Below, in pieces: positions 1 to 64,000 of a stretch of DNA of 64,000 bases. Position 1 is the stretch's first letter. Every line of letters begins with the position of its first letter. The DNA lies in assembly GCF_025370755.1 (NCBI RefSeq), contig NZ_JAMXFC010000002.1, forward strand, positions 124,001 through 188,000, read 5' to 3'. The notes under the pieces are model-generated. The model saw only the letters and a program-made list of their open reading frames with translations, did not search any database and had not been told where the DNA came from. Position numbers and translations under genes: made by a program. This DNA comes from Laspinema sp. D2d (GTDB taxonomy: Bacteria > Cyanobacteriota > Cyanobacteriia > Cyanobacteriales > Laspinemataceae).

Positions 1-2850
1 ACTGAGGTTGGCACCGATGAGGTCGGCACCGATGAGGTCGGCATCGCTGAGATCGGCATAACTGAGATCGGCACCACTGATGTCGGCACGACTGAGGTTA
101 GCACCGATGAGGTCGGCATCGCTGAGATCGGCATAACTGAGATCGGCATAACTGAGGTTGGCACGGATGACATTCGCACGGAAGACGTTCGCACGGCGGA
201 GGTTGGCATAACTGAGGTTGGCACCGCTGAGGTCAGCATAACTGAGGTTCGCACCGCTGAGGTCAGCATAACTGAGGTTCGCACCGTTGAGGTCAGCACC
301 GTTGAGGTTGGCACCGTTGAGGTCGGCACGGATGAGGATAGCATGGATGAGGTCGGCATCGCTGAGGTCGGCATCGCTGAGGTAGAATCCTATAATTTTG
401 AGAAAAGCGAACACAGCGACACAATCACTGTAGCCGATAATCTGAAGCAAGCGCTGTGGTACAAACTGGTCTGTATTCGGTTCACCACAGGGATAGAAAT
501 AGATTTTATCTTTCAGTTCATCCTGAGTTTGTGCGTAACGGTGCAACTCTAGCAGGAGAATTATCACATTCAGTCCGGTATGGAGATCCACCTGTCGCTG
601 TCCCAATTGAGTCTCTACCACTCCCAACTGCTCCTTGAGCAGACGCATCTTAAATTGAGGCAGGGTTTCCGGTGGTGCATCGATAAACTCGCCCTCACAC
701 CAGCGCAGATAAAAGTCCTGCAATCGTTCAAACAAGCGAATCGGCTTCACCTCTGGGTTCTTTGCCCATAATCCGGGCAGATATTGCACGATTTCTGGGG
801 TTAACGGTCCATACCCGAGCAAATCGTAAATTTCCTTATCCATTTCTTCTGTCTTTACATCGTCTTCCTCTCCGCGACGTCGGGTTACGGTCCGAGTCCA
901 ATCTATACAACTTTCGATGAGTCGTTCGGCAAACAAAAATTCCCCAAAACTCTTGTGAGTAAACTCCACCGAACCCCCTCGGTCCCCGGAGGCCGGTTTG
1001 ATGTAGAATGCAGCCAAGAGATTATTCAACGCTTTCGGTTGTTCTAACTGGGTTTCTTTTCTAGCGTTCTCCAGTAACTCAGCCACTGGGTTATGAGTAT
1101 CCTTGAGTCGCACTTCCAACATGGCGACCCTGGCACATTCATTCCCCGACTGGACCACACATAACGCCGCCTCTGCCAGAAATCGCCGCAAATCTTCCGG
1201 TTCCAGTCCCGTCAACCGCAGATTTTCATCCTGACGCTGTTTCTCAATGATCCAGTTTACGGCTTCATCATAGATACGGATTTTTGCAGTAATTTGGTCC
1301 GAGGTTCCAACAAACATCGCGGCATTCAGTGCCTGTTCCCGGTGCATTCGCCCTAGGAGATACAGAAGTAACGGTTCTCGGGCCAGATTATCATTAATTT
1401 CTGCGGGACAAGCCTGTAAAAACTGCTGGAAATTATCCGCTTCTTGGGTTCCGACTTTATTCGCCCAGTTCTCTAACCAGATGTGGCGAATCTCGTCATC
1501 CATCGGCAAAATCGCCACTCGTTCTAACTGTTGGGTTTGGGAGAGTTGGCGATCAATTCCTTGCAATGCCAGAGGACGCCCAGTGATTAAAAAACGATGG
1601 TGGCTATGCCGTTGAAAGTCCTGGACTTGCAGCAAAAAATCCTTGAGTCCACCGCTGGCAAGTCCTTGGAGCAACAATTCATCAAACCCATCCAGCAAGA
1701 ACAAAAATCGCGTATTTTTATCCGTTAGCCAACCCGAGTCGCTCGTTACAAAATCTAAATTTTGCAGGTAAGTGTTTAAAGTTTCTGTGAGATTTCCGGC
1801 TAAAGCGCGCAACTCCCGTAACCGAATCAAAATCGGGGTAAAGTTGGGATGCCAGTTTTGCCGCACCCAGTCCGCAAACATCCGACAAAAAACGCTTTTC
1901 CCGCGTCCCGCTTCCCCCTGGATAAACAACACTTGCTTATCTTTCTTGGAGTCCTGGAGCATCATTTTCACCCAGTCCTCCAGTTGCATCGGGTCTTTGT
2001 CCTCAATCGGCTTACCCTCACTATCCAGCAAGCGGACATTCAACGAGACATACAAATCCCGAAAAGTAATTTTAGTTTCATCAAAAATGAGTTCCTCAGG
2101 ATTGGGTTTAATTTTCTGGTCCAAATACTCCTCAATACTGAGGTATTTTTCCAGTTTTTCTGCCCCTCCCAGTTGATACCATTTCACCAAGCGGTCTACC
2201 GCCTCCCCTCCGGCTTCGGCTAAGGTAGGAATCAGCAATTCCTGGGTCTGTCGGGCCACTTGTTCCGTGAGAGTTTTGGCCTGGTCCTCGCCTAATCCCG
2301 CCTCCTGGAATCGCTGTGCTAAAACCTCATTAAATGCCTGAGCCAGTTTCGATTCATGAAAACACAAAACCGCAACTCTGGCATCCCGTTCATCGAATTC
2401 TAGGTCACCCAATTTCTGAATATTACTCGCGACGGATTTGGAAACGGGAGACTCTCCGATTTGTTGCAGCAGTGCCTTATCTTCCAGGAGAATCTTCTGC
2501 AAACTTTGGAGATAGACAACTTGACTAACTAAGGCAACCGACTGCACCAGAGTCGGATCTTTTTTCGTCGCTTTGGCGATGATTTTGAGTAGGGCGATGG
2601 GGATAGGGGCTAAGGGAATCACGGCCCCAGCCAGTTCACCCAAGGGCGAATTCAACGCATCTAGCAGTGAGGAGAGTGGGTCGAGGTAAGGTTTCAGGGT
2701 TTCCAGGTTGCTACCTTGGTCCTTAATCACTTTGGCTAAGTCAAAAAATGCCTTACCCGCTTCCGATCCGGTTTTCACATCTTCGAGAGTTTCGCCCCAG
2801 TTCTCACCGTGAAGATAGGGCTTGAGAAATTTCCAGAGTTTTATCGCCAT
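1..2850 (-). CDS. NACHT-domain NTPase with C-terminal pentapeptide repeats (partial, runs off left edge)
   Basis: An open frame of 950 codons without a stop runs from ATG at 2850 off the left end, so the C-terminus is missing. Residues 1-300 are a mostly helical region with a long hydrophobic stretch near residues 65-95. The P-loop GEAGRGKS lies near residues 312-319 and the Walker B stretch FLFLLDGFDE, with D387, near 382-391, the typical NACHT arrangement. A helical region follows. From about residue 823 to the edge come A(D/N)LxX pentapeptide repeats, which should form a right-handed beta-helix. NACHT NTPases are signal-transducing NLR-like ATPases, and some bacterial ones defend against phage. 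The ligand here is unknown, and the pentapeptide part presumably acts as sensor. An in-frame ATG at 2877 is an alternative start; neither has a clear ribosome binding site. Confidence 0.88.
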   Translation of the reverse strand, partial: MAIKLWKFLKPYLHGENWGETLEDVKTGSEAGKAFFDLAKVIKDQGSNLETLKPYLDPLSSLLDALNSPLGELAGAVIPLAPIPIALLKIIAKATKKDPTLVQSVALVSQVVYLQSLQKILLEDKALLQQIGESPVSKSVASNIQKLGDLEFDERDARVAVLCFHESKLAQAFNEVLAQRFQEAGLGEDQAKTLTEQVARQTQELLIPTLAEAGGEAVDRLVKWYQLGGAEKLEKYLSIEEYLDQKIKPNPEELIFDETKITFRDLYVSLNVRLLDSEGKPIEDKDPMQLEDWVKMMLQDSKKDKQVLFIQGEAGRGKSVFCRMFADWVRQNWHPNFTPILIRLRELRALAGNLTETLNTYLQNLDFVTSDSGWLTDKNTRFLFLLDGFDELLLQGLASGGLKDFLLQVQDFQRHSHHRFLITGRPLALQGIDRQLSQTQQLERVAILPMDDEIRHIWLENWANKVGTQEADNFQQFLQACPAEINDNLAREPLLLYLLGRMHREQALNAAMFVGTSDQITAKIRIYDEAVNWIIEKQRQDENLRLTGLEPEDLRRFLAEAALCVVQSGNECARVAMLEVRLKDTHNPVAELLENARKETQLEQPKALNNLLAAFYIKPASGDRGGSVEFTHKSFGEFLFAERLIESCIDWTRTVTRRRGEEDDVKTEEMDKEIYDLLGYGPLTPEIVQYLPGLWAKNPEVKPIRLFERLQDFYLRWCEGEFIDAPPETLPQFKMRLLKEQLGVVETQLGQRQVDLHTGLNVIILLLELHRYAQTQDELKDKIYFYPCGEPNTDQFVPQRLLQIIGYSDCVAVFAFLKIIGFYLSDADLSDADLIHAILIRADLNGANLNGADLNGANLSYADLSGANLSYADLSGANLSYANLRRANVFRANVIRANLSYADLSYADLSDADLIGANLSRADISGADLSYADLSDADLIGADLIGANLS

Positions 2851-2986
2851 CGATCGCCGCTTTGGGTACACTACCATTTGCAATTATGGCACAGGTCTTG
2901 ATTGTTTATTCCTATCCAGGCTTGAGGGAAAGTCAAAATTGTTATTGATAATACAGAATGAAGAGAGGCCCTTCCCCTCATGCTGC

Positions 2987-3088
2987 CTACTTTTGTTGTT
3001 TGATAACCACCCATTGTCCGGTGATGCGATCGCGATAGATCATGTATGGATTTTACCGGAGTTCTTTCGGGTGAGTTGTCGTTTCTAT
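2987..3088 (-). pseudogene. Broken copy of the 34-aa YRDPITGQW micro-protein gene
   Basis: Read on the minus strand, this stretch encodes a tail ending YRDRITGQWVVIKQQK and then TAG. It aligns codon by codon with the intact micro-gene at 4344-4448. Where the intact copy has ATG, this copy has ATA (3086-3088), just downstream of a good AGGAGG. Where the intact copy has AAA (Lys) before Asn, this copy has TAA. Start loss plus nonsense makes it very likely dead. The conserved part could only be translated from an internal ATG as 16 codons. The function of the family is not known to me. Confidence 0.6.
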
Positions 3089-3206
3089 ACCCTCCTGATT
3101 ACGTTTGTATTTATCCTATCGGTACGATTCACGGAAATTTACATCTAACTCAGAACAAAATCCGGCTATTTTCTGATACAATAAAATCAGTAAAACGCTA
3201 TCAAAA

Positions 3207-4112
3207 ATGACCCGTTTCGTTTACGACCAATTTGCCAAACAATATCTAACTGAACTGTTAAGTCCATTTGGAGAAGTGGAAGCCAGTCGGGCGATCGCAG
3301 CGGAAGTGCGGGAAGTCGATGTCATTTTTTCTCCGGCATCGGACCATCCCCCCGAAGTCGCTATCCTAGGACTACTAGGAAGACTCGCCACCACTGTCGC
3401 TATCTTTGAACCCTTTCGCAATGCAGTTCAGCCAGGAGAGATTCGCAGTTGTCTAAGCAAACTCTTTGAACTTTACAACGAATTTGACCGACAAGCCAAC
3501 CGGGAAAATACCCGACTCAATGAAGCGCAACTCCCCCACCTCTGGATCCTATCTCCCACGGTTTCCACAGCAGTTTTAAGCGGATTTAAAGCCGAACTAG
3601 ATTTGGAAACCTGGGGGGAAGGCATCTATTTTCTAGGGAAGTCCTTCAAAACCGGCATAGTTGTCATTCACCAATTACCCAAGACCCCCGAAACCCTATG
3701 GTTGAGGATGTTAGGGAAAGGACAGGTTCAAAAACAAGCCATTACTGAACTGCGGGAACTCCCGGAAGACAATCCTTTTCGAGTGCAGACGCTAGAATTA
3801 CTCTATAATCTGCTCACGATTTTAGAAGTTCGTCAAGATTTAGAGACGGAGGACCAATCGCTAGTTATGGAACTCTCACCACTGTATTTAGAACGGTTAG
3901 AAAATGCCAACCAACGGGGTATCAAACAGGGCCTGGAGCAGGGTCAACGCCTGATGGTTGAAAAGATGCTCAAAGCCAAGTTTGGGGAGGTTGATGGGGA
4001 ATTATCCGCCATCATCGACGCCTTGCTGCTGATTCCACCTTTGGACATGATGCAGTTAATTTACCAACTTTCTTGGGAGGAACTCTTGGCGCGAGTGCAG
4101 AATCAAGATTAA
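3207..4112 (+). CDS. DUF4351-containing, Rpn/PD-(D/E)XK-like family protein
   Basis: A 301-aa protein beginning MTRFVYDQFAKQYLTELL, a start I recognise from a large cyanobacterial family often annotated DUF4351 or, wrongly, flagellar assembly protein H. The N-terminal two thirds resembles the Rpn/transposase-like nuclease fold (EVREVDVIFSP around residues 33-43). The C-terminal 60 residues form the DUF4351 helical tail with the charged RGIKQGLEQGQ linker. Members are multicopy and variable, and their role is not established; recombination-promoting nuclease activity is known only for related Rpn proteins. The gene is flanked by two copies of a micro-gene on the other strand and followed by a strong terminator. 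It shows no signal peptide or membrane segment. Confidence 0.75.
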   Translation: MTRFVYDQFAKQYLTELLSPFGEVEASRAIAAEVREVDVIFSPASDHPPEVAILGLLGRLATTVAIFEPFRNAVQPGEIRSCLSKLFELYNEFDRQANRENTRLNEAQLPHLWILSPTVSTAVLSGFKAELDLETWGEGIYFLGKSFKTGIVVIHQLPKTPETLWLRMLGKGQVQKQAITELRELPEDNPFRVQTLELLYNLLTILEVRQDLETEDQSLVMELSPLYLERLENANQRGIKQGLEQGQRLMVEKMLKAKFGEVDGELSAIIDALLLIPPLDMMQLIYQLSWEELLARVQNQD

Positions 4113-4131
4113 CGGTTGGGGTTGATTAATG

Positions 4132-4164
4132 ACTCTCGGGGGGTGATTTTCCCGAGAGTTTTTT
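4132..4164 (+). terminator. Rho-independent terminator after the DUF4351 gene
   Basis: A perfect 9-bp stem, ACTCTCGGG (4132-4140) with CCCGAGAGT (4151-4159), is followed at once by five T residues. It lies 20 bases after the stop codon at 4112. Confidence 0.85.
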
Positions 4165-4176
4165 AAGGATGAAGAA

Positions 4177-4218
4177 GGAGGCAGAGCCTCCTAAGAGGCA
4201 TTCCTAGGCAGAGCCTAG
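4177..4218. repeat. Pair of short palindromes of a dispersed cyanobacterial repeat
   Basis: GGAGGCAGAGCCTCC (4177-4191) and CTAGGCAGAGCCTAG (4204-4218) are two 15-base palindromes sharing the core GGCAGAGCC, 12 bases apart. They resemble dispersed palindromic repeats common in filamentous cyanobacteria. No coding function is seen. Confidence 0.65.
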
Positions 4219-4343
4219 AAACGAGTTTTGGGGGGATGGTTAATTTTTATTATTTTATTGATTTATTAAAGAAATCATGAGATTGATTGGGTCTATTTTT
4301 GAGGATTATTAGAGGAACTAACTGAGACCGATCGCCTCGCCTA

Positions 4344-4448
4344 TTATGCCGTCTGTTGTTCTTCCTTCAATACTAACCATTGGCCGGTGATGGGGTCGCG
4401 ATAGGTGCTATAGGTGTTTTTCCGCAGTTGTTTGGTTTGGGTTGCCAT
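4344..4448 (-). CDS. 34-aa conserved micro-protein (YRDPITGQW motif)
   Basis: An ATG at 4448, preceded by AGAGGTAA, opens a 34-codon frame ending TAA at 4344. The protein starts MATQTKQLRKNTYS and contains TYRDPITGQWLVLKEEQQ. A second, broken copy at 2987-3088 keeps YRDRITGQWVVIK, with synonymous and conservative changes. That pattern supports past selection on the protein rather than chance. The product is small, charged and soluble, with no membrane segment. I do not know its function. Its position beside the DUF4351 gene, with the two copies bracketing that gene, is suggestive only. Confidence 0.65.
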   Translation of the reverse strand: MATQTKQLRKNTYSTYRDPITGQWLVLKEEQQTA

Positions 4449-4620
4449 GATCAATTACCTCTTGATTGGTTCTGTATTTATAGTATTAGGGCAATGGAGG
4501 GGGTGGGGTGATGGGAGTAAACGGGAGAGGCGATCGCGATCGCACCTTGAGCTTATCCCTCTCACAGACACCCTTCTAAAACTGGCAGTTTAGCATCCCT
4601 AGACCTCCCCAAAAGCTCGA

Positions 4621-5493
4621 TTAGCAAGGGTTTCCAAAGGGGATACCAAATCCTTTCCAAATGGCAATCAGGGTGACTATGGTCCAAAATAAGGCGTTTG
4701 CGAGGGCAATTTGACCGCTGAGGGTCATGTCTAATCCCATGATTCCTTGGAACAGCCAGCGATCTAAGGGGAGAGTGAGGGTCCACATTAGAAAGATGAA
4801 GGCCCCGGATAACCAAAACATCACCCAGCGTAAGTTACTGTTAAAATCTCGGAAAAAGGTTTGCGTGAATAAAAGCTCAAGGTTACTAGCTTCTGCTGAT
4901 AGATAAAGTCCATCAGTTAATCGCGTAGCTTGTTGCAGTTCATCGGAGTTTGAACCGCCGACAATGACGGCATTAATTTTAACATTTTCTGATTGAGCCG
5001 TCTGGATTACGGTATCATCAATCTGGGCAATTCCATCGGTGACGAGGAGGAGTTCGCGGCAACGGTTTTCAATGTTGCTTAAGGCGCGGGTTGTCTGTTG
5101 AATGGCTAGGTTTAAGTTGGTTCCGCCTCCGAGTTCTTGTTCTAAGATTGGTTGTTGACTTGAGGTATTGAATTGAGTTTCGATTTGGTCGTTGTCGGTG
5201 GTAAAGTCGGTCGTGAGGGCGCGAATGTCGCTGGCAAAGCCAAAGACTTGGAGGGAGTTGGGTTTTTTGAGGGTTTGGTTTTGATTGATATAGGATTGGA
5301 CAGCTTGAATTTCTTGTTGGCGGACAATGCCGGAGGTACTATCGCTAAAGTCGATCGCGATCGCCACGGCAACGGGAGGTTTTCCAAATCCTAATAGCCA
5401 GGATAAAGCGGCAACAATGGCACAGCCTATCATGAAGATTAAGGGAATTTGAAATAAGGGGTACTGCCAGATTTGACGACGAGAACGAATCAT
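4621..5493 (-). CDS. Membrane-anchored VWA-domain protein
   Basis: A 290-aa protein. An N-terminal membrane segment (residues about 14-36) leads into a von Willebrand factor A domain. Its metal-ion-dependent adhesion site reads D48-F-S-D-S (AIDFSDSTSG), followed by GGGTNLNLAI and LVTDG, the usual second and third MIDAS elements. Two further membrane segments lie near residues 222-243 and 262-282, so the VWA domain sits between membrane anchors, probably on the periplasmic side. The gene lies 60 bases downstream of the receptor-like gene at 5554-7182 on the same strand, and the two probably form an operon. VWA proteins act in protein-protein contacts; the partner is unknown. Confidence 0.8.
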   Translation of the reverse strand: MIRSRRQIWQYPLFQIPLIFMIGCAIVAALSWLLGFGKPPVAVAIAIDFSDSTSGIVRQQEIQAVQSYINQNQTLKKPNSLQVFGFASDIRALTTDFTTDNDQIETQFNTSSQQPILEQELGGGTNLNLAIQQTTRALSNIENRCRELLLVTDGIAQIDDTVIQTAQSENVKINAVIVGGSNSDELQQATRLTDGLYLSAEASNLELLFTQTFFRDFNSNLRWVMFWLSGAFIFLMWTLTLPLDRWLFQGIMGLDMTLSGQIALANALFWTIVTLIAIWKGFGIPFGNPC

Positions 5494-5553
5494 GGTATTA
5501 TTAGCGGGTAATTAGGTGATAATTTTAGCCCCAAATTAGCGAAAATCGCTGTT

Positions 5554-7182
5554 TTAAATGGGTTCAAATTGATAGCGGAATCCGGCACTGGTCCCGGGAA
5601 CAGCTTGGACTAAGGGGATGCGGTCAAATAGGCTAAAATCGGTAGCGGTTCCGGCGATCGCAATCCCGTTTTGTAGCAATTGTGAGGTTTCTGCCCTTGT
5701 GGGTTTTTGGGTGATAGCGTTGGCTAGGGCTTGGGTGGTATCATAAGCGGTAGCAGTCCGCCAACTGACTCTCCCTTGCCAAATATTGGTCGCTTGTGAG
5801 GCGAAGGCATCTCCTTCTTGCCAGCGCCAGGGGACAGCTAGAACTAGGCCATTGATGGCGGCATCTCCATCTTTGAGGATATTCGGATTATACAGTTCAT
5901 CTCCGCCGAGGAGGGTGAGAGGGGTTCCGGCGCTGGCGTTGGCTTGGGCGATCGCCACGGCGGTTTCTACTTTGTTCTTACTGAGTGCTAAAACGCCCAC
6001 ATTGGCCCCGAGTTGCCCTGCATCACTCACTTCGGTTCCAGGGTTAAATCCCCCTTGCGTAATATCAACCTCTTTGATGATTTGACCCGGGGTTTGCATC
6101 AAGGCAGCGGAAAAGGCATCTTTTAATTGCTGACTGTAGGGACTATCGGAGTTATAAAACACGACGACGGACGGAGAAGAAACCTTTTTTTCTGCGTAGG
6201 TAGCGAGGGTTTTGCCCACCCCTTGTAAATAGTTGGTAAACAACTCATTAGCTTTTTGAGCAAGGGAGATGGTTTGAAGAATGGATTGACCGGGAACGGT
6301 ACTGGAAATACTGGTACTAATGGGGGATAAAACTGCTAATTGGGCGCGTTCATAGCGGGCGATCGCCTCCCGAGATGCGGCATCTACTCCATGTCCCATC
6401 ACCCCTAAAACATTGGGCGATTGAATCAAATCATCGGCTAGGGAAGGCGCTTTTCCCGGTTCGGATTCATTGACAATCACGACCTCTAATAATCGCCCGG
6501 GTAATTGCGGAGAATTGTTATACCGTTCTTGTTGTAATGCTACTCCGCGCAATACTTCTTTCGCAGAATTTTCACTGGCAGAAATGGGAACAACCACAGC
6601 AATCATTAGGGGATTTCCCGCTTGTTTAGCCTTAGCATTATTAAAATATATTTTGGCTTCCGGATCGTTGGGGTCCGTTTCTGCTGCTTGCTGATATTGA
6701 ACGATCGCTTCGGTCCAATTATCTTGACTAAATGCAGTCGCCCCGGCTGCTTTTTGGTTAAAATTAATTCCGGGATTAAAAAGAATCTTTTCTCCTTGGC
6801 TGATGAGTTCAGCATTGACAGCAGTTTGACTCACCTTAGCTAACGGATCGACTGCCCCGGGGGAGACAGCAAAACTCCCCGCATCACTCTCTACGACTTC
6901 GGGTTCAGGAGTTCGTCCAAACAGATACCAAGCCCCTGCGCCCAATAACAACACTAGGAGGGCGATCGCCACCAATCCAGGGAGATTTGATCCCCTGCCT
7001 CCAGACAACACCGTTTTACTGCCTTGGGGAGACTTTTTCCCCGTGATTGCCTCCCGAGGTAACCCACAGATCATACAGTCTGGGGTGTAGTTTTCCTCGG
7101 GAGGGTGGGGGCCAGAACAATTTGGATAATGCTGCCCATTTTTCGGGACTCCATCGCAGATCCAACTTTTTGCGGTACTCAC
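5554..7182 (-). CDS. Zinc-ribbon/TM/TPR protein with ABC-type amino-acid-binding (Peripla_BP_6) domain
   Basis: About 542 aa from GTG at 7182, which sits nine bases after an AGAGAGG-like ribosome binding site; a TTG at 7206 would add eight residues. The N-terminus carries four cysteines in two pairs (ICDG, PNC, then DCMIC), probably a small zinc ribbon. A single membrane segment (roughly residues 66-88) and a TPR-like helical pair (ATAFSQDNWTEAIVQYQQA) follow. The C-terminal 340 residues form a type I periplasmic-binding fold of the branched-chain amino-acid receptor family, with motifs such as GVMGHGVDAASREA and TATAYDTTQALANAI. The predicted topology is a cytoplasmic ribbon with the ligand-binding fold outside. 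No permease or ATPase gene lies nearby, so it may be a sensor rather than a transporter subunit. Confidence 0.75.
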   Translation of the reverse strand: MSTAKSWICDGVPKNGQHYPNCSGPHPPEENYTPDCMICGLPREAITGKKSPQGSKTVLSGGRGSNLPGLVAIALLVLLLGAGAWYLFGRTPEPEVVESDAGSFAVSPGAVDPLAKVSQTAVNAELISQGEKILFNPGINFNQKAAGATAFSQDNWTEAIVQYQQAAETDPNDPEAKIYFNNAKAKQAGNPLMIAVVVPISASENSAKEVLRGVALQQERYNNSPQLPGRLLEVVIVNESEPGKAPSLADDLIQSPNVLGVMGHGVDAASREAIARYERAQLAVLSPISTSISSTVPGQSILQTISLAQKANELFTNYLQGVGKTLATYAEKKVSSPSVVVFYNSDSPYSQQLKDAFSAALMQTPGQIIKEVDITQGGFNPGTEVSDAGQLGANVGVLALSKNKVETAVAIAQANASAGTPLTLLGGDELYNPNILKDGDAAINGLVLAVPWRWQEGDAFASQATNIWQGRVSWRTATAYDTTQALANAITQKPTRAETSQLLQNGIAIAGTATDFSLFDRIPLVQAVPGTSAGFRYQFEPI

Positions 7183-7414
7183 CTTAAACAACCTCTCTAC
7201 TCTCAATCTCTGTTCTTATTCTAAAAGTTAGAATCACCAAAATCCCCCGCTACTCCGCAATTAATCTCCCCCACCTCTCCAAAACTGCGGCCCAAAGGGG
7301 AACTCTTGCCATAAGATAGGTTAAGGGTTAAAGGCATCTCGCCGTTTTCAAGGGTCCCGGACCGCCCCGGTGTTTCCCTCAACCCCGATTCAGTTGTCGT
7401 CATTAGCCGTTCTT

Positions 7415-7738
7415 ATGGGTCTTAAAATTGTTCAAAACTTTGGGGGCAGCTTTACCCTCAACCCGGAAACCAAATCCGTTCTATTTCAGTTATTAAATAG
7501 TCCAGAATTTGTTCAGCAGGTTGCTGAGGCTGCCCAGTGTCATCACGTTGAATTTACTGAATTAATGTTTCAACCTGTTCCTTATAGTGAACAGACTCCC
7601 AAGGGAATGCCTCGGGAGTTTGAAGCGTATCACGAATCAGAGGATTACTTGATTATTAATGTCCCTCCAAACTTTATGTTTAAAGCCAAAATTTTTAACC
7701 CCAGCCGGATATGTGCGGTTTATCGCAAACTCAGTTAA
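7415..7738 (+). CDS. Conserved hypothetical protein
   Basis: A 107-aa soluble protein starting MGLKIVQNFGGSF at ATG 7415. The frame is open from 7370, but the 15 extra codons look like non-conserved 5' sequence. The N-terminal half (LLNSPEFVQQVAEAA) resembles the leader-like helical stretch found in Nif11-type and nitrile-hydratase-like small proteins, but the C-terminus (NVPPNFMFKAKIFNPS) has no peptide-core character. I do not recognise the family with confidence. It is transcribed away from the receptor gene and lies 108 bases before the GIY-YIG gene. Confidence 0.55.
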   Translation: MGLKIVQNFGGSFTLNPETKSVLFQLLNSPEFVQQVAEAAQCHHVEFTELMFQPVPYSEQTPKGMPREFEAYHESEDYLIINVPPNFMFKAKIFNPSRICAVYRKLS

Positions 7739-7846
7739 AATCATCCCTGTAATCTGGGGATTATTCCTCGGGGGAACGCCCCGGAACTGAATCGTTGGTG
7801 TTCCCTCGCCTCGCTATCAAAGAAAATTTTTCTGGAAACCTGACTC

Positions 7847-8380
7847 ATGCCGGAGATTTCATCCCTATCTACTCTCGAATTTTTACCCTATCTTGATGAT
7901 GCGGGAAACTGCAACAGCGATTTTACCGGGAAGGTCGGAGTTTATGCCATTTTTAATGACCAGAAAACTCTTCAATATATTGGATATTCCCGAGATATTG
8001 CCTTGAGTTTGAAACAACACCTGATGCGAAAGCCTAACTGTTGCTATTGGATTAAAGCCCAAACTATTGACCGCCCCAGTCGGACCATTTTAGAAGAAAT
8101 CCGGGCCGCATGGATAGCAGAAAATGGGCAGATGCCTCCGGGAAATGGCCCGGATGAAGCCCAATGGACTCAGGCGATCGATGTTAAACCCTTGATGACC
8201 GATGAAGAACGGGAAAAATACGAAAAATCCATCGACGAATTCACCCAGATGAAACTATTAAAACAGGTGTCCCGGCGTGTCGAAGCGGATTTGTTAGCGG
8301 TCCTGGACTCCCGGGGACTTAAAGAGGCGATTCGCTTTAATCCCAAACTCAAAGAAAGTGGTTTGCTAGACTTAAAATAA
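7847..8380 (+). CDS. GIY-YIG nuclease family protein
   Basis: A 177-aa protein. Residues 31-50 carry the two hallmark strands: GVYAIF, corresponding to GIY, and YIGYSRD, corresponding to YIG, with the usual arginine after the second motif. The rest is a helical, charged extension with MTDEEREKYEKS and a C-terminal VLDSRGLKEAIRFNPKL. Standalone cyanobacterial and plastid members of this superfamily are common, and their substrate is not established. No signal peptide or DNA-binding module is visible. The gene precedes the Ser/Thr kinase by about 70 bases on the same strand. Confidence 0.75.
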   Translation: MPEISSLSTLEFLPYLDDAGNCNSDFTGKVGVYAIFNDQKTLQYIGYSRDIALSLKQHLMRKPNCCYWIKAQTIDRPSRTILEEIRAAWIAENGQMPPGNGPDEAQWTQAIDVKPLMTDEEREKYEKSIDEFTQMKLLKQVSRRVEADLLAVLDSRGLKEAIRFNPKLKESGLLDLK

Positions 8381-8450
8381 TTCAGGGTTGTGCGGTATTA
8401 TTTAGCTCAACTCTGTGATTGTCGTTCTAACCCCTACTCGGTTAAATTCC

Positions 8451-10232
8451 ATGAACCCGGTACTGCTCAATAATCGCTATCGTATCCTACAAGAATTAGG
8501 GATGGGTGGATTCGGCCAAACTTTTTTGGCGGAAGATACTCAAATGCCCTCAAAACGCCGATGTGTCATTAAGCAGCTTAAACCCGTAACGGGCAATCCC
8601 GCGATTTATCAGCTAGTACAAGAACGATTTGCGCGGGAAGCAGCCGTTTTAGAACAATTGGGGGATGGAAATGCTCAAATTCCCAAGTTGTTTGCCTATT
8701 TTGAATTAGACGGGCAATTTTATCTGGTTCAAGAATGGATTGAGGGGGGGACTTTAACGAAAAAGGTCCAAACCTTGGGGGCCTTGAGTGAGGCACAGGT
8801 GCGATCGCTGTTAACAAAAATTCTGCCGGTCCTTGCATATATCCATAGTTTCCGCATCGTCCATCGGGATATTAAACCGGATAATATCATGTTGCGGCCC
8901 TCGAACCCGGGCAGTTTTTCCCCGGGTGAGGATATACCTGTCCTGATCGACTTTGGGGCAGTGAAAGAAACAATGGCAACGACGATGAGTTCTTCTGGGG
9001 GCGTTACCAACTCGATCGCCATTGGCAGTCCCGGGTTTATGTCGGCGGAACAAGCTGCCGGTAGACCCTTGTATTCCAGCGACTTGTATAGTTTAGGACT
9101 GACAGCGATTTATATGTTGACCCGGAAAATTCCCCAGGAATTTCCCACAGATCCGACAACAGGTGAGATCCTGTGGCGGTCCTTTGCGCCCACGGTGAGT
9201 CCGGGTTTAGCGATGGTTCTCGATCGCGCCATTCGGTTTAATCCCCGCGATCGCTTTCCCACCGCCCAAGATATGTTAGAGGCCTTAAAACCCGACGTTA
9301 ACTCTCACGCTTTTACGGTCCCCGTCGCCCCACCCAATCGTGCGCCCGTACCCCCTTCTCAAGTCGCTACGGTCCCCGTCGCCCCGGCAAATCGTGCGCC
9401 CGTAACCCCTCCTCCTCCCCCCTACCGACAATCATCGCCTCAACCGGGTATTTCCCCCAGAGCAGTTGGCATTGCAGCAGCAGTCTTAGGGGTATCCTTT
9501 CTGATTGGATTTGGCATCGCCCAAGACAGAATCTCACCAAATCCGCCGATCGCGACACCGCCTGCAAACAACCCCCCTCCCGTTTCTCCACCCGCTTATA
9601 CACCCCCTACCGAAACGCCACCCATTGTTTCGGAACCCACGACGCCGGAAACGCCCCCAGTGGTTGTTCCCCCATCCGAACCGGAAACGCCCCCAGTGGT
9701 TGTTCCTCCCTCGGAACCCGAACCCCCAGTCGATGTAACTCCCCCATCAGAACCAGAAACGCCCCCCGTGGTTGTTCCCCCTACAGAACCGGAAACGCCT
9801 CCCGTGGTTGTTCCCCCTGCGGAACCGGAAACGCCGGTGGATCAGACACCGCCCTCAGAACCGGAAGTGCCGGATAGTACCCCCGAACCCACCGAACCTG
9901 TGGGCGATCGACCGACTCCTGAAGAGTCCATCAGCGACTACTATGCTAATATTAATAACCGCAACTATTCCCAAGCCTGGAACCAACTTGATCCCCGATT
10001 TCAAACTACCCAATCCAAAGATTATGATACTTATACGAACTGGTGGGATACTGTGCAAAATGTCAATGTGAATAATATTAATGTCGTCGCTAGTACCCCC
10101 TTTTCTGCCATTGTAGACACCTCTTTAACCTATACCATGCAAGATGGCGAAAGTTCCGAAACCCTCCGAATGTCCTTAGTCTGGGATGAAGAAACCGGCA
10201 CATGGACGATCGAGCAAACCAGTCGCCTATAA
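8451..10232 (+). CDS. Ser/Thr protein kinase with TM segment, Pro-rich stalk and NTF2-like C-terminal domain
   Basis: The likely start is ATG 8451 (MNPVLLNNRYRIL); an upstream GTG at 8415 is less typical. The kinase domain covers residues 1-285: glycine loop GMGGFG near 18-23, VIKQL with the ATP-binding lysine, H138-R-D with DIKPDN, and D167-F-G followed by AVKE. A single membrane helix lies near residues 338-360. A Pro/Thr/Glu-rich stalk of about 130 residues with repeated ETPPVVVPPSEPE units follows, and then a 90-residue alpha/beta domain (SISDYYANINNRNYSQAW) resembling NTF2/SnoaL-like sensor modules. The layout implies a cytoplasmic kinase and an external sensing domain. The substrate is unknown, but the neighbouring FHA-domain transporter is a plausible phosphothreonine-binding partner. 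Confidence 0.9.
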   Translation: MNPVLLNNRYRILQELGMGGFGQTFLAEDTQMPSKRRCVIKQLKPVTGNPAIYQLVQERFAREAAVLEQLGDGNAQIPKLFAYFELDGQFYLVQEWIEGGTLTKKVQTLGALSEAQVRSLLTKILPVLAYIHSFRIVHRDIKPDNIMLRPSNPGSFSPGEDIPVLIDFGAVKETMATTMSSSGGVTNSIAIGSPGFMSAEQAAGRPLYSSDLYSLGLTAIYMLTRKIPQEFPTDPTTGEILWRSFAPTVSPGLAMVLDRAIRFNPRDRFPTAQDMLEALKPDVNSHAFTVPVAPPNRAPVPPSQVATVPVAPANRAPVTPPPPPYRQSSPQPGISPRAVGIAAAVLGVSFLIGFGIAQDRISPNPPIATPPANNPPPVSPPAYTPPTETPPIVSEPTTPETPPVVVPPSEPETPPVVVPPSEPEPPVDVTPPSEPETPPVVVPPTEPETPPVVVPPAEPETPVDQTPPSEPEVPDSTPEPTEPVGDRPTPEESISDYYANINNRNYSQAWNQLDPRFQTTQSKDYDTYTNWWDTVQNVNVNNINVVASTPFSAIVDTSLTYTMQDGESSETLRMSLVWDEETGTWTIEQTSRL

Positions 10233-10245
10233 TCCCCTTGCCTTG

Positions 10246-10277
10246 TTGGTAGTAACGATAAAAGTCGTTACTACCAA
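10246..10277. repeat. 13-bp perfect hairpin between convergent genes
   Basis: TTGGTAGTAACGA (10246-10258) and its exact complement TCGTTACTACCAA (10265-10277) flank a six-base loop. The GTAGTAACGAC motif is a familiar dispersed cyanobacterial hairpin. It lies 13 bases after the kinase stop and before the end of the convergent ABC gene, so it may end transcription from either side, though it lacks a long T tract. Confidence 0.7.
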
Positions 10278-10344
10278 AAGTTTTATGAAATTCAAAACTG
10301 ACCTGGGAACCAAATAATTCAGCCAATTTGATAACCCCTTTTGC

Positions 10345-12705
10345 TCAAAAAATATCTTTACGCTTCTGTACCCACCAAGTTAACCCTAAATACACCGTAG
10401 TGTGCAATAACAACATCCCCCAATTCAAGGCCAAATTGGCCCAAGTTGGCTCATAAATTGCCGTCGGTTCAAAGGGCAAAGGCATTAGACTTCCATCAGG
10501 TAGTTGAGTCGGTTCTGGGACCATTGCATTCACATTTACCAATGCCCCATACGCCCCCACGGACCACCGACTCAGCATCACCCAGGAAATCACTCGTCCC
10601 ACTCCTTCCATGCTAAATAATACCCCCGCAAAAATAATTTGTGGCAGCAATAACAGGGGTAAAGAACTATTCGCCTGAGAACTATTTTTAACCAAGGCGG
10701 AAACCAGCAATCCCAAACTCATACTGGTAAACAAAGTCAAAACTGTACTAATTCCAACCCCGATCGCCCAGGGAAGTAACTCCGGTTGAGGACTTTTAAA
10801 TCCAATTAAAATTGCTGCTACCATTAACACCGTTTGCAGCAGGGCTAATCCCCCTAAAATCACCAATTTAGAGCCCAAATAAGGAAATAGCCCTAAATTG
10901 ACCAACCGTTCCCGCATATAAATCGCCCATTCTTTGACAATTTCTTGTAAAGAAGTCGATAATCCAATCCAAATTGCGGCACAGGTAAACACAAATAGCA
11001 CCCGGAGGGCTAAGGGGGCTAAGGTCGGTTCCGGTTCGCCAATTAATGAGTTTTTGTCTCGAATTGCTAAGGTGATTAAACTAATGCCAATCGGTGCAGT
11101 TAATAACACTAAGCCTAAATTAATTGGGTCCCGTTGCACCAATTTAAAATAGCGTTGAGTCAGGAGAGAAAGCTGGTGAACACCGGAGGGTTTGACTTGA
11201 CTGGAAGGGGCGACTGCCGACCCTTTCCCCGTACTCAAATGATTTTCGACATAATTGCGATAATAGGGGGACTGGCGAAAGACATTTGCCCATTGGGCGG
11301 CGTGTTCTTCCCCTTGTTCCAGTTCGTTGTAAATATCGGCAAAATCACCGGAATTGATGCGGAAAAATTGAAATGCTTCATCCGGGGGACCAAAATAACA
11401 GGGATGTCCTCCCCGTCCCATAAAGACCACCCGATCGCACAATTTAATATTCGCGGTGGCATGGGTGACTAACACAATTGTCCTCCCTTGATCCGCTAAC
11501 TTTCGCAACAATTGCATCATTTTTTTATCCAACCCCGGATCAAGTCCCGAAGTAGGTTCATCTAAAAAGAATAATTTGGGGTCCGCGAGTAATTCCACTC
11601 CGATACTCACCCGTTTGCGCTGACCCCCACTCAATTGATTGACTAATACAGTTTCGCGATCGCCCATTTCAATTTCTGCCAGGGTCTTTTTCACCACCGT
11701 ATCCACATCCGTATCTGGTGGCAACCGTAATTTCGCCGCATACGTCAGCACTTCTTTCACCGTAAGCTGTCCGTGAATAATATCATCCTGGGGAACATAC
11801 CCGATTTGAGTGCGATAAATATTAAACGTCGTCCGTAAATCATCTCCATTAATATACACTCGCCCCTGAGTCGTCGGGTCAATTCCCAATAAAGTTCGCA
11901 TCAGAGTAGACTTTCCCGTACCACTCCCCCCCACCAACGCCACAAACTGTCCCGGTTCGATCGCCAGGGTCACTTGATTTAATAACCGCTTGACTTTTTG
12001 TCCATCTCTCACCTCACGCACCAACCCCTCCGCATCCAAGCGAATCTGACTACCGCGATCGAGAACCTGTAACTCATCCCCACGCACCAACAGCGTAAAA
12101 GGACCAATCCGAATCGTTGCACCATCAGTCAGACGCTGAGAAGTCTTCACCCGTTGACCATTGACAAATACCCCATTTGTGCTATAGTCTGTTATTGTAT
12201 AATTATCAATAATGGCATGACGACGGGAGACAATCGGCGCATCCAGTTGGAGATTACAGGATGGGTCGCGTCCTAAAACCACCGATCGCCCTGTTAACGA
12301 GAGCGATCGCACCGTCGGAGGGGCACCGGCACTGGCCGGATTAATATAAGTGAGAAAAATTTGGTCTTTAGGATTTTGACCGATACGAATTTGTGTGCCA
12401 TCGCGCAACAGAAACCCTTCCTTCGGGGTAATCCGAGTGCGATCAATAAATAGCCCATTGGTACTCGGGCGCTGTCCATCGCCATCATAGATGTGATACT
12501 CACTACCCACCTTGGACAAAACTGCATGAGCACGCCCAATAATTTGCCAATCTGGAGGAACCAGCAAATCCGCCCCCGAAGAGCGATCGCGTCCAAACAC
12601 ATGGCGATCGCCCGTCAACTCCAGACGTATCACCTTTCCATGATTATTCAGTTCCAGATAAGGATTAACATTTAAAACCGTCTGTTGTCCGGGGTGATTG
12701 GTCAT
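10345..12705 (-). CDS. ABCG-type ABC transporter with two N-terminal FHA domains
   Basis: A 786-aa fused transporter. Two forkhead-associated domains (about residues 20-115 and 130-210) carry the phosphothreonine-binding signatures FGRD..GRAHA and LGRDP..SRRHA with a STNG motif. The ATPase domain follows (about 225-450): Walker A GGSGTGKST, signature LSGGQRKR, Walker B LFFLDEP, then the H-loop LVTHAT. The C-terminal 280 residues hold about six membrane helices in the order typical of ABC2/ABCG permeases. The protein probably works as a dimer exporting an unknown hydrophobic substrate, with FHA domains that could receive a phosphorylation signal. The gene is convergent with a Ser/Thr kinase gene, and a kinase-FHA link is my inference. 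Confidence 0.92.
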   Translation of the reverse strand: MTNHPGQQTVLNVNPYLELNNHGKVIRLELTGDRHVFGRDRSSGADLLVPPDWQIIGRAHAVLSKVGSEYHIYDGDGQRPSTNGLFIDRTRITPKEGFLLRDGTQIRIGQNPKDQIFLTYINPASAGAPPTVRSLSLTGRSVVLGRDPSCNLQLDAPIVSRRHAIIDNYTITDYSTNGVFVNGQRVKTSQRLTDGATIRIGPFTLLVRGDELQVLDRGSQIRLDAEGLVREVRDGQKVKRLLNQVTLAIEPGQFVALVGGSGTGKSTLMRTLLGIDPTTQGRVYINGDDLRTTFNIYRTQIGYVPQDDIIHGQLTVKEVLTYAAKLRLPPDTDVDTVVKKTLAEIEMGDRETVLVNQLSGGQRKRVSIGVELLADPKLFFLDEPTSGLDPGLDKKMMQLLRKLADQGRTIVLVTHATANIKLCDRVVFMGRGGHPCYFGPPDEAFQFFRINSGDFADIYNELEQGEEHAAQWANVFRQSPYYRNYVENHLSTGKGSAVAPSSQVKPSGVHQLSLLTQRYFKLVQRDPINLGLVLLTAPIGISLITLAIRDKNSLIGEPEPTLAPLALRVLFVFTCAAIWIGLSTSLQEIVKEWAIYMRERLVNLGLFPYLGSKLVILGGLALLQTVLMVAAILIGFKSPQPELLPWAIGVGISTVLTLFTSMSLGLLVSALVKNSSQANSSLPLLLLPQIIFAGVLFSMEGVGRVISWVMLSRWSVGAYGALVNVNAMVPEPTQLPDGSLMPLPFEPTAIYEPTWANLALNWGMLLLHTTVYLGLTWWVQKRKDIF

Positions 12706-12733
12706 GGGTCAATGGTCCTTCGTCAAGGGTGGT

Positions 12734-12781
12734 GATACGGAATCCGGTTTTTATAACCCTATCACAACCCGATTCCGTATC
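12734..12781. promoter_or_regulatory. Inverted repeat upstream of the FHA-ABC transporter gene
   Basis: GATACGGAATC (12734-12744) and its exact complement GATTCCGTATC (12771-12781) are separated by 26 bases containing AT-rich DNA. They lie 29-76 bases upstream of the transporter start, in the promoter region. This could be an operator or a dispersed repeat; the sequence alone cannot decide. Confidence 0.45.
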
Positions 12782-12805
12782 AAGTTGTGACTATAAATGG
12801 GGAAA

Positions 12806-12841
12806 ATAAAAAAAGGGTGGACTAATGCCCACCCTTTTTTT
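12806..12841 (-). terminator. Terminator of chlN
   Basis: Read on the minus strand, GGGTGG pairs with CCACCC (12815-12820 with 12829-12834) and is followed by a run of T residues. The A/T tracts on both sides extend the stem and make it bidirectional in form. It begins 21 bases after the chlN stop codon and separates chlN from the transporter gene. Confidence 0.8.
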
Positions 12842-12861
12842 AAATGATAACTGATACTAGA

Positions 12862-14295
<1,434 letters not shown>

Positions 14296-14302
14296 TTAGT
14301 CG

Positions 14303-15847
14303 TTACAAGTCATTCAAGAGATCGGACATTTCTGAATCATCTTCAGAGTCCATTTCATCGGCTAACGCATCTAAATCGACATCCCCAAACGCATCTTCTG
14401 AGTCATCATCTCCTAACCCATCGAGGTCTAAATCCCCGAGGTCATCGTCAGAAGTTGTGTCTCCAAATCCGTCTAAATCCAAATCTCCTAGGTCATCGTT
14501 GGCGCTAGATTCTCCAAATCCTTCCAGATCTAGGTCGGCTAGGTCATCGTTGGCGCTGGAGTCTTCTTCCAACCCGCCTAAATCCAGGTCTCCTAGGTCA
14601 TCCCCTACGGATTCCCCGAACGGATTCGGCATCGCGATCGCATTCTCGTCGGGCTCTTCATCAAATCCGGCGAGGTCCATATCCCCTAAACCCTCAGAGG
14701 CATCAGAATCTAAACCGCCTAAATCCATATCCCCAAAGTCATCATCACTGGAGGATTCTGAATCCAAACCGCCTAAATCCATATCCCCAAAGTCATCACT
14801 GGAGGATTCTGAACCCAGACCGCCCAAATCCATATCCCCAAAGTCATCATCACTGGAGGATTCTGAATCCAAACCGCCTAAATCCATATCTCCTAAATCA
14901 TCAGAGGCATCTGAATCCAGACTGCCTAAATCCATATCTCCCAAGTCATCACTGGAGGATTCTGAACCCAGACCGCCCAAATCCATATCCCCAAAGTCAT
15001 CATCACTGGAGGATTCTGAATCCAAACCGCCTAAATCCATATCTCCTAAATCATCAGAGGCATCTGAATCCAGACCGCCTAAATCCATATCCCCAAAGTC
15101 ATCACTGGAGGATTCTGAACCCAGACCGCCTAAATCCATATCCCCAAAGTCATCATCACTGGAGGATTCTGAAGATAGATCACTCAGACTGAGATCTTCT
15201 GCGATCGTCATCGTGACTTCCGTGACTTCTATCTGGACTTGCGGGGAGAGGGTCTCGCCAAAGCCGGATAACTCATCGGATTCCAGATCTAAAGACTCCA
15301 TTTCCCCGAGGGGATCAAGAGATTGTTCTTCAGCGATCGCCTCATCACCAAACACCGAGGCTGCCACAGAAAGAGCGGGATCGTCATAGTCGCGATCGCT
15401 TCCTACTGCTTGAGTCACTGCCGGTTCTGGAGACTGTTCCACCGCAGCAACATGAGCTACCGCAGCCTCTGGAGACGTGACAAATGGCGGGGGGGCCGGA
15501 GGGGTCTGAGGAACCACTGGGGGAGCTTTGTGACCGCCTGTGGTTGCCGGTGCAGGGGTTGCAGGACCTCTGCCAAGGGCGATATCCGGGTCAAAATTGA
15601 GACCAATGACCTCAATCAAGGTATCTGGATCGGGATTAAGCTGCGAAAAAGGCAACATCAGTTGCGCTAACTTCGGTTCCAAGGCATTCATCACGCCCAG
15701 AATGAAGTAAGAGGGAGGCCGTTTGCCGCCATCGGGAGTGTTCACCGCTGCCAACTTTGTATGCAGGTGGAGCCAGTCACGGTTGTCTTCAAAATATTTC
15801 AACCACTGATTCTTTAAAGTGGCAGAGAATTCTTCAAAAAATGCCAT
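14303..15847 (-). CDS. DUF5331-type protein with long acidic tandem repeat, between chlL and chlN
   Basis: A 514-aa protein. Residues 1-95 (MAFFEEFSATLKNQWL..) form the globular domain found in the gene that cyanobacteria carry between chlL and chlN. An Ala/Pro/Val linker follows. From about residue 215 to the end the chain is a very acidic repeat, DDFGDMDLGGLDSESSS and variants, about 15 units of 15-18 residues. At DNA level the central units (about 14660-15175) are nearly identical with 48-54-bp spacing, a sign of recent expansion. The function is unknown to me. Its conserved place between two DPOR subunit genes suggests a role with that enzyme. The tail is probably disordered and could bind metal or a basic partner. 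AGAGGGA precedes the ATG. Confidence 0.85.
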   Translation of the reverse strand: MAFFEEFSATLKNQWLKYFEDNRDWLHLHTKLAAVNTPDGGKRPPSYFILGVMNALEPKLAQLMLPFSQLNPDPDTLIEVIGLNFDPDIALGRGPATPAPATTGGHKAPPVVPQTPPAPPPFVTSPEAAVAHVAAVEQSPEPAVTQAVGSDRDYDDPALSVAASVFGDEAIAEEQSLDPLGEMESLDLESDELSGFGETLSPQVQIEVTEVTMTIAEDLSLSDLSSESSSDDDFGDMDLGGLGSESSSDDFGDMDLGGLDSDASDDLGDMDLGGLDSESSSDDDFGDMDLGGLGSESSSDDLGDMDLGSLDSDASDDLGDMDLGGLDSESSSDDDFGDMDLGGLGSESSSDDFGDMDLGGLDSESSSDDDFGDMDLGGLDSDASEGLGDMDLAGFDEEPDENAIAMPNPFGESVGDDLGDLDLGGLEEDSSANDDLADLDLEGFGESSANDDLGDLDLDGFGDTTSDDDLGDLDLDGLGDDDSEDAFGDVDLDALADEMDSEDDSEMSDLLNDL

Positions 15848-15972
15848 AACGCCTATCCCTCTAGGTTGCTGAAAACAAGTAGGTTGTATTCTTTATAGAT
15901 CTATTGTCTCGTACTGAATCATACCCACTTTCTCAACACCCCCTCCATTCTCGTCATGATTCGTGCAGATTT

Positions 15973-16839
15973 CTAAACCATCATCAGGTCAAGTTCGCCT
16001 TCGGGGCTATGGGTAGGAGCCTTGACGGGATTGAGGTAGAAGTCAGACAGTAAGGTGAATAGCTCGCGATCGGGGGTATCATTCGGGACCACACCTTCGG
16101 GAGACGAGAGCAACTGGTCCGCGATATTTAGGTAATAGTCACAGACATAGTTCAGGGAAGGGTCACTCTCAGCCATCTCAAACAAGGTTTTGCCTTTCAC
16201 CCGAGACACGCGAATATCTTCAATCAGGGGCAAAATCTCTAAAACCGGCATGGGGACGGTATCGATGTATTTGTCAATCAGGTCCCGCTTCGAGGTCCGG
16301 TTACCGATTAACCCGGCAAGGCGCAAGGAATGGGTACGAGCTTTTTCGCGAACGGATGCAGCAATTCGGTTGGCAGCAAATAAGGCATCAAAGCCATTGT
16401 CCGTCACGATTACGCAGTAGTCGGCATAGTTGAGCGGGGCGGCAAATCCACCACAAACCACGTCCCCAAGCACGTCAAACAGAATCACATCATATTCGTC
16501 AAAGGCGTTAAGTTCTTTGAGTAGTTTGACGGTTTCTCCCACGACATAGCCACCGCAACCGGCACCAGCAGGAGGGCCACCAGCTTCTACACAGTCTACG
16601 CCGCCATAACCTTTGTAGATGACATCTTCCGGCCAAACATCTTCGTAGTGGAAGTCTTTTTCTTGCAGGGTGTCAATGATGGTGGGAATCAGATACCCAG
16701 TGAGGGTAAAGGTGCTGTCATGTTTCGGGTCACAGCCAATTTGTAGAACTTTTTTACCGCGCTTGGCGAGGGCTACGGAGATATTACAGCTTGTCGTAGA
16801 TTTACCGATACCACCTTTTCCATAAACTGCGAGTTTCAC
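15973..16839 (-). CDS. chlL: Light-independent protochlorophyllide reductase iron-sulfur ATP-binding protein
   Basis: A 288-aa NifH-like protein that hydrolyses ATP and passes electrons from ferredoxin to ChlN/ChlB. The P-loop GKGGIGKST is at residues 7-15. The two cysteines that bridge the 4Fe-4S cluster between two ChlL subunits are C95 (GAGCGGYVV) and C129 (GDVVCGGF), and the switch II region [10 protein letters not shown] is intact. The start is GTG at 16839, supported by AGGAGAG upstream. The order chlL, DUF5331 gene, chlN on one strand is the usual cyanobacterial arrangement. Expression of such genes typically responds to oxygen and light in other species; no operator could be identified here. 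Confidence 0.98.
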
Positions 16840-17650
16840 TACTTGTGCTCTCCTAAATGTTTGTGTGTTAATTCTGATTGGGCCTTGCTCCAGGTTGGGT
16901 CCTATGAGTGGGGCGTCTAATGGGTTTTTCCCGGTTGAGTGCCATTATTGTTCACTTCCCCCGCAAAGGTAAAGGGGGTTGAGGAATCAAGGAGGGTGTT
17001 AACAAGAGCTATTAGAACTTAAATAAATTATTGGCATAGTAAATCGGATCTGAGTAGCTCTCAAGTCTATAAATTATCTAAAATCAAGTCTTAGTGTACT
17101 TAAGTTATAAAAAGAGTAACAATAACAAAAATAAGTATATCGGCTTAGGATTATTCCTGGGGCTGATTTTACCCGATGGGGATCGAGGATGGGCTTAGGT
17201 TTCACTGTGGAACAGAGGGATCGACCGTTCCCTGCTTTGACTGAAGGGGGGGGGAGAAAAGGTTGGATCCAGCGTAAATTCTCGGACCGATCGCCCTCTG
17301 GAAGATTTGTGTTAATAATTGTGAATCTTTGCCTGGGCGATCGCATTTCCGAATCTCAAGCAAGACCCTACCGTTACCTCCGGTCCCCTCCCCTTGGCAA
17401 GGGGAGGGTTAGGGTGGGGTCCTCCTGGCGTGACAAAACCACGTCAGGAGGAATGAGTGGGTAGAGGGTGTCAGCGTTACAAAGAAAGAGGTTTCCTCAG
17501 CTTCCATACAGTCGAGCTTGCCTGCAAGAGTGCTTGACGTAGGGAATCGCTCAAGAAGAACCCCACCCTAACCCTCCCCTTGGCAAGGGGAGGGGACCGG
17601 AGGTGAAAAACCTACTTTTGTAAGGATTTATTCTCCACCGGGCATTGCTG
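16840..17650. other. 811-bp intergenic region upstream of chlL
   Basis: No convincing gene is present. The first 200 bases, AT-rich near 17020-17150, should contain the chlL promoter, but I could not fix -35 and -10 boxes. The second half holds the inverted-arm repeat element described separately (17376-17604). Open frames crossing it have poor codon use and overlap the repeats. Confidence 0.6.
17376..17604. repeat. Inverted-arm repeat element (two 45-bp arms, MITE-like)
   Basis: The left arm (17376-17420) and right arm (17560-17604) are reverse complements over 45 bases with one mismatch. Each arm contains its own palindrome, CCCTCCCCTTGGCAAGGGG. Between them, TCCTCCTGGCGTG and CACGTCAGGAGGA (17420-17452) form a further near-perfect hairpin. 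The element has no coding capacity. The sequence resembles a very common dispersed repeat of filamentous cyanobacteria; the paired inverted layout is MITE-like. No flanking target duplication is obvious to me. Confidence 0.7.
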
Positions 17651-18793
17651 CTACAGCTTGAAGAACCAGCGCCGACGGTAGAGGCCCCAGAGAATCCAGG
17701 TCCAAAAGATTAGGGTCGCGAGGGCGATCGCAAAGGACCCGTGCAGTTGGCCCCAGATGGGAACGAACCCATTACGATACATCCAGGTATAGAGACTGGG
17801 GGCATCGGTGGCGGTACTGACGGGAGTAAAGAGCAAAATTCGGGCGAGAAACCCCGAGGCAACGAACACAAAAATGGCATTGAGTCCCATCACCTTAAAG
17901 GGAAAGGCCCAGCTTCGCCATTGCCGGACTTCCACCATCTCGTAACAAGCGGCCAATAATATGAGGGACCAACCGGCACTTAACACCACATAAGAACTGG
18001 TCCAGAGTTGTTTGTTAATGGGGAAAACTAGGCCCCAGAGTGAGCCGGTGGCAATTGTCACAAGGGCAACTCCGGCCATTTGCAGGCTGGTGCGGGAGGT
18101 GACGGGCTGTTTCTGCAACCAGTCCCCAATAAAAAAGCCTAGGAGGAGGGTCACCACGGAAGGGAGGGTACTGAGTAATCCCTCGGGTTCAAAGCTGCCA
18201 TCGCCCAAAATATGGGGGGGTGTCAAAATCAGGCGATCGAGATAGGCAACGAGGGTCCCGGCACCTTTGGCGGATAAATCCCCGGGACCATAACCGGGAA
18301 CGGGAATCAGGGTGAGGGCGAACCAATATCCGAGGAGAAGGGCAAGGCAGAGGAACCCCAGACGACGACGGGAGAGGTTGAGGATGGCGATCGCCCCCAA
18401 CAGATAAGCCAAACTAATCCGTTGCAACACTCCCATAATCCGTAGGGTGCCAAAATCCAGGGGTTGACCTTGTAGTAAAGTCTTCAGGACTAGGGTTGAT
18501 CCATTTAAAAATAAGCCTAAACCGAAGAGAATGGCCGCACGACGGAGGATTTTGAAGTAAACAGCAGCACCAGGGGGGGAATTGGGGGAGTCGGTATATT
18601 TGGTAAAAGAAAAGGCCATTGCCACCCCAGAGATGAATAGGAATGCGGGGAAAATCAGGTCTGTGGGGGTGAACCCATGCCAGGGTGCATGGAGAAGCGG
18701 GGGATAAACCTGCTGCCAGCTACCGGGGTTATTGACCAGAATCATACTGGCGATCGCCATGCCGCGAAACACATCCAAAGAAGTCAGTCGCAT
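17651..18793 (-). CDS. Membrane acyltransferase-like protein (HGSNAT/COG4299 family)
   Basis: About 380 aa from ATG 18793 (MRLTSLDVFRGMAIAS). An in-frame start at 18865 would add 24 residues of poor quality overlapping a repeat hairpin. The N-terminal signature SLDVFRG, then LVNNPGSW, HAPWHGFTPTDLIFPAFLFI and SGVAMAFS, is that of the heparan-alpha-glucosaminide N-acetyltransferase-like family, which has about ten membrane helices, and hydrophobic segments continue to the C-terminus (LIFWTWILWGLYRRR). Human HGSNAT transfers acetyl groups across a membrane to glucosamine. The bacterial substrate is unknown and could be a cell-envelope glycan. The gene stands alone, transcribed toward the repeat element. 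Confidence 0.82.
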   Translation of the reverse strand: MRLTSLDVFRGMAIASMILVNNPGSWQQVYPPLLHAPWHGFTPTDLIFPAFLFISGVAMAFSFTKYTDSPNSPPGAAVYFKILRRAAILFGLGLFLNGSTLVLKTLLQGQPLDFGTLRIMGVLQRISLAYLLGAIAILNLSRRRLGFLCLALLLGYWFALTLIPVPGYGPGDLSAKGAGTLVAYLDRLILTPPHILGDGSFEPEGLLSTLPSVVTLLLGFFIGDWLQKQPVTSRTSLQMAGVALVTIATGSLWGLVFPINKQLWTSSYVVLSAGWSLILLAACYEMVEVRQWRSWAFPFKVMGLNAIFVFVASGFLARILLFTPVSTATDAPSLYTWMYRNGFVPIWGQLHGSFAIALATLIFWTWILWGLYRRRWFFKL

Positions 18794-18865
18794 AGAATTA
18801 GGCAAGTTCTGAACCGAGGGATTTTTATTAGGGTTATTGCTTTCAAGGAGTGGAGATCCCCCCAA

Positions 18866-18890
18866 CCCCCCTTAAGAAGGGGGGCTTTTT
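18866..18890 (+). repeat. Dispersed GC-rich hairpin repeat (copy 1)
   Basis: CCCCCCTT (18866-18873) pairs with AAGGGGGG (18877-18884) and is followed by CTTTTT. A related sequence in the opposite orientation lies at 25863-25901, sharing TTCTAAAAAGCC and the GGGGG..TTGGGGGG part. It looks like a terminator but sits upstream of the divergent genes, so it is more likely a mobile or dispersed repeat. Confidence 0.6.
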
Positions 18891-18996
18891 AGAATTATGC
18901 AAGAAGCCTGTTTAAAAAAAGCACAGGATAATTCTATCCTGTGCGCTTATAATAATAGTTATTCAACCCATTAGAATAAGGAAAAAAGGAATTAAT

Positions 18997-19467
18997 ATGA
19001 CAAGTCAAGTGAAGACTGATGAAGACTTTATGAGACTGGCGATCGCCAAAGCAATGGAAGGAGTCAACAATGGGGAAGATCCTTTTGGCTCTTGTATCGT
19101 TAAAGATGGTGAAGTGGTGAGCTGTGAGCATAACATCTGCACCAGTAGCGTCGATGTTACAGCCCATGCGGAAGTTCATGCCATTCGGGCGGCCTCTCAG
19201 AAATTAAATAGGATGGACCTATCCGGTTGTGTGATTTATAGCACTTGCGAACCTTGTCCGATGTGTTTTACTGCTGCTTATTGGGCCAAACTGGATAAAA
19301 TTGTGTTTGGAACTCGGATAGCCGATGCTTGTGCGATCGGGTTTACCCAACTTAATCTTTCTTGTCAAGAATTGAAACAGTTTGGGAGTAATGTAGAATT
19401 AGTGGGAGATGTTTTAAAAGAAGAAAGTTTAGACCTGTTTCGACATTGGGTTTTGCTGAATTCTTAA
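18997..19467 (+). CDS. Nucleoside deaminase (cytidine/deoxycytidylate deaminase superfamily, guanine-deaminase-like)
   Basis: A 156-aa zinc-dependent deaminase. The catalytic motif is H57-A-E59 and the second zinc motif is CEPCPMC, giving zinc ligands H57, C87 and C90 with E59 as proton shuttle. The N-terminal FMRLAIAKAM..GEDPFGSCIV is typical of nucleoside deaminases of the guanine-deaminase/TadA group. The length and the absence of the TadA C-terminal signature favour a guanine or nucleoside deaminase, but substrate choice cannot be read reliably. An AGGAAAAAAGGAA stretch precedes the ATG. The gene stands alone between two minus-strand genes. Confidence 0.85.
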   Translation: MTSQVKTDEDFMRLAIAKAMEGVNNGEDPFGSCIVKDGEVVSCEHNICTSSVDVTAHAEVHAIRAASQKLNRMDLSGCVIYSTCEPCPMCFTAAYWAKLDKIVFGTRIADACAIGFTQLNLSCQELKQFGSNVELVGDVLKEESLDLFRHWVLLNS

Positions 19468-19525
19468 TCGCGGTGAAAGGCTAACTTTTATCCGGTCCTT
19501 GACTAGGAAAATTTTGATAAAAATA

Positions 19526-19570
19526 GCTGTCCCCATTCATCTATCTTGGAGGATAGAGAACAGGGACAGC
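19526..19570 (-). terminator. Two-tier hairpin terminator of the PIN-TRAM gene
   Basis: GCTGTCCC (19526-19533) pairs with GGGACAGC (19563-19570), with an inner CTATC/GATAG stem. On the minus strand the hairpin is followed by TATTTTTATC, so it best fits termination of the PIN-TRAM gene. It may also stop read-through from the deaminase gene. Confidence 0.65.
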
Positions 19571-19613
19571 GCGATCGCCGGTTTAATTTGTTACCCTCGG
19601 ACATAGCCAAACA

Positions 19614-20693
19614 TCAGGCCACAACTGAGGCTTGAGGACGGGCAAAAATCATCCGACCGGCAGCAGTTTGTAAGGAAGAGGTGACCACAACTCGCAACTG
19701 GTCACCGATATGTTTGCGGCCTTCTTCTACCACTACCATTGTGCCATCATCTAAATATCCCACTCCTTGAGCCTCTTCCTTACCTTCTTTGAGAATTTTC
19801 AGGTCGAGACTGTCTCCGGGGAGATAGACCGGACGAACCGCTTGGGTCAAGTCGTTGATATTTAGAACTAAAACCTTTTGCACTGTGGCAACTTTGGACA
19901 AATTATAGTCATTGGTCAGCAAAGTCGCATTAATTTCTTGGGCCAACCGGACCAATTTTGCATCGACGGTTTGTAGGTCTTCATAGTCTGCGGGATGGAT
20001 GACAATGCGTTCGGCATAGCTTTCCTTAATCCGATTCAGGACATCAAGTCCCCGACGACCCCGGACCCGTTTTTGGTCGTTGGAGGCATCGGCCACCATT
20101 TGCAATTCCTGCAAGACGAACTGGGGCACAAGGATTTGTCCTTCTAAAAACCCGGTGGCGAGGAGAGTTTCTACCCGACCATCGATAATGCAACTGGTAT
20201 CCAAAATTTTCGTCGCGGCGGATTTTAAGGTTCCTTCCGCAACTAACATGGATTCGAGACTGCTGGGGTTAATCAGGCGCAGGAAGGCCCGACCATGCGC
20301 ATCGGCAAGGGTGACGCCCAAAAACGCAAACATCACGCTGCCGAGGATGGCGGCGAGGGGTTTGATAAACCCAAATTCATGGGGGATCGGCAGCAAGAAC
20401 ACGGGGGCCAGCATTAAATTGGCAACCAAGAGACCCATGACGAGACCGATCGCCCGGGTAATCAGCATATCAATGGGCATTTGTCGAACTTGCTTTTCCA
20501 TCCGTCGGTAGGTGGTTTGTACCGCTAGACCGACGGCCCCCCCGACCAAGGCGGCAAACCCGGTGGTGACCGATCGCAACCCGTCGAGATTAGTAACTTG
20601 GGCGATCGCGGAGGCGGGAAGCAGTTCTATGCTGTAGAAACCGATCCCCGCCGCTGCTAGAATGAATGAGAGAATGATGATTGCATTAAGCAT
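19614..20693 (-). CDS. PIN and TRAM domain membrane protein (YacL family)
   Basis: About 359 aa from ATG 20693; a TTG at 20708 is a weaker alternative. Four membrane helices occupy roughly residues 1-140. A PIN nuclease-fold domain follows, starting KILDTSCIIDGR with its first acidic residue and including DAKLVRLAQ and LLTNDYNLSKVA. A C-terminal TRAM nucleic-acid-binding domain begins near VYLPGDSLDLKILKEG and includes GVGYLDDGTMVVVE. The architecture matches Bacillus YacL and its cyanobacterial orthologues, presumed membrane-bound RNA-processing or RNA-binding proteins whose target is not established. The gene is divergent from the HemW-like gene. Confidence 0.9.
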   Translation of the reverse strand: MLNAIIILSFILAAAGIGFYSIELLPASAIAQVTNLDGLRSVTTGFAALVGGAVGLAVQTTYRRMEKQVRQMPIDMLITRAIGLVMGLLVANLMLAPVFLLPIPHEFGFIKPLAAILGSVMFAFLGVTLADAHGRAFLRLINPSSLESMLVAEGTLKSAATKILDTSCIIDGRVETLLATGFLEGQILVPQFVLQELQMVADASNDQKRVRGRRGLDVLNRIKESYAERIVIHPADYEDLQTVDAKLVRLAQEINATLLTNDYNLSKVATVQKVLVLNINDLTQAVRPVYLPGDSLDLKILKEGKEEAQGVGYLDDGTMVVVEEGRKHIGDQLRVVVTSSLQTAAGRMIFARPQASVVA

Positions 20694-20890
20694 GATTGCG
20701 CCACTCAAAAGAGTAAGGTTTCAACTCAAGCTTGTCTATGCGGGGTAAGCATTTTCAGGGATGTTTTCCCGGCATTTTGTGAAGACCGCTGATTGAGTTG
20801 ATTGTAGAAAGACATCTTGATTATACTATTAAGTTTTCTGGTGTTCTACGGTTTGGACTCTCTTCATCTTAAGTCACTCCGGAGAGGGAT

Positions 20891-22171
20891 ATGCAGTTTC
20901 CACCTAAATTTAAGGCATCCATAGTGGCTACATCCTCGACTGAATCGACGATCCCACAGATTCCCCAGTCTGCTTATCTGCATATTCCGTTTTGTCGTCG
21001 TCGCTGTTTTTATTGCGATTTTCCCGTATCTGTGGTGGGCGATCGCAAGCAGGGGGAGGACTCGGGAACGATTGTCGAGTATGTGGCGTGGCTGATTACG
21101 GAAATTGAGAACACTCCGGTTTGGGGTCAGCCCCTGAAAACGGTGTTTTTTGGCGGGGGTACGCCGTCCCTGTTATCGGTTTCCCAGTTAGGTCAAATTT
21201 TGGATAGTCTCGATCGCCGCTTTGGAATTGCCGCCAATGCAGAAATTTCGATGGAGATGGATCCGGGGACTTTTGACCGGGACCACTTGGCAGGATATTG
21301 CCATGTCGGAATCAATCGGGTAAGTCTGGGAGTGCAGGCGTTTCAGGATGACTTGTTGGCTGACTGTGGGCGATCGCACCGGACTGTAGATATTTTAAAT
21401 GCCGTTGAGCTAATGGGCCAGGTGGGAATCGAGAATTTTAGTCTGGATTTGATTTCAGGACTGCCTCACCAAACTTTAGAACAGTGGCAAGACTCCCTGA
21501 ATCAGGCAGTTGCCCTCCATCCGGCCCATATTTCTAGTTATGATTTGATTGTGGAAGCGGGAACCGCCTTTTCCCGGACCTACGAACCCGGGGTTTCTCC
21601 CTTACCCACCGATGAAAATAGCGCCCAAATGTATCGAATGGCGGTTGAGACCCTAACGGCGGCGGGGTATGAACATTATGAAGTCTCGAATTATGCGCAG
21701 TCGGGCTATCAGTGTCGGCATAATCGGGTCTATTGGGAAAATCGCCCTTGCTATGGATTTGGCATGGGGGCGGCGAGTTATGTCGGGGGCCAACGGTTCA
21801 CTCGTCCTCGGACTAGGCGCGAGTATTATGCTTGGGTGCAAGAGTGGCAGGGCAATGGGGGAGTTCTTTCTATCCTAGAAACCCCCGGGGAGGAGGTGTT
21901 GTTGGAAACCTTGATGTTGGGATTGCGATTAGCCGATGGGATTGATCTTGCGCACTTCACCCAGCAGTTTGGGGGCGATCGCCTCCGTCAGCTTTGGCAG
22001 TGTCTTCTCCCCTATTATCGCCAAGGCTGGGTTCAGGTTCACTCCCCTGGGGAATCCCTAGATTTTGGTCCCAGTCTGCCCCCCTCGGGTGCCATCCGAC
22101 TCTCCGACCCCGAAGGATTTTTATTTTCCAACACCATTTTAGCCACTATTTTTGAAGCCCTAGAAAAATAA
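20891..22171 (+). CDS. hemW: HemW-like radical SAM protein (heme chaperone)
   Basis: A 426-aa radical SAM enzyme. The 4Fe-4S motif is C35-RRR-C39-FY-C42 within AYLHIPFCRRRCFYCDF. Later landmarks are FFGGGTPSLL, INRVSLGVQ, NFSLDLISGLPHQT and HYEVSNYAQ, followed by the HemN C-terminal domain. These fit the HemN/HemW superfamily. The absence of the long N-terminal extension of true coproporphyrinogen dehydrogenase, together with the length, favours HemW, which binds heme and is thought to deliver it to respiratory proteins. Older annotations call this protein oxygen-independent coproporphyrinogen III oxidase. The gene is monocistronic, with a clear terminator after it. Confidence 0.88.
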   Translation: MQFPPKFKASIVATSSTESTIPQIPQSAYLHIPFCRRRCFYCDFPVSVVGDRKQGEDSGTIVEYVAWLITEIENTPVWGQPLKTVFFGGGTPSLLSVSQLGQILDSLDRRFGIAANAEISMEMDPGTFDRDHLAGYCHVGINRVSLGVQAFQDDLLADCGRSHRTVDILNAVELMGQVGIENFSLDLISGLPHQTLEQWQDSLNQAVALHPAHISSYDLIVEAGTAFSRTYEPGVSPLPTDENSAQMYRMAVETLTAAGYEHYEVSNYAQSGYQCRHNRVYWENRPCYGFGMGAASYVGGQRFTRPRTRREYYAWVQEWQGNGGVLSILETPGEEVLLETLMLGLRLADGIDLAHFTQQFGGDRLRQLWQCLLPYYRQGWVQVHSPGESLDFGPSLPPSGAIRLSDPEGFLFSNTILATIFEALEK

Positions 22172-22274
22172 GAGGGCTGGGGCAATCTTTCGTCTACTTC
22201 TTAAGGCATACCTCTTGGGGAATAGATACAAAGTGGATCCGTAATTCTACGGACACAAAATAGTCCAGAAAAGA

Positions 22275-22313
22275 GCTAAATCAGATCCAATCCGGATCGA
22301 TTTAGCAATTTTT
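22275..22313 (+). terminator. Terminator after the HemW-like gene
   Basis: GCTAAATC (22275-22282) pairs with GATTTAGC (22299-22306), with a second inner stem GATCC/GGATC, and is followed by AATTTTT. It lies about 100 bases after the stop codon. Confidence 0.8.
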
Positions 22314-22707
22314 CTCTCAGCGCTTCATATTGGTTTTAAAAACTCCCCGTCAACTTTACATAAACTTTATATAAGCCTTCAATTTTGGACCGTAAATCGG
22401 GGAAAATCCTCTACCAAGAGATAGAGAGACAATTCAGAATTCACGTGCAAATAATATACCTATAAGGATAAGGCAGGTTACGGGGTGAGACATTCAATCC
22501 GGTGTCATGACCCAGGTTAGCGTTGCACTGATACTTTGTTCCCGAGTTGTTCTGCTGGTACACCAGTCGGGTTGTAATTCGCGATCGCTTTTGTAGCAGA
22601 AGGGGTGAAGGCTATGGGCGCATGAGGTTCAATCGGCTGAATCGACTGCCACCAAACCTTTAACTGGAATACTGGTTTTTTATGACACCTCTTGCCCCAT
22701 CATTTTA

Positions 22708-22716
22708 TGGTATAAT
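22708..22716 (+). promoter_or_regulatory. Extended -10 promoter for the HpsE-type operon
   Basis: TGGTATAAT is an excellent extended -10 element (TGnTATAAT). No good -35 box is found at the usual spacing, which is common for extended -10 promoters. Transcription would start near 22722-22724, giving a leader of about 240 bases before the glycosyltransferase ATG. Confidence 0.55.
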
Positions 22717-22736
22717 AGAGAGTTGACTAACTCTCT
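22717..22736. promoter_or_regulatory. Perfect palindrome overlapping the predicted transcription start
   Basis: AGAGAGTT, a GACT spacer and AACTCTCT form a perfect 8+4+8 inverted repeat immediately after the -10 box. Its position fits a repressor operator; as RNA only part would be transcribed. No regulator gene is adjacent. Confidence 0.45.
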
Positions 22737-22746
22737 AGGGCGGGGT

Positions 22747-22769
22747 GCAATGCGAAGTTAACGCATTGC
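22747..22769 (+). promoter_or_regulatory. Leader hairpin
   Basis: GCAATGCG (22747-22754) and CGCATTGC (22762-22769) form a perfect 8-bp stem with a 7-base AAGTTAA loop, about 25 bases into the predicted transcript. It has no T tract and so is not a terminator. A structural role in the leader RNA is possible. Confidence 0.4.
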
Positions 22770-22960
22770 TGATTAGTCATACCTTCCATCGGTTACCTCA
22801 AATCGACTCAAGGGTTAATCGTAACACCTATTTGGGTGGGTCAGAGGTCTATCTTAAGCAAATTTAGTGATCGCCAATCTAATCGGTGTCATGAACTCAA
22901 GGCACAATGCCTAGGTGATACCCGATTCAAGTTAATTATAAATTGCTCCCCCCGTAACTT

Positions 22961-24847
22961 ATGAACCCCGTTAATTTAACAGTAGCAATTCCAACTTATA
23001 ATGGCGAAACCCGCTTAAGTGACGTCCTTGATCACCTGAAATCACAAGTGGGAACCGAAGCATTTTCATGGGAAGTTATTGTAGTCGATAACAATAGCAG
23101 CGATCGCACAGCAGCCGTGGTTCGAGAGTATCAGAAAACCTGGCCCTCAGCCTATCCCTTACGGTATTGTTTTGCCCCGGAACAGGGTGCAGCTTTTGCC
23201 CGACAACGGGCAGTAGAAAAAGCTCAAGGGGAGTTGATTGGGTTTTTAGATGATGATAATTTACCCGAACCGGACTGGGTAGCCGCTGCCTATGAGTTTG
23301 GGAAAAATCATCCCGGAGTCGGGGCATTTGGTAGCCAAATTCATGGGCTGTTTTATGAAAAGAAACCCGAAGAAAAACTTCCTGAAAATTTCAAGAGAAT
23401 CGCTTGCTTTTTAGCGATTGTAGAACGGGGAAATAGCCCTCGGAAGTATGACCCCCAACATAAAATCTTGCCCCCAGGGGCTGGATTAGTGGTTCGTAAA
23501 CAAGTTTGGTTAGAATCGGTCCCGAAACGGTTAGTTTTAAATCACACGGGCAAAGACGCAGGATTAGCCAGTGAAGATTTAGAAGTGTTGTTGCATATTC
23601 AAAAAGCCGGGTGGGATATTTGGTATAATCCCGCAATGGTGGTTTACCATAAAATCCCCAACAAGCGGTTAGAACCGGAATATTTGAAACTGTTGGTCCG
23701 TTGTGTGGGGTTGAGTCGTCATCGCCTGCGAATGATGACGTTGAAAAGTTGGCAAAGACCCTTAGCATTTCCCGCTTATTTAGCCAATGATTTGCGCCGC
23801 TTGGTCCTACATGGAATCCGACATGGAATTGCTATTAAACATGATACGGCAGCCATTTGTGAACGAGAGTTTTTGACCAGTACCTTACTCAGTCCGCTGT
23901 TTCTGTTGAAACACCAAGGGATTAAGTTAGGGGAAAGAAGTGGCGATCGCACTTCTGAGAGGGCGGATCAAACCTCCCTAGAAGAGTTGGCGGAAGCTTT
24001 TGAAAAAGAACGGTTTTGCCTGCATTCTCAAGGGGTTTACCCCCTAAATGGAACCGCAGGCGATCGCCCTCATACGGAAATTTTATTGCGCTTGCAAGAT
24101 GCCGAGGGGAAACTGTTACTGCCGAATCAATTTATGCCCGTAGCAGAACAGTATAATCTAATGGGGACAATGGATCGATGGACAATCCGAAAACTCTGCG
24201 CTCAAATTGCAGAAGCCGGGGACAAGTTTCACCGGGGTCTATATGAAATCAATTTATCGGAAACCAGTTTATGCGATCGCCACTTAATTGAGTTTCTGGT
24301 AGAGGAATTAGAGTTTTATAAAATTCCCCCTGAACTGTTTTGCTTCTGCCTTCCCGAAACCGTGGCGATCGGTCATTTACCCCGCCTCCAAGAATTGAAT
24401 CACCGCTTACAATCTTTGGGCTGCCAGTTGGCCCTAGACGGAGTGGGTAATGCTCAATCTTCCCGGGATTATCTCCAATTACTACCCGTTAATTATCTCA
24501 AGTTAGAGGGGCAATTAATGCACGCTATCTCCAACAATTTTGGGAGTTTAAATGCAGTAAAAAATATTAATAAGCTGGGCCAAAATTTGGGAATCAAAAC
24601 AATTGCTACCCATGTAGAAAATTCGGCTATCATAGAACAAATTCAAAGAATAGGGTTTAATTACATTCAGGGATATGGAATAGAATATCCCCATCCCCTT
24701 TCCTTTGAATCCGTACTGTCTAGTGATTGGGTGAACAAGTTCGTAAAACCCGAAATTTCAATTGAACCCGAACCTTCTCAATCCCTTGTCTCAAGTTTAG
24801 CCGAACTGTTAGCCCCAACTCCCGTGGAAAGCGAGTTAGTTATCTGA
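22961..24847 (+). CDS. HpsE-type glycosyltransferase fused to a degenerate EAL domain
   Basis: A 628-aa fusion. Residues 1-330 are a family 2 glycosyltransferase: VAIPTYNGETRL, VDNNSSDRTA, the metal-binding FLDDDNLP and LPPGAGLVVRKQ, closely matching the HpsE glycosyltransferases of hormogonium polysaccharide synthesis and the next gene. Residues about 350-605 form an EAL domain: TEILLRL in place of EALLRW, EINLSE, and QGYGI near the end. The second catalytic aspartate is lost, since the usual DDFG reads D493-G-V-G, and the EGVE motif reads ATHVE. The domain is therefore probably unable to hydrolyse cyclic-di-GMP and may bind it instead. The gene is first in a polysaccharide operon behind a long leader. 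Confidence 0.88.
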   Translation: MNPVNLTVAIPTYNGETRLSDVLDHLKSQVGTEAFSWEVIVVDNNSSDRTAAVVREYQKTWPSAYPLRYCFAPEQGAAFARQRAVEKAQGELIGFLDDDNLPEPDWVAAAYEFGKNHPGVGAFGSQIHGLFYEKKPEEKLPENFKRIACFLAIVERGNSPRKYDPQHKILPPGAGLVVRKQVWLESVPKRLVLNHTGKDAGLASEDLEVLLHIQKAGWDIWYNPAMVVYHKIPNKRLEPEYLKLLVRCVGLSRHRLRMMTLKSWQRPLAFPAYLANDLRRLVLHGIRHGIAIKHDTAAICEREFLTSTLLSPLFLLKHQGIKLGERSGDRTSERADQTSLEELAEAFEKERFCLHSQGVYPLNGTAGDRPHTEILLRLQDAEGKLLLPNQFMPVAEQYNLMGTMDRWTIRKLCAQIAEAGDKFHRGLYEINLSETSLCDRHLIEFLVEELEFYKIPPELFCFCLPETVAIGHLPRLQELNHRLQSLGCQLALDGVGNAQSSRDYLQLLPVNYLKLEGQLMHAISNNFGSLNAVKNINKLGQNLGIKTIATHVENSAIIEQIQRIGFNYIQGYGIEYPHPLSFESVLSSDWVNKFVKPEISIEPEPSQSLVSSLAELLAPTPVESELVI

Positions 24848-24874
24848 TTTGTACTTGACATCTACTGAAATCCA

Positions 24875-25831
24875 ATGAATGCCATCGCCTTTACGATCGC
24901 CATCCCCACCTATAATGGGGCAACCCGATTATCGAAACTTCTGGACTGCTTGCGATCGCAAATTCGCACCGAACAATTCACTTGGGAAATTGTCGTCATT
25001 GATAACAACAGTCAGGATAACACCGCTGAAGTTATTCGCAATTATCAAACGGATTGGCCCTCCGCCTATCCCTTACATTATTATTTTGAACCCCAACAAG
25101 GACTCGCTTTTGCCCGACAGCGGGCGATTGATGAAGCCAAAGGAACCTGGGTGGGATTTTTAGATGATGATAATTTACCCGCATCCGATTGGGTAGCAGA
25201 AGCCTACAAGTTTGCTCAAACTTATCCTCAAGCGGGTGCGTTTGGCGGGCAAATTCATGGCAGCTTTGAAAGTCCACCCCCAGAAAATTTTCACCGTATT
25301 CAATCCTTTTTAGCCATTCGGGAACGAGGGTCAAAACCCCATTTATATAAACCGGAACAGTTAAGTTTACCCCCCGGGGCCGGTTTAGTGGTGCGTAAAC
25401 AAGCTTGGAATGAAACTGTTCCTCGGCGCTTACAATTAATCGGGCGGGTCAATGGTTCCACCTTAGCGGGAGAAGATTTTGAAACCTTACTCTATTTGCA
25501 CCAAGGAGGATGGGAAATTTGGTACTGTCCCACCCTGCATAGTTACCATCAAATCCCCCAACACCGATTGGAACTAGCCTCATTAATGTCCCTAATTCGA
25601 GGCTGTGGATTATGCATTTGTCACCTGCGCTTGCTTCATACCAGTCCCCAAGAAAAACCCATTGCGATCGCCCGGATCTTACTCGGCAATTTACGGCGAA
25701 TTGTCCGCCATCTGATCCAGTATCGCGGATTAGTCAAGACTGATCCCATTGCCGCTTGTGAGTTGGAGTTTTTTTTAAGTAGTTTTCTGAGTCCTTTTTA
25801 CTATTTACAAAGCCAATTCACTGAAAAATAA
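24875..25831 (+). CDS. hpsE: Hormogonium polysaccharide glycosyltransferase, HpsE type
   Basis: A 318-aa family 2 glycosyltransferase. It has the nucleotide-sugar-binding start TIAIPTYNGATRLSKLL, VIDNNSQDNTAEV, the DXD-type motif FLDDDNLPASDWV and LPPGAGLVVRKQAW, all characteristic of HpsE. It is strongly similar along its length to the glycosyltransferase half of the preceding gene but lacks the EAL part, so the two are tandem paralogues. It starts 27 bases after that gene. HpsE homologues are required for the polysaccharide secreted by gliding filaments. No signal peptide is present; the enzyme acts on the cytoplasmic side of the membrane. The sugar and acceptor are unknown. Confidence 0.88.
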   Translation: MNAIAFTIAIPTYNGATRLSKLLDCLRSQIRTEQFTWEIVVIDNNSQDNTAEVIRNYQTDWPSAYPLHYYFEPQQGLAFARQRAIDEAKGTWVGFLDDDNLPASDWVAEAYKFAQTYPQAGAFGGQIHGSFESPPPENFHRIQSFLAIRERGSKPHLYKPEQLSLPPGAGLVVRKQAWNETVPRRLQLIGRVNGSTLAGEDFETLLYLHQGGWEIWYCPTLHSYHQIPQHRLELASLMSLIRGCGLCICHLRLLHTSPQEKPIAIARILLGNLRRIVRHLIQYRGLVKTDPIAACELEFFLSSFLSPFYYLQSQFTEK

Positions 25832-25862
25832 GTAAACAAGAAATTAAGAAACCTCTTGCAAA

Positions 25863-25901
25863 CTTCTAAAAAGCCCTCGTTAATAAGGGGGTTTGGGGGG
25901 C
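25863..25901. repeat. Dispersed GC-rich hairpin repeat (copy 2)
   Basis: CTTCTAAAAAGCCC, then TAATAAGGGGGTTTGGGGGG, repeats in opposite orientation the sequence found at 18861-18895. Flanking TTGCAA motifs occur at both copies. This copy has diverged in the stem. Confidence 0.55.
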
Positions 25902-25979
25902 AATTTGCTATTTTGCAAGCGGCTTAATAAAATTCCATATTAAATCACCCAATCTATTAACAAATCAGGGAAAATTATC

Positions 25980-27623
25980 ATGAAAAATCCAGTCATTGCG
26001 ATCGGCCTTGATGCAGCGGACCCAGAGTTATTAGAAACTTGGATGGACCAGGGATATTTAAGTAATCTCAAACAGTTGAAAGACCGAGGGGCTTATGGTC
26101 GGTTGACCAACATAGAATATTACAAAGCCGAAACCCCTTGGACCACCTTTTTAACGGGATGCTTACCGAATAAAACCGGATATTGGTCCCCGGTAAAATT
26201 TCAGGAAGGCAGCTATAACGTGTCCGAAATAGGCGCGTATGATTTTCAGGAATATTCGCCTTTTTATGCCTTGGGAGACCAATATCGCGTCGCGGTATTT
26301 GATGTACCCCAATCTCGCTTGTGCGATCGCGTCAATGGGGAGCAAGTTTTGGCCTGGGGTGCACATTCGCCACAAACCCCCAGTGTCTCTCACCCGCCGG
26401 AATTGCTGAATCAGCTTAACCAGAACTATGGGAAACATCCGGCCCTGCATCGGGATCATGGGGATTGGTGGGATCATGCCTATCTGTCTCGCTTACAAAA
26501 AACCTTGCATCAAGGCATCGATCGCCGGGGGGCGATCGTCCGAAATTTACTCCAACAGGAACCCTGGGATCTCTTGTTAACCGTATTTGGTGAGACCCAT
26601 TCTGCTGGACATGACTTGTGGTATCTCAGCCAACCGGACCACCCCCTGTATGAACACAAGCTGGATGCCGCCTCAGAAGACCCCATGTTAGCCATCTTTG
26701 AAGCTGTTGATCGCACGCTAGGTACTTTATTATCTGAAGTACCAGAGGACAGTTATCTCGTGCTATTTTCCGCACATGGTAGCGGGAACAATACCACCGA
26801 TGTTCCGAGTATGCTGTTTCTGCCCGAATTTTTATACCGCTTCAGCTTTCCGGGGAAAGTGGCGATCGCATCCGGAAAAGCCGGAACTATCCCCGAGGCG
26901 ATCGTCAGCGAACCCAGGCGGAAAACCTGGACTGGGGAAATTTGGGAACGCAAGTATAGCCCCAACCCCCTCAAACAATTCCTCCGGCAAGAACTCCCCA
27001 GTCAGTTCCACCCCCTACTCGATCGCCTCCTGGGAACCTTTGGAGAAGCCCCATTAGGGTCACCAGACCAGTTGCGCCAGCAAGGCAATCCCCTATTCTG
27101 GCAACCCTCTACTTGGTATAGTCCCTTATGGCCGCAAATGAAAGCTTTTGCTCTTCCCAGCTATTCTGAAGGATACATCCGCATTAACCTAGCGGGTCGC
27201 GAACCCAATGGCATCGTCTCACCGGAAGAGTATGAGGGATTGTGCCAAGAGATCACCGCCCAACTCTATGGATGGACCAATGCGCGCACCGGAGGCCCCG
27301 TGGTAAAAAAAGTGATTCACACCCCTCCCACCTCTCACACCCGTCCTGATGCTGATTTAATCGTCCTTTGGAATGACACCCCCGCCGATGTGATAGATTG
27401 TGGTCAATTCGGGCGTATCGGTCCCGTCCCCTATCGACGCACCGGCAGTCATCGCAACCGAGGATTTTTAAACATTACAGGCCCTGGAATTCGGCCCGGA
27501 ACTCAACTGCGAGAGGGTCATGGGGTAGATTTAGCCCCGACCATTCTCCATTTGATGAATGCCCCGATTCCTCACTATTATGATGGCACTTCCCTAGTCG
27601 AGAAGTCCGTTTTAGTCGCCTAA
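25980..27623 (+). CDS. Alkaline-phosphatase-superfamily phosphodiesterase/phosphotransferase
   Basis: A 547-aa protein of the type I phosphodiesterase/nucleotide pyrophosphatase family. The metal-binding start is VIAIGLDAADPELL. The catalytic threonine lies in the AETPWTTFLTG segment, and further metal ligands are likely in VFGETHSAGHD and LFSAHGSGNN. The C-terminal GHGVDLAPTILHLMNAP is typical of this superfamily. It is cytoplasmic by prediction, with no signal peptide. In glycan gene clusters such enzymes can add or remove phospho-substituents; a link to the neighbouring polysaccharide genes is inferred from the shared strand and position only. AGGGAA precedes the ATG. Confidence 0.82.
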   Translation: MKNPVIAIGLDAADPELLETWMDQGYLSNLKQLKDRGAYGRLTNIEYYKAETPWTTFLTGCLPNKTGYWSPVKFQEGSYNVSEIGAYDFQEYSPFYALGDQYRVAVFDVPQSRLCDRVNGEQVLAWGAHSPQTPSVSHPPELLNQLNQNYGKHPALHRDHGDWWDHAYLSRLQKTLHQGIDRRGAIVRNLLQQEPWDLLLTVFGETHSAGHDLWYLSQPDHPLYEHKLDAASEDPMLAIFEAVDRTLGTLLSEVPEDSYLVLFSAHGSGNNTTDVPSMLFLPEFLYRFSFPGKVAIASGKAGTIPEAIVSEPRRKTWTGEIWERKYSPNPLKQFLRQELPSQFHPLLDRLLGTFGEAPLGSPDQLRQQGNPLFWQPSTWYSPLWPQMKAFALPSYSEGYIRINLAGREPNGIVSPEEYEGLCQEITAQLYGWTNARTGGPVVKKVIHTPPTSHTRPDADLIVLWNDTPADVIDCGQFGRIGPVPYRRTGSHRNRGFLNITGPGIRPGTQLREGHGVDLAPTILHLMNAPIPHYYDGTSLVEKSVLVA

Positions 27624-27648
27624 CCCGACCCGGGGATCTCTTTACCAA

Positions 27649-27671
27649 CTCTAGGGGATAGAGAATTTTTT
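27649..27671 (+). terminator. Probable terminator
   Basis: CTCTA and TAGAG (27649-27653 and 27659-27663) form a short stem around GGGGA, followed by AATTTTTT. It lies 26 bases after the stop at 27623. The stem is short, so confidence is moderate. Confidence 0.45.
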
Positions 27672-27851
27672 CTCAGTCGAAAAAAATACTCCTAGAGGAT
27701 GAGACGCCCCGATTCAATTCTGCTGTACAAAATAGGAAGAGGCGGATCTCACTCTAAAGGTAGAGCGGGGATGAGATAGCAGGGGACAGCCTGCTGAAAT
27801 CCCAAACCAACTCACGTCACCGAGCAAGCATACAGGGAGAGAGAAGTAAAA

Positions 27852-28571
27852 ATGACGAGTCCAAATTATACGGTGCAGCTTCAAAATAAAAAAGCTTTAA
27901 AATTTGCCCTCGGTTGGCGGTTCTTTCATTTATTAGAAGAAATAGAAATGGCCTTGCTTCAATGGGTTCCTTCCTCCATCGGGACCGGGTTGCGGGGACT
28001 GGTTTATAAAACAATTTTCGGTAAACTCGGTAAAGGAGTGCGCATCAAAACTGGCGTAGAATTTTTCTGCGCCTATCGGATGGAAATCGGTCAAAAAGTC
28101 TTAGTGGAACGAGATGTGAGAATCCGCAGCATTGGACCGAAAGATAAAATTAAAATTGGGGATGGCGTTTCCTTCGATCGCGGAGTGGATATCAAAGCAC
28201 ATGGCAATCAAAACGGCATTGAAATCGGCGATCGCACCTATATTGGTCCCTATACCTGTCTCTCCGGGGGCAAACTCAAAATCGGCAAAGACTGTTTAAT
28301 TGCTTCCCATTCTAGTATTTACTCTAACAATCATATTTTTTCAAACGTGGGTCAGAATATTAACCAACAAGGGAATAGTTATGAAGGCATTACCATTGAA
28401 GACAATTGCTGGTTAGGAACTGGGGTCAAAGTCATGGATGGGGTCACCATTGGCGAAGGCAGCATCATCGGTGCCGGGGCCATTGTAACTAAAAATATTC
28501 CCCCCTATTCCATTGCCGTAGGCGTTCCCGCTAAAGTCATTTCTTCCCGCCGAGAGGTAGCAGTAGTTTGA
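27852..28571 (+). CDS. Hexapeptide-repeat acetyltransferase (HpsU-like)
   Basis: A 239-aa left-handed beta-helix acyltransferase. After a helical N-terminus of about 65 residues come imperfect hexapeptide repeats (IEIGDRTYIGPYTCL, LKIGKDCLIASHSSI, IEDNCWLGTGVKVM, TIGEGSIIGAGAIV) and the closing IAVGVPAKVI typical of the WbbJ/maltose acetyltransferase group. A likely catalytic histidine lies in NNHIF. It matches the acetyltransferase often found with hormogonium polysaccharide genes and annotated HpsU; I am fairly but not fully sure of that subfamily. It probably acetylates a sugar of the exopolysaccharide made by the upstream glycosyltransferases. Confidence 0.82.
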   Translation: MTSPNYTVQLQNKKALKFALGWRFFHLLEEIEMALLQWVPSSIGTGLRGLVYKTIFGKLGKGVRIKTGVEFFCAYRMEIGQKVLVERDVRIRSIGPKDKIKIGDGVSFDRGVDIKAHGNQNGIEIGDRTYIGPYTCLSGGKLKIGKDCLIASHSSIYSNNHIFSNVGQNINQQGNSYEGITIEDNCWLGTGVKVMDGVTIGEGSIIGAGAIVTKNIPPYSIAVGVPAKVISSRREVAVV

Positions 28572-28860
28572 GGGAGGATGGGGGGATGGGATGGGGGAGA
28601 TGGGGGAGATAGGGGAGATAGGGGAGATAGGGGAGATAGGGGAGATGGGGGAGATAGGGTAGATAGGGAGGAAACGACTCAAGTCGTGACGTTTAACTGG
28701 GGATAACAACTTCAGTCAATCTCCCGCATCTTCCGTCTCTCCCGCATCTTCCGTCTCTCCCGCATCTTCCGTCTCTCCCGCATCTCCCCCATCCTCCCCA
28801 TCTCCCCCATCTCCCCCATCTCCCCCATCTCCCCCATCCTCCCCATCTCCCCCATCCCCT
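28572..28860. repeat. G-rich / C-rich mirror tract able to form a giant imperfect hairpin
   Basis: From 28571 to about 28672 the plus strand is a run of GGGGAGAT-type units (GGGGAGATA most often). From about 28719 to 28860 it switches to ATCTCCCCC-type units, preceded by three copies of the 18-bp unit TCTCTCCCGCATCTTCCG. The two halves are roughly complementary around a 46-base spacer, which itself contains the hairpin CGACTCAAGTCG. The G side has more than eight G4 runs spaced by about five bases, a strong quadruplex pattern, and the C side gives the same on the other strand. It separates the polysaccharide operon from the kinase gene. Confidence 0.85.
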
Positions 28861-28920
28861 CACCCCATCACCAATGCGATCGCAGTACAATAGTCCTACC
28901 GGCATCCCTGCGAACACATT

Positions 28921-30963
28921 ATGATGAGTAATCTTCCCGATTTTGGTGAGTACGGCTATCAGGTTATCCGAGAATTGGGTCACAACCTTGCTGGGGGTCG
29001 CGTGACTTACCTGGCGAGTCGTAGTAAAACCGCAGCACCTACTTCCGATGTCACTCCCGATCCGGCTGATTTAGTGGCAATTAAACAGTTTCAGTTTGCC
29101 AGTACCAGTGATGCGGGGTGGGCGGGTTATGAGGCATATCAGCGCGAAATTCAAGTGCTTCAGGGGCTAAATCATCCCGGTATCCCCCGCTATTTAGATT
29201 CCTTTGAGAGTCCCCGGGGATTTTGTATGGTTCAGGAGTACAAACCGGCAGAATCCCTGGCGCAACAGCGCACCTGGCATCCGATTCAAGTCAAAGAGGT
29301 TGCTGTAGCCCTGTTGTCGATTTTAGTTTACCTGCAAAATCGCCTCCCTGCGGTAATTCACCGGGATATCAAACCCGAAAATATTCTGGTTGATCAACAG
29401 ATGAATGTCTATTTGGTCGATTTTGGATTTGCTCATCTTGGGGAGGGAGAAGTTGCGGTTAGTAGCATTGTTAAAGGCACTCTGGGGTTTATGCCACCGG
29501 AGCAATTATTTAATCGGGAATTGACTCCGGCTTCGGATTTATATGGAGTGGGAGCGACTTTAATTTGTTTACTGACGGGGACAAAATCCCAAGACATTGG
29601 GGAGTTAATTGACCCGAGTTATCGGATTCATTTTCAGAAACGGGTTCCTAAAATTAGTCTGGCTTGGATTCAATGGCTGGAAAAAATGGTGGAACCCAAG
29701 CCAAAAGACCGTTACCCGAATGCAGAAACCGCCTTAGAAGTGTTGACACCAATTGAGATTAGTCGCACGCCGCAAGTGATTTCTAGTCATCAATTGGTGC
29801 AGTTTCGGGGGACAAAGTTAGGAGAACCAATTACCCAAACAATTTCGATTAAAAATCCCGTTCCCGGGACGATGCTAACGGGGAAATGGAAGGTGGCTCC
29901 TTATCGGAGAGATGGCTACTTTTCCAAAAATAATCATCCCTGGATTGCGATCGCCCCAGCCCGGTTTAAGGGGAATCAAGTTGAATGTACCATCACCGTG
30001 GATACCCGCAATTTGATAGCCGATCGCATTTATGACCGCGAATTATTATTACAGGCAAATTCAGACCGAAAGTTATATCGAGTCGCCCTTAAAATTAAAA
30101 CCGCCCCGGAACCTGTAGAAGAGATAAAATTACCCTATCCTTTGCTGGGAATTTTGCTAAGTTTAGCCTTGAATCTAGTCTGGACTTCACCTTTAAATGT
30201 GGTAGGAAATTGGCTCGGGTCGTTTAGTGATTCAGTTTGGGGCGTGGTCGTATTCCTGTTTTTATTTCCCTGGACTGTGCTTTCTACCATTCGGACGATC
30301 GCCCAGAATCCGGGTCCGGCTGCCACAGGTGCGATCGCCGGGAGTATCAGTAGTGCCGTGATTGCCGCTTTAAGTGCGATCGCTTTTGGCATGGGTTCCA
30401 TGTCTTGGACTCAAGCGGCACTGGAAGCGGCGATCGCTTCCTCCCTTTTGGGTGCGTTAATCGGTGCCTATGCCGGTATAGGAACCGAAGAATTAATCAG
30501 CCGATTACGGGCGATGGGAACAGCCAGAGAAGTATCCCAAACCCTTGCCGGGGCGATCGCCGGGGGAATCTGTGGTGCATGGCCGATTGTGGATATCACC
30601 CATTCCCTGTTTAATAGTTGGGCTTGGCTGGGATGGATGGGTTTAAGTATTTTAACAGGGATGGTTGCCGGTGCAGTTTTCGATGAAGTAGAACAGGGCA
30701 AAATCTCCCCCGTAAACCCTAAAGATAAACTCAAAATTAGCAATGTTTCGTCGTATTTTGCCGGGGGAATTTCTGTGCTGACGGTGGGATTAGGAATCAG
30801 CCTAGGGTTTGCTTTGAATGGGGGAATTTTATCTCATTATTGGGTGAGTTTGCTAATTGGAGCAACCGCGATTCCGTTAGGGAAAATGCTTTATCCTCAT
30901 TGGATGCGATCGCGCCAAGTGCGGGAGTATCATGAGTCGAAAACAAAACGGATTCAACCTTAA
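28921..30963 (+). CDS. Ser/Thr protein kinase with multi-spanning membrane C-terminus
   Basis: A 680-aa protein. The kinase domain (about residues 10-280) has VAIKQF with the ATP lysine, H147-R-D with IKPEN, D167-F-G and GTLGFMPPEQ. The glycine loop (GHNLAGGRVTYLA) is atypical. Residues about 290-400 form a beta-rich segment (VQFRGTKLGEPITQTISIKN), probably an Ig-like domain. From about 405 to the end there are six to eight hydrophobic helices, several rich in Gly/Ala (AGAIAGSISSAVIAALSAI). This makes it a membrane-embedded kinase, unlike the single-span kinase at 8451. The substrate is unknown. ATG at 28921 or 28924 may be used. Confidence 0.88.
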   Translation: MMSNLPDFGEYGYQVIRELGHNLAGGRVTYLASRSKTAAPTSDVTPDPADLVAIKQFQFASTSDAGWAGYEAYQREIQVLQGLNHPGIPRYLDSFESPRGFCMVQEYKPAESLAQQRTWHPIQVKEVAVALLSILVYLQNRLPAVIHRDIKPENILVDQQMNVYLVDFGFAHLGEGEVAVSSIVKGTLGFMPPEQLFNRELTPASDLYGVGATLICLLTGTKSQDIGELIDPSYRIHFQKRVPKISLAWIQWLEKMVEPKPKDRYPNAETALEVLTPIEISRTPQVISSHQLVQFRGTKLGEPITQTISIKNPVPGTMLTGKWKVAPYRRDGYFSKNNHPWIAIAPARFKGNQVECTITVDTRNLIADRIYDRELLLQANSDRKLYRVALKIKTAPEPVEEIKLPYPLLGILLSLALNLVWTSPLNVVGNWLGSFSDSVWGVVVFLFLFPWTVLSTIRTIAQNPGPAATGAIAGSISSAVIAALSAIAFGMGSMSWTQAALEAAIASSLLGALIGAYAGIGTEELISRLRAMGTAREVSQTLAGAIAGGICGAWPIVDITHSLFNSWAWLGWMGLSILTGMVAGAVFDEVEQGKISPVNPKDKLKISNVSSYFAGGISVLTVGLGISLGFALNGGILSHYWVSLLIGATAIPLGKMLYPHWMRSRQVREYHESKTKRIQP

Positions 30964-30975
30964 TATTTCAGTTCA

Positions 30976-31008
30976 AGAGTACAGAAACTGGCCCTGTGCT
31001 CTTTTTTT
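30976..31008 (+). terminator. Terminator after the multi-spanning kinase gene
   Basis: AGAGTACAG (30976-30984) pairs with CTGTGCTCT (30994-31002) through nine pairs including one G-T, and six T residues follow. It lies 13 bases after the stop codon. Confidence 0.85.
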
Positions 31009-31080
31009 AATAGTTTATAACCCCAATAAATTCACTTTTGATAAAAATTAGCCTGAACATTGACTATCAGATGATAAATC

Positions 31081-31109
31081 TTGACAAAAATAAATGAAGT
31101 TGATAAAAT
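31081..31109 (+). promoter_or_regulatory. Consensus sigma-70 promoter before the small-peptide gene
   Basis: A perfect -35 TTGACA (31081-31086), exactly 17 bases, and a -10 TAAAAT (31104-31109). Transcription should start near 31116, giving a 78-base leader before the ATG at 31194. It is the most consensus-like promoter I saw in the window. Confidence 0.75.
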
Positions 31110-31193
31110 TCCGGGAACCAGGAGCGAGCAACGCAACTTTAAGTTAACGTTCAGCGTGGGTTGGTTTATTAGTCTAACTCGGAGTGTAGAGGA

Positions 31194-31412
31194 ATGTCAA
31201 ATTTATTTAGAATGCTGGCCGATCTTGCAGAAGATCCAGCTAAATTGGAAGAATTTAGAAATGATCCGAATGCGGTGATGGATGAGTATCAATTGACCGA
31301 AGAGCAAAAACAGTTGCTCACCAGTGGCAATCAAGGAGACTTTATCCGGGCTATTATGGACGAACATAATCAGAAATTCGGGCCTTTTGGGGGTAGATTG
31401 GGCTGTATCTAA
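31194..31412 (+). CDS. 72-aa LigA-like/RiPP-precursor-like small peptide
   Basis: The N-terminal 50 residues (MSNLFRMLADLAEDPAKLEE, then DPNAVMDEY and LTEEQKQLL) follow the pattern of LigA-type helical leaders, also seen as leader domains of some RiPP precursor peptides. The last 15 residues change character to a short Gly/Phe-rich end, FGPFGGRLGCI, with a penultimate cysteine, as expected of a modified core. AGAGGA precedes the ATG and a consensus promoter lies 85 bases upstream. The next gene, 171 bases downstream, is an Fe-S flavin oxidoreductase that could be a tailoring enzyme. No standard RiPP synthetase, protease or exporter is adjacent, so a precursor role is unproven; a small regulatory or enzyme-subunit protein is the alternative. 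Confidence 0.7.
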   Translation: MSNLFRMLADLAEDPAKLEEFRNDPNAVMDEYQLTEEQKQLLTSGNQGDFIRAIMDEHNQKFGPFGGRLGCI

Positions 31413-31488
31413 TATTCTCTGTTTCCTTTACAGGTATATTGGGGTGATTCAACCAGCAACAAGGGCAATGCCTACCCGACTGGAAAAA

Positions 31489-31516
31489 GGGTTAGGGGTG
31501 AATTCGTCCCTAATCC
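31489..31516. repeat. Hairpin between the peptide gene and the oxidoreductase
   Basis: GGGTTAGGG (31489-31497) pairs with CCCTAATCC (31508-31516) with one G-T pair, followed by a second weaker CCCTT/AAGGG stem. It could lower read-through between a highly expressed peptide gene and the downstream enzyme, or be another dispersed repeat, as it shares the GGGTTAGGG motif with the element at 17376. Confidence 0.45.
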
Positions 31517-31583
31517 ATTCCCTTGGATAGGGGAAGGGTCACACGAACGGTTCACCGGACTGATTTTTTATAATCCAAAAAAT

Positions 31584-32714
31584 ATGGCAAGCGATGTTAT
31601 TTTTGAGCCTTTAAACTTTCGCAATTTAACCGTTAAAAACCGAATTTTTCGCTCCAATACCTACGGAAATTTTAACGATCCTGATGGCATTGGCACTCCC
31701 GAACGAATTGCCTGGGAAGAAAAATTTGCACGGGGCGGTGTGGGAGCCATTCTCTCTTCAGTCGTGCCGGTTGCCAACACAGGGAGAATGGCTCCCAACT
31801 GTCCTACGCTTCATGAGGACGATCGCATTCCGTTTTGGCAAAAAGTAGCAGAAACAGTGCATCACTATGACTGTAAATATATCGTTCAACTCAGCTACGG
31901 GGGTAGCCATCTCGGTTTGCTCAGTTCTCAGCTCACCCCGGATGGAATTCAAGAGATTATTCAAGACTTTGCAGATGCAGCGCGGCGATCGCGAGAAGCC
32001 GGACTCGATGGGGTGGAAATTGATGCCACCAGTGGCGGCACTGGACAGTTTATCGCGGATTTGACCGAGAGTCGCACTAAGCCTCCAGTCAATCTAATCG
32101 CTCAGTTTTTGCGAGGGGATGTTAACCCGCGCACCGATGACTATGGGCAGTCTTTAGAAAATCGCTGCCGTTTTTTAATCGAAGTGGTGAAAGCAATCCG
32201 GCAACAGGTGGGTGATGATTTTCACCTCCAAATTAAAATCGAGGGGGGTGAGAATTTAGAGGAAGATATCCAGATTGCTCAAAATTTGGAAATCGCCGGT
32301 GCAGATGCTCTCCATGCCGGGAGCAAAGTTCCTCAATCTCAACGGTCCTTAACTGATTTTCCCTTAGATATTCAGGGGCCACATATCAACGCCACCCAAC
32401 GCCTGAAACAAGCGGTGAATATTCCGGTATTATGTACAGGGGGGTTCCAAACCGCCAGCTATATCCGCCACGCGATCGCCGGGGGGTATTGCGACGGGGT
32501 GACCATTGCCCGGGCTTTAATTGCCAATAGCAATTTAGTCAACCAATTTGCCCAAGGGGATGACAGCCCAGAACGGCCCTGCTCTTACTGTGAAAAATGC
32601 CGCATCAACTTAGTAGACAATCCCTTGGGATGTTATGACGTGACTCGCTATGATGGCAACTATGGGGAAATGATTCGCGAGATGATGTCGGTTTACTTGC
32701 ATCCGGGCAAATAA
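31584..32714 (+). CDS. Old-yellow-enzyme-family NADH:flavin oxidoreductase with C-terminal Fe-S cysteines
   Basis: A 376-aa TIM-barrel flavoprotein. The start FEPLNFRNLTVKNRIFRS and the flavin/substrate segment GLDGVEIDA fit the family of old yellow enzyme and 2,4-dienoyl-CoA reductase. NPRTDDYGQSLENRCRFL matches the family's NxRxDxYGG..NRxRF signature with GQ in place of GG. The C-terminus has C333-x2-C336-x2-C339-x10-C350 (CSYCEKCR..GC), which should hold a 4Fe-4S cluster as in the dienoyl-CoA reductase branch, but the extra C-terminal NAD domain of that branch is absent. The reaction is reduction of an activated C=C bond or a related redox step; the substrate is unknown. It follows the small-peptide gene on the same strand. 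Confidence 0.85.
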   Translation: MASDVIFEPLNFRNLTVKNRIFRSNTYGNFNDPDGIGTPERIAWEEKFARGGVGAILSSVVPVANTGRMAPNCPTLHEDDRIPFWQKVAETVHHYDCKYIVQLSYGGSHLGLLSSQLTPDGIQEIIQDFADAARRSREAGLDGVEIDATSGGTGQFIADLTESRTKPPVNLIAQFLRGDVNPRTDDYGQSLENRCRFLIEVVKAIRQQVGDDFHLQIKIEGGENLEEDIQIAQNLEIAGADALHAGSKVPQSQRSLTDFPLDIQGPHINATQRLKQAVNIPVLCTGGFQTASYIRHAIAGGYCDGVTIARALIANSNLVNQFAQGDDSPERPCSYCEKCRINLVDNPLGCYDVTRYDGNYGEMIREMMSVYLHPGK

Positions 32715-32773
32715 GAAGACCCTATGCTGATCCACTTCCCTACCCTAATCGCCGATTTCAAAGGTAAGTCATC

Positions 32774-35700
32774 ATGGCAGACAAAAATCTCCCTTCCCAT
32801 TTGATTAAACGTCTAATTCAGGGAATTGTCGCCCTGATTGCCGTATTCAGTTTAATGCTGAGTGGAGCGGATCCGGCACGAGGGGGAAAAATAGAGATTA
32901 CTTTTGATCGCTTGCCCGGAGATAGAGGATTGCTTGGGGTAAACTGTATCCTCCAGGACAGTCAAGGGTTTATGTGGTTCTGCACTCAGGAAGGAGTGAC
33001 CCAGTATGATGGATATAACTTTAACACTTATAAAAACGATCCGACGGACCTCAATTCTTTATCCGATAGTTTTATTACAGCAATTTATGAAGACCGCGAT
33101 CATAATCTGTGGATAGGAACGCTCACAGGGGGCTTGAATAAATTTGACCGTTCTACCCAGAAATTTACTCGTTATAGCAATAAACCTGAAGACCCCAAGA
33201 GCTTAATTAATAACCAAATCAATGCCATTCAAGAAGACAAAACTGGGGTGCTGTGGATTGGCACCAATGGCGGTCTGGAACGCTTTGACTCAAACCAAGG
33301 GATTTTTACTCACTATACTCAGGATTCTAACACTTTCTCTAGCTTAAATCAAAATCACGTTACCGCGATTTATGAAGATAAAACCGGAGTGTTGTGGATT
33401 GGCACCGAGGGCGGCGGACTCAATCGCTTTGACCCAACCGAGGGGAGTTTTAAGTATTACATCAACGAGCCTAATAACCCCACTAGCTTAAGCCAAAACC
33501 ACGTTACCGCAATTTATGAAGATCACACGGGAGTGCTGTGGATTGGGACCGATGGCGGCGGACTTGACCGATTTGACCGAGAAACTGAAACCTTTACCCA
33601 TTATCAACACGATCCCAATGACTCGAATAGCATTAGTATTGATAGAATTAGTGCGATCGCTGAAGATGAGCGGGGGTTTCTCTGGATTGGATCGGGAAGC
33701 TGGGATGGCACCTATACAGGTATGGGCATTGACCGGCTCAATCCCAACCGCAAAAACTTTACCCATTACTTCAATCAACTCACCGAACTCAACAGCTTAA
33801 GCGATAACAACGTCTTATCACTTTATGTTGACAAAACTCATGCAATTTGGATTGGAACTTGGGCAAAAGGAGTTAATCGTTTCGATCTGGGCAAACAAAA
33901 ATTTGAGCGCTACACCTTTAACAACAACAATCCCAATGCTTTGCATGGTGATGCCGTCTGGGCTATTGCTGAAGATGCAGATGGCCTATTGTGGATTGGA
34001 GGAACGAATGGTGGATTGAATCGGCTTGATCGCAAAACTGGGCAATTTACTCACTATACCCAGGACCCCAATAATCCTAACAGTTTAGATAGTACAAGCG
34101 TTTATTCTATCTACGAAGACAGTCTCGGTCGGTTATGGGTGGGAACCAATGCAGGCTTAAATCTATTTAATCGAACTACTAAAACATTTAGCCATTATAT
34201 CCAAAACTCGGAAGCGCCTAATAGCCTCAGCGGTCATGTAGTTTGTCGAATCTATGAAGACCGTTCGGGTCGGTTTTGGATCGGTACTTTTGACGGGGGG
34301 TTGAATCAGTTTGATGTAAATTCAGAGAGATTTATCCATTACATCCACGACCCAGAAGAAGACAATAGCATAAGTTCCGATTCAATTTCCGTTATTTACG
34401 AAGATCACGCTGGAATATTATGGATCGGGACCTTTGGAGGAGGATTCGACCGATTCGATCCAGTCTTAGAATCTTTTACTCATTACAAAAACAATCCCAG
34501 CGATAGCAATAGTCTGAGTAACGATAAAGTTAGTGCTATTTACGAAGACGAAAATGGAATGTTCTGGATCGGCACTCAAGGGGGCGGACTCAATCGCTTT
34601 AATCCGACTACGGGCGAATTTACACATTACACGGAAAAAGATGGCTTACCCAGTAATGTAATTGGTGGCGTATTAAGCGACCTCCAAGGTAATCTCTGGG
34701 TTAGTACCATGAATGGACTTTCAAAATTTAATCCCGTTGCTGAGACCGTTAGAAACTATGAGGTTAGCGACGGTCTGCAAAGTAATAGTTTTGATGTTTT
34801 ATCCTCCTTTAAAAGTCCAAAAGGCGAACTCTTTTTCGGGGGGTTCAATGGCTTCAATGCCTTTTATCCCGATCGCATCCAAGATAATCCCCACATTCCT
34901 CCCATTGTCCTCACTGAATTTCAAAAATTTAACGAACCCGTTACCCTAGATCACCCCCTCTCAGACATAACAATCCTACCCCTCTCCTACAAAGACCAGT
35001 TTTTCGGCTTTGAATTTGCCGCACTAGATTACACCAACCCAACTAAAAACCAATACGCCTATAAACTGGAAGGATTTGATAAAGACTGGATTAACGCCGG
35101 AACTCGACGCTATGCCACCTATACCAACCTCAATGGCGGCCACTATACGTTCCATGTCAAAGGCTCCAACAATGATGGCGTCTGGAACGAAATCGGCACC
35201 TCGATTCAGCTAGAAATTGCCCCGCCACCCTGGAAAACCTGGTGGGCCTATACCCTGTATCTCTTCGCCTTAATTGGCGTAGTTTTGGCCTATGTCCAGT
35301 GGCGGACGATCGCCCAACGGCAAGAATTAGAACAACAACGCCAAGAATTAGAGCGAGAACGAGTCGTTTCCGAAAAATTGCGCCGCCTCGATAAGCTTAA
35401 AGATGACTTTCTGGCGAATACCTCCCACGAAATGCGGACACCTTTAAATGGGATTATTGGCCTAGCGGACTCCATGCTGGATGGGGTTGCCGGTCCCGTC
35501 TCAGAAAAGCAACAAAGAAACCTCTCGATGATTGTCCAAAGTGGTCTGCGCTTGAATGCTTTAATTAACGATATTCTCGATTTATCCAAGATGAAGCAAT
35601 CGAGCTTAGAACTGCAAATTAAGCCCGTAGGGATGCGAGAAATTAGTGACGTGGTGCTGACTTTGTGCGAACCCATCATCGGCAAAAAGTCATTACAACT

Positions 35701-37372
35701 GCTCAATAAAATCAATCCCGAACTCCCCCCCGTGGATGCGGATGAAAATCGGTTGCAGCAGATTTTATACAACTTAGTCGGTAATGCCATTAAGTTTACC
35801 GAAAGCGGCATTGTGGAAGTCTCTGCGGAGGTGCTGCCACCAGCGCAGTCCCCGGAGAAACAGGAGAACCCCGGTTACTTGGCGATTACCATCGCCGATA
35901 CCGGCATCGGCATCCCCGAAGACAAACGCGATCGCATTTTTGAAGCCTTCGAGCAAGGGGATGGCTCCACCGCCCGGATTTATGGCGGCACCGGGTTAGG
36001 GTTATCGGTGACTAAAAAGTTAGTCGAGTTACATGGGGGCACGATCGCCGTCGAGTCTACCCTGGGGGAAGGGTCGCGATTTACCTTTACTCTCCCCCTC
36101 TCCCAGACAACCGCAGAACCCCTAGAAGTGAACCGCGATCGCTCATCGTTCCTCCCCCGTTTACAGGCGATCGCCATTGCTGTAGATAACAGTGATGGTG
36201 AGGCAGTCGAGGTTTCCGTCGAAACCGAAACCGATGGTCATTTCCGGTTATTAGTCGTCGATGATGAACCCATCAACCGGCAAGTATTGGTCAACTACCT
36301 CTCCGGCGCTCATTATACCGTCACCCAAGCCACCAACGGACCCGAGGCGATCGCCTTACTGGACAACAACTTCAAACCGGACATCATCCTCTTGGATGTG
36401 ATGATGCCTCGGATGACGGGATACGAAGTCTGCCGCATCCTGCGTCAACAGTATGGAATGGACGAACTCCCCATCATCATGCTCACCGCTAAAAATCAAG
36501 TCTCGGATTTAGTCGCCGGATTACAAGCAGGTTCTAACGATTATTTGACCAAACCCATCGCCAAAGATGAACTCCTCGCCCGCATTAAAACCCATCTCAA
36601 TGTAGTCCGCTTAAAAACCGAAAATATGCGGCTACAAACCGAATTAGATATCGCCCGTCGCCTGCAAATCATGATGTTACCCAAAGCCGAAGAATTGCGC
36701 CAACTTCCCGAACTAGATATCGCCGGATTCATGGAACCCGCCGAGGAAGTCGGTGGCGACTATTACGACATTCTTACCCAAGGAGATGGCTTAAAAATTG
36801 GCATTGGTGACGTCACCGGACATGGGTTAGAAAGCGGCGTCCTGATGCTCATGGCTCAAACCGCTGTCCGCAGCTTATTAGAGAGCAAAATCACCGAACC
36901 CCAGGAATTTTTAGACGCCCTCAATCGCACCATTTATCACAATATTGAGCGGATGAATGTCGAGAAAAGTATGACCCTCTCCCTCGCTGATTACAGCAAG
37001 GGAACCCTACGATTAACGGGACAACATGAAGAAGCCATTCTCGTCCGCACCACCGGGGAAGTGGAACGCTTGGATACCATAGATTTAGGATTTCCCATCG
37101 GTTTAGTGGAAGAAATTGGGGATTTTATCTCCTCTATCGAAGTTACTCTCAATCCCGGAGATGTGGTGGTGTTCTACACCGATGGCATTACCGAAGCGAT
37201 GGATATGGATAAACAGTTATATGGATTAGAGCGATTAATTGAGGTGATTGTGCAGAATCGAGAGCATAGTGCGGAGGAAATCAAAGAACGGGCGATTCAA
37301 GATGTGATGGAATATATCGGTAAACAAAAGATATTTGACGATATTACTTTGGTTGTGCTTAAACAACGGTAG
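32774..37372 (+). CDS. Two-component propeller hybrid histidine kinase with receiver and PP2C/SpoIIE phosphatase
   Basis: A 1,532-aa protein. A signal peptide or anchor (residues about 12-32) leads to roughly a dozen Reg_prop repeats (YEDxxGxLWIGTxxGGL) forming an external two-bladed propeller sensor, then a Y_Y_Y domain (about 745-815) and a membrane helix (about 823-845). Inside the cell there is a coiled coil, a HisKA domain with H885 in [12 protein letters not shown], an HATPase_c domain (GTGLGLSV), a receiver domain with D1208 in [12 protein letters not shown], and a C-terminal PP2C-type phosphatase ([25 protein letters not shown]). The architecture is hybrid kinase to receiver to Ser/Thr phosphatase in one chain, with output probably by dephosphorylating an anti-anti-sigma or similar protein. 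No cognate partner gene is adjacent. Confidence 0.93.
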
Positions 37373-37384
37373 AAAACTGTTAGA

Positions 37385-37492
37385 AAAGCCCCGCAGGCTG
37401 TAGCCCGGAGGCTATACGGACGAAGCCTGCGCAGGCGGGCTGAAGAAAAGCCCCTACAAACGTTTGTTTGTAGTAACCCCTTCAGGGGTTGC
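37385..37492. repeat. Cluster of dispersed hairpin repeats
   Basis: Three hairpin motifs lie in tandem: a GC-rich part containing CTATACGGACGAAGCCTGCG, a perfect 8-bp hairpin CTACAAACGTTTGTTTGTAG, and AACCCCTTCAGGGGTT. The first is the reverse complement of a sequence shared with 52825-52870 (GGCTTCGTnCGTATAGCC). The set may also end transcription of the hybrid kinase gene. Confidence 0.6.
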
Positions 37493-37561
37493 CTTCTCCT
37501 GCCAAACCCTACAAGTATTCAAGGATTTTGAACTCTTTGCTCCCCACCAGCATCAATCACT

Positions 37562-37954
37562 CTAGGAGGGTTTTTTGACCTCACAATTTGTTACCCCTCT
37601 GGCATTTTTAATTAATTTCTCATCAAAAGTGTAGAAATTCTCGCAATCCTGACTTTGGGCTAAATGAAAAGCATCAGCAAAATCCAAACCCGTTTCATGC
37701 CATAGCAGAGCTTGATGAACTACCATAGAATAAGTTAAGTAAATATTTGGCAGTCCCAAAAGTTTCCGTAAAGCCGAACAAACTTGGAGAGGCGTAAACT
37801 GATAAGCAAATCTTAGCACCCACTCCGTTTCTAGGATAACGGTATCCGGAATAAAAATTTCGGGGTTTTGAAAAATTTGCAGGCTTTTTTGATACTGAAC
37901 TTCATCATCTTGAGTCAAAAGTCTAACCACAATATTGGTATCAACTGCAATCAT
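37562..37954 (-). CDS. vapC: VapC-type PIN-domain toxin
   Basis: A 130-aa PIN-fold ribonuclease. The acidic residues expected at the active site are in MIAVDTNIVVRLL, VILETEWVL, LDFADAFHLA and FYTFDEKLI. Type II VapC toxins cleave tRNA or rRNA and are held inactive by the antitoxin encoded just upstream. The antitoxin gene overlaps the start of this one by 14 bases, typical of translational coupling. The target RNA cannot be predicted. Confidence 0.9.
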   Translation of the reverse strand: MIAVDTNIVVRLLTQDDEVQYQKSLQIFQNPEIFIPDTVILETEWVLRFAYQFTPLQVCSALRKLLGLPNIYLTYSMVVHQALLWHETGLDFADAFHLAQSQDCENFYTFDEKLIKNARGVTNCEVKKPS

Positions 37955-38204
37955 GCCATTGCTCCTGAAGTCCCTTGCTAATTGCAGCCTCCATATCCTC
38001 TAAAGTTTTAGGAGAACCTTGATACTTCAAACACCCTGCGACTTCATTTAAAGTAGTAGCAGGAAAAGGCTGTTTGGGCTGAATCAGAATCCCTTTTCCC
38101 GTATCAATCAAGATGATTTCCGTCCCCACTTCCAAGCTATAAGTTTTCCGCATTTCCGGGGGGATAATAACCTGTCCTGTTTCTGAGACTTTCGCAATTT
38201 CCAT
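37941..38204 (-). CDS. vapB: VapB/AbrB-type antitoxin
   Basis: An 87-aa protein with an N-terminal swapped-hairpin AbrB/MazE DNA-binding domain (KVSETGQVIIPPEMRK, then LEVGTEIILI) and a C-terminal tail (LEDMEAAISKGLQEQW) that should wrap the toxin. It overlaps the VapC gene by 14 bases and comes first, the normal order. It probably represses its own promoter in the region 38205-38260. Confidence 0.9.
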   Translation of the reverse strand: MEIAKVSETGQVIIPPEMRKTYSLEVGTEIILIDTGKGILIQPKQPFPATTLNEVAGCLKYQGSPKTLEDMEAAISKGLQEQWHDCS

Positions 38205-38260
38205 CAGTGAATGAGTTAAAATTTTTAATTAATTATAACTCATGTCATCATCAGTTTGGG

Positions 38261-38525
38261 TCAAGTTAAAGAAGATTGAACTTCTGCGGTGAGGATTGTT
38301 TCAGCTTCGGTGCTGAGTTCTGAACTCCCATCATATAGCCCATCCAGGAACGGGTCAGCGGTGGGGGGATGCAGAAAGGGTATTAGGGGCTAAATTCGCT
38401 TGTAAATACTGGGCGATCGCCTCATGCAGCAGAGTCTCGAAACGTTTCTGTTCTTGTATCGCAATCCGTACCCGTTGGGTCAAGGTTTGGGGGTCAAGTT
38501 TCTAATTGAGGGTAATTTCTAGCAT
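38261..38525 (-). pseudogene. Decayed small antitoxin-like gene (nonsense plus frameshift)
   Basis: On the minus strand an ATG at 38525 reads MLEITLN, then TAG, then KLDPQTLTQRVRIAIQEQKR, LLHEAIAQYLQANLAPNT and a frameshift. The neighbouring frame continues with PTADPFLDGLYDGSSELSTE and ends TGA at 38261. The frame change falls at or near a C6 run (G6 on the plus strand, about 38365). The total length, 265 bases, is one more than a multiple of three, consistent with a single indel. The reading resembles small cyanobacterial antitoxins. Two independent lesions point to a dead gene lying between two live toxin-antitoxin pairs. Confidence 0.6.
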
Positions 38526-38606
38526 CGTTATCGTCTTTTGAGTTATGATATTTTATAAAATCCTACCAAAAACTCAATTTCTTAACTTTCAATGGAGCAA
38601 TTCATC

Positions 38607-38900
38607 ATGGCGACTAAAGCCCTGTCCCGGTATGTTAATCGCAACCCTGAGATTTTAGGCGGAGAACCTATTATCACCGGCACTCGGACATCAGTTCGCG
38701 CCATTGTGGGGCTATGGCGGATGGGCATTATGCCAGAAGAAATTCTCAGCCATTTGCCTCATCTGACTTTAGCACAAGTGTTTGATGCCTTGAGTTTTTA
38801 TCTCGATAATCAAGGGGAAATTAATGATTACATCGAAAAAAATCGAGTACCTGATGAATTAGTCCATCCATCTGTTAAGTCGGTGTTAAGTACATTATGA
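38607..38900 (+). CDS. DUF433-family antitoxin
   Basis: About 97 aa from ATG 38607, preceded by GGAG at a 9-base distance; ATG 38592 is an alternative. The sequence YVNRNPEILGGEPIITGTR, followed by VRAIVGLWRMG, is the DUF433 signature: a winged-helix-like protein that in cyanobacteria is usually paired with a DUF5615 PIN-like toxin. The TGA stop overlaps the start of the next gene by four bases (ATGA), indicating coupling. Confidence 0.88.
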   Translation: MATKALSRYVNRNPEILGGEPIITGTRTSVRAIVGLWRMGIMPEEILSHLPHLTLAQVFDALSFYLDNQGEINDYIEKNRVPDELVHPSVKSVLSTL

Positions 38901-39241
38901 CCTCTACTGCAACACTTTACACCGATGAGGATATGTCGGCTTTAGTTGCCACACTTCTCAAAGCCCGGGGTTTGGATATCACTACGGTTCCCGAACAAGG
39001 GGCGATCGGCAGGACGGATAGCGAGCAACTGGAATTTGCCAGTGGTGTGGGTCGGTGTATCCTGACTCATAATCGGGTTGATTTTGAGCAATTACATCTT
39101 CAGTATATGGCGGAGGGCAAAGAACATGAAGGCATTATTATAGTTCCTCAGAAAAATGCTTATGAAGTGGCACGGCGAGTTGGCATTTTAGTCCATACAC
39201 TGACTGCCAGTGAGATTAAGATTCAATTGCTATACGCCTAA
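38897..39241 (+). CDS. DUF5615 PIN-like toxin
   Basis: A 114-aa protein with the PIN-like fold of the DUF5615 family: LYTDEDMSALVATLLKARG supplies the first acidic cluster, and later come CILTHNRVDFEQL and EHEGIIIVPQ. The expected activity is RNA cleavage, neutralised by the DUF433 protein encoded immediately upstream with a 4-bp overlap. The pair is transcribed away from the VapBC pair, and a broken antitoxin-like gene lies between them. Confidence 0.85.
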   Translation: MTSTATLYTDEDMSALVATLLKARGLDITTVPEQGAIGRTDSEQLEFASGVGRCILTHNRVDFEQLHLQYMAEGKEHEGIIIVPQKNAYEVARRVGILVHTLTASEIKIQLLYA

Positions 39242-39269
39242 ATCTTCACTGATCCCTCACCCAGATCCC

Positions 39270-39343
39270 AGAAACCGACCGAAACCCGGTTTCTGCCATA
39301 ACCGATGCCTTTTCACCCCAATCGAGTTAAGAAACCCGGTTTC
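39270..39343. repeat. AGAAACC/GGTTTCT palindromic repeats
   Basis: AGAAACC and GGTTTCT (39270-39294) form one hairpin, and GAAACCCGGTTTC (39331-39343) a second. The same motif family occurs at 45540-45556 and 60278-60341. It lies between convergent genes, where it may help end transcription. Confidence 0.6.
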
Positions 39344-39354
39344 TCGCCTCTTTC

Positions 39355-40539
39355 TCAAAATTCCTGATTTTCTTCTTCTTCAAAATCCTGGTATAATTGT
39401 TCTAAATTTTGATGTTCAAACCGTCGAGAAACGCGCCGATATTTCTTAGATTCTAACTTCGGTTCATTTTGCTCGGTTCCTTTGCCTTTGCTTTTGACCT
39501 TCATGCTGGATTCGGGATTGCTTTGTTGGGAGAGGATTTCTTCATAGATAATCGCTTCTTCCAGAAACTCTAAATAATCATCATACCGTTCCCAATCTCC
39601 ACTCACCACACAGTTAGGTTCATCCCGGTGTAAGCAGTCGCTAAACTGACAGGTTCCTTCTTGCAAGCGTTGGCGCGCTTCGGGGAAATATTCGGCTAAT
39701 TCTCGCGGGGGAAAGTCGAGGTTGGGTTGATTGAATCCGGGGGAATCGGCGAGGAGTCCTCCGCTGGGGAGGTCAAATAATTCCACATGGCGGGTGGTGT
39801 GGCGTCCGCGTCCGAGTTTGCCGGAGACATCGCCCACTCGCAGGGTGGCAAAGGGGATGAGTTGGTTAATTAAGCTGGATTTGCCGACACCAGAGGGACC
39901 GGAAATTAAGGTGATTTTATCTTTGAGCCGATCGCGCACGGCATCAATACCAACTCCGGTTTCTACACTAATAAATAAAGGTTGATATCCCCAACTTTCT
40001 AACCGTTCTTGCCACTCAATTCGCTCTTGTTCTGAAACTAAATCGGTTTTATTTAAACATAATAAAACCGATAATCCAGTGGATTCAGCTTTGACTAAAA
40101 AGCGGGTGAGTTGATGAGGGTCGAGGGTGGGTTCTTCAATGGCAAAGACGAGCAGCACCTGGTTGGCATTGGCGATCGCTGGACGATCCAGTTCCGTTTG
40201 CCGGGGGAAGACTTCGGCGACTGCTCCTCTGCCGCCTTCCCAGTCCGGTTCTTCTATCACCACGCGATCGCCTACCATCACCTGCTGCCCGATTTTTTTC
40301 AAGCGCGATCGCCGGGTACAAAGCAGGGTGGATGCAGTCGTCATGGGGGTATCCAACTGCACCCGATAATAATTCGCTTGGACTGCCACAACTGTCCCAG
40401 TAATCAGGGATTCAGCCTGATCTCCAGTCCGGGGAAAGTGCAACTCCGGGCGATCGCCTGGGAGGGATATATTCCCGCAGTCGGGACTCCCTCCCTTTGT
40501 CCCCATCAGGGTCTCTGCTTCATCCTTGCCGTTACTCAT
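39355..40539 (-). CDS. rsgA: Ribosome small subunit-dependent GTPase A
   Basis: A 394-aa circularly permuted GTPase that helps mature the 30S ribosomal subunit. After an OB-fold (about residues 45-115) the G motifs come in permuted order: NKTD 163-166 (G4), GPSGVGKSS 214-222 (G1), and DSPGF 265-269 (G3). The zinc ligands are C297, C302, H304 and C310 (GTCQFSDCLHRDEPNC). The N-terminal 40 residues and the charged C-terminal tail are extensions compared with E. coli. The start overlaps the TusA-like gene by four bases, so it is the last gene of a coupled dnaJ-tusA-rsgA unit. Confidence 0.95.
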   Translation of the reverse strand: MSNGKDEAETLMGTKGGSPDCGNISLPGDRPELHFPRTGDQAESLITGTVVAVQANYYRVQLDTPMTTASTLLCTRRSRLKKIGQQVMVGDRVVIEEPDWEGGRGAVAEVFPRQTELDRPAIANANQVLLVFAIEEPTLDPHQLTRFLVKAESTGLSVLLCLNKTDLVSEQERIEWQERLESWGYQPLFISVETGVGIDAVRDRLKDKITLISGPSGVGKSSLINQLIPFATLRVGDVSGKLGRGRHTTRHVELFDLPSGGLLADSPGFNQPNLDFPPRELAEYFPEARQRLQEGTCQFSDCLHRDEPNCVVSGDWERYDDYLEFLEEAIIYEEILSQQSNPESSMKVKSKGKGTEQNEPKLESKKYRRVSRRFEHQNLEQLYQDFEEEENQEF

Positions 40540-40796
40540 GCAGATTTCGCCGCACGTCGAACTTGAATGGCAAAAAACCCCCCTCGGTCCTCAATCAATT
40601 CCATGATATGTCCATCCATCACCAGACTATCGGGAACCTGTTCGATGGGTTCTCCCGGGTCCAGCCAGACTTCTAGCACTTCCCCGGGATTCATTTTATC
40701 CAAGCGCAGTTTGGTCCGCACGAAATTCATCGGACAAGGAGTTCCGCGCAGATCCAGGGTCGGGTAATCGGATTCAGAGGTTAGATTTTGGGTCAC
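40536..40796 (-). CDS. TusA-family sulfurtransferase-like protein
   Basis: An 86-aa protein with the TusA fold and the active-site motif C21-P in [16 protein letters not shown]. TusA-family proteins relay sulfur as a persulfide for tRNA thiolation or cofactor synthesis. No other sulfur-relay gene is adjacent, so the acceptor is unknown. The start is GTG, overlapping the dnaJ stop by four bases (GTGA), and the end overlaps the rsgA start by four. The coupling to dnaJ and rsgA suggests coordinated translation with proteostasis genes. Confidence 0.88.
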
Positions 40797-41923
40797 TTGT
40801 TAAACAAATCTCCTAAAAATCCTTTACCCCCTTTACCAATGCGATCGCCTTTCAGTTTTGCCAACTGTTCCAGCAAGGGCCGTTCTTCTGCCGTTAACTT
40901 CGTCGGAATATCGATCGCCACAGAAATCAGATGATCCCCACGCACTGCCGGATTCCCTAACTTCGGAACCCCTTTCCCATCCAACTTGATTACCGTATTC
41001 GGTTGAGTACCCGCAGGAATCGTGAGTTCCGTTGGTCCATCCACCGTATTCACATCCAGACGACATCCCAAAATCGCTTGGAGGTAACTAATCTTAATTT
41101 CCGAGAGGATATTAATATTGTCGCGCTGAAACTCCGCATCTTCATTCACGAACAAATAAACGTACAAATCCCCCGACGGACCGCCCCTTGCACCAGCATC
41201 TCCTTCCGCTGAAACCCGCAAGCGAGTCCCATTATCTACCCCGGGTGGCACGTTAATTTTGAGTTTCTTGGTCTCTTGTTTGACCCCGGCCCCATTACAG
41301 GCTTCGCATTTATCCTCAATGGTTTCCCCAGTGCCGTTACAGGTGGGACAAACCGAGACTTGAGTGAAGCTGCCAAAGGGGGTACGGGTAGCGCGGCGGA
41401 CCTGTCCCGCGCCATTGCAGGTGCCACAGGTGCGGGGACGGGTTCCGGGTTTCGCCCCGGTCCCTACACAGGAGCTACAGGTTTCCAGATGAGAAATGCG
41501 AATTTCTTTTTCGCCGCCAAAGATGGCTTCCCGAAAATCCAGCTTCAAATCCAGACGCAAATCATCCCCGCGCACCGGACCGCTTCTTCTGCGGCCCTGT
41601 TGACCGGGAACACCACCCCCAGCAAAGCCATTGAAAAAGCTTTCAAAGATGTCAGCAAAGCCCATATCGCCCATATCACCGAATCCTGGCCCTCCGGCAC
41701 CGGAACTGACTCCGGCTTCGCCAAATCGGTCATAACGTGCGCGGACTTCCGGTTCGCTCAGGATTTCGTAAGCGTGATTGATTTCTTTAAAGCGCTCTTC
41801 AGCGCCCTCTTCTTTATTGACATCTGGGTGATATTTGCGCGCTAACCGGCGGTAGGCACGTTTAATCTCTTCTTTGTCAGCAGTGCGAGCAACACCTAGA
41901 ATTTCATAGTAATCGCGGGCCAT
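40793..41923 (-). CDS. dnaJ: Chaperone DnaJ (type I)
   Basis: A 376-aa co-chaperone that stimulates DnaK ATPase and binds unfolded protein. The J domain spans residues 1-70 with HPD at 32-34. A Gly/Phe-rich region follows ([20 protein letters not shown]). Four zinc-finger CxxCxGxG motifs ([32 protein letters not shown]) make it a full-length class I DnaJ, and the beta-rich C-terminal substrate domain completes it. It lies downstream of dnaK with a gap of 142 bases and is coupled to the TusA-like gene. Confidence 0.97.
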
Positions 41924-42065
41924 AGAGCGCTTCTGGTAAAAATAAAAAACAAAAGGGACGCAAGCAATGGACTGTCATTTGGGGCGACAACCCCGGAAAG
42001 GTTTGGTTGTGGGAATCAGGGGGGAGACCTCTGATTCCCTTCTCAGTCTAGGGACCGATCGGGAG

Positions 42066-43925
42066 TTACTCCGATGTATTGGCTTCTTCTTTTTCCTCTT
42101 CTTCCTCCACTGGGTTAGATTGCTGATAGACGGCAATTCCCACCGAGAAGAGAGTTTCTTGGAATGCGGACATTCGCTGTTTAAGCTCTTCAACCTCAAC
42201 GGTTTTATTTTCGAGGGCTGCTTTTAGCTGTTTTGCTCTGTCCTTAAGTTCTGCTTTGAGCTCCTCGCTCAACAGAGCCACGTTATCTTTTAAAGTCGCT
42301 TTATAATTATAGAACAGGCTTTCAGCCTGGTTTTTAATTTCTGCGACTTGTTTGCGATAGCGGTCTTCGTCGGCATATTTTTCCGCATCTAGGCGCATTT
42401 TTTCGATTTCTTCGTCGCTCAAACCACCTGTGCTCGTGATTTGGATGCTTTGGACGCGTTCGGTGCCTTTGTCTGTGGCGGAGACATTGAGAATGCCATT
42501 AGCATCAATTTCAAAGGAGACTTCGATTTGAGGAACCCCTCGGGGTGCGGGGGGGATTTTATCCAAGACGAAGTTACCCAGGCTTTTGTTATCTTTGACC
42601 ATTGCCCGTTCCCCTTGCAGCACATGGATTTCTACTTCCCGTTGTCCATCGGTGGCGGTGGAGAAGGTTTGGGCGCGGCTGGTGGGAATGGTCGTGTTGC
42701 GATCGATAATTTTGGTGAAAACGCCGCCGAGGGTTTCGATGCCGAGGGAGAGGGGAGTCACGTCCAACAATAGGACATCTTGGACTTCGCCGCCGAGGAC
42801 CCCGGCTTGGATGCCAGCCCCGATCGCCACCGCTTCATCAGGATTGACGGTGCGATCGGGTTCTTTGCCGCCAAAATAATCACTAATGGCTTTTTGAACC
42901 GCAGGAATCCGCGTAGAACCGCCCACTAAGATAATCCGATCGATTTCCTCGATACTCAGGGTGCTATCTTTAATCGCCTGGACGACGGGTTCTAAGCTCA
43001 GTTTGACCAAATCGCTAACGAGTTCTTCAAACTGTCCTCGGGTCAACTCCATTTCCAAGTGTTTGGGTCCGGTTTCGTCGGCACTGATAAAGGGGAGGTT
43101 AATGGCGGCACTCTCCCGCGAGGAGAGTTCAATTTTGGCTTTTTCTGCCGCTTCCCGAATCCGTTGGACGGCCATTTTATCGACGGAGAGGTCGATCCCC
43201 TCATTGATGCGAAATTGTTCGACCATCCATTTGACTAGGGTGGTATCGAAGTCATCCCCGCCGAGGTGGTTATTGCCGGAGGTGGATTTGACTTCAAAGA
43301 TGCCGTCTCCGAGTTGGAGAATGGAGACATCTAAGGTCCCGCCTCCGAGGTCAAACACGAGGATGGTGTGGTCTTGTCCTTGTTTGTCTAAGCCGTAGGA
43401 GAGGGCGGCGGCGGTGGGTTCGTTGATGATTCGCAGCACTTCTAAGCCAGCGATCGTGCCTGCATCTTTGGTGGCTTGGCGTTGAGCGTCAGTAAAGTAA
43501 GCCGGAACGGTAATCACGGCTTGAGTGACTTCTTCTGAGAGATAGGCTTCGGCATCCTCTTTGAGCTTTTGCAGGATCATGGCCGAAATTTCCTGGGGGG
43601 TGTAGGTGGTTCCCCGGATTTTCACATCTACGGTGTTGTCTCTGCCTTTGGTACAGGTGTAGGGAACTCGGGATCGTTCTTCTTCTGTGTCTTCCCAGCG
43701 ACGACCGATAAAGCGTTTGATGCTGTAGACGGTATTTTCAGCGTTGGTGACGGCTTGGCGTTTGGCAAGCTGTCCAACAACGCGAGCGCCATTTTTAGCA
43801 ATTCCCACAATACTGGGGGTGGTGCGTCCGCCTTCGGTGTTGCTAATCACGTTGGGTTTACCGCCCTCTAAGACAGCAACACAACTATTAGTGGTCCCGA
43901 GGTCAATTCCGATGACTTTTCCCAT
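42066..43925 (-). CDS. dnaK: Chaperone DnaK (Hsp70)
   Basis: A 619-aa Hsp70. The ATPase domain starts [20 protein letters not shown] and includes [17 protein letters not shown] and [14 protein letters not shown]. The substrate-binding domain begins about residue 390 ([17 protein letters not shown]), and a short acidic C-terminus ends [13 protein letters not shown]. Neighbouring grpE upstream and dnaJ downstream give the classical heat-shock cluster. In cyanobacteria this cluster usually carries the DnaK2-type housekeeping paralogue; I infer that here from context. No CIRCE element was seen upstream of the cluster. Confidence 0.98.
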
Positions 43926-44085
43926 AGCGGTTCGGCGATTTAAAGTGTGCGTGGCAATTGGGGGAAGGGTGGGTTCCAGTCGCGACAGGGGAGGGCGACG
44001 GGGTGGGGGGAGGATACCGGGTTGGGGCCCGAGGTTCGGACCGGCGATCGGGCGACTGGGATGCCGCCGATCATGGAGGATGGGG

Positions 44086-44871
44086 TTATTCTTGAGGACT
44101 GTCGGGAGTTTCTGAGGCGATCGCTTCTTCTTCGTCCTCGGGTGCTGCCGCGACTTTCACCAGTGCGTGTCGCAAGACGCGATCGCCAAGCATATAACCC
44201 CGGCGGAATTCATCGGTGACGATGCCTTCAGCATACTCCCGGGTGGGTTCGCGCATCACGGCCTCATGAAAGTTCGGGTCGAACTCTTCTCCCTTGGGAT
44301 ACATGGCAGAGACGCCGATGCGTTTGAGGCTTTCTACCATCTGCTTATAAACGCTCAGGTAGCTTTTATGAAGGTTCATTTCCCCATCGTTTTGGGGTTT
44401 AATTTGTTCTTTGGCTCGCTCAAAGTTATCCACGACGGATAACAATTCGCGGATCGTGGCACATTTGGCTTGTGCTTCAAGTTCGAGCTTTTCTTTTTGG
44501 GTGCGCTTGCGGAAGTTGTCAAAATCTGCGGCTAATCTAGCATATTGGCTTTTTAATTCTTCTAACTGAATGCTAAACGCTTGATTAGCCTGGACTAAGG
44601 CTTCCATCGCCATGTACTCTTCCGGACTAGCTTCTTGGGTGTCGGGTGCGGCGGCGGTGGGTTCCGCTGTTTCGGTTGTGCCACTCTCTTCTACCCTGAC
44701 TTCCCGAGGGGCGTCCTGCACTTTCCCTTGATGACCCCATTCATCGGAGGCGACTGCCTCGGATGCGTCATCAGCGGAATTGGATGCTCCGCCGGAGTTC
44801 TCCGCTGCCCATTCTGTTTGTGTTTTTTCTTGCTGTTTTTGTTCTTCTGTCACTTGAGCCTCCTTGGACAT
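44086..44871 (-). CDS. grpE: Nucleotide exchange factor GrpE
   Basis: About 261 aa from ATG 44871 ([14 protein letters not shown]); the frame stays open up to 44943, but the extra 24 residues look non-coding. An acidic, probably disordered N-terminus of about 85 residues precedes the long coiled coil ([20 protein letters not shown]) and the beta-wing ([20 protein letters not shown]), ending with [10 protein letters not shown]. GrpE releases ADP from DnaK. It is the first gene of grpE-dnaK-dnaJ on the minus strand, 160 bases before dnaK. Confidence 0.96.
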
Positions 44872-45803
44872 TTGGAAACCCCCGCGTCTTAAGACCGGGG
44901 AGGAAAAATGACTGAGGGGACGGGTATCCCTCGCGCTTTTCAACTACAGATCAGCGCCCAGCCTCGGTTGTCCCATGCCAACTCTCCTATTTTAGAAACT
45001 GGCCTTACTATCCCTAGGTCAGTGGGTGAAGCGAAAGCGATCGCTCCCAACAGAATCCTTGATTAGCCTGGAGCTGACCTTTTTAAGCGCACTGGAGTTC
45101 ACTTTACCATTTTATTACCCTCCCTGACAGGGGGGCAGGGGTCCTCTAACACTGCCCCGGTGACTGGCCCAAATGAGGGGAATGATCAGGCTATTGTCAG
45201 TTAATTATGATTAATTCAGGATGGGTAATCAGCGGGGATCAGGCATTTGCAAAAAATTTCCTCGAAGTTTTTAAAGATTTTGTAAATTTTGACGCTGAAT
45301 TGGGCCGGGAATCGGTTATAAACTGTCTATGATGCAGCGGATAGTTTGAAGACTCTGTAAAACTTAATAAATATTTAGGAGAATTGGGGAAATCTAATGA
45401 AAGAAGATGAGATAATTAAATGAATTCGCTCAGGATGCCAGTAGCGGTTTTACCCTAGCCTCTTTACTGAGAATAAATCCTTTAATAACAACCCGCAGGA
45501 TGCTCCCTGAGAGAATTTTAAGTCTAATTGCTCTACTTTAAGAAACCAAGTTTCAGTTAGAATAGTCATAGAGAATAGGAAAGAAAAAGTCTTCAGGCGA
45601 TCGCCACAGAGGAAAGGAGCGAATTTCACGATTCTGTTTCCACCATTCCACTGCCAGCGGAAAGCCAATTATTTTTTATCACCGCTCTCTACTCACCGAC
45701 GACTTAGAACAGGAGCAATTTTCCGGAGCCTTGCGGAATTGGGGTGCAACTGACATCTACAACAGAACCCTTATGCCAACTTCACCGATTCGGGAGGCTA
45801 ATT
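44872..45803. other. 930-bp region without a supported gene
   Basis: This is the shared upstream region of grpE and of the plus-strand gene at 45804. A short frame at 45397-45423 (ATG preceded by AGGAGA, eight codons) is too small to call. A GAAAC/GTTTC repeat lies at about 45540-45556. A minus-strand frame near 45450-45668 has no family features. The grpE promoter must lie here, but boxes could not be assigned with confidence. Confidence 0.55.
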
Positions 45804-46247
45804 GTGAAAGAACTCACCCCAGATTCCTATCCAGAACAATCCGTCGATGATGTCGTCCACTCCTACGATCGCATTCTATTAGCGATCGTTGTCACTGGGC
45901 TTTTATACTGGTTTCATATTGCTTGGCGCGATCCCAACACTCCTGCTCAAGTTGTTGACGCCAATCTGCCCACGGTGGAACTGTTATCGGAAGTCGCTGC
46001 TGACCAAGTATTGCAAGCCGTTTCCACAGAGTCGGGTTTACCCAAATCAGCACTACAAATTGTAGAGAGCGAACCCGAAATCGGGGTAGGAGCGATTTGC
46101 GAGGCGATCGCCGCTGATTGCAGTTTGACACCCCGACCCTCTGTCCAAGTAAAGATTGCAAGTCAGGAACAACTTTGGGTGTATCGGCTCAACCATTCCG
46201 GACCGGAAGTAAAAGTTGAAAAAATCAGTTCTTCTCGCCTGGAGTGA
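45804..46247 (+). CDS. Hypothetical single-span membrane protein
   Basis: A 147-aa protein from GTG 45804, chosen because GGGAGG lies six bases upstream; a more distal start at 45744 lacks this. One membrane helix (ILLAIVVTGLLYWFHIAW, residues about 24-41) is followed by a soluble domain of about 100 residues with two cysteines (AICEAIAADCSL) and a C-terminal beta-like stretch (EQLWVYRLNHSG). The soluble part probably lies outside the cytoplasm. I do not recognise the family. It is transcribed away from grpE. Confidence 0.65.
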   Translation: MKELTPDSYPEQSVDDVVHSYDRILLAIVVTGLLYWFHIAWRDPNTPAQVVDANLPTVELLSEVAADQVLQAVSTESGLPKSALQIVESEPEIGVGAICEAIAADCSLTPRPSVQVKIASQEQLWVYRLNHSGPEVKVEKISSSRLE

Positions 46248-46368
46248 ACCCCAAAGTGCGGCGCTTTGACTAACAAATACTGCGGCATTTAAGGATAATC
46301 AATTTATGAACCTCCACAGAGGGCCAACTAGATTGAACAGATTAGGTCTGGGAATGGGTACATCGATC

Positions 46369-46409
46369 AATCGCTCCTGTAAGTTGAACTTGCAGGAGCG
46401 ATTTGTTTT
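46369..46409 (+). terminator. Strong terminator hairpin
   Basis: AATCGCTCCTGTAAGT (46369-46384) pairs with ACTTGCAGGAGCGATT (46388-46403) over 16 pairs with one G-T, around a TGA loop, followed by TGTTTT. It lies 122 bases after the stop of the 147-aa gene. The distance leaves room for a small transcript, but none is evident. Confidence 0.8.
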
Positions 46410-46537
46410 AAAGATAGGATTAAATTGATAAAAACCCCTTCATTTTGGGTTATAAATAAATCATCGGTCTCCCCGAGGCGATCGCCTTATCCCTAGAGAC
46501 CCTCAAACCCCAGTTGTTTTTATAGGTGCGTCGGAAT

Positions 46538-46660
46538 ATGATCCTCGCTTTAGAACTGCCCATTTCTAATAGCCTAATCGCTCAAATTTCCTTTACCCTA
46601 GTTGTAGCCGGAATTTTTCTGTGGCAAGCATTCAAGGCTTACCAAGAAGTGAAAAAATAA
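46538..46660 (+). CDS. 40-aa single-transmembrane small protein
   Basis: ATG 46538 to TAA 46660 encodes 40 residues. A short N-terminus (MILALELPISNSLIAQ) is followed by one membrane helix (ISFTLVVAGIFLWQAF) and a basic tail, KAYQEVKK. Size, single helix and positive C-terminus resemble the small thylakoid subunits of cyanobacteria, such as NDH-1 or cytochrome b6f accessory proteins; NdhP is one candidate, which I cannot confirm. It lies between a strong terminator and a 13-bp hairpin, so it forms its own small transcription unit upstream of purH. No strong ribosome binding site is seen. Confidence 0.65.
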   Translation: MILALELPISNSLIAQISFTLVVAGIFLWQAFKAYQEVKK

Positions 46661-46676
46661 GGGGAATCGATGAGAC

Positions 46677-46716
46677 GGTGGCGACAACCCCCAGGGCCGG
46701 TTCGGTTGTCGCCACC
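46677..46716 (+). terminator. 13-bp hairpin after the 40-aa gene
   Basis: GGTGGCGACAACC (46677-46689) and GGTTGTCGCCACC (46704-46716) form a perfect 13-bp stem with a 14-base loop, starting 17 bases after the stop. There is no T run directly after it, so its strength as a terminator is uncertain. Confidence 0.6.
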
Positions 46717-46892
46717 TGTCGGAACCTCTCACCTTTCCCCTTGATCTCACAATTTAGGTTAACCGGGGTAGGTCAACCCTTCCCCCAAAAAAATCTTGAA
46801 CCCGAAAAACCCGACAAAAATTTCACAGAAATATCCAAGGAAGGATTATCCTAGTAGAGACCAAATTCCACACTCTCAAAGGATGATTCATC

Positions 46893-48452
46893 ATGGCGCG
46901 TCTGGCACTGTTGAGCACATCGGACAAAACCGGGTTAATTGACCTCGCCCGCCACTTAGTTGAGGAATTCGGCTTTGACCTCATCAGCAGTGGCGGCACC
47001 GCAACAGCCCTCAAAGAAGCCGGTTTGCCGGTGACTAAAGTCTCCGATTATACTGGGTCCCCGGAAATTTTAGGGGGGCGGGTGAAAACCCTGCATCCCC
47101 GGATTCATGGTGGTATTTTAGCAAGACGGGACCTCCCCGAGGACCGGACCGATTTAGAAACCAACGACATTCGTCCCATTGATTTAGTAGTCGTCAATCT
47201 TTACCCCTTTGAAGAAACGATCGCTAAGGAAGGGGTAACGTTTGCGGATGCGATCGAAAATATTGACATTGGCGGTCCCACGCTCCTGCGGGCAGCGGCG
47301 AAAAATCACGCCCATCTGACGGTATTATGTAATCCGGGGCAGTATGACAGTTACTTGAAAGAATTGCGGAGTAACGGGAAAGCGTCCGGCGAATTTCGTT
47401 TGTCTTGTGCGAGAACGGCCTTTTGGCATACGGCGTCATACGATCGCGCGATCGCCACTTATTTGGATACCGCAGGCAATGCCGAGTCCCAACATCCCAC
47501 CCTGCCGGATACCTTTAGCATTAGCGGACATCAAATCCAATCCCTGCGTTACGGGGAAAATCCTCATCAAGGTGCAGCATGGTATCAAATGGGAACAACG
47601 CCAACGGGATGGACGGCAGCGAACAAATTGCAAGGGAAAGAGTTAAGTTATAACAACTTAATTGATTTAGAAGCAGCCCGTCAAATTATTGCAGAATTTT
47701 CCGGCAGTAGCGAAGATGCGGCAGTGGCTATTCTCAAACATACTAATCCCTGTGGCGTAGCAATGGGAAGTACCCTAGTGGAAGCCTATCAAAAGGCTTT
47801 GGCAGCGGATTCAGTGTCAGCATTTGGGGGAATTGTTGCTTGCAATCGTCCTTTAGATGCAGCAACAGCTACGGAACTGACTAAAACCTTTTTGGAATGT
47901 GTGGTGGCCCCGGATTGCGAACCGGAAGCGGCAGAAATTTTGAGTAAAAAATCTAAGGTGCGAATTTTAACCTTAGCGGATTTAAGCAGTGGTCCGAAAA
48001 AGACGATTAAGGCGATCGCCGGAGGATTTTTGGTCCAAGAGTCGGACGATGCGATCGCGGAACCAACGGAGTGGCAAGTCGTTACGGAAAAACAACCCAC
48101 GGCAGACCAACTGGCGGAACTTCTATTTGCTTGGAAGGTCGTCAAGCACGTTAAATCTAATGCCATTGTCGTGACTGGCGATCGCACCACTTTAGGTGTA
48201 GGGGCCGGTCAAATGAATCGGGTTGGGTCTGTTAAAATAGCCCTCGAACAAGCAGGAGAAAAAGCCCAGGGTGCGGTCCTCGCCTCTGATGGATTTTTCC
48301 CCTTTGATGATTCAGTGCGAACAGCAGCAGCAGCAGGCATCATCGCCGTGGTGCAACCGGGAGGAAGTCTGCGGGATAGTGATTCCATTGCGGCAGCCAA
48401 TGAACTCGGTTTAGTGATGGTTTGTACCGGCATCCGTCACTTCTATCATTAA
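46893..48452 (+). CDS. purH: Bifunctional AICAR formyltransferase/IMP cyclohydrolase
   Basis: A 519-aa enzyme of normal length catalysing the last two steps of IMP synthesis. The N-terminal MGS-like IMP cyclohydrolase domain (residues 1-about 200) begins MARLALLSTSDKTGLIDLA and includes GGRVKTLHPRIHGGILARRD and NIDIGGPTLLRAAAKNH. The C-terminal transformylase domain includes LRYGENPHQGAAWY, ILKHTNPCGVAMG with the catalytic Lys-His pair, and ASDGFFPFDDSV. AGGATG precedes the ATG. The gene appears to be transcribed alone. Confidence 0.98.
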   Translation: MARLALLSTSDKTGLIDLARHLVEEFGFDLISSGGTATALKEAGLPVTKVSDYTGSPEILGGRVKTLHPRIHGGILARRDLPEDRTDLETNDIRPIDLVVVNLYPFEETIAKEGVTFADAIENIDIGGPTLLRAAAKNHAHLTVLCNPGQYDSYLKELRSNGKASGEFRLSCARTAFWHTASYDRAIATYLDTAGNAESQHPTLPDTFSISGHQIQSLRYGENPHQGAAWYQMGTTPTGWTAANKLQGKELSYNNLIDLEAARQIIAEFSGSSEDAAVAILKHTNPCGVAMGSTLVEAYQKALAADSVSAFGGIVACNRPLDAATATELTKTFLECVVAPDCEPEAAEILSKKSKVRILTLADLSSGPKKTIKAIAGGFLVQESDDAIAEPTEWQVVTEKQPTADQLAELLFAWKVVKHVKSNAIVVTGDRTTLGVGAGQMNRVGSVKIALEQAGEKAQGAVLASDGFFPFDDSVRTAAAAGIIAVVQPGGSLRDSDSIAAANELGLVMVCTGIRHFYH

Positions 48453-48458
48453 AATTTT

Positions 48459-48480
48459 GGCGGGGGTTAACACCTCCGCC
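48459..48480 (+). terminator. Hairpin just after purH
   Basis: GGCGGGGGT pairs with ACCTCCGCC over nine pairs (one G-T) around a TAAC loop, starting six bases after the purH stop. No T tract follows, so termination is uncertain. Confidence 0.5.
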
Positions 48481-48590
48481 TGATTGCTAAACTGGGTTAA
48501 GTTTGATGACAAAAGGTCCAAAATTACGGGTTTATGCCGTAATAAACCGGATGTGGTTTAGTTTACAATAGGATTGATTTGGATAGGATT

Positions 48591-49661
48591 ATGCAAACTC
48601 AACTGGGGCAGGCTAACCTGATGAGTCCCTCTTCCTCCGGACTACCAAATGAGTGGAAACAATGGATTGCTACCAATAAATTGCGCCAGCTTCCTGATGG
48701 TTGTCTGGTAGATATTCTCGTGCAACGGGGGGTAGATATTCGGATGGCGATCGCCGAAGTCAAAGCCATCTCTACTCATCCCTATTTTCAAGCGGCTTCA
48801 GCGATACTGGCAGAACAAAACCAACAAGCCGAAGCTACAATCACGAGGCAAGCCATCCAGGTTCAAAAACTGGAAACTCAGCTCGATATTTACCGACACC
48901 TAGAGAAATTAAACCCGAATTATAACCAGATTCAACGAGTGGAGTCTCTGTCGAAGTCCGAATTTTTTGACAATTATTTTGCCCAAAATACCCCGGTAAT
49001 TTTAACCGGCATCATGAAAAATTGGCAGGCATTGTCTCGGTGGAATCCCGAATATTTAAAGCAAGAGTATGGAGAGGTTGCCGTAGAGGTTCAATTTAAT
49101 TGGGAATCAAGCCCTTTATTTGAGCAACAAAAAGAAAAACACCGCCAGCAAATGAAAATGGGCGATTATGTAGATTTAGTCGTCACTGGGGGGAAAACTA
49201 ATGATTATTATATGGTTCCTTTTAATGGCAACTTTGATAGTCCTGAGTTTAAACCCCTGCTTCAGGATGTGGAAATCTTTTCCGAGTATATTGACCCCTC
49301 GAACCAAACCGCTTGTATTTTCTTCTGGTTTGATCCGGAAGGAACGATTACCCCATTGCATCATGACCCCTGCAATGTACTGTTATCGCAAGTGTATGGC
49401 AGAAAGCGAATTCGCCTGATTTCTCCCAATCAAAAAGCTTTACTTTATAATTATGTGGGGGTTTACAGTGAGGTGGATTTACTCAATCCGGATTACGAGA
49501 AATATCCTCGGTTTAAGGAGGTGGAAATCATCGAAGTTATCTTAGAACCGGGAGAGGTGATATTTTTGCCCGTGGGATGGTGGTATCATGTGGAGTCGTT
49601 AGATATTGCGATTTCCATTTCTTTCACGAACTTTTTGATTAATAATTATTACAATATCTAG
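48591..49661 (+). CDS. JmjC/cupin-8 Fe(II)/2-oxoglutarate oxygenase (oxygenase cluster gene 1)
   Basis: About 356 aa from ATG 48591, chosen for the GGATAGGA just before it. Residues about 20-70 form a helical domain (LPNEWKQWIATNKLRQLPDG, then LVQRGVD) of the type found at the N-terminus of cyanobacterial cupin-like proteins. A linker with LETQLDIYRHLEKLNPNY leads to a cupin-8/JmjC barrel: metal ligands H257 and D259 (TPLHHDPCN) and distal H333 (GWWYHVESL), with YGRKRIRLISP between. All three iron ligands are present, so activity is expected; relatives hydroxylate protein or peptide side chains. It is first of four same-strand oxygenase-fold genes. The linker and barrel closely match the next gene. 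Confidence 0.88.
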   Translation: MQTQLGQANLMSPSSSGLPNEWKQWIATNKLRQLPDGCLVDILVQRGVDIRMAIAEVKAISTHPYFQAASAILAEQNQQAEATITRQAIQVQKLETQLDIYRHLEKLNPNYNQIQRVESLSKSEFFDNYFAQNTPVILTGIMKNWQALSRWNPEYLKQEYGEVAVEVQFNWESSPLFEQQKEKHRQQMKMGDYVDLVVTGGKTNDYYMVPFNGNFDSPEFKPLLQDVEIFSEYIDPSNQTACIFFWFDPEGTITPLHHDPCNVLLSQVYGRKRIRLISPNQKALLYNYVGVYSEVDLLNPDYEKYPRFKEVEIIEVILEPGEVIFLPVGWWYHVESLDIAISISFTNFLINNYYNI

Positions 49662-49676
49662 GAGGCAGAGAAGAGA

Positions 49677-50840
49677 ATGAAGGTTGATAGAGGAACAGAA
49701 ACTATGATAGCTGAACAAATCAACGTTGACTCGGCGATCGCCACCGCAGATGACTCACAACTGGTGCAAGTGATGTTAATGCTAGATGGGGGTCACCAGT
49801 GTGAAATCGCTTTAATGCCCGATTCCCCGTTACTGGGGGAACTATTTCAAGCCTTAACAACAGAACCGGAAAAGAGTGAGAATAAACTGTTTCAGATTCC
49901 GATTGAAGAGGGAAACGGTGCGTTGTATTTTCCTAGTGCATCTTTAGTGGCGATCGCCACCGATCCAGCTGTCTCCCTGCCAATTCCAGAGAAACCCAAA
50001 CCCCTTGAAACCCGGGAAGACATCGAACCAGACGATCCCGTGCAACAACTGGAATGCCAACTCAATATTTACCACAAACTAGAAAAACTATCACCCAACT
50101 ATGGAAAAATTGAGAGAATTCCCCATGTTTCAGGCCAGGAATTTTTAGAGCGGTTTTATATTAGAAACAAGCCGGTAATTTTCACTGATTTGATGGACAA
50201 CTGGAAAGCCCTTTCATTGTGGAATCCCCAATATTTTAAGGAAAAATATGGTCATGTAACCGTTGGTGCACAGTTTAATCGGGAATCCAATGAGCAGTAT
50301 GAATGGTATCGAGAGAAGCATCAAAAAATGGTACTCTTTGGTGAATTTGTTGATCAGGTTCTACAAGGGGGAGAAACCAATGATTACTATATCGGGGCCT
50401 ACAATGGCAACTTTAGCCGGGAAGGTTTCAAAAGACTGCTGGACGATATCGAACTCTTTCCTGAGTATTTAACTGATACTAAAGATCCCCATAAGACGGC
50501 ATTCTGGTTTGGTCCAAGCGGGGCGATTACTCCCTTGCACTTTGACATTTTAAATACATTCCTATGTCAAGTGTATGGACGGAAACGGGTGCGCTTAATC
50601 TCGCCAAATCAGAAACATTTACTAAGTGTTTATGGGAAATGCTACAGTAATATTGATTTAGAAAATCCCAATTTAGAACGCTATCCTCAACTTAAAGATT
50701 TGGATATTATGGAGATAACTATTGGCCCGGGAGATGTGCTATTTTTACCTGTGGGTTGGTGGCATCAAGTGCGGTCTTTGGAAGTTTCGATTTCTATATC
50801 TTACTTGAACTTAGCATTTGAAAATACGTTTAATTTCTAA
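49677..50840 (+). CDS. JmjC/cupin-8 oxygenase with alternative N-terminal domain (oxygenase cluster gene 2)
   Basis: A 387-aa protein. Residues about 25-105 are a compact beta-type domain (VQVMLMLDGGHQCEIAL, then LFQIPIEEG and SLVAIATDP) that is absent from gene 1 but shared with genes 3 and 4. The linker (LECQLNIYHKLEKLSPNY) and the cupin-8 barrel match gene 1. The iron ligands are H288, D290 (TPLHFDILN) and H363 (GWWHQVRSL), so the enzyme should be active. It starts 16 bases after gene 1 with AGGAGG upstream. The protein looks like a recombination product of a gene-1-type barrel and a gene-3/4-type N-terminus. Confidence 0.88.
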   Translation: MKVDRGTETMIAEQINVDSAIATADDSQLVQVMLMLDGGHQCEIALMPDSPLLGELFQALTTEPEKSENKLFQIPIEEGNGALYFPSASLVAIATDPAVSLPIPEKPKPLETREDIEPDDPVQQLECQLNIYHKLEKLSPNYGKIERIPHVSGQEFLERFYIRNKPVIFTDLMDNWKALSLWNPQYFKEKYGHVTVGAQFNRESNEQYEWYREKHQKMVLFGEFVDQVLQGGETNDYYIGAYNGNFSREGFKRLLDDIELFPEYLTDTKDPHKTAFWFGPSGAITPLHFDILNTFLCQVYGRKRVRLISPNQKHLLSVYGKCYSNIDLENPNLERYPQLKDLDIMEITIGPGDVLFLPVGWWHQVRSLEVSISISYLNLAFENTFNF

Positions 50841-50947
50841 AATAGAATCATTTAAATTCAAAGGAACAAATGAGGGAATAATCATCAAGCAATAGGGGTG
50901 ATTTCTATTATTTCTTCCTAAATTTAAACGAGAGAGAAGCACTAAAA

Positions 50948-51820
50948 ATGGAAACAATGAAACTAGAGTCTAACCAGGTAAAAGTGATTGTGATGATGAC
51001 GGGAGGTCATCAATATGAACTGTCTTTAACTAAGGATGAATCCTTGTTGAGGGAATTGTTTCAAGCCTTAAGCAATCGGGGGAAAAATGGGCGAACAGAT
51101 GTGATTAGAATTCCCAACGAAGAGGACGGGTCCTGTTTGTACATTCCTCGGGATGCGATCGCCGCGATCGCCACTGTTCCTCCCATCCCCGTGCAATCCC
51201 TCAGCTTACAACCGCCCTCTCCACAACCGGAACCCACTCCCCAACTACCCCAGCAACTGATAGAATCCACGGTGGTGCAACTGGATAATTTTCTCAACCG
51301 GGCAGAGTATCAGGAACTCATTCAGACTATCTTTCCCCAGGAAGGAACTGCCTCTAGTGGGATTCAGTTGCCCACACCTCAATCCTTCGCACTGTCGCGG
51401 GAACTGCTGTTACACCGAGTACAAATGATGCTTCCCGATGTGCTGATTCAGTTGGGATTAGAGGGGTTTCCCTTGACAGCAATGGAAGCAGAGGAGACTC
51501 CGAACCATGCCCCCGAGGGACAGGCAATTTCTACCGATGGAAATCGTCCCGAAACTGCCTTAAGGGTGTTGAATTTCTGTTACTTTTTCTATCAAACGCC
51601 GAAACCTTTTAGCGGGGGAGAAATGCGGATTTATGATAGTCAAATGGTGAATAATCAAGTGAGTATCGCACAATCCTATAAAACCATAGAACCGCGTCAA
51701 AATAGTATTGTATTTTTCTTAACCAGCAATGCTTATGAAGTGCTGCCGATACATCCGAACTCCCCAGCATTTAGCGATCGCTGCTTCCGGTTCAGAGGGT
51801 GGATGCGGCGATCGGGTTAA
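50948..51820 (+). CDS. Prolyl-4-hydroxylase-fold protein lacking iron ligands (oxygenase cluster gene 3)
   Basis: A 290-aa protein. The N-terminal domain (VKVIVMMTGGHQYELSL, then IRIPNEEDG and AIAAIATVPP) is the one shared with genes 2 and 4. The C-terminal part aligns with the 2-oxoglutarate oxygenase of gene 4 (TPKPFSGGEMRIYDS against EPKPFTGGELRMYDT). The iron-binding HxD of gene 4 reads S195-T-D197 here, and the distal histidine reads Y263 (NAYEVLP). Both histidines are therefore lost and the protein is predicted not to bind iron; a binding or regulatory role is possible. It lies 107 bases after gene 2. Confidence 0.82.
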   Translation: METMKLESNQVKVIVMMTGGHQYELSLTKDESLLRELFQALSNRGKNGRTDVIRIPNEEDGSCLYIPRDAIAAIATVPPIPVQSLSLQPPSPQPEPTPQLPQQLIESTVVQLDNFLNRAEYQELIQTIFPQEGTASSGIQLPTPQSFALSRELLLHRVQMMLPDVLIQLGLEGFPLTAMEAEETPNHAPEGQAISTDGNRPETALRVLNFCYFFYQTPKPFSGGEMRIYDSQMVNNQVSIAQSYKTIEPRQNSIVFFLTSNAYEVLPIHPNSPAFSDRCFRFRGWMRRSG

Positions 51821-51877
51821 GCGGGTTTAACTCAATTTATCCACGTCTTACAGTCTACTGGCTATAAACTTTAACGT

Positions 51878-52786
51878 ATGACATCCAATCTCACCGAGAC
51901 ACAAACCGTTCATGTAATGCTACTGATTGCCGGGGGACATCAGTGTGAATTGTCCCTGGCAGCGGATGCGCCATTGTTGCAAGATATCCTAGAAACGATC
52001 GCACTCCGTTCTCACCCTGAGCGATCGCAACCCAATAAACTCTTCCAGATCCCGATGGAAGACGGCGGACCTACTTTATACTTTCCGAGTCGTTCCATCG
52101 TGGCGATCGCCACCGATCCGCCGGTTCCGCTACCCGAAATTGCCCCCGAACCCGAACCCATTCAGCGATCGGCAGCAGCAACCGCACCGATTTTAATCAA
52201 ATCCCGGTTCCTCAAAATCCAGAACTTTTTAAGCGAAGCTGAAAACCAACGAATTCTCAATTATGTGATAGAAAATCAGCGAGAATTTGAAGATAGTAAA
52301 GTTGGAACCAATGACCCCAACTATCGGCGATCGAAAATCTTCTATTACTTCGAGGAGTTTGGGGACTTAATTCGAGAAAGAATCAGACAAAACCTTCCTC
52401 AAGTCAGAGAATATTTGGGAGTTCCCCCCTTTGAAATTGCCGAAATCGAATCGCAAATAACCGCCCACAACGACGGACATTATTATAAAGCCCATAACGA
52501 TAACGGGGATGAATCCACCGCCACCCGAGTCCTGAGTTACATTTACTACTTCCACCGAGAACCCAAACCCTTTACCGGAGGAGAACTACGGATGTACGAT
52601 ACCTGGAAACTGGGAGAAAGTACCTATTCCCTAGCTGAATCCTATACCGACATCCCCCCCACCAATAACAGCATCGTCTTCTTTGTCAGTAACTGTTGCC
52701 ATGAAGTTCGGCCTATTATTTGCCCTTCTAAAGACTTCAAAAATAGCCGCTTCACCCTAAATGGGTGGATTAGAAGAACCGTATAA
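51878..52786 (+). CDS. Prolyl-4-hydroxylase-type Fe(II)/2-oxoglutarate oxygenase (oxygenase cluster gene 4)
   Basis: A 302-aa protein. The shared N-terminal domain (VQVMLLIAGGHQCELSL, then LFQIPMEDG and SIVAIATDPP) occupies residues about 9-85. The C-terminal double-stranded beta-helix has the full active site: H206 and D208 (YKAHNDNG), distal H275 (CCHEVRP) and R291 (SRFTLNGW) for 2-oxoglutarate. EPKPFTGGELRMYD is a family hallmark. Relatives hydroxylate proline or other residues in proteins. It starts 57 bases after gene 3. A TPR gene follows after a repeat-containing gap. Confidence 0.88.
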   Translation: MTSNLTETQTVHVMLLIAGGHQCELSLAADAPLLQDILETIALRSHPERSQPNKLFQIPMEDGGPTLYFPSRSIVAIATDPPVPLPEIAPEPEPIQRSAAATAPILIKSRFLKIQNFLSEAENQRILNYVIENQREFEDSKVGTNDPNYRRSKIFYYFEEFGDLIRERIRQNLPQVREYLGVPPFEIAEIESQITAHNDGHYYKAHNDNGDESTATRVLSYIYYFHREPKPFTGGELRMYDTWKLGESTYSLAESYTDIPPTNNSIVFFVSNCCHEVRPIICPSKDFKNSRFTLNGWIRRTV

Positions 52787-52824
52787 TACCAAATCCGGAG
52801 TTCAAAAGTCAGTTTCATTGATTA

Positions 52825-52870
52825 GCCCGCGTAGGCGGGCTTCGTTCGTATAGCCTCACCCTTCAGGGTG
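52825..52870. repeat. Dispersed GCCCGC/GCGGGC hairpin repeat
   Basis: GCCCGCGTAGGCGGGC, then TTCGTTCGTATAGCC and a CACCCTTCAGGGTG hairpin. The central GCTTCGTnCGTATAGCC is shared, in reverse, with 37407-37433. It lies 38 bases after the last oxygenase gene. Confidence 0.65.
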
Positions 52871-53119
52871 CGGGATTTTATAAACCTTTAACAACCGAAT
52901 TGCGTATGACAACGCTATCGATGTGAAGGAAATCTCCGGGGAAGTTGCAGGGAGAAATCCGGTATTTTTTGGCAAGAGTTCTAAAGAAAAAAACCCAAAA
53001 AATCTAGCGATTACCGGAGTCACCAAGTACAGATATTTACAGGAGTGCGAGCAAAATGCTGGCATTCCAAAATGATCCGGTATCGGATCAATTATGAAAA
53101 TGATTTAGGGTTGCTAGAG

Positions 53120-53614
53120 ATGGAAAGCAATGATCCAGCAAAGGAATTGAGGCAGAAAGCGATTGAACAATCTGACCAGGGAGATTATACGGGTGCTCTT
53201 GCCTCATTGAACGAAGCCATACAGCTAAACCCGAACTCCACGGATGCGTATTTTATCCGAGGGTTAATTCAGTTTGAATTAAATCAATATGAAGAAGCGA
53301 TCGCCTCTTGTAACGAAACCCTTCGACTCAAATCAGACTACCTCAGCGGTTATTTTTTTCGAGGTTTCGTGCAATGTAATTGTTTAGGGCAATATGCAGA
53401 GGCGATCGCCTCATTTAATCAAGCAATATCCCTCAAACCCGACTACGACACAGCCTATTACTGGCGCGGAGTATCCCAGTTTAATATCGGACAATATGAA
53501 GAAGCGATCGCCTCCTACACCCAAGCAATTCGCCTCACCCCTCATGAGCAAGAACCCTATGTCAAAAGAGAACAAGCACAGCAAGAATTAGATAAATTTC
53601 GGTTATCATCCTAA
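53120..53614 (+). CDS. TPR-repeat protein
   Basis: About 164 aa from ATG 53120 (MESNDPAKELRQKAIE); in-frame GTG 53045 and ATG 53072 are possible but their leader sequence is not TPR-like. Four tetratricopeptide repeats of 34-35 residues follow, with the consensus ..GQYEEAIASYTQAIRLTP. The product is soluble, with no signal peptide or other domain. It is a protein-protein interaction scaffold whose partner is unknown. Unit sequences closely resemble those of the large TPR gene 150 bases downstream, so the two are related by duplication. Confidence 0.78.
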   Translation: MESNDPAKELRQKAIEQSDQGDYTGALASLNEAIQLNPNSTDAYFIRGLIQFELNQYEEAIASCNETLRLKSDYLSGYFFRGFVQCNCLGQYAEAIASFNQAISLKPDYDTAYYWRGVSQFNIGQYEEAIASYTQAIRLTPHEQEPYVKREQAQQELDKFRLSS

Positions 53615-53763
53615 CCTCCTCCACTGGGCTAATCTGAAAAAAATCATTTTTAAAAACCCAATTTTATCTTATCAACCCCCTCCCCTCCCAATCCTTCCTT
53701 CAGTGAAAATCAGTGTAATCTGTGTTTTAATAAATCCATCAACCTCAAACCGGAGAACAGCAG

Positions 53764-56700
53764 ATGTGGCGGAAACTGTGGCGGTGGCTAAAACAAATCT
53801 ATCACTCCCTACAACAACGATTCCAAAAACGGGAACCGCCACCGTCACCGCATCAAATCCCTGATCTCGAATTCGAGATAAAATTCATGCCGCTACTCGA
53901 AGCAGCAGCAAACGGTGCTAGTGGAGGAGATATTCAGACGCACAGAATGGCAACCAACATCAAAGAATCCGAATGGATACCCTGGTTGCAGCGCTTCGGG
54001 GAACGGTTACAACAGAACCCCGAAACTCATGCAGAAATAGCCCAACGCCTGATACAGTTTGGGCAACTTCATCGCGGAGAATTGGGAACAGTTGCCGAGA
54101 GAATCGGCAGGGAGATATTAGCACTGATAACGCCTTCGGTTGTGCAAGAGGAGGTAACAAGTCAGGGACCGGAAAAGGATGAGGCAGAGGAATGGTTTCA
54201 GCGCGGGGTAGAGCAAATTGAGAGGGGGGATTTTACTGCTGCCATTGCCTCATTCAATGAAGTGAGCCTCCTCCAACCCAATTACTCTGAAGCTTATTAC
54301 AACCGAGGAATAGCGCAGAGTTACCTAGAACAATACGAGGAAGCCATTGCCTCATTCAATGAAATGATTCGCCTCCAACCTGATTACCCGGAGTCTTATT
54401 GCAGCCGAGGGGTAGTGCAGGCTGACTTAGGGAAATATGAGGAAGCCATTGCCTCCTACAATGAAGCAATCCGCCTCAAACCCGATTTCCCTGACCCTTA
54501 TTACAACCGAGGGGTAGCCCAAGGTTACCTTGGGCAATATGAGGATGCTATTGCGTCATTCAATGAATTTATCCGTCTCCAACCTGATTACCCCGATGCT
54601 TATGGCAAGCGAGGGTTAGCGCAGGGTTACCTTGGGCAATATGAGGAAGCCATTGCCTCATTCAATGAAGCAATCCGCGTCCAACCTGATTACCCGGAGG
54701 CTTATGGCAACCGAGGGGTAGTGCAGGCTGACTTAGGGAAATATGAGGAAGCCATTGCCTCCTACAATGAAGCAATCCGCTTCAAACCCGATTTCCCTGA
54801 CCCTTATTACAACCGAGGGTTAGCGCAAGGTTACCTTGGGCAATATGAAGAAGCCATTGCCTCATTCAATGAAGCAATTCGCCTCCAACCCTATTACCTA
54901 GAGGCTTATTGCAATCGAGGGGTAGCGCAAGGTTACCTAGGGCAATATGAGGAAGCTATTGCCTCATTCAATGAAGCAATCTGCCTCCAACCCGATTACC
55001 CCGAGGCTTATTACAACCGAGGAAATGCGCAAGGTTACCTAGGGCAATATGAGGAAGCCATTGCCTCCTACCATGAAGCAATTCGCCTCAAACCCGATTA
55101 CTCTGAGGCTTATTACAAACGAGGAAATGCGCAAGGTTATCTAGGGCAATATGAGGAAGCCATTGCCTCATTCAATGAAGTAATCCACCTCCAACCCCAT
55201 TACCCCTGGGCTTATTACAGCCGAGGGGTAATGCAGGTTGACTTAGGACAATATGAGGAAGCTATTACCTCATACAATGAAGCAATCCGGCTCAAACCCG
55301 ATTTCCCCGAAGCTTATCTCAACCGAGGCAAGGTACAGGATAACCTAGGGCAATATGAGGAAGCCATTGCCTCATATAATGAAGCAATCCGGCTCAAACC
55401 CGATTTCCCCGAAGCTTATCTCAACAGAGGGGCAGTCCTGTGTAATAACTTAGGACAATATAAGGATGCCCTTGCCTCATTCAATGAAGCAATTCGCCTC
55501 AAACCTGATTACCCTGACGCTTATTACAACCGAGGAAACGCGCAGGTTTACTTAAGAGAATATGAGGAAGCCATTGCCTCATTCAATCAAGCAATTCACC
55601 TCAAACCCGATTACGCCACAGCTTATATCAACCGAGGGGGAGTGTTGTGTGATAACTTAGGGCAATATGAGGAAGCCATTGCTTCATTTAATGAAGCAAT
55701 CCGCCTCAAACCCGATTTCCCCTGGGCTTATTACAATAGAGGGGTAGCACAGGTTTACCTAGGGCAATATCAAGATGCTATTACCTCATTCAATGAAGCA
55801 ATCCGCCTCCAACCGGATTTCCCCGCAGCTTATTACAAACTAGGGTTAGTGCAGTATAACGTAGGGCAACCTGAAGACGCCCTTGCCTCATTCAATGAAG
55901 CAATCCGCCTCAAACCGGATGATCCCGAGGCTTATTATAGGCGAGGGAATGCTCAGTATAGCTTAGGGCAATATGAGGATGCGATTGCCTCATTCAATGA
56001 AGCAATCCACCTCAAACCCGACTTGCTTGAAGCTTATTACAACCGAGGAAATGTGCAGGTTGACTTAAGACAATATGAGGAAGCCATTGCCTCATTCAAT
56101 GAAACAATCCGCCTCAAATCCGATTTGCCCGAAGCTTATTACGGGCGAGGGAATGCGCAGGGTTTCCTAGGGCAATATGAAAATGCCGTTGCGTCATTGA
56201 ATGAAGCAATCCGCCTCAAACCCGATTACTTTGACGCTTATTCCATCCGAGGGGTAGGGCAGTATAACCTAGGACAATATGAGGATGCCATTGCCTCATT
56301 CAATGAAGCAATCCGCCTCAAGCCTAACTTGCCCGAGGCTTATTACAACCGAGGGTTAGTGCAGTATAACCTACGGCAACATGAGGATGCTATTGGCTCA
56401 TTCAGTGAAGCTATCCGCCTCAAGCCCGATTACCCTGACGCTTATTATCGGCGAGGGAATGCGCAGGGTTACTTAGGGCTATATGAGGATGCCTTTGCTT
56501 CATTCAATGAAGCAATTCGCCTCAAACCCGATTACTCTGAAGCCTATTCTAACCGAGGGAATGTACAGGTTTATTTAGGAAAACATGAGGATGCCATTGC
56601 CTCATTCAATGAAGCACTCCGCCTTACACCCAATGACATCTGGTCTTATTACAACCGAGGGATAGCCCAGGGTTACCTAGGAAAACATGAGGATGCCATT

Positions 56701-56964
56701 GCCTCATTCAATGAAGTAATCCGCCTCAAATCGGATTTTGCCGAAGCTTATTACAACCGAGGGAATGCGCAGCATAATCTAGGGCAACATGAGGAAGCCA
56801 TTGCCTCATTCAATGAAGCAATTCGCCTCAAACCGGATTTCCCAGGGGCTTATTACAACCGAGGGAATGCGCAGCATAATCTAGGGCAACACGAGGAAGC
56901 CATTGCTTCATTCAATGAAGCAATCCGTCTCAAACCGGATTTCCCCGGGGCTTATTACAACTGA
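53764..56964 (+). CDS. Giant TPR-repeat protein, ended by a nonsense codon within a repeat
   Basis: A 1,066-aa protein. Residues 1-140 form a basic N-terminus (MWRKLWRWLKQIYHSLQQRF) and a helical domain (FMPLLEAAANGASGG, WIPWLQRFGERL) seen in cyanobacterial TPR and caspase-like proteins. About 27 TPR units of 34 residues (YYNRGNAQGYLGQYEEAIAS, then FNEAIRLKPDFPEA) follow, with two 35-residue units carrying an extra Asn or Asp. At DNA level units are nearly identical at 102-bp spacing. The stop at 56962 replaces the CGA (Arg) found at the same place in other units, and the next 30 bases still read as a decayed repeat (GG-A-stop-DKLELEQ). The true protein was probably longer. Confidence 0.88.
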   Translation: MWRKLWRWLKQIYHSLQQRFQKREPPPSPHQIPDLEFEIKFMPLLEAAANGASGGDIQTHRMATNIKESEWIPWLQRFGERLQQNPETHAEIAQRLIQFGQLHRGELGTVAERIGREILALITPSVVQEEVTSQGPEKDEAEEWFQRGVEQIERGDFTAAIASFNEVSLLQPNYSEAYYNRGIAQSYLEQYEEAIASFNEMIRLQPDYPESYCSRGVVQADLGKYEEAIASYNEAIRLKPDFPDPYYNRGVAQGYLGQYEDAIASFNEFIRLQPDYPDAYGKRGLAQGYLGQYEEAIASFNEAIRVQPDYPEAYGNRGVVQADLGKYEEAIASYNEAIRFKPDFPDPYYNRGLAQGYLGQYEEAIASFNEAIRLQPYYLEAYCNRGVAQGYLGQYEEAIASFNEAICLQPDYPEAYYNRGNAQGYLGQYEEAIASYHEAIRLKPDYSEAYYKRGNAQGYLGQYEEAIASFNEVIHLQPHYPWAYYSRGVMQVDLGQYEEAITSYNEAIRLKPDFPEAYLNRGKVQDNLGQYEEAIASYNEAIRLKPDFPEAYLNRGAVLCNNLGQYKDALASFNEAIRLKPDYPDAYYNRGNAQVYLREYEEAIASFNQAIHLKPDYATAYINRGGVLCDNLGQYEEAIASFNEAIRLKPDFPWAYYNRGVAQVYLGQYQDAITSFNEAIRLQPDFPAAYYKLGLVQYNVGQPEDALASFNEAIRLKPDDPEAYYRRGNAQYSLGQYEDAIASFNEAIHLKPDLLEAYYNRGNVQVDLRQYEEAIASFNETIRLKSDLPEAYYGRGNAQGFLGQYENAVASLNEAIRLKPDYFDAYSIRGVGQYNLGQYEDAIASFNEAIRLKPNLPEAYYNRGLVQYNLRQHEDAIGSFSEAIRLKPDYPDAYYRRGNAQGYLGLYEDAFASFNEAIRLKPDYSEAYSNRGNVQVYLGKHEDAIASFNEALRLTPNDIWSYYNRGIAQGYLGKHEDAIASFNEVIRLKSDFAEAYYNRGNAQHNLGQHEEAIASFNEAIRLKPDFPGAYYNRGNAQHNLGQHEEAIASFNEAIRLKPDFPGAYYN

Positions 56965-57059
56965 GGGGGAGCTTAGGATAAGCTAGAGCTAGAGCAGATA
57001 TTGTGCAAGAGGTCTATTCAATTTCATGGGTTCCTAAAAACTCTATTTCCCCAACCCTA

Positions 57060-57089
57060 AGCTAAAGTCGGTTTCAACCGACTTTAGCT
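57060..57089. repeat. Perfect 14-bp hairpin repeat between convergent genes
   Basis: AGCTAAAGTCGGTT, a two-base TC centre and AACCGACTTTAGCT form a perfect inverted repeat. It lies between the large TPR gene and the convergent transporter gene and may end transcription on both strands. The motif is a common dispersed cyanobacterial palindrome. Confidence 0.75.
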
Positions 57090-57128
57090 ATAAGCCTGCG
57101 AACGTTTAAACCCCAGCAGGTTGTCGCT

Positions 57129-58379
57129 TCAAATGCCAATTACCCGATCGCGCTTCAACAGCAAACTCGCAACAACCATTCCCACAATTGCTAAAAATAT
57201 CATGGGATAAAAGGCATAAGTATAGCTGCCAAACCAATCGCGAATTTGTCCAGCAATTAGGGTTCCTAACAACGCACCCACGCCGTATGCCGTAAACACA
57301 ATGCCGTAATTTTGAGCATAATTATCTGGATTAAATAGGCGCAGGGTTGTCGTTGGTGCGATCGCTAACCATCCGCCTAGAGATGCCCAAAATAGACAAA
57401 AGGCTATCAAATAGGTGGCAACTTGTCCCTCTTGCGCACTCAGCATCAATAGGCAGGCAATCAATACGAGGGTATAAGAGACGATCGCCACATGGCGGGG
57501 TTTGAAGCGATCGCTTAACCAGCCAAATAGGGGGCGACTGATGCCATTAAATAGGGCAAATAATGAGACACTACTGGCAGCTAATGCCGGGTCAATGTTA
57601 ATCATTTCCTCCCCTACGGGACTGGAAATGCCGATCGCACTCAATCCGACAAAGGTGCCGATGCTGTAGCAAATCCACAATCCATAAAAAGAGCGACTTT
57701 TCAGGATATTCCCGGGATAGGCGCTGGGGACGGCACAGGAGGCTGGCGAGATAGGTTGTGCCGGTTGCCAGTCTTTAGGGGGCATTTTTAGGGTGGTGGC
57801 GATCGCTAGAATAATCAGGGTAAAAGCAATCCCTAAAATCCGCAATGTTTCTCGCACGCTATAGGCATCAATTAAACTTTTCGCCAGGGGTGCGGTAATC
57901 AATGGAGAGAGTCCAAATCCAATAATGGTTAACCCCACTGCTAATCCTTTTTTATCGGGAAACCATCGCGCCACGACTGCCATTGGTACGCCATAAGCAA
58001 TCCCCACCCCAGTCCCGGCAATCAATCCGTAAGTGAGAGTCATGGCTACAATATTGTCAGCAAAACTCGAAAGAATGTAACCGATTCCGACAATTGTACC
58101 CCCGATTGCGGTAACAATTCTTGAGCCAATTCGAGGAATATAAAACCCAGCAATAGGCATCAGGGCTGCATAAAAAACTAGGGCGACTGTATAAGGTAAC
58201 AAACTTTCAGTTGCACCAATATTCAGTTCCCCTTCTAGGGGTTTTCTAAATACACTCCAAGCGTAAACACTCCCCAGACAGAGTAAAACGCTCATCCCCA
58301 GAGGAATCATTAACCATCTTCCCTGTTGTGCAGGCAGTCCAAAAATGGTTAATTCTGAGCGATCGTGGGTGATATTCAT
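57129..58379 (-). CDS. MFS transporter, OFA (oxalate/formate antiporter) family
   Basis: A 416-aa protein with 12 predicted membrane helices. The family marks are the start GRWLMIPLGMSVLLCLGSVY followed by AWSVF, the loop motif VARWFPDKKGLAVGLTIIGFG between helices 4 and 5, and GWLSDRFKPRHV in the second half. These match the oxalate:formate antiporter-like branch of the major facilitator superfamily, whose members carry small organic anions. The actual substrate is unknown. It appears monocistronic, convergent with the TPR gene. Confidence 0.88.
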   Translation of the reverse strand: MNITHDRSELTIFGLPAQQGRWLMIPLGMSVLLCLGSVYAWSVFRKPLEGELNIGATESLLPYTVALVFYAALMPIAGFYIPRIGSRIVTAIGGTIVGIGYILSSFADNIVAMTLTYGLIAGTGVGIAYGVPMAVVARWFPDKKGLAVGLTIIGFGLSPLITAPLAKSLIDAYSVRETLRILGIAFTLIILAIATTLKMPPKDWQPAQPISPASCAVPSAYPGNILKSRSFYGLWICYSIGTFVGLSAIGISSPVGEEMINIDPALAASSVSLFALFNGISRPLFGWLSDRFKPRHVAIVSYTLVLIACLLMLSAQEGQVATYLIAFCLFWASLGGWLAIAPTTTLRLFNPDNYAQNYGIVFTAYGVGALLGTLIAGQIRDWFGSYTYAFYPMIFLAIVGMVVASLLLKRDRVIGI

Positions 58380-58776
58380 TACTTCTAACTCCCTGTTAGA
58401 GATAATTTGAGTTAATTTGTAGAGATTTGTTGCTGCTTCTTATGGTCTAGCTCGTTTTTATAGATTTTCTTTTATCAGGGTGGAAGCCTCTGATTGCTTC
58501 ACTTTTACTTTACCACGATTTGCCCTACTCATCATCATGAAAACTTGATTTTTCTCAAAGCAGGAGTATTTGAACGAGGTGGGGCCGGGGGCTGTTATCC
58601 GGGTTATAGCTGCTACAATTTGAGCCTTTTGATAGAGGTGGGATTGGATTTATTTCTGTATCCTAGGGATAATCAACTTGAAATTTAGCAGATCTAACCT
58701 TTCTTCGGAAAATTTTTGGGGTTGCTTCATTCAGGAATTGACTGTTTAAAATAACCGTTTAAAACTGATATACATT
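58380..58776. other. 397-bp intergenic region between divergent genes
   Basis: Holds the promoters of the MFS gene (minus) and the DUF1206 gene (plus). It is AT-rich with T runs. A frame across 58494-58688 has no ribosome binding site or family features. No repeat, RNA gene or clear promoter boxes were identified. Confidence 0.5.
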
Positions 58777-59631
58777 ATGACTCAATCTCCACAAGCAGAA
58801 TGGATCGAGCGTTTTGCTCGCTTTGGATACGCTGCCAAAGGATTTGTTTACGGTTTGTTGGGCATTTTAGCCTTGCAAGCTGCAATCACTCACGGGGGAC
58901 AAACCACGGACCAAAAGGGCGTGCTTTATGCAATAACTCAGCAACCTTTTGGCAAAGCGTTACTGTTTTTTGTAACCATTGGACTGATTAGTTATGCAAT
59001 GTGGCGTTTGATAGAAGCTTTTATGGATACAGACCATAAAGGGACTAATTTTAAAGGGTTAATCGAGCGATTTGGAGTGGGAATGAGTGCGGTCATTTAT
59101 TCGGGGTTTGCTTTGACTGCCATTAAACTTTTGATGGGTAATGGAGAAAGTGGGAGGGGACAAAGTGACCAAAACGCTCAACATTGGACTGCACGGTTTC
59201 TCTCACAACCCTTTGGAGAATGGTTGGTGGGACTAGCGGGTGCAGTGGTGATTGGTTTAGGATTTTCTTATTTTTATAAAGCCTTTACGGGGAAGTTTCG
59301 CCAAGAATTAAAAATTAGAGAAATGACTCCCAATGAAGAAAAATGGGTGATGATAGCCGGTCGAGTGGGGTTATCTGCAAGGGGTGTTATTTTTACCCTG
59401 ATTGGATGGTTTCTGATGCAGGCGGCTTATCTGTCCGATGCGAATCAAGCCAAGGCCATTCCTGGGGCATTAGAGGCTTTATTAAACCAGCGTTACGGGA
59501 GTCTGCTTTTGGGTATTGTAGCGGTGGGATTACTGATTTATGGACTGTATATGGGAGTACACGCCCGTTATCGGCGGATTCGCCCTCCCCAATCTGCTGA
59601 CCCCCGACAACTTTTAAATGTGGGAAAATAA
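58777..59631 (+). CDS. DUF1206 membrane protein
   Basis: A 284-aa protein with six membrane helices arranged as three repeats of a two-helix unit, each opening with a pattern such as IERFARFGYAAKGFVYGLLG, then IERFGVGMSAVIYSGFAL, then IAGRVGLSARGVIFTLIGW. This is the DUF1206 architecture. The function is unknown. It ends in a short soluble tail (RRIRPPQSADPRQ). It stands alone with its own terminator. Confidence 0.85.
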   Translation: MTQSPQAEWIERFARFGYAAKGFVYGLLGILALQAAITHGGQTTDQKGVLYAITQQPFGKALLFFVTIGLISYAMWRLIEAFMDTDHKGTNFKGLIERFGVGMSAVIYSGFALTAIKLLMGNGESGRGQSDQNAQHWTARFLSQPFGEWLVGLAGAVVIGLGFSYFYKAFTGKFRQELKIREMTPNEEKWVMIAGRVGLSARGVIFTLIGWFLMQAAYLSDANQAKAIPGALEALLNQRYGSLLLGIVAVGLLIYGLYMGVHARYRRIRPPQSADPRQLLNVGK

Positions 59632-59655
59632 GCGATCGCCTCGGGACAAATTCCC

Positions 59656-59686
59656 TTGGGGGAATGCACCCCCAAACCTCTTTTTT
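59656..59686 (+). terminator. Terminator after the DUF1206 gene
   Basis: TTGGGGG (59656-59662) pairs with CCCCCAA (59669-59675) around AATGCA, followed by ACCTC and a T6 run. It lies 24 bases after the stop and ends at the convergent thioesterase gene. Confidence 0.75.
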
Positions 59687-60119
59687 AACTCATTGCCTCG
59701 GATGAATGGGTAGCAAATTTTTTCACCAAGTTCTCCGGTATGGCAACGAGACGATGACTGGAAACATGAATAAAACATCCCGTTTGTTTGGCATTCACGG
59801 CAATTTTATTGTCTACAATCAACTCAGTTTTGACAATCCATTTAACCGACCCCATATCACTAAACCACATCCTTCCTTCAATCAAATCAAATAATTTGAT
59901 GGGTTTATGATATTCTAGGCGAGTTTTACCAATAAGGGGAGAGATTCCTAATTCTAATTGCTGTTCTAAAGAAAAATACTGTTGAAATAAATCTAAACGT
60001 AAATCTTCAATCCAGCGCATCAAAATCATTTGGCTGACTAACCCGGTTATATCCAGATCATAGGGTTTCACAGTGAAAGCTAAATTCGTCTCTAATAATG
60101 CATCTTGTTCTAAGGTCAT
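59685..60119 (-). CDS. Hotdog-fold acyl-CoA thioesterase-like protein
   Basis: A 144-aa single hotdog domain: FTVKPYDLDITGLVSQMI replaces the usual YDTDxxGxVNN motif, followed by the long helix MRWIEDLRLDLFQQYFSL and strands ending GCFIHVSSHRLVAIP. It resembles the 4-hydroxybenzoyl-CoA thioesterase/YbgC family and the related fatty-acyl thioesterases of cyanobacteria. The aspartate of the YDLD motif is the likely catalytic residue. The substrate is unknown. It stands alone. Confidence 0.78.
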   Translation of the reverse strand: MTLEQDALLETNLAFTVKPYDLDITGLVSQMILMRWIEDLRLDLFQQYFSLEQQLELGISPLIGKTRLEYHKPIKLFDLIEGRMWFSDMGSVKWIVKTELIVDNKIAVNAKQTGCFIHVSSHRLVAIPENLVKKFATHSSEAMS

Positions 60120-60277
60120 AGTCCCTCAAAATGGTCTCTTAAAATAACGATTGGGTTAGTCCTCTGCTTTAAAACGGCCAGGAGGCGATTTTACAGGACT
60201 CTAACTTATTGTAATCATTTTTTAACAAAAGAACGTACTGGGGACTCTATAAGGGAAAGATGCGGTTAAGTAGACCG

Positions 60278-60341
60278 GAAACTGGGTTTCTTTCCAGAGT
60301 TGCTGCTATTTGCCATAACTTTGGTAAAGAAACCCAGTTTC
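60278..60341. repeat. Long hairpin just downstream of uvrA
   Basis: GAAACTGGGTTTCTTT (60278-60293) and AAAGAAACCCAGTTTC (60326-60341) are exact complements over 16 bases. An inner CCAGAGTT/AACTTTGG stem (one G-T) extends the hairpin to about 24 pairs. It begins six bases after the uvrA stop and may end uvrA transcription. The sequence belongs to the GAAACC/GGTTTC repeat family also found near 39300. Confidence 0.75.
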
Positions 60342-60347
60342 TAATCG

Positions 60348-63275
60348 TTAAGATTTGGCTGGATATTGCTGCAAGACGCGCTTTAAAAATTGTCCGGTGT
60401 AGGACCGAGAATTTTCTGCAACTTCCTCGGGGGTTCCGGTGGCGATCGCCTCTCCACCTTTGTCCCCCCCTTCCGGTCCTAAATCAATCACCCAATCGGC
60501 ACAGCGAATCACATCTAAGTTGTGTTCAATGGTCAAAATTGAGTTGCCTTTATCTACTAAACGCTGCAACACATTCAACAATTGATGCACATCATAAAAT
60601 GATAATCCGGTCGTCGGTTCATCGATTAAATACAAGGTTTTTCCCGTCGCGCGTCGGGAGAGTTCCGTTGCCAGTTTAACCCGTTGCGCTTCACCTCCGG
60701 AGAGGGTGGGTGCCGGTTGTCCTAAGTGAATATATCCTAATCCTACATCCACTAAAGTTTGCAACCTTGTCGCCGCCCGAGGGATATGTTTAAACAGTTC
60801 TAAGGATTCTTCTACAGTGAGATTCAAGACATCTGCAATGGAATATCCTTTATATTTCACTTGCAACGTTTCGCGATTATATCGCGCACCTTTGCAAATA
60901 TCACACTGCACATAAACATCGGGTAAAAAGTTCATAGAAATGACATTCACCCCTTGTCCGCCACAAGCTTCGCAGCGTCCGCCTTTGACATTAAAAGAAA
61001 ACTGACCCGGTTTATATCCGCGCGCTTTTGCTTCGATGGTTTCTGCAAATAATCCCCGAATCATATCAAAAACGCCGGTGTAAGTGGCGGGATTAGACCG
61101 AGGGGTTCTACCGATGGGAGATTGATCGATAATAATCACCTTATCCACGGCATCTTTTAAACTTTTTTCTCCCAAGGTTTTGAGGGCATCCATGTCCCCG
61201 GGGAACGGAACTTTTCGGGTGATATGATGTTGCAGGGCGGGATAGAGTAAATCATTAATTAAACTGGATTTACCCGACCCAGAAACCCCAGTGACACCAA
61301 CTAATTTTCCTAGGGGAATTTCTACATCAATCTGCTTGAGATTGTTGCGAGAACAGTTTTTCATCACCAAAGAACGTCCATTTCCCTCACGCCGTTCCCC
61401 GGGGGTTTCAATTTGTAACCGCCCGGATAAATAAGACCCTGTGAGAGAATTTTCCGCCGTTAAAAGGGCGTCTAACTGTCCTTGGGCGACAATTTCGCCC
61501 CCATGTACCCCCGCGCGAGGACCGATATCTACAATCCAATCCGCAGCGCGAATGGTGTCCTCATCATGTTCCACGACAATTAAAGTATTTCCCAAATCGC
61601 GTAATTTGGTTAAAGTGTGCAGTAATCGTCCGTTATCCCGTTGATGGAGTCCGATACTCGGTTCATCAAGGACGTATAACACGCCGGTTAATCCTGCGCC
61701 GATTTGGGTTGCTAGACGAATGCGCTGCGCTTCTCCTCCGGAAAGGGTCATGGCAGGGCGATCAAGGGTGAGATAATCTAATCCCACATCTAATAAAAAT
61801 TGTAGTCGGGCGCAAATTTCACGGAGGACGAGTTCGGCAATTTGTGCTTGCCGATCGCTCAATTGCAACCGATCAATGCGATCGCGACAGTCCCGAATCG
61901 AAACCGAGGTTAAATCATCAATATGTTCCCCCCCAATTCGCACCGCCAATGCTTCCGGTTTCAGGCGCTTGCCGTGACAACTTTCGCAAGGGCGATCGAC
62001 TAAATACTGTTCTAATTTTTGCTTTTGCAGTTCTGAGGCACTTTCTTCATAGTACCGTTGCAACAACGCCAATGCACCCGCATACCGCCGATTATTTCCC
62101 CATCCTTCGATATTAATCGGTTCATCCGCACCATATAAAATAGTTTTTTGCTGTTTTGCGGTCAACTGCTTCCAGGGTGTGGTTAACTCAAATCCATACG
62201 CCTTTGCTAACCCTTGCAACACCGACAGATAATACGCACTTTCTTTGTCTGCCCAAGGGGCGATCGCCTCATAAATCGGCGCATCGGGGTCCGGGATGAT
62301 TAACTCGGGAGAAAAGGTCCGAAAACTGCCCAATCCATGACAACTTTCACAAGCACCATAAGGGGAATTAAAGGAAAACAAACGGGGGGAAAGTTCTTCC
62401 ATCACCGCCCCATGTTCAGGACAGGCAAACTTTTCAGAAAAGACTAATTCTGTCTCTCCCTCATCGGTGGTGCTGTCTAATAATTGAATAATTGCAATTC
62501 CTTCCGAATGGCGCAATCCTGTGGTTAAAGAATCGACGAGACGTTCTTGAATACCTGCTTTTTTAATCAGGCGATCGACCACAATTTCAAGGGTATGGGT
62601 ATGATTTTTATCCAATTCAATATTTTCCGAGAGTTCGCGAATTTCCCCATTTACCCGCACTCGCACAAACCCATCAGAAGAGAGACTGGACAGCACTTTT
62701 TTATGAGTGCCTTTTTTACCGCGAACCACCGGGGCGAGAATTTGAAACTTAGTGCGGTCCGGGAGTTCCATCACCCGATCGCACATTTCATCAATGGTTT
62801 GCGGCGCGATTGAGCGATCGCAGATTGGGCAGTGAGGTTTTCCCGCCCGTCCAAATAACAAGCGCAAATAATCATAAATTTCCGTCACCGTTCCCACCGT
62901 CGATCGCGGGTTGTGGGAGGTGGATTTTTGGTCAATGGAAATCGCTGGAGAGAGTCCCTCAATGGATTCCACATCCGGTTTATCCAGTTGTCCGAGAAAC
63001 TGGCGGGCGTAGGCGCTGAGGGACTCCACATACCGCCGTTGACCCTCGGCAAAAATGGTATCGAAGGCGAGGGAGGATTTCCCGGACCCCGAAACCCCGG
63101 TAAAGACAATTAGGCGATCGCGCGGGAGTTCGAGGTCAATATTTTTAAGGTTGTGCTGTCTTGCCCCCCGAATTCGGATCCCGTGATCCCGGGGATTGAC
63201 CACCGCCTCGGTCAGAGAGGATCCATTCAAACTCTGCGCGGGTTGCTTCGTAGACGCACTGGCACGTTTAGGCAT
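60348..63275 (-). CDS. uvrA: Excinuclease ABC subunit A
   Basis: A 975-aa DNA-damage recognition ATPase of nucleotide excision repair. The first ATPase half has GVSGSGKSSLAFDTIFAEGQ and the damage-domain segment LSAYARQFLGQLDKPDVESI, with zinc-finger cysteines in KPHCPIC and CESCHG..CESCHGKRL. The second half has GVTGVSGSGKSSLI, a zinc finger CEACGGQGV..CDICKGARY, and the signature LSGGEAQRVKLATELSRR. It is of normal length and full domain order. The N-terminal 30 residues (SASTKQPAQSLNGSSL) are a short cyanobacterial extension. It acts with UvrB and UvrC encoded elsewhere. Confidence 0.98.
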   Translation of the reverse strand: MPKRASASTKQPAQSLNGSSLTEAVVNPRDHGIRIRGARQHNLKNIDLELPRDRLIVFTGVSGSGKSSLAFDTIFAEGQRRYVESLSAYARQFLGQLDKPDVESIEGLSPAISIDQKSTSHNPRSTVGTVTEIYDYLRLLFGRAGKPHCPICDRSIAPQTIDEMCDRVMELPDRTKFQILAPVVRGKKGTHKKVLSSLSSDGFVRVRVNGEIRELSENIELDKNHTHTLEIVVDRLIKKAGIQERLVDSLTTGLRHSEGIAIIQLLDSTTDEGETELVFSEKFACPEHGAVMEELSPRLFSFNSPYGACESCHGLGSFRTFSPELIIPDPDAPIYEAIAPWADKESAYYLSVLQGLAKAYGFELTTPWKQLTAKQQKTILYGADEPINIEGWGNNRRYAGALALLQRYYEESASELQKQKLEQYLVDRPCESCHGKRLKPEALAVRIGGEHIDDLTSVSIRDCRDRIDRLQLSDRQAQIAELVLREICARLQFLLDVGLDYLTLDRPAMTLSGGEAQRIRLATQIGAGLTGVLYVLDEPSIGLHQRDNGRLLHTLTKLRDLGNTLIVVEHDEDTIRAADWIVDIGPRAGVHGGEIVAQGQLDALLTAENSLTGSYLSGRLQIETPGERREGNGRSLVMKNCSRNNLKQIDVEIPLGKLVGVTGVSGSGKSSLINDLLYPALQHHITRKVPFPGDMDALKTLGEKSLKDAVDKVIIIDQSPIGRTPRSNPATYTGVFDMIRGLFAETIEAKARGYKPGQFSFNVKGGRCEACGGQGVNVISMNFLPDVYVQCDICKGARYNRETLQVKYKGYSIADVLNLTVEESLELFKHIPRAATRLQTLVDVGLGYIHLGQPAPTLSGGEAQRVKLATELSRRATGKTLYLIDEPTTGLSFYDVHQLLNVLQRLVDKGNSILTIEHNLDVIRCADWVIDLGPEGGDKGGEAIATGTPEEVAENSRSYTGQFLKRVLQQYPAKS

Positions 63276-63474
63276 AAAAATTTAACTATACATTTCTTAA
63301 TAATTTTAGCGGGTTTGGAGGTGGATGCGGGGGCGGAGGATGGGATCACCGGGGTTCGGATATCCGAGGGGTCCTAGTTTTTTGGGGTGGGGTGAGTCAA
63401 GAGAACCCCTTCAGGCATTTCCGGGTGATTTCCCCCCTACAATAAAATTGAGGAGTGCCAGGAGAACCCAACCA

Positions 63475-63894
63475 ATGGACGAGTATCAATCCCAAGTAAG
63501 CAGGGCGATCGCCACTTTGAAGGAAGACTTACCGACTTTATTTGAAAAAGATATTTCTTACGAAATTTATCGAAAAGATATCTTTTTCAAAGACCCAGTA
63601 AATCAGTTTAAGTGGAAGTTTAATTATCGAATTATTTTCTGGACCTTACGGTTTCACGGCCAACTGTTTTTTACCGAACTCTATTTTGATTTGCATGATG
63701 TAGAGCAGGTTGCGCCGGATATGATTTTAGCAAACTGGACCGTACGTGGGCGATTACGGTTACCTTGGAAAGCCGATTTATTTTTTAATGGATATTCTAA
63801 TTATAAATTAGATGAAACCGGCTTAATTTATGAACATATTGATACTTGGGACCGGGAACCGAAGGCGATTTTAAAACAGTTTCTGCCGCAATAA
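63475..63894 (+). CDS. DUF2358-family protein
   Basis: A 139-aa soluble protein from ATG 63475 (MDEYQSQVSRAIATLKEDLP), with AGGAG upstream. It has an NTF2-like layout: a helical start, LFEKDISYEIYRKDIFFKDP, FHGQLFFTELYFDLHDV, ILANWTVRGRLRLPW and a final YEHIDTWD. This is the pattern of the DUF2358 family found in cyanobacteria and plastids, of unknown function. The frame is open from 63325, but the 50 codons before the ATG look non-coding. It is divergent from uvrA. Confidence 0.82.
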   Translation: MDEYQSQVSRAIATLKEDLPTLFEKDISYEIYRKDIFFKDPVNQFKWKFNYRIIFWTLRFHGQLFFTELYFDLHDVEQVAPDMILANWTVRGRLRLPWKADLFFNGYSNYKLDETGLIYEHIDTWDREPKAILKQFLPQ

Positions 63895-64000
63895 AAGATA
63901 AAAAAGATTTCCCCTTCCCCAGAAAAAAGGGAAGGAGAAACGATCGCATTATTCTTCAGTTCCAGCCTGACGGAGCGATCGCGCTACTTTTTTGTAGCTG
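63895..64000. other. Right-edge intergenic sequence with a possible hairpin
   Basis: CCTTCCC (63913-63919) and GGGAAGG (63929-63935), with outer TTTC/GAAA pairs, form a weak hairpin after the DUF2358 gene without a T tract. The last 50 bases may be the 3' end of a convergent gene, but too little is present to tell. Confidence 0.35.

Follow-up and report, generated by a model that had tools for sequence, protein, structure and literature searches.

A four-gene array of oxygenase-fold proteins in Laspinema includes a conserved member without its catalytic residues and an unnamed N-terminal domain

The window analysed here, a stretch of 64,000 nucleotides from Laspinema sp. D2d, carries purH, then four plus-strand open reading frames (ORFs; g1 to g4) and then a TPR gene. 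An initial annotation had described four neighbouring plus-strand genes, which ORF calls and Pfam bore out: g1 and g2 matched Cupin_8 (2.4e-44 and 2.6e-43) and also JmjC_2, and g3 and g4 matched 2OG-FeII_Oxy_3 (4.4e-7 and 6.8e-19). The ATG at 48591 chosen there as the start of g1 is internal to the ORF at 48579-49661. Four oxygenases had been claimed; the barrel families stood (two JmjC/cupin_8, two of prolyl-hydroxylase type), but the catalytic residues of g3 are missing. The features of the locus are:

46893 to 48452, plus strand: purH, directly upstream of the array; an inherited neighbour, outside the proposed system
48579 to 49661, plus strand: g1, JmjC/cupin_8 barrel preceded by a separate helical-looking region in place of the shared domain; H261, D263, Tyr336
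49677 to 50840, plus strand: g2, shared domain and JmjC/cupin_8 barrel; H288, D290 and H363 kept; nearest solved structures JMJD5
49758 to 49976, plus strand: shared domain of g2, profile match
50948 to 51820, plus strand: g3, shared domain and prolyl-hydroxylase-type barrel without iron or 2OG ligands (putative pseudo-oxygenase)
50972 to 51193, plus strand: shared domain of g3, profile match
51530 to 51784, plus strand: active-site positions of g3; Ser195 (for His), Asp197 kept, Tyr263 (for His), Cys279 (for Arg)
51878 to 52786, plus strand: g4, shared domain and active-looking prolyl-hydroxylase-type barrel; H206, D208, H275, R291
51902 to 52129, plus strand: shared domain of g4, profile match; predicted beta-beta-alpha-beta-beta-beta

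The intergenic gaps g1-g2, g2-g3 and g3-g4 measure 15, 107 and 57 bases. A promoter and terminator scan of the array gave no excess over shuffled sequences (11 vs 11.3; 10 vs 8.6), so a single operon is not supported.

The predicted model of g4 (pLDDT 82.7) found its best Foldseek matches in 4iw3, 4j25, PHD2 and Dictyostelium PhyA, so that its fold is nearest to PPHD, PHD2 and PhyA. The full HxD...H triad is present together with the 2OG-binding Arg (H206, D208, H275, R291), the same H, D, H, R set as in PPHD and animal PHD2. From this model we infer that g4 acts like the bacterial PHD-type prolyl hydroxylases, exemplified by Pseudomonas putida PPHD, which is described as acting on EF-Tu (PMC7864055). 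However, g4 shares only ~20% identity with these enzymes and carries an extra N-terminal domain, and proline hydroxylation by g4 is a fold-based prediction. In g2 the HxD...H triad is kept in 8/8 copies of the genus, and phmmer placed its barrel closest to JMJD5 (E 7e-34) and FIH (E 8e-18). JMJD5 has been characterized as an arginyl C-3 hydroxylase (PMC5862942). By this resemblance g2, and g1 in other strains, would act like JMJD5-type side-chain hydroxylases, and arginine C-3 hydroxylation would be the predicted reaction of g2; unlike JMJD5 and FIH, g2 adds the shared domain and g1 has another N-terminal region. In the window, residue 336 of g1 (49584-49586) is a Tyr at the place of the distal iron ligand, whereas a His is present there in 10/10 other g1 proteins of array genomes; the HxD (H261, D263) is kept. 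Tyr336 may reflect a genuine loss of the ligand, a variant that uses Tyr as ligand or an error of assembly, and g1 may be inactive in this strain. PHF2 is a JmjC protein with a Tyr ligand, for which our literature search gave no confirmation.

The main point of the locus, which the initial annotation overlooked, is that g3 is conserved with its catalytic residues lost. Its Ser195, Asp197, Tyr263 and Cys279 correspond to His206, Asp208, His275 and Arg291 of g4. Both iron-binding histidines and the 2OG-binding Arg are replaced in all 11 g3 proteins, which come from four genera. The first His is S in seven and A, N, F or P in one each (the alignment is gapped near this site in G008 and G010), the second is Y in ten and S in one, and the Arg is C in every protein; the Asp is kept throughout. 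By comparison, H, D, H and R are kept in 12/12 g4 proteins from the same 11 genomes, and in 9/9 further g4 proteins (eight from other families and that of G013 from the same family). Across 28 genus pairs for each gene, the median dN/dS was 0.179 for g3, 0.154 for g1, 0.150 for g2 and 0.199 for g4, and the barrel part of g3 alone gave 0.189 within the genus. g3 is under purifying selection: its dN/dS lies far from 1, the value towards which a decaying pseudogene drifts, so the loss of residues is old and the protein has been kept. We conclude that g3 is probably not an oxygenase; judged by its sequence, it would be a pseudoenzyme, with catalytic residues lost from a gene conserved under selection.

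The second point of interest is the N-terminal domain of ~75 residues common to g2, g3 and g4, which is homologous beyond chance. With g4 as query against its own genome (6.6 Mb, 83 contigs), g3 was matched over its full length (35% identity, E 1.4e-45), g2 solely via g4 residues 6-97 (56% identity, E 1.3e-23), and nothing beyond g4, g3 and g2 was found; phmmer concurs on the homology of the three domains. The motifs quoted in the initial annotation are present in all three, in looser form in g3 (IRIPNEED, AIATVPP). Modelled alone with AlphaFold, the domain gave a confident beta-beta-alpha-beta-beta-beta fold (pLDDT 88.6). It has no significant match to a named family: a Pfam search with 44 members reached a best E of 0.025, each family being matched by one or two members, a PDB sequence search a best E of 0.17, a PDB fold search with the model found none at E 0.001, and an NCBIfam search with whole proteins gave no match within the domain region. 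The claim of a real module holds. Two likenesses were considered and dropped: an Sm/Hfq-like fold, for which Hfq matches were weak (E 0.7, TM 0.4-0.5), and a ubiquitin-like fold, seen by eye only.

A profile of 75 positions built from 27 copies of the domain matched 24 of 386 genomes sampled across the cyanobacterial phylum. In the ORFs inspected, the domain precedes a prolyl-hydroxylase barrel, except in g2, where it precedes a JmjC barrel, and in G029 and G066, where it stands alone; the JmjC fusion was found in this genus only. The proposal of one module placed in front of different oxygenases thus holds for the two barrel families seen here, but the domain is not a general cassette. All 79 named loci carry an ORF with domain and barrel, a count biased towards this architecture, as the loci are the best-ranking among 277 relatives retrieved with an alignment of g4 and g3; some barrel relatives do not have the domain. 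A shortened copy near a contig end in G050 may be half of a broken gene. Because the domain marks a widespread cyanobacterial hydroxylase annotated merely as 2OG-Fe(II) oxygenase, it merits a family entry of its own. Several single loci depart from the common form. Barrel-free copies lie at L051:9871-10224 and at L086:7518-7988, the latter flanked by purH and a DUF4079 gene, a place taken by the full gene in other genomes. Three Okeania genomes have a second barrel without the domain after the domain and barrel gene (L185:9534-10148, L191:9615-10232, L196:9597-10217). A domain and barrel gene on a contig labelled Gammaproteobacteria (L190:7920-8903) groups with that of Oscillatoria PCC 10802, which reflects either transfer or wrong binning.

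The array is stable within the genus. g1-g2-g3-g4 occur in the same order in 8/8 genus genomes, so they are not chance neighbours, and the neighbourhood comparison suggested with the initial annotation came out in its favour. In three more genera of the family, g1, g3 and g4 are adjacent, in the orders g4-g1-g3-g4 (G008), g1-g3-g4 (G009) and g4-g1-g3 (G010); all 11 genomes with g3 have g1 and g4 beside it. Three other genomes of the same family (G011-G013) carry a single g4-type gene; g3 is missing from them, as is g1 at E 1e-20. Further afield, a close g1 (E below 1e-100) was found in 7 of 194 phylum genomes, six of them domain-bearing and one (G231) not, and in 12 of 33 genomes checked individually (29 with domain and barrel, two with the domain alone, two with the barrel alone); among these 12, g1 stands beside g4 in G008 only. 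No close g1 was found in 19 of the 31 domain-bearing genomes checked, and outside the family g1, where present, is unlinked to g4 in 11/11 genomes. Co-occurrence of g1 and g4 is thus a loose link, confounded by kinship. A joint multi-step hydroxylation pathway, as first proposed, gains from the linkage in the genus but stays an inference given how g1 and g4 part outside the family.

The g3 proteins cluster together in the tree (99/95; 98% of 200 bootstrap trees), and the tool warned of long branches. An origin of g3 inside the g4 tree gained no support: when g3 rows were entered for a single genus each time, they branched off outside g4, again on long branches. A starred branch (99/96; few alignment columns) has all 21 domains of the family on the same side, and g2 was found in the genus only; duplication within the family, together with a single joining of the domain to a JmjC copy, is therefore the most likely origin of the array.

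Our best explanation, held tentatively, is that these genes encode a set for protein or peptide hydroxylation in which a conserved pseudo-oxygenase acts as adaptor. The set would have grown by local duplication from one cyanobacterial gene of g4 type, made of the shared domain and a prolyl-hydroxylase barrel. g4 would serve as prolyl hydroxylase, g2 (and g1 elsewhere) as JMJD5-type side-chain hydroxylases, and g3 as a non-catalytic partner. For the domain that g2, g3 and g4 share, a docking role is proposed solely from its presence in all three proteins, which would use it to bind one another or a single target. In favour of this reading are the constant order in the genus, the loss of residues in 11/11 g3 proteins vs 0/12 in g4, the dN/dS values, the invariable position of g3 beside g1 and g4, the nearest structures of g4 and g2, and a domain that folds confidently alone. 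It is weakened by the unlinked g1 outside the family, by the 19 domain-bearing genomes without a close g1 and by G011-G013, which live with g4 alone; loss of residues in g3 is not proof that all chemistry is lost, and g1 may be inactive here.

Related arrangements are known. CRTAP has no catalytic part, and the second barrel of OGFOD1/Tpa1 plays a non-catalytic role. P3H1/CRTAP, described as an active collagen prolyl 3-hydroxylase and a related partner in one complex (PMC3900401), provides a working analogy of an active hydroxylase with a related partner; however, the P3H1/CRTAP arrangement is eukaryotic and not homologous, g3 keeps its barrel and has lost the ligands, and a complex formed by the array is a prediction. 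In OGFOD1/Tpa1 a metal-binding catalytic barrel is described as packed on a second barrel (PMC4396695), but both barrels lie in one chain, whereas the array has two separate genes. A 2015 review called bacterial protein hydroxylation understudied (PMC4295552), and our literature search, largely without subscription papers, found neither this four-gene array nor any bacterial case in which a dead 2OG oxygenase is conserved next to active paralogues. The g3 family, with 11 genomes, a fixed Arg-to-Cys change and a domain common with two active-looking hydroxylases, makes an adaptor role of a pseudo-oxygenase testable. The interest of the locus lies in a conserved dead member and an unnamed domain; the initial annotation was right in what it observed and half right in how it was interpreted.

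The same genes could also form a tandem of duplicated proteins that act independently, with no joint pathway, a serious possibility although on balance a doubtful one. The domain would then be what g4 had at its N terminus from the start, serving as a lid or substrate arm; it would have been duplicated with the gene and joined on one occasion to a JmjC copy, and g3 would have taken a stand-alone job such as metabolite or ligand binding in its emptied pocket, perhaps via the conserved cysteine. Domain and barrel do form a single gene in many cyanobacteria, g1 is mostly unlinked elsewhere, and the placement of the family domains on one branch side (with few columns) means that within-family duplication explains all three copies. 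What speaks against independence is the array itself, intact in every genus genome and in part in three further genera, with g3 found only beside g1 and g4. A role as tailoring enzymes for a RiPP or similar peptide natural product, with the precursor gene at another locus, is unlikely. Two barrel relatives sit in Nif11-type clusters, one in an annotated LanM/Nif11 cluster on the Pseudanabaena plasmid pPg_03 and one in G052 (L049:9558-16422), which has a long, different N-terminus and lies beside six ORFs resembling Nif11-type precursors by eye. The barrel can therefore serve peptide tailoring. On a Gloeocapsa plasmid, a domain and barrel gene has an NRPS gene nearby. Yet both Nif11-type cluster relatives are without the shared domain, the two Nif11 matches of the window genome are both on other contigs, and the gaps within the array are those listed above; short ORFs are present behind g4.

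A function tied to the neighbours, through purine synthesis (purH) or an FIH-like ankyrin-repeat substrate, appears very improbable. An upstream purH on the same strand occurs in 35 of the 79 named loci (32 of the 70 with at least 3 kb of flanking DNA) and an ankyrin gene within the examined flank in 20 of 79, which would favour such a tie. However, three of 32 genomes without a domain match, G044, G026 and G023, have purH facing that ankyrin gene (at ~110 bases, 2.6 kb and 7.3 kb, respectively) and no such oxygenase, so the spot of the array is inherited synteny, and we rejected the ankyrin gene as an FIH-like substrate. All 32 of these domain-free genomes have purH, and 15 have the ankyrin gene at E 1e-60; in some genomes g4 lies near glutaredoxin and glutathione synthetase genes instead. 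Downstream, the TPR gene behind g4 is present in the window genome, G002, G004 and G005 and absent or not found in the flank examined in G003, G006 and G007 (the contig of G001 ends at g4), and a TPR or TPR-CHAT gene was dropped as a partner because its presence is not constant across the genus. The long TPR protein at 53764-56964 of the window matches, over its start, the TPR proteins encoded after g4 in three relatives of the genus; a CHAT-like motif, CHAT being assigned by motif pattern only, was seen in the TPR protein of G004 and G005 and none in the window copy. In PADLOC, a generic CRISPR-associated 2OG model matched g4 (3e-19) and g3 (1.6e-6) and TPR models matched the downstream gene; as these matches point to no known system, a defence system was rejected. 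A phage origin was rejected as well, the hits for it being generic.

The best substrate lead is a helical-looking repeat protein. In G010, G012 and G013 its gene precedes g4 on the same strand at a distance of 86 to 167 bases and, judged by coordinates, it also lies upstream of g4 in G011. Relatives were found in 13 of 14 genomes of the family and in none of 20 other genomes; the window genome's copy lies on contig 19 (G000:C19:109223-109924), unlinked to the array. This copy has the LRPQQ motif three times, and in relatives (for example L037:11659-12426, L046:10715-11458 and L099:7665-8408) only some repeats have it. We regard this family-restricted LRP-repeat protein as a candidate substrate or partner, nothing more. 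That g3 as pseudo-oxygenase and two active hydroxylases that differ in chemistry, the prolyl-type g4 and the JMJD5-like g2, assemble via the new domain and modify Arg-Pro motifs of the LRP-repeat protein is a conjecture to which we give little chance. In longer versions of the repeat protein, the C-terminal part resembles an outer-membrane barrel by eye.
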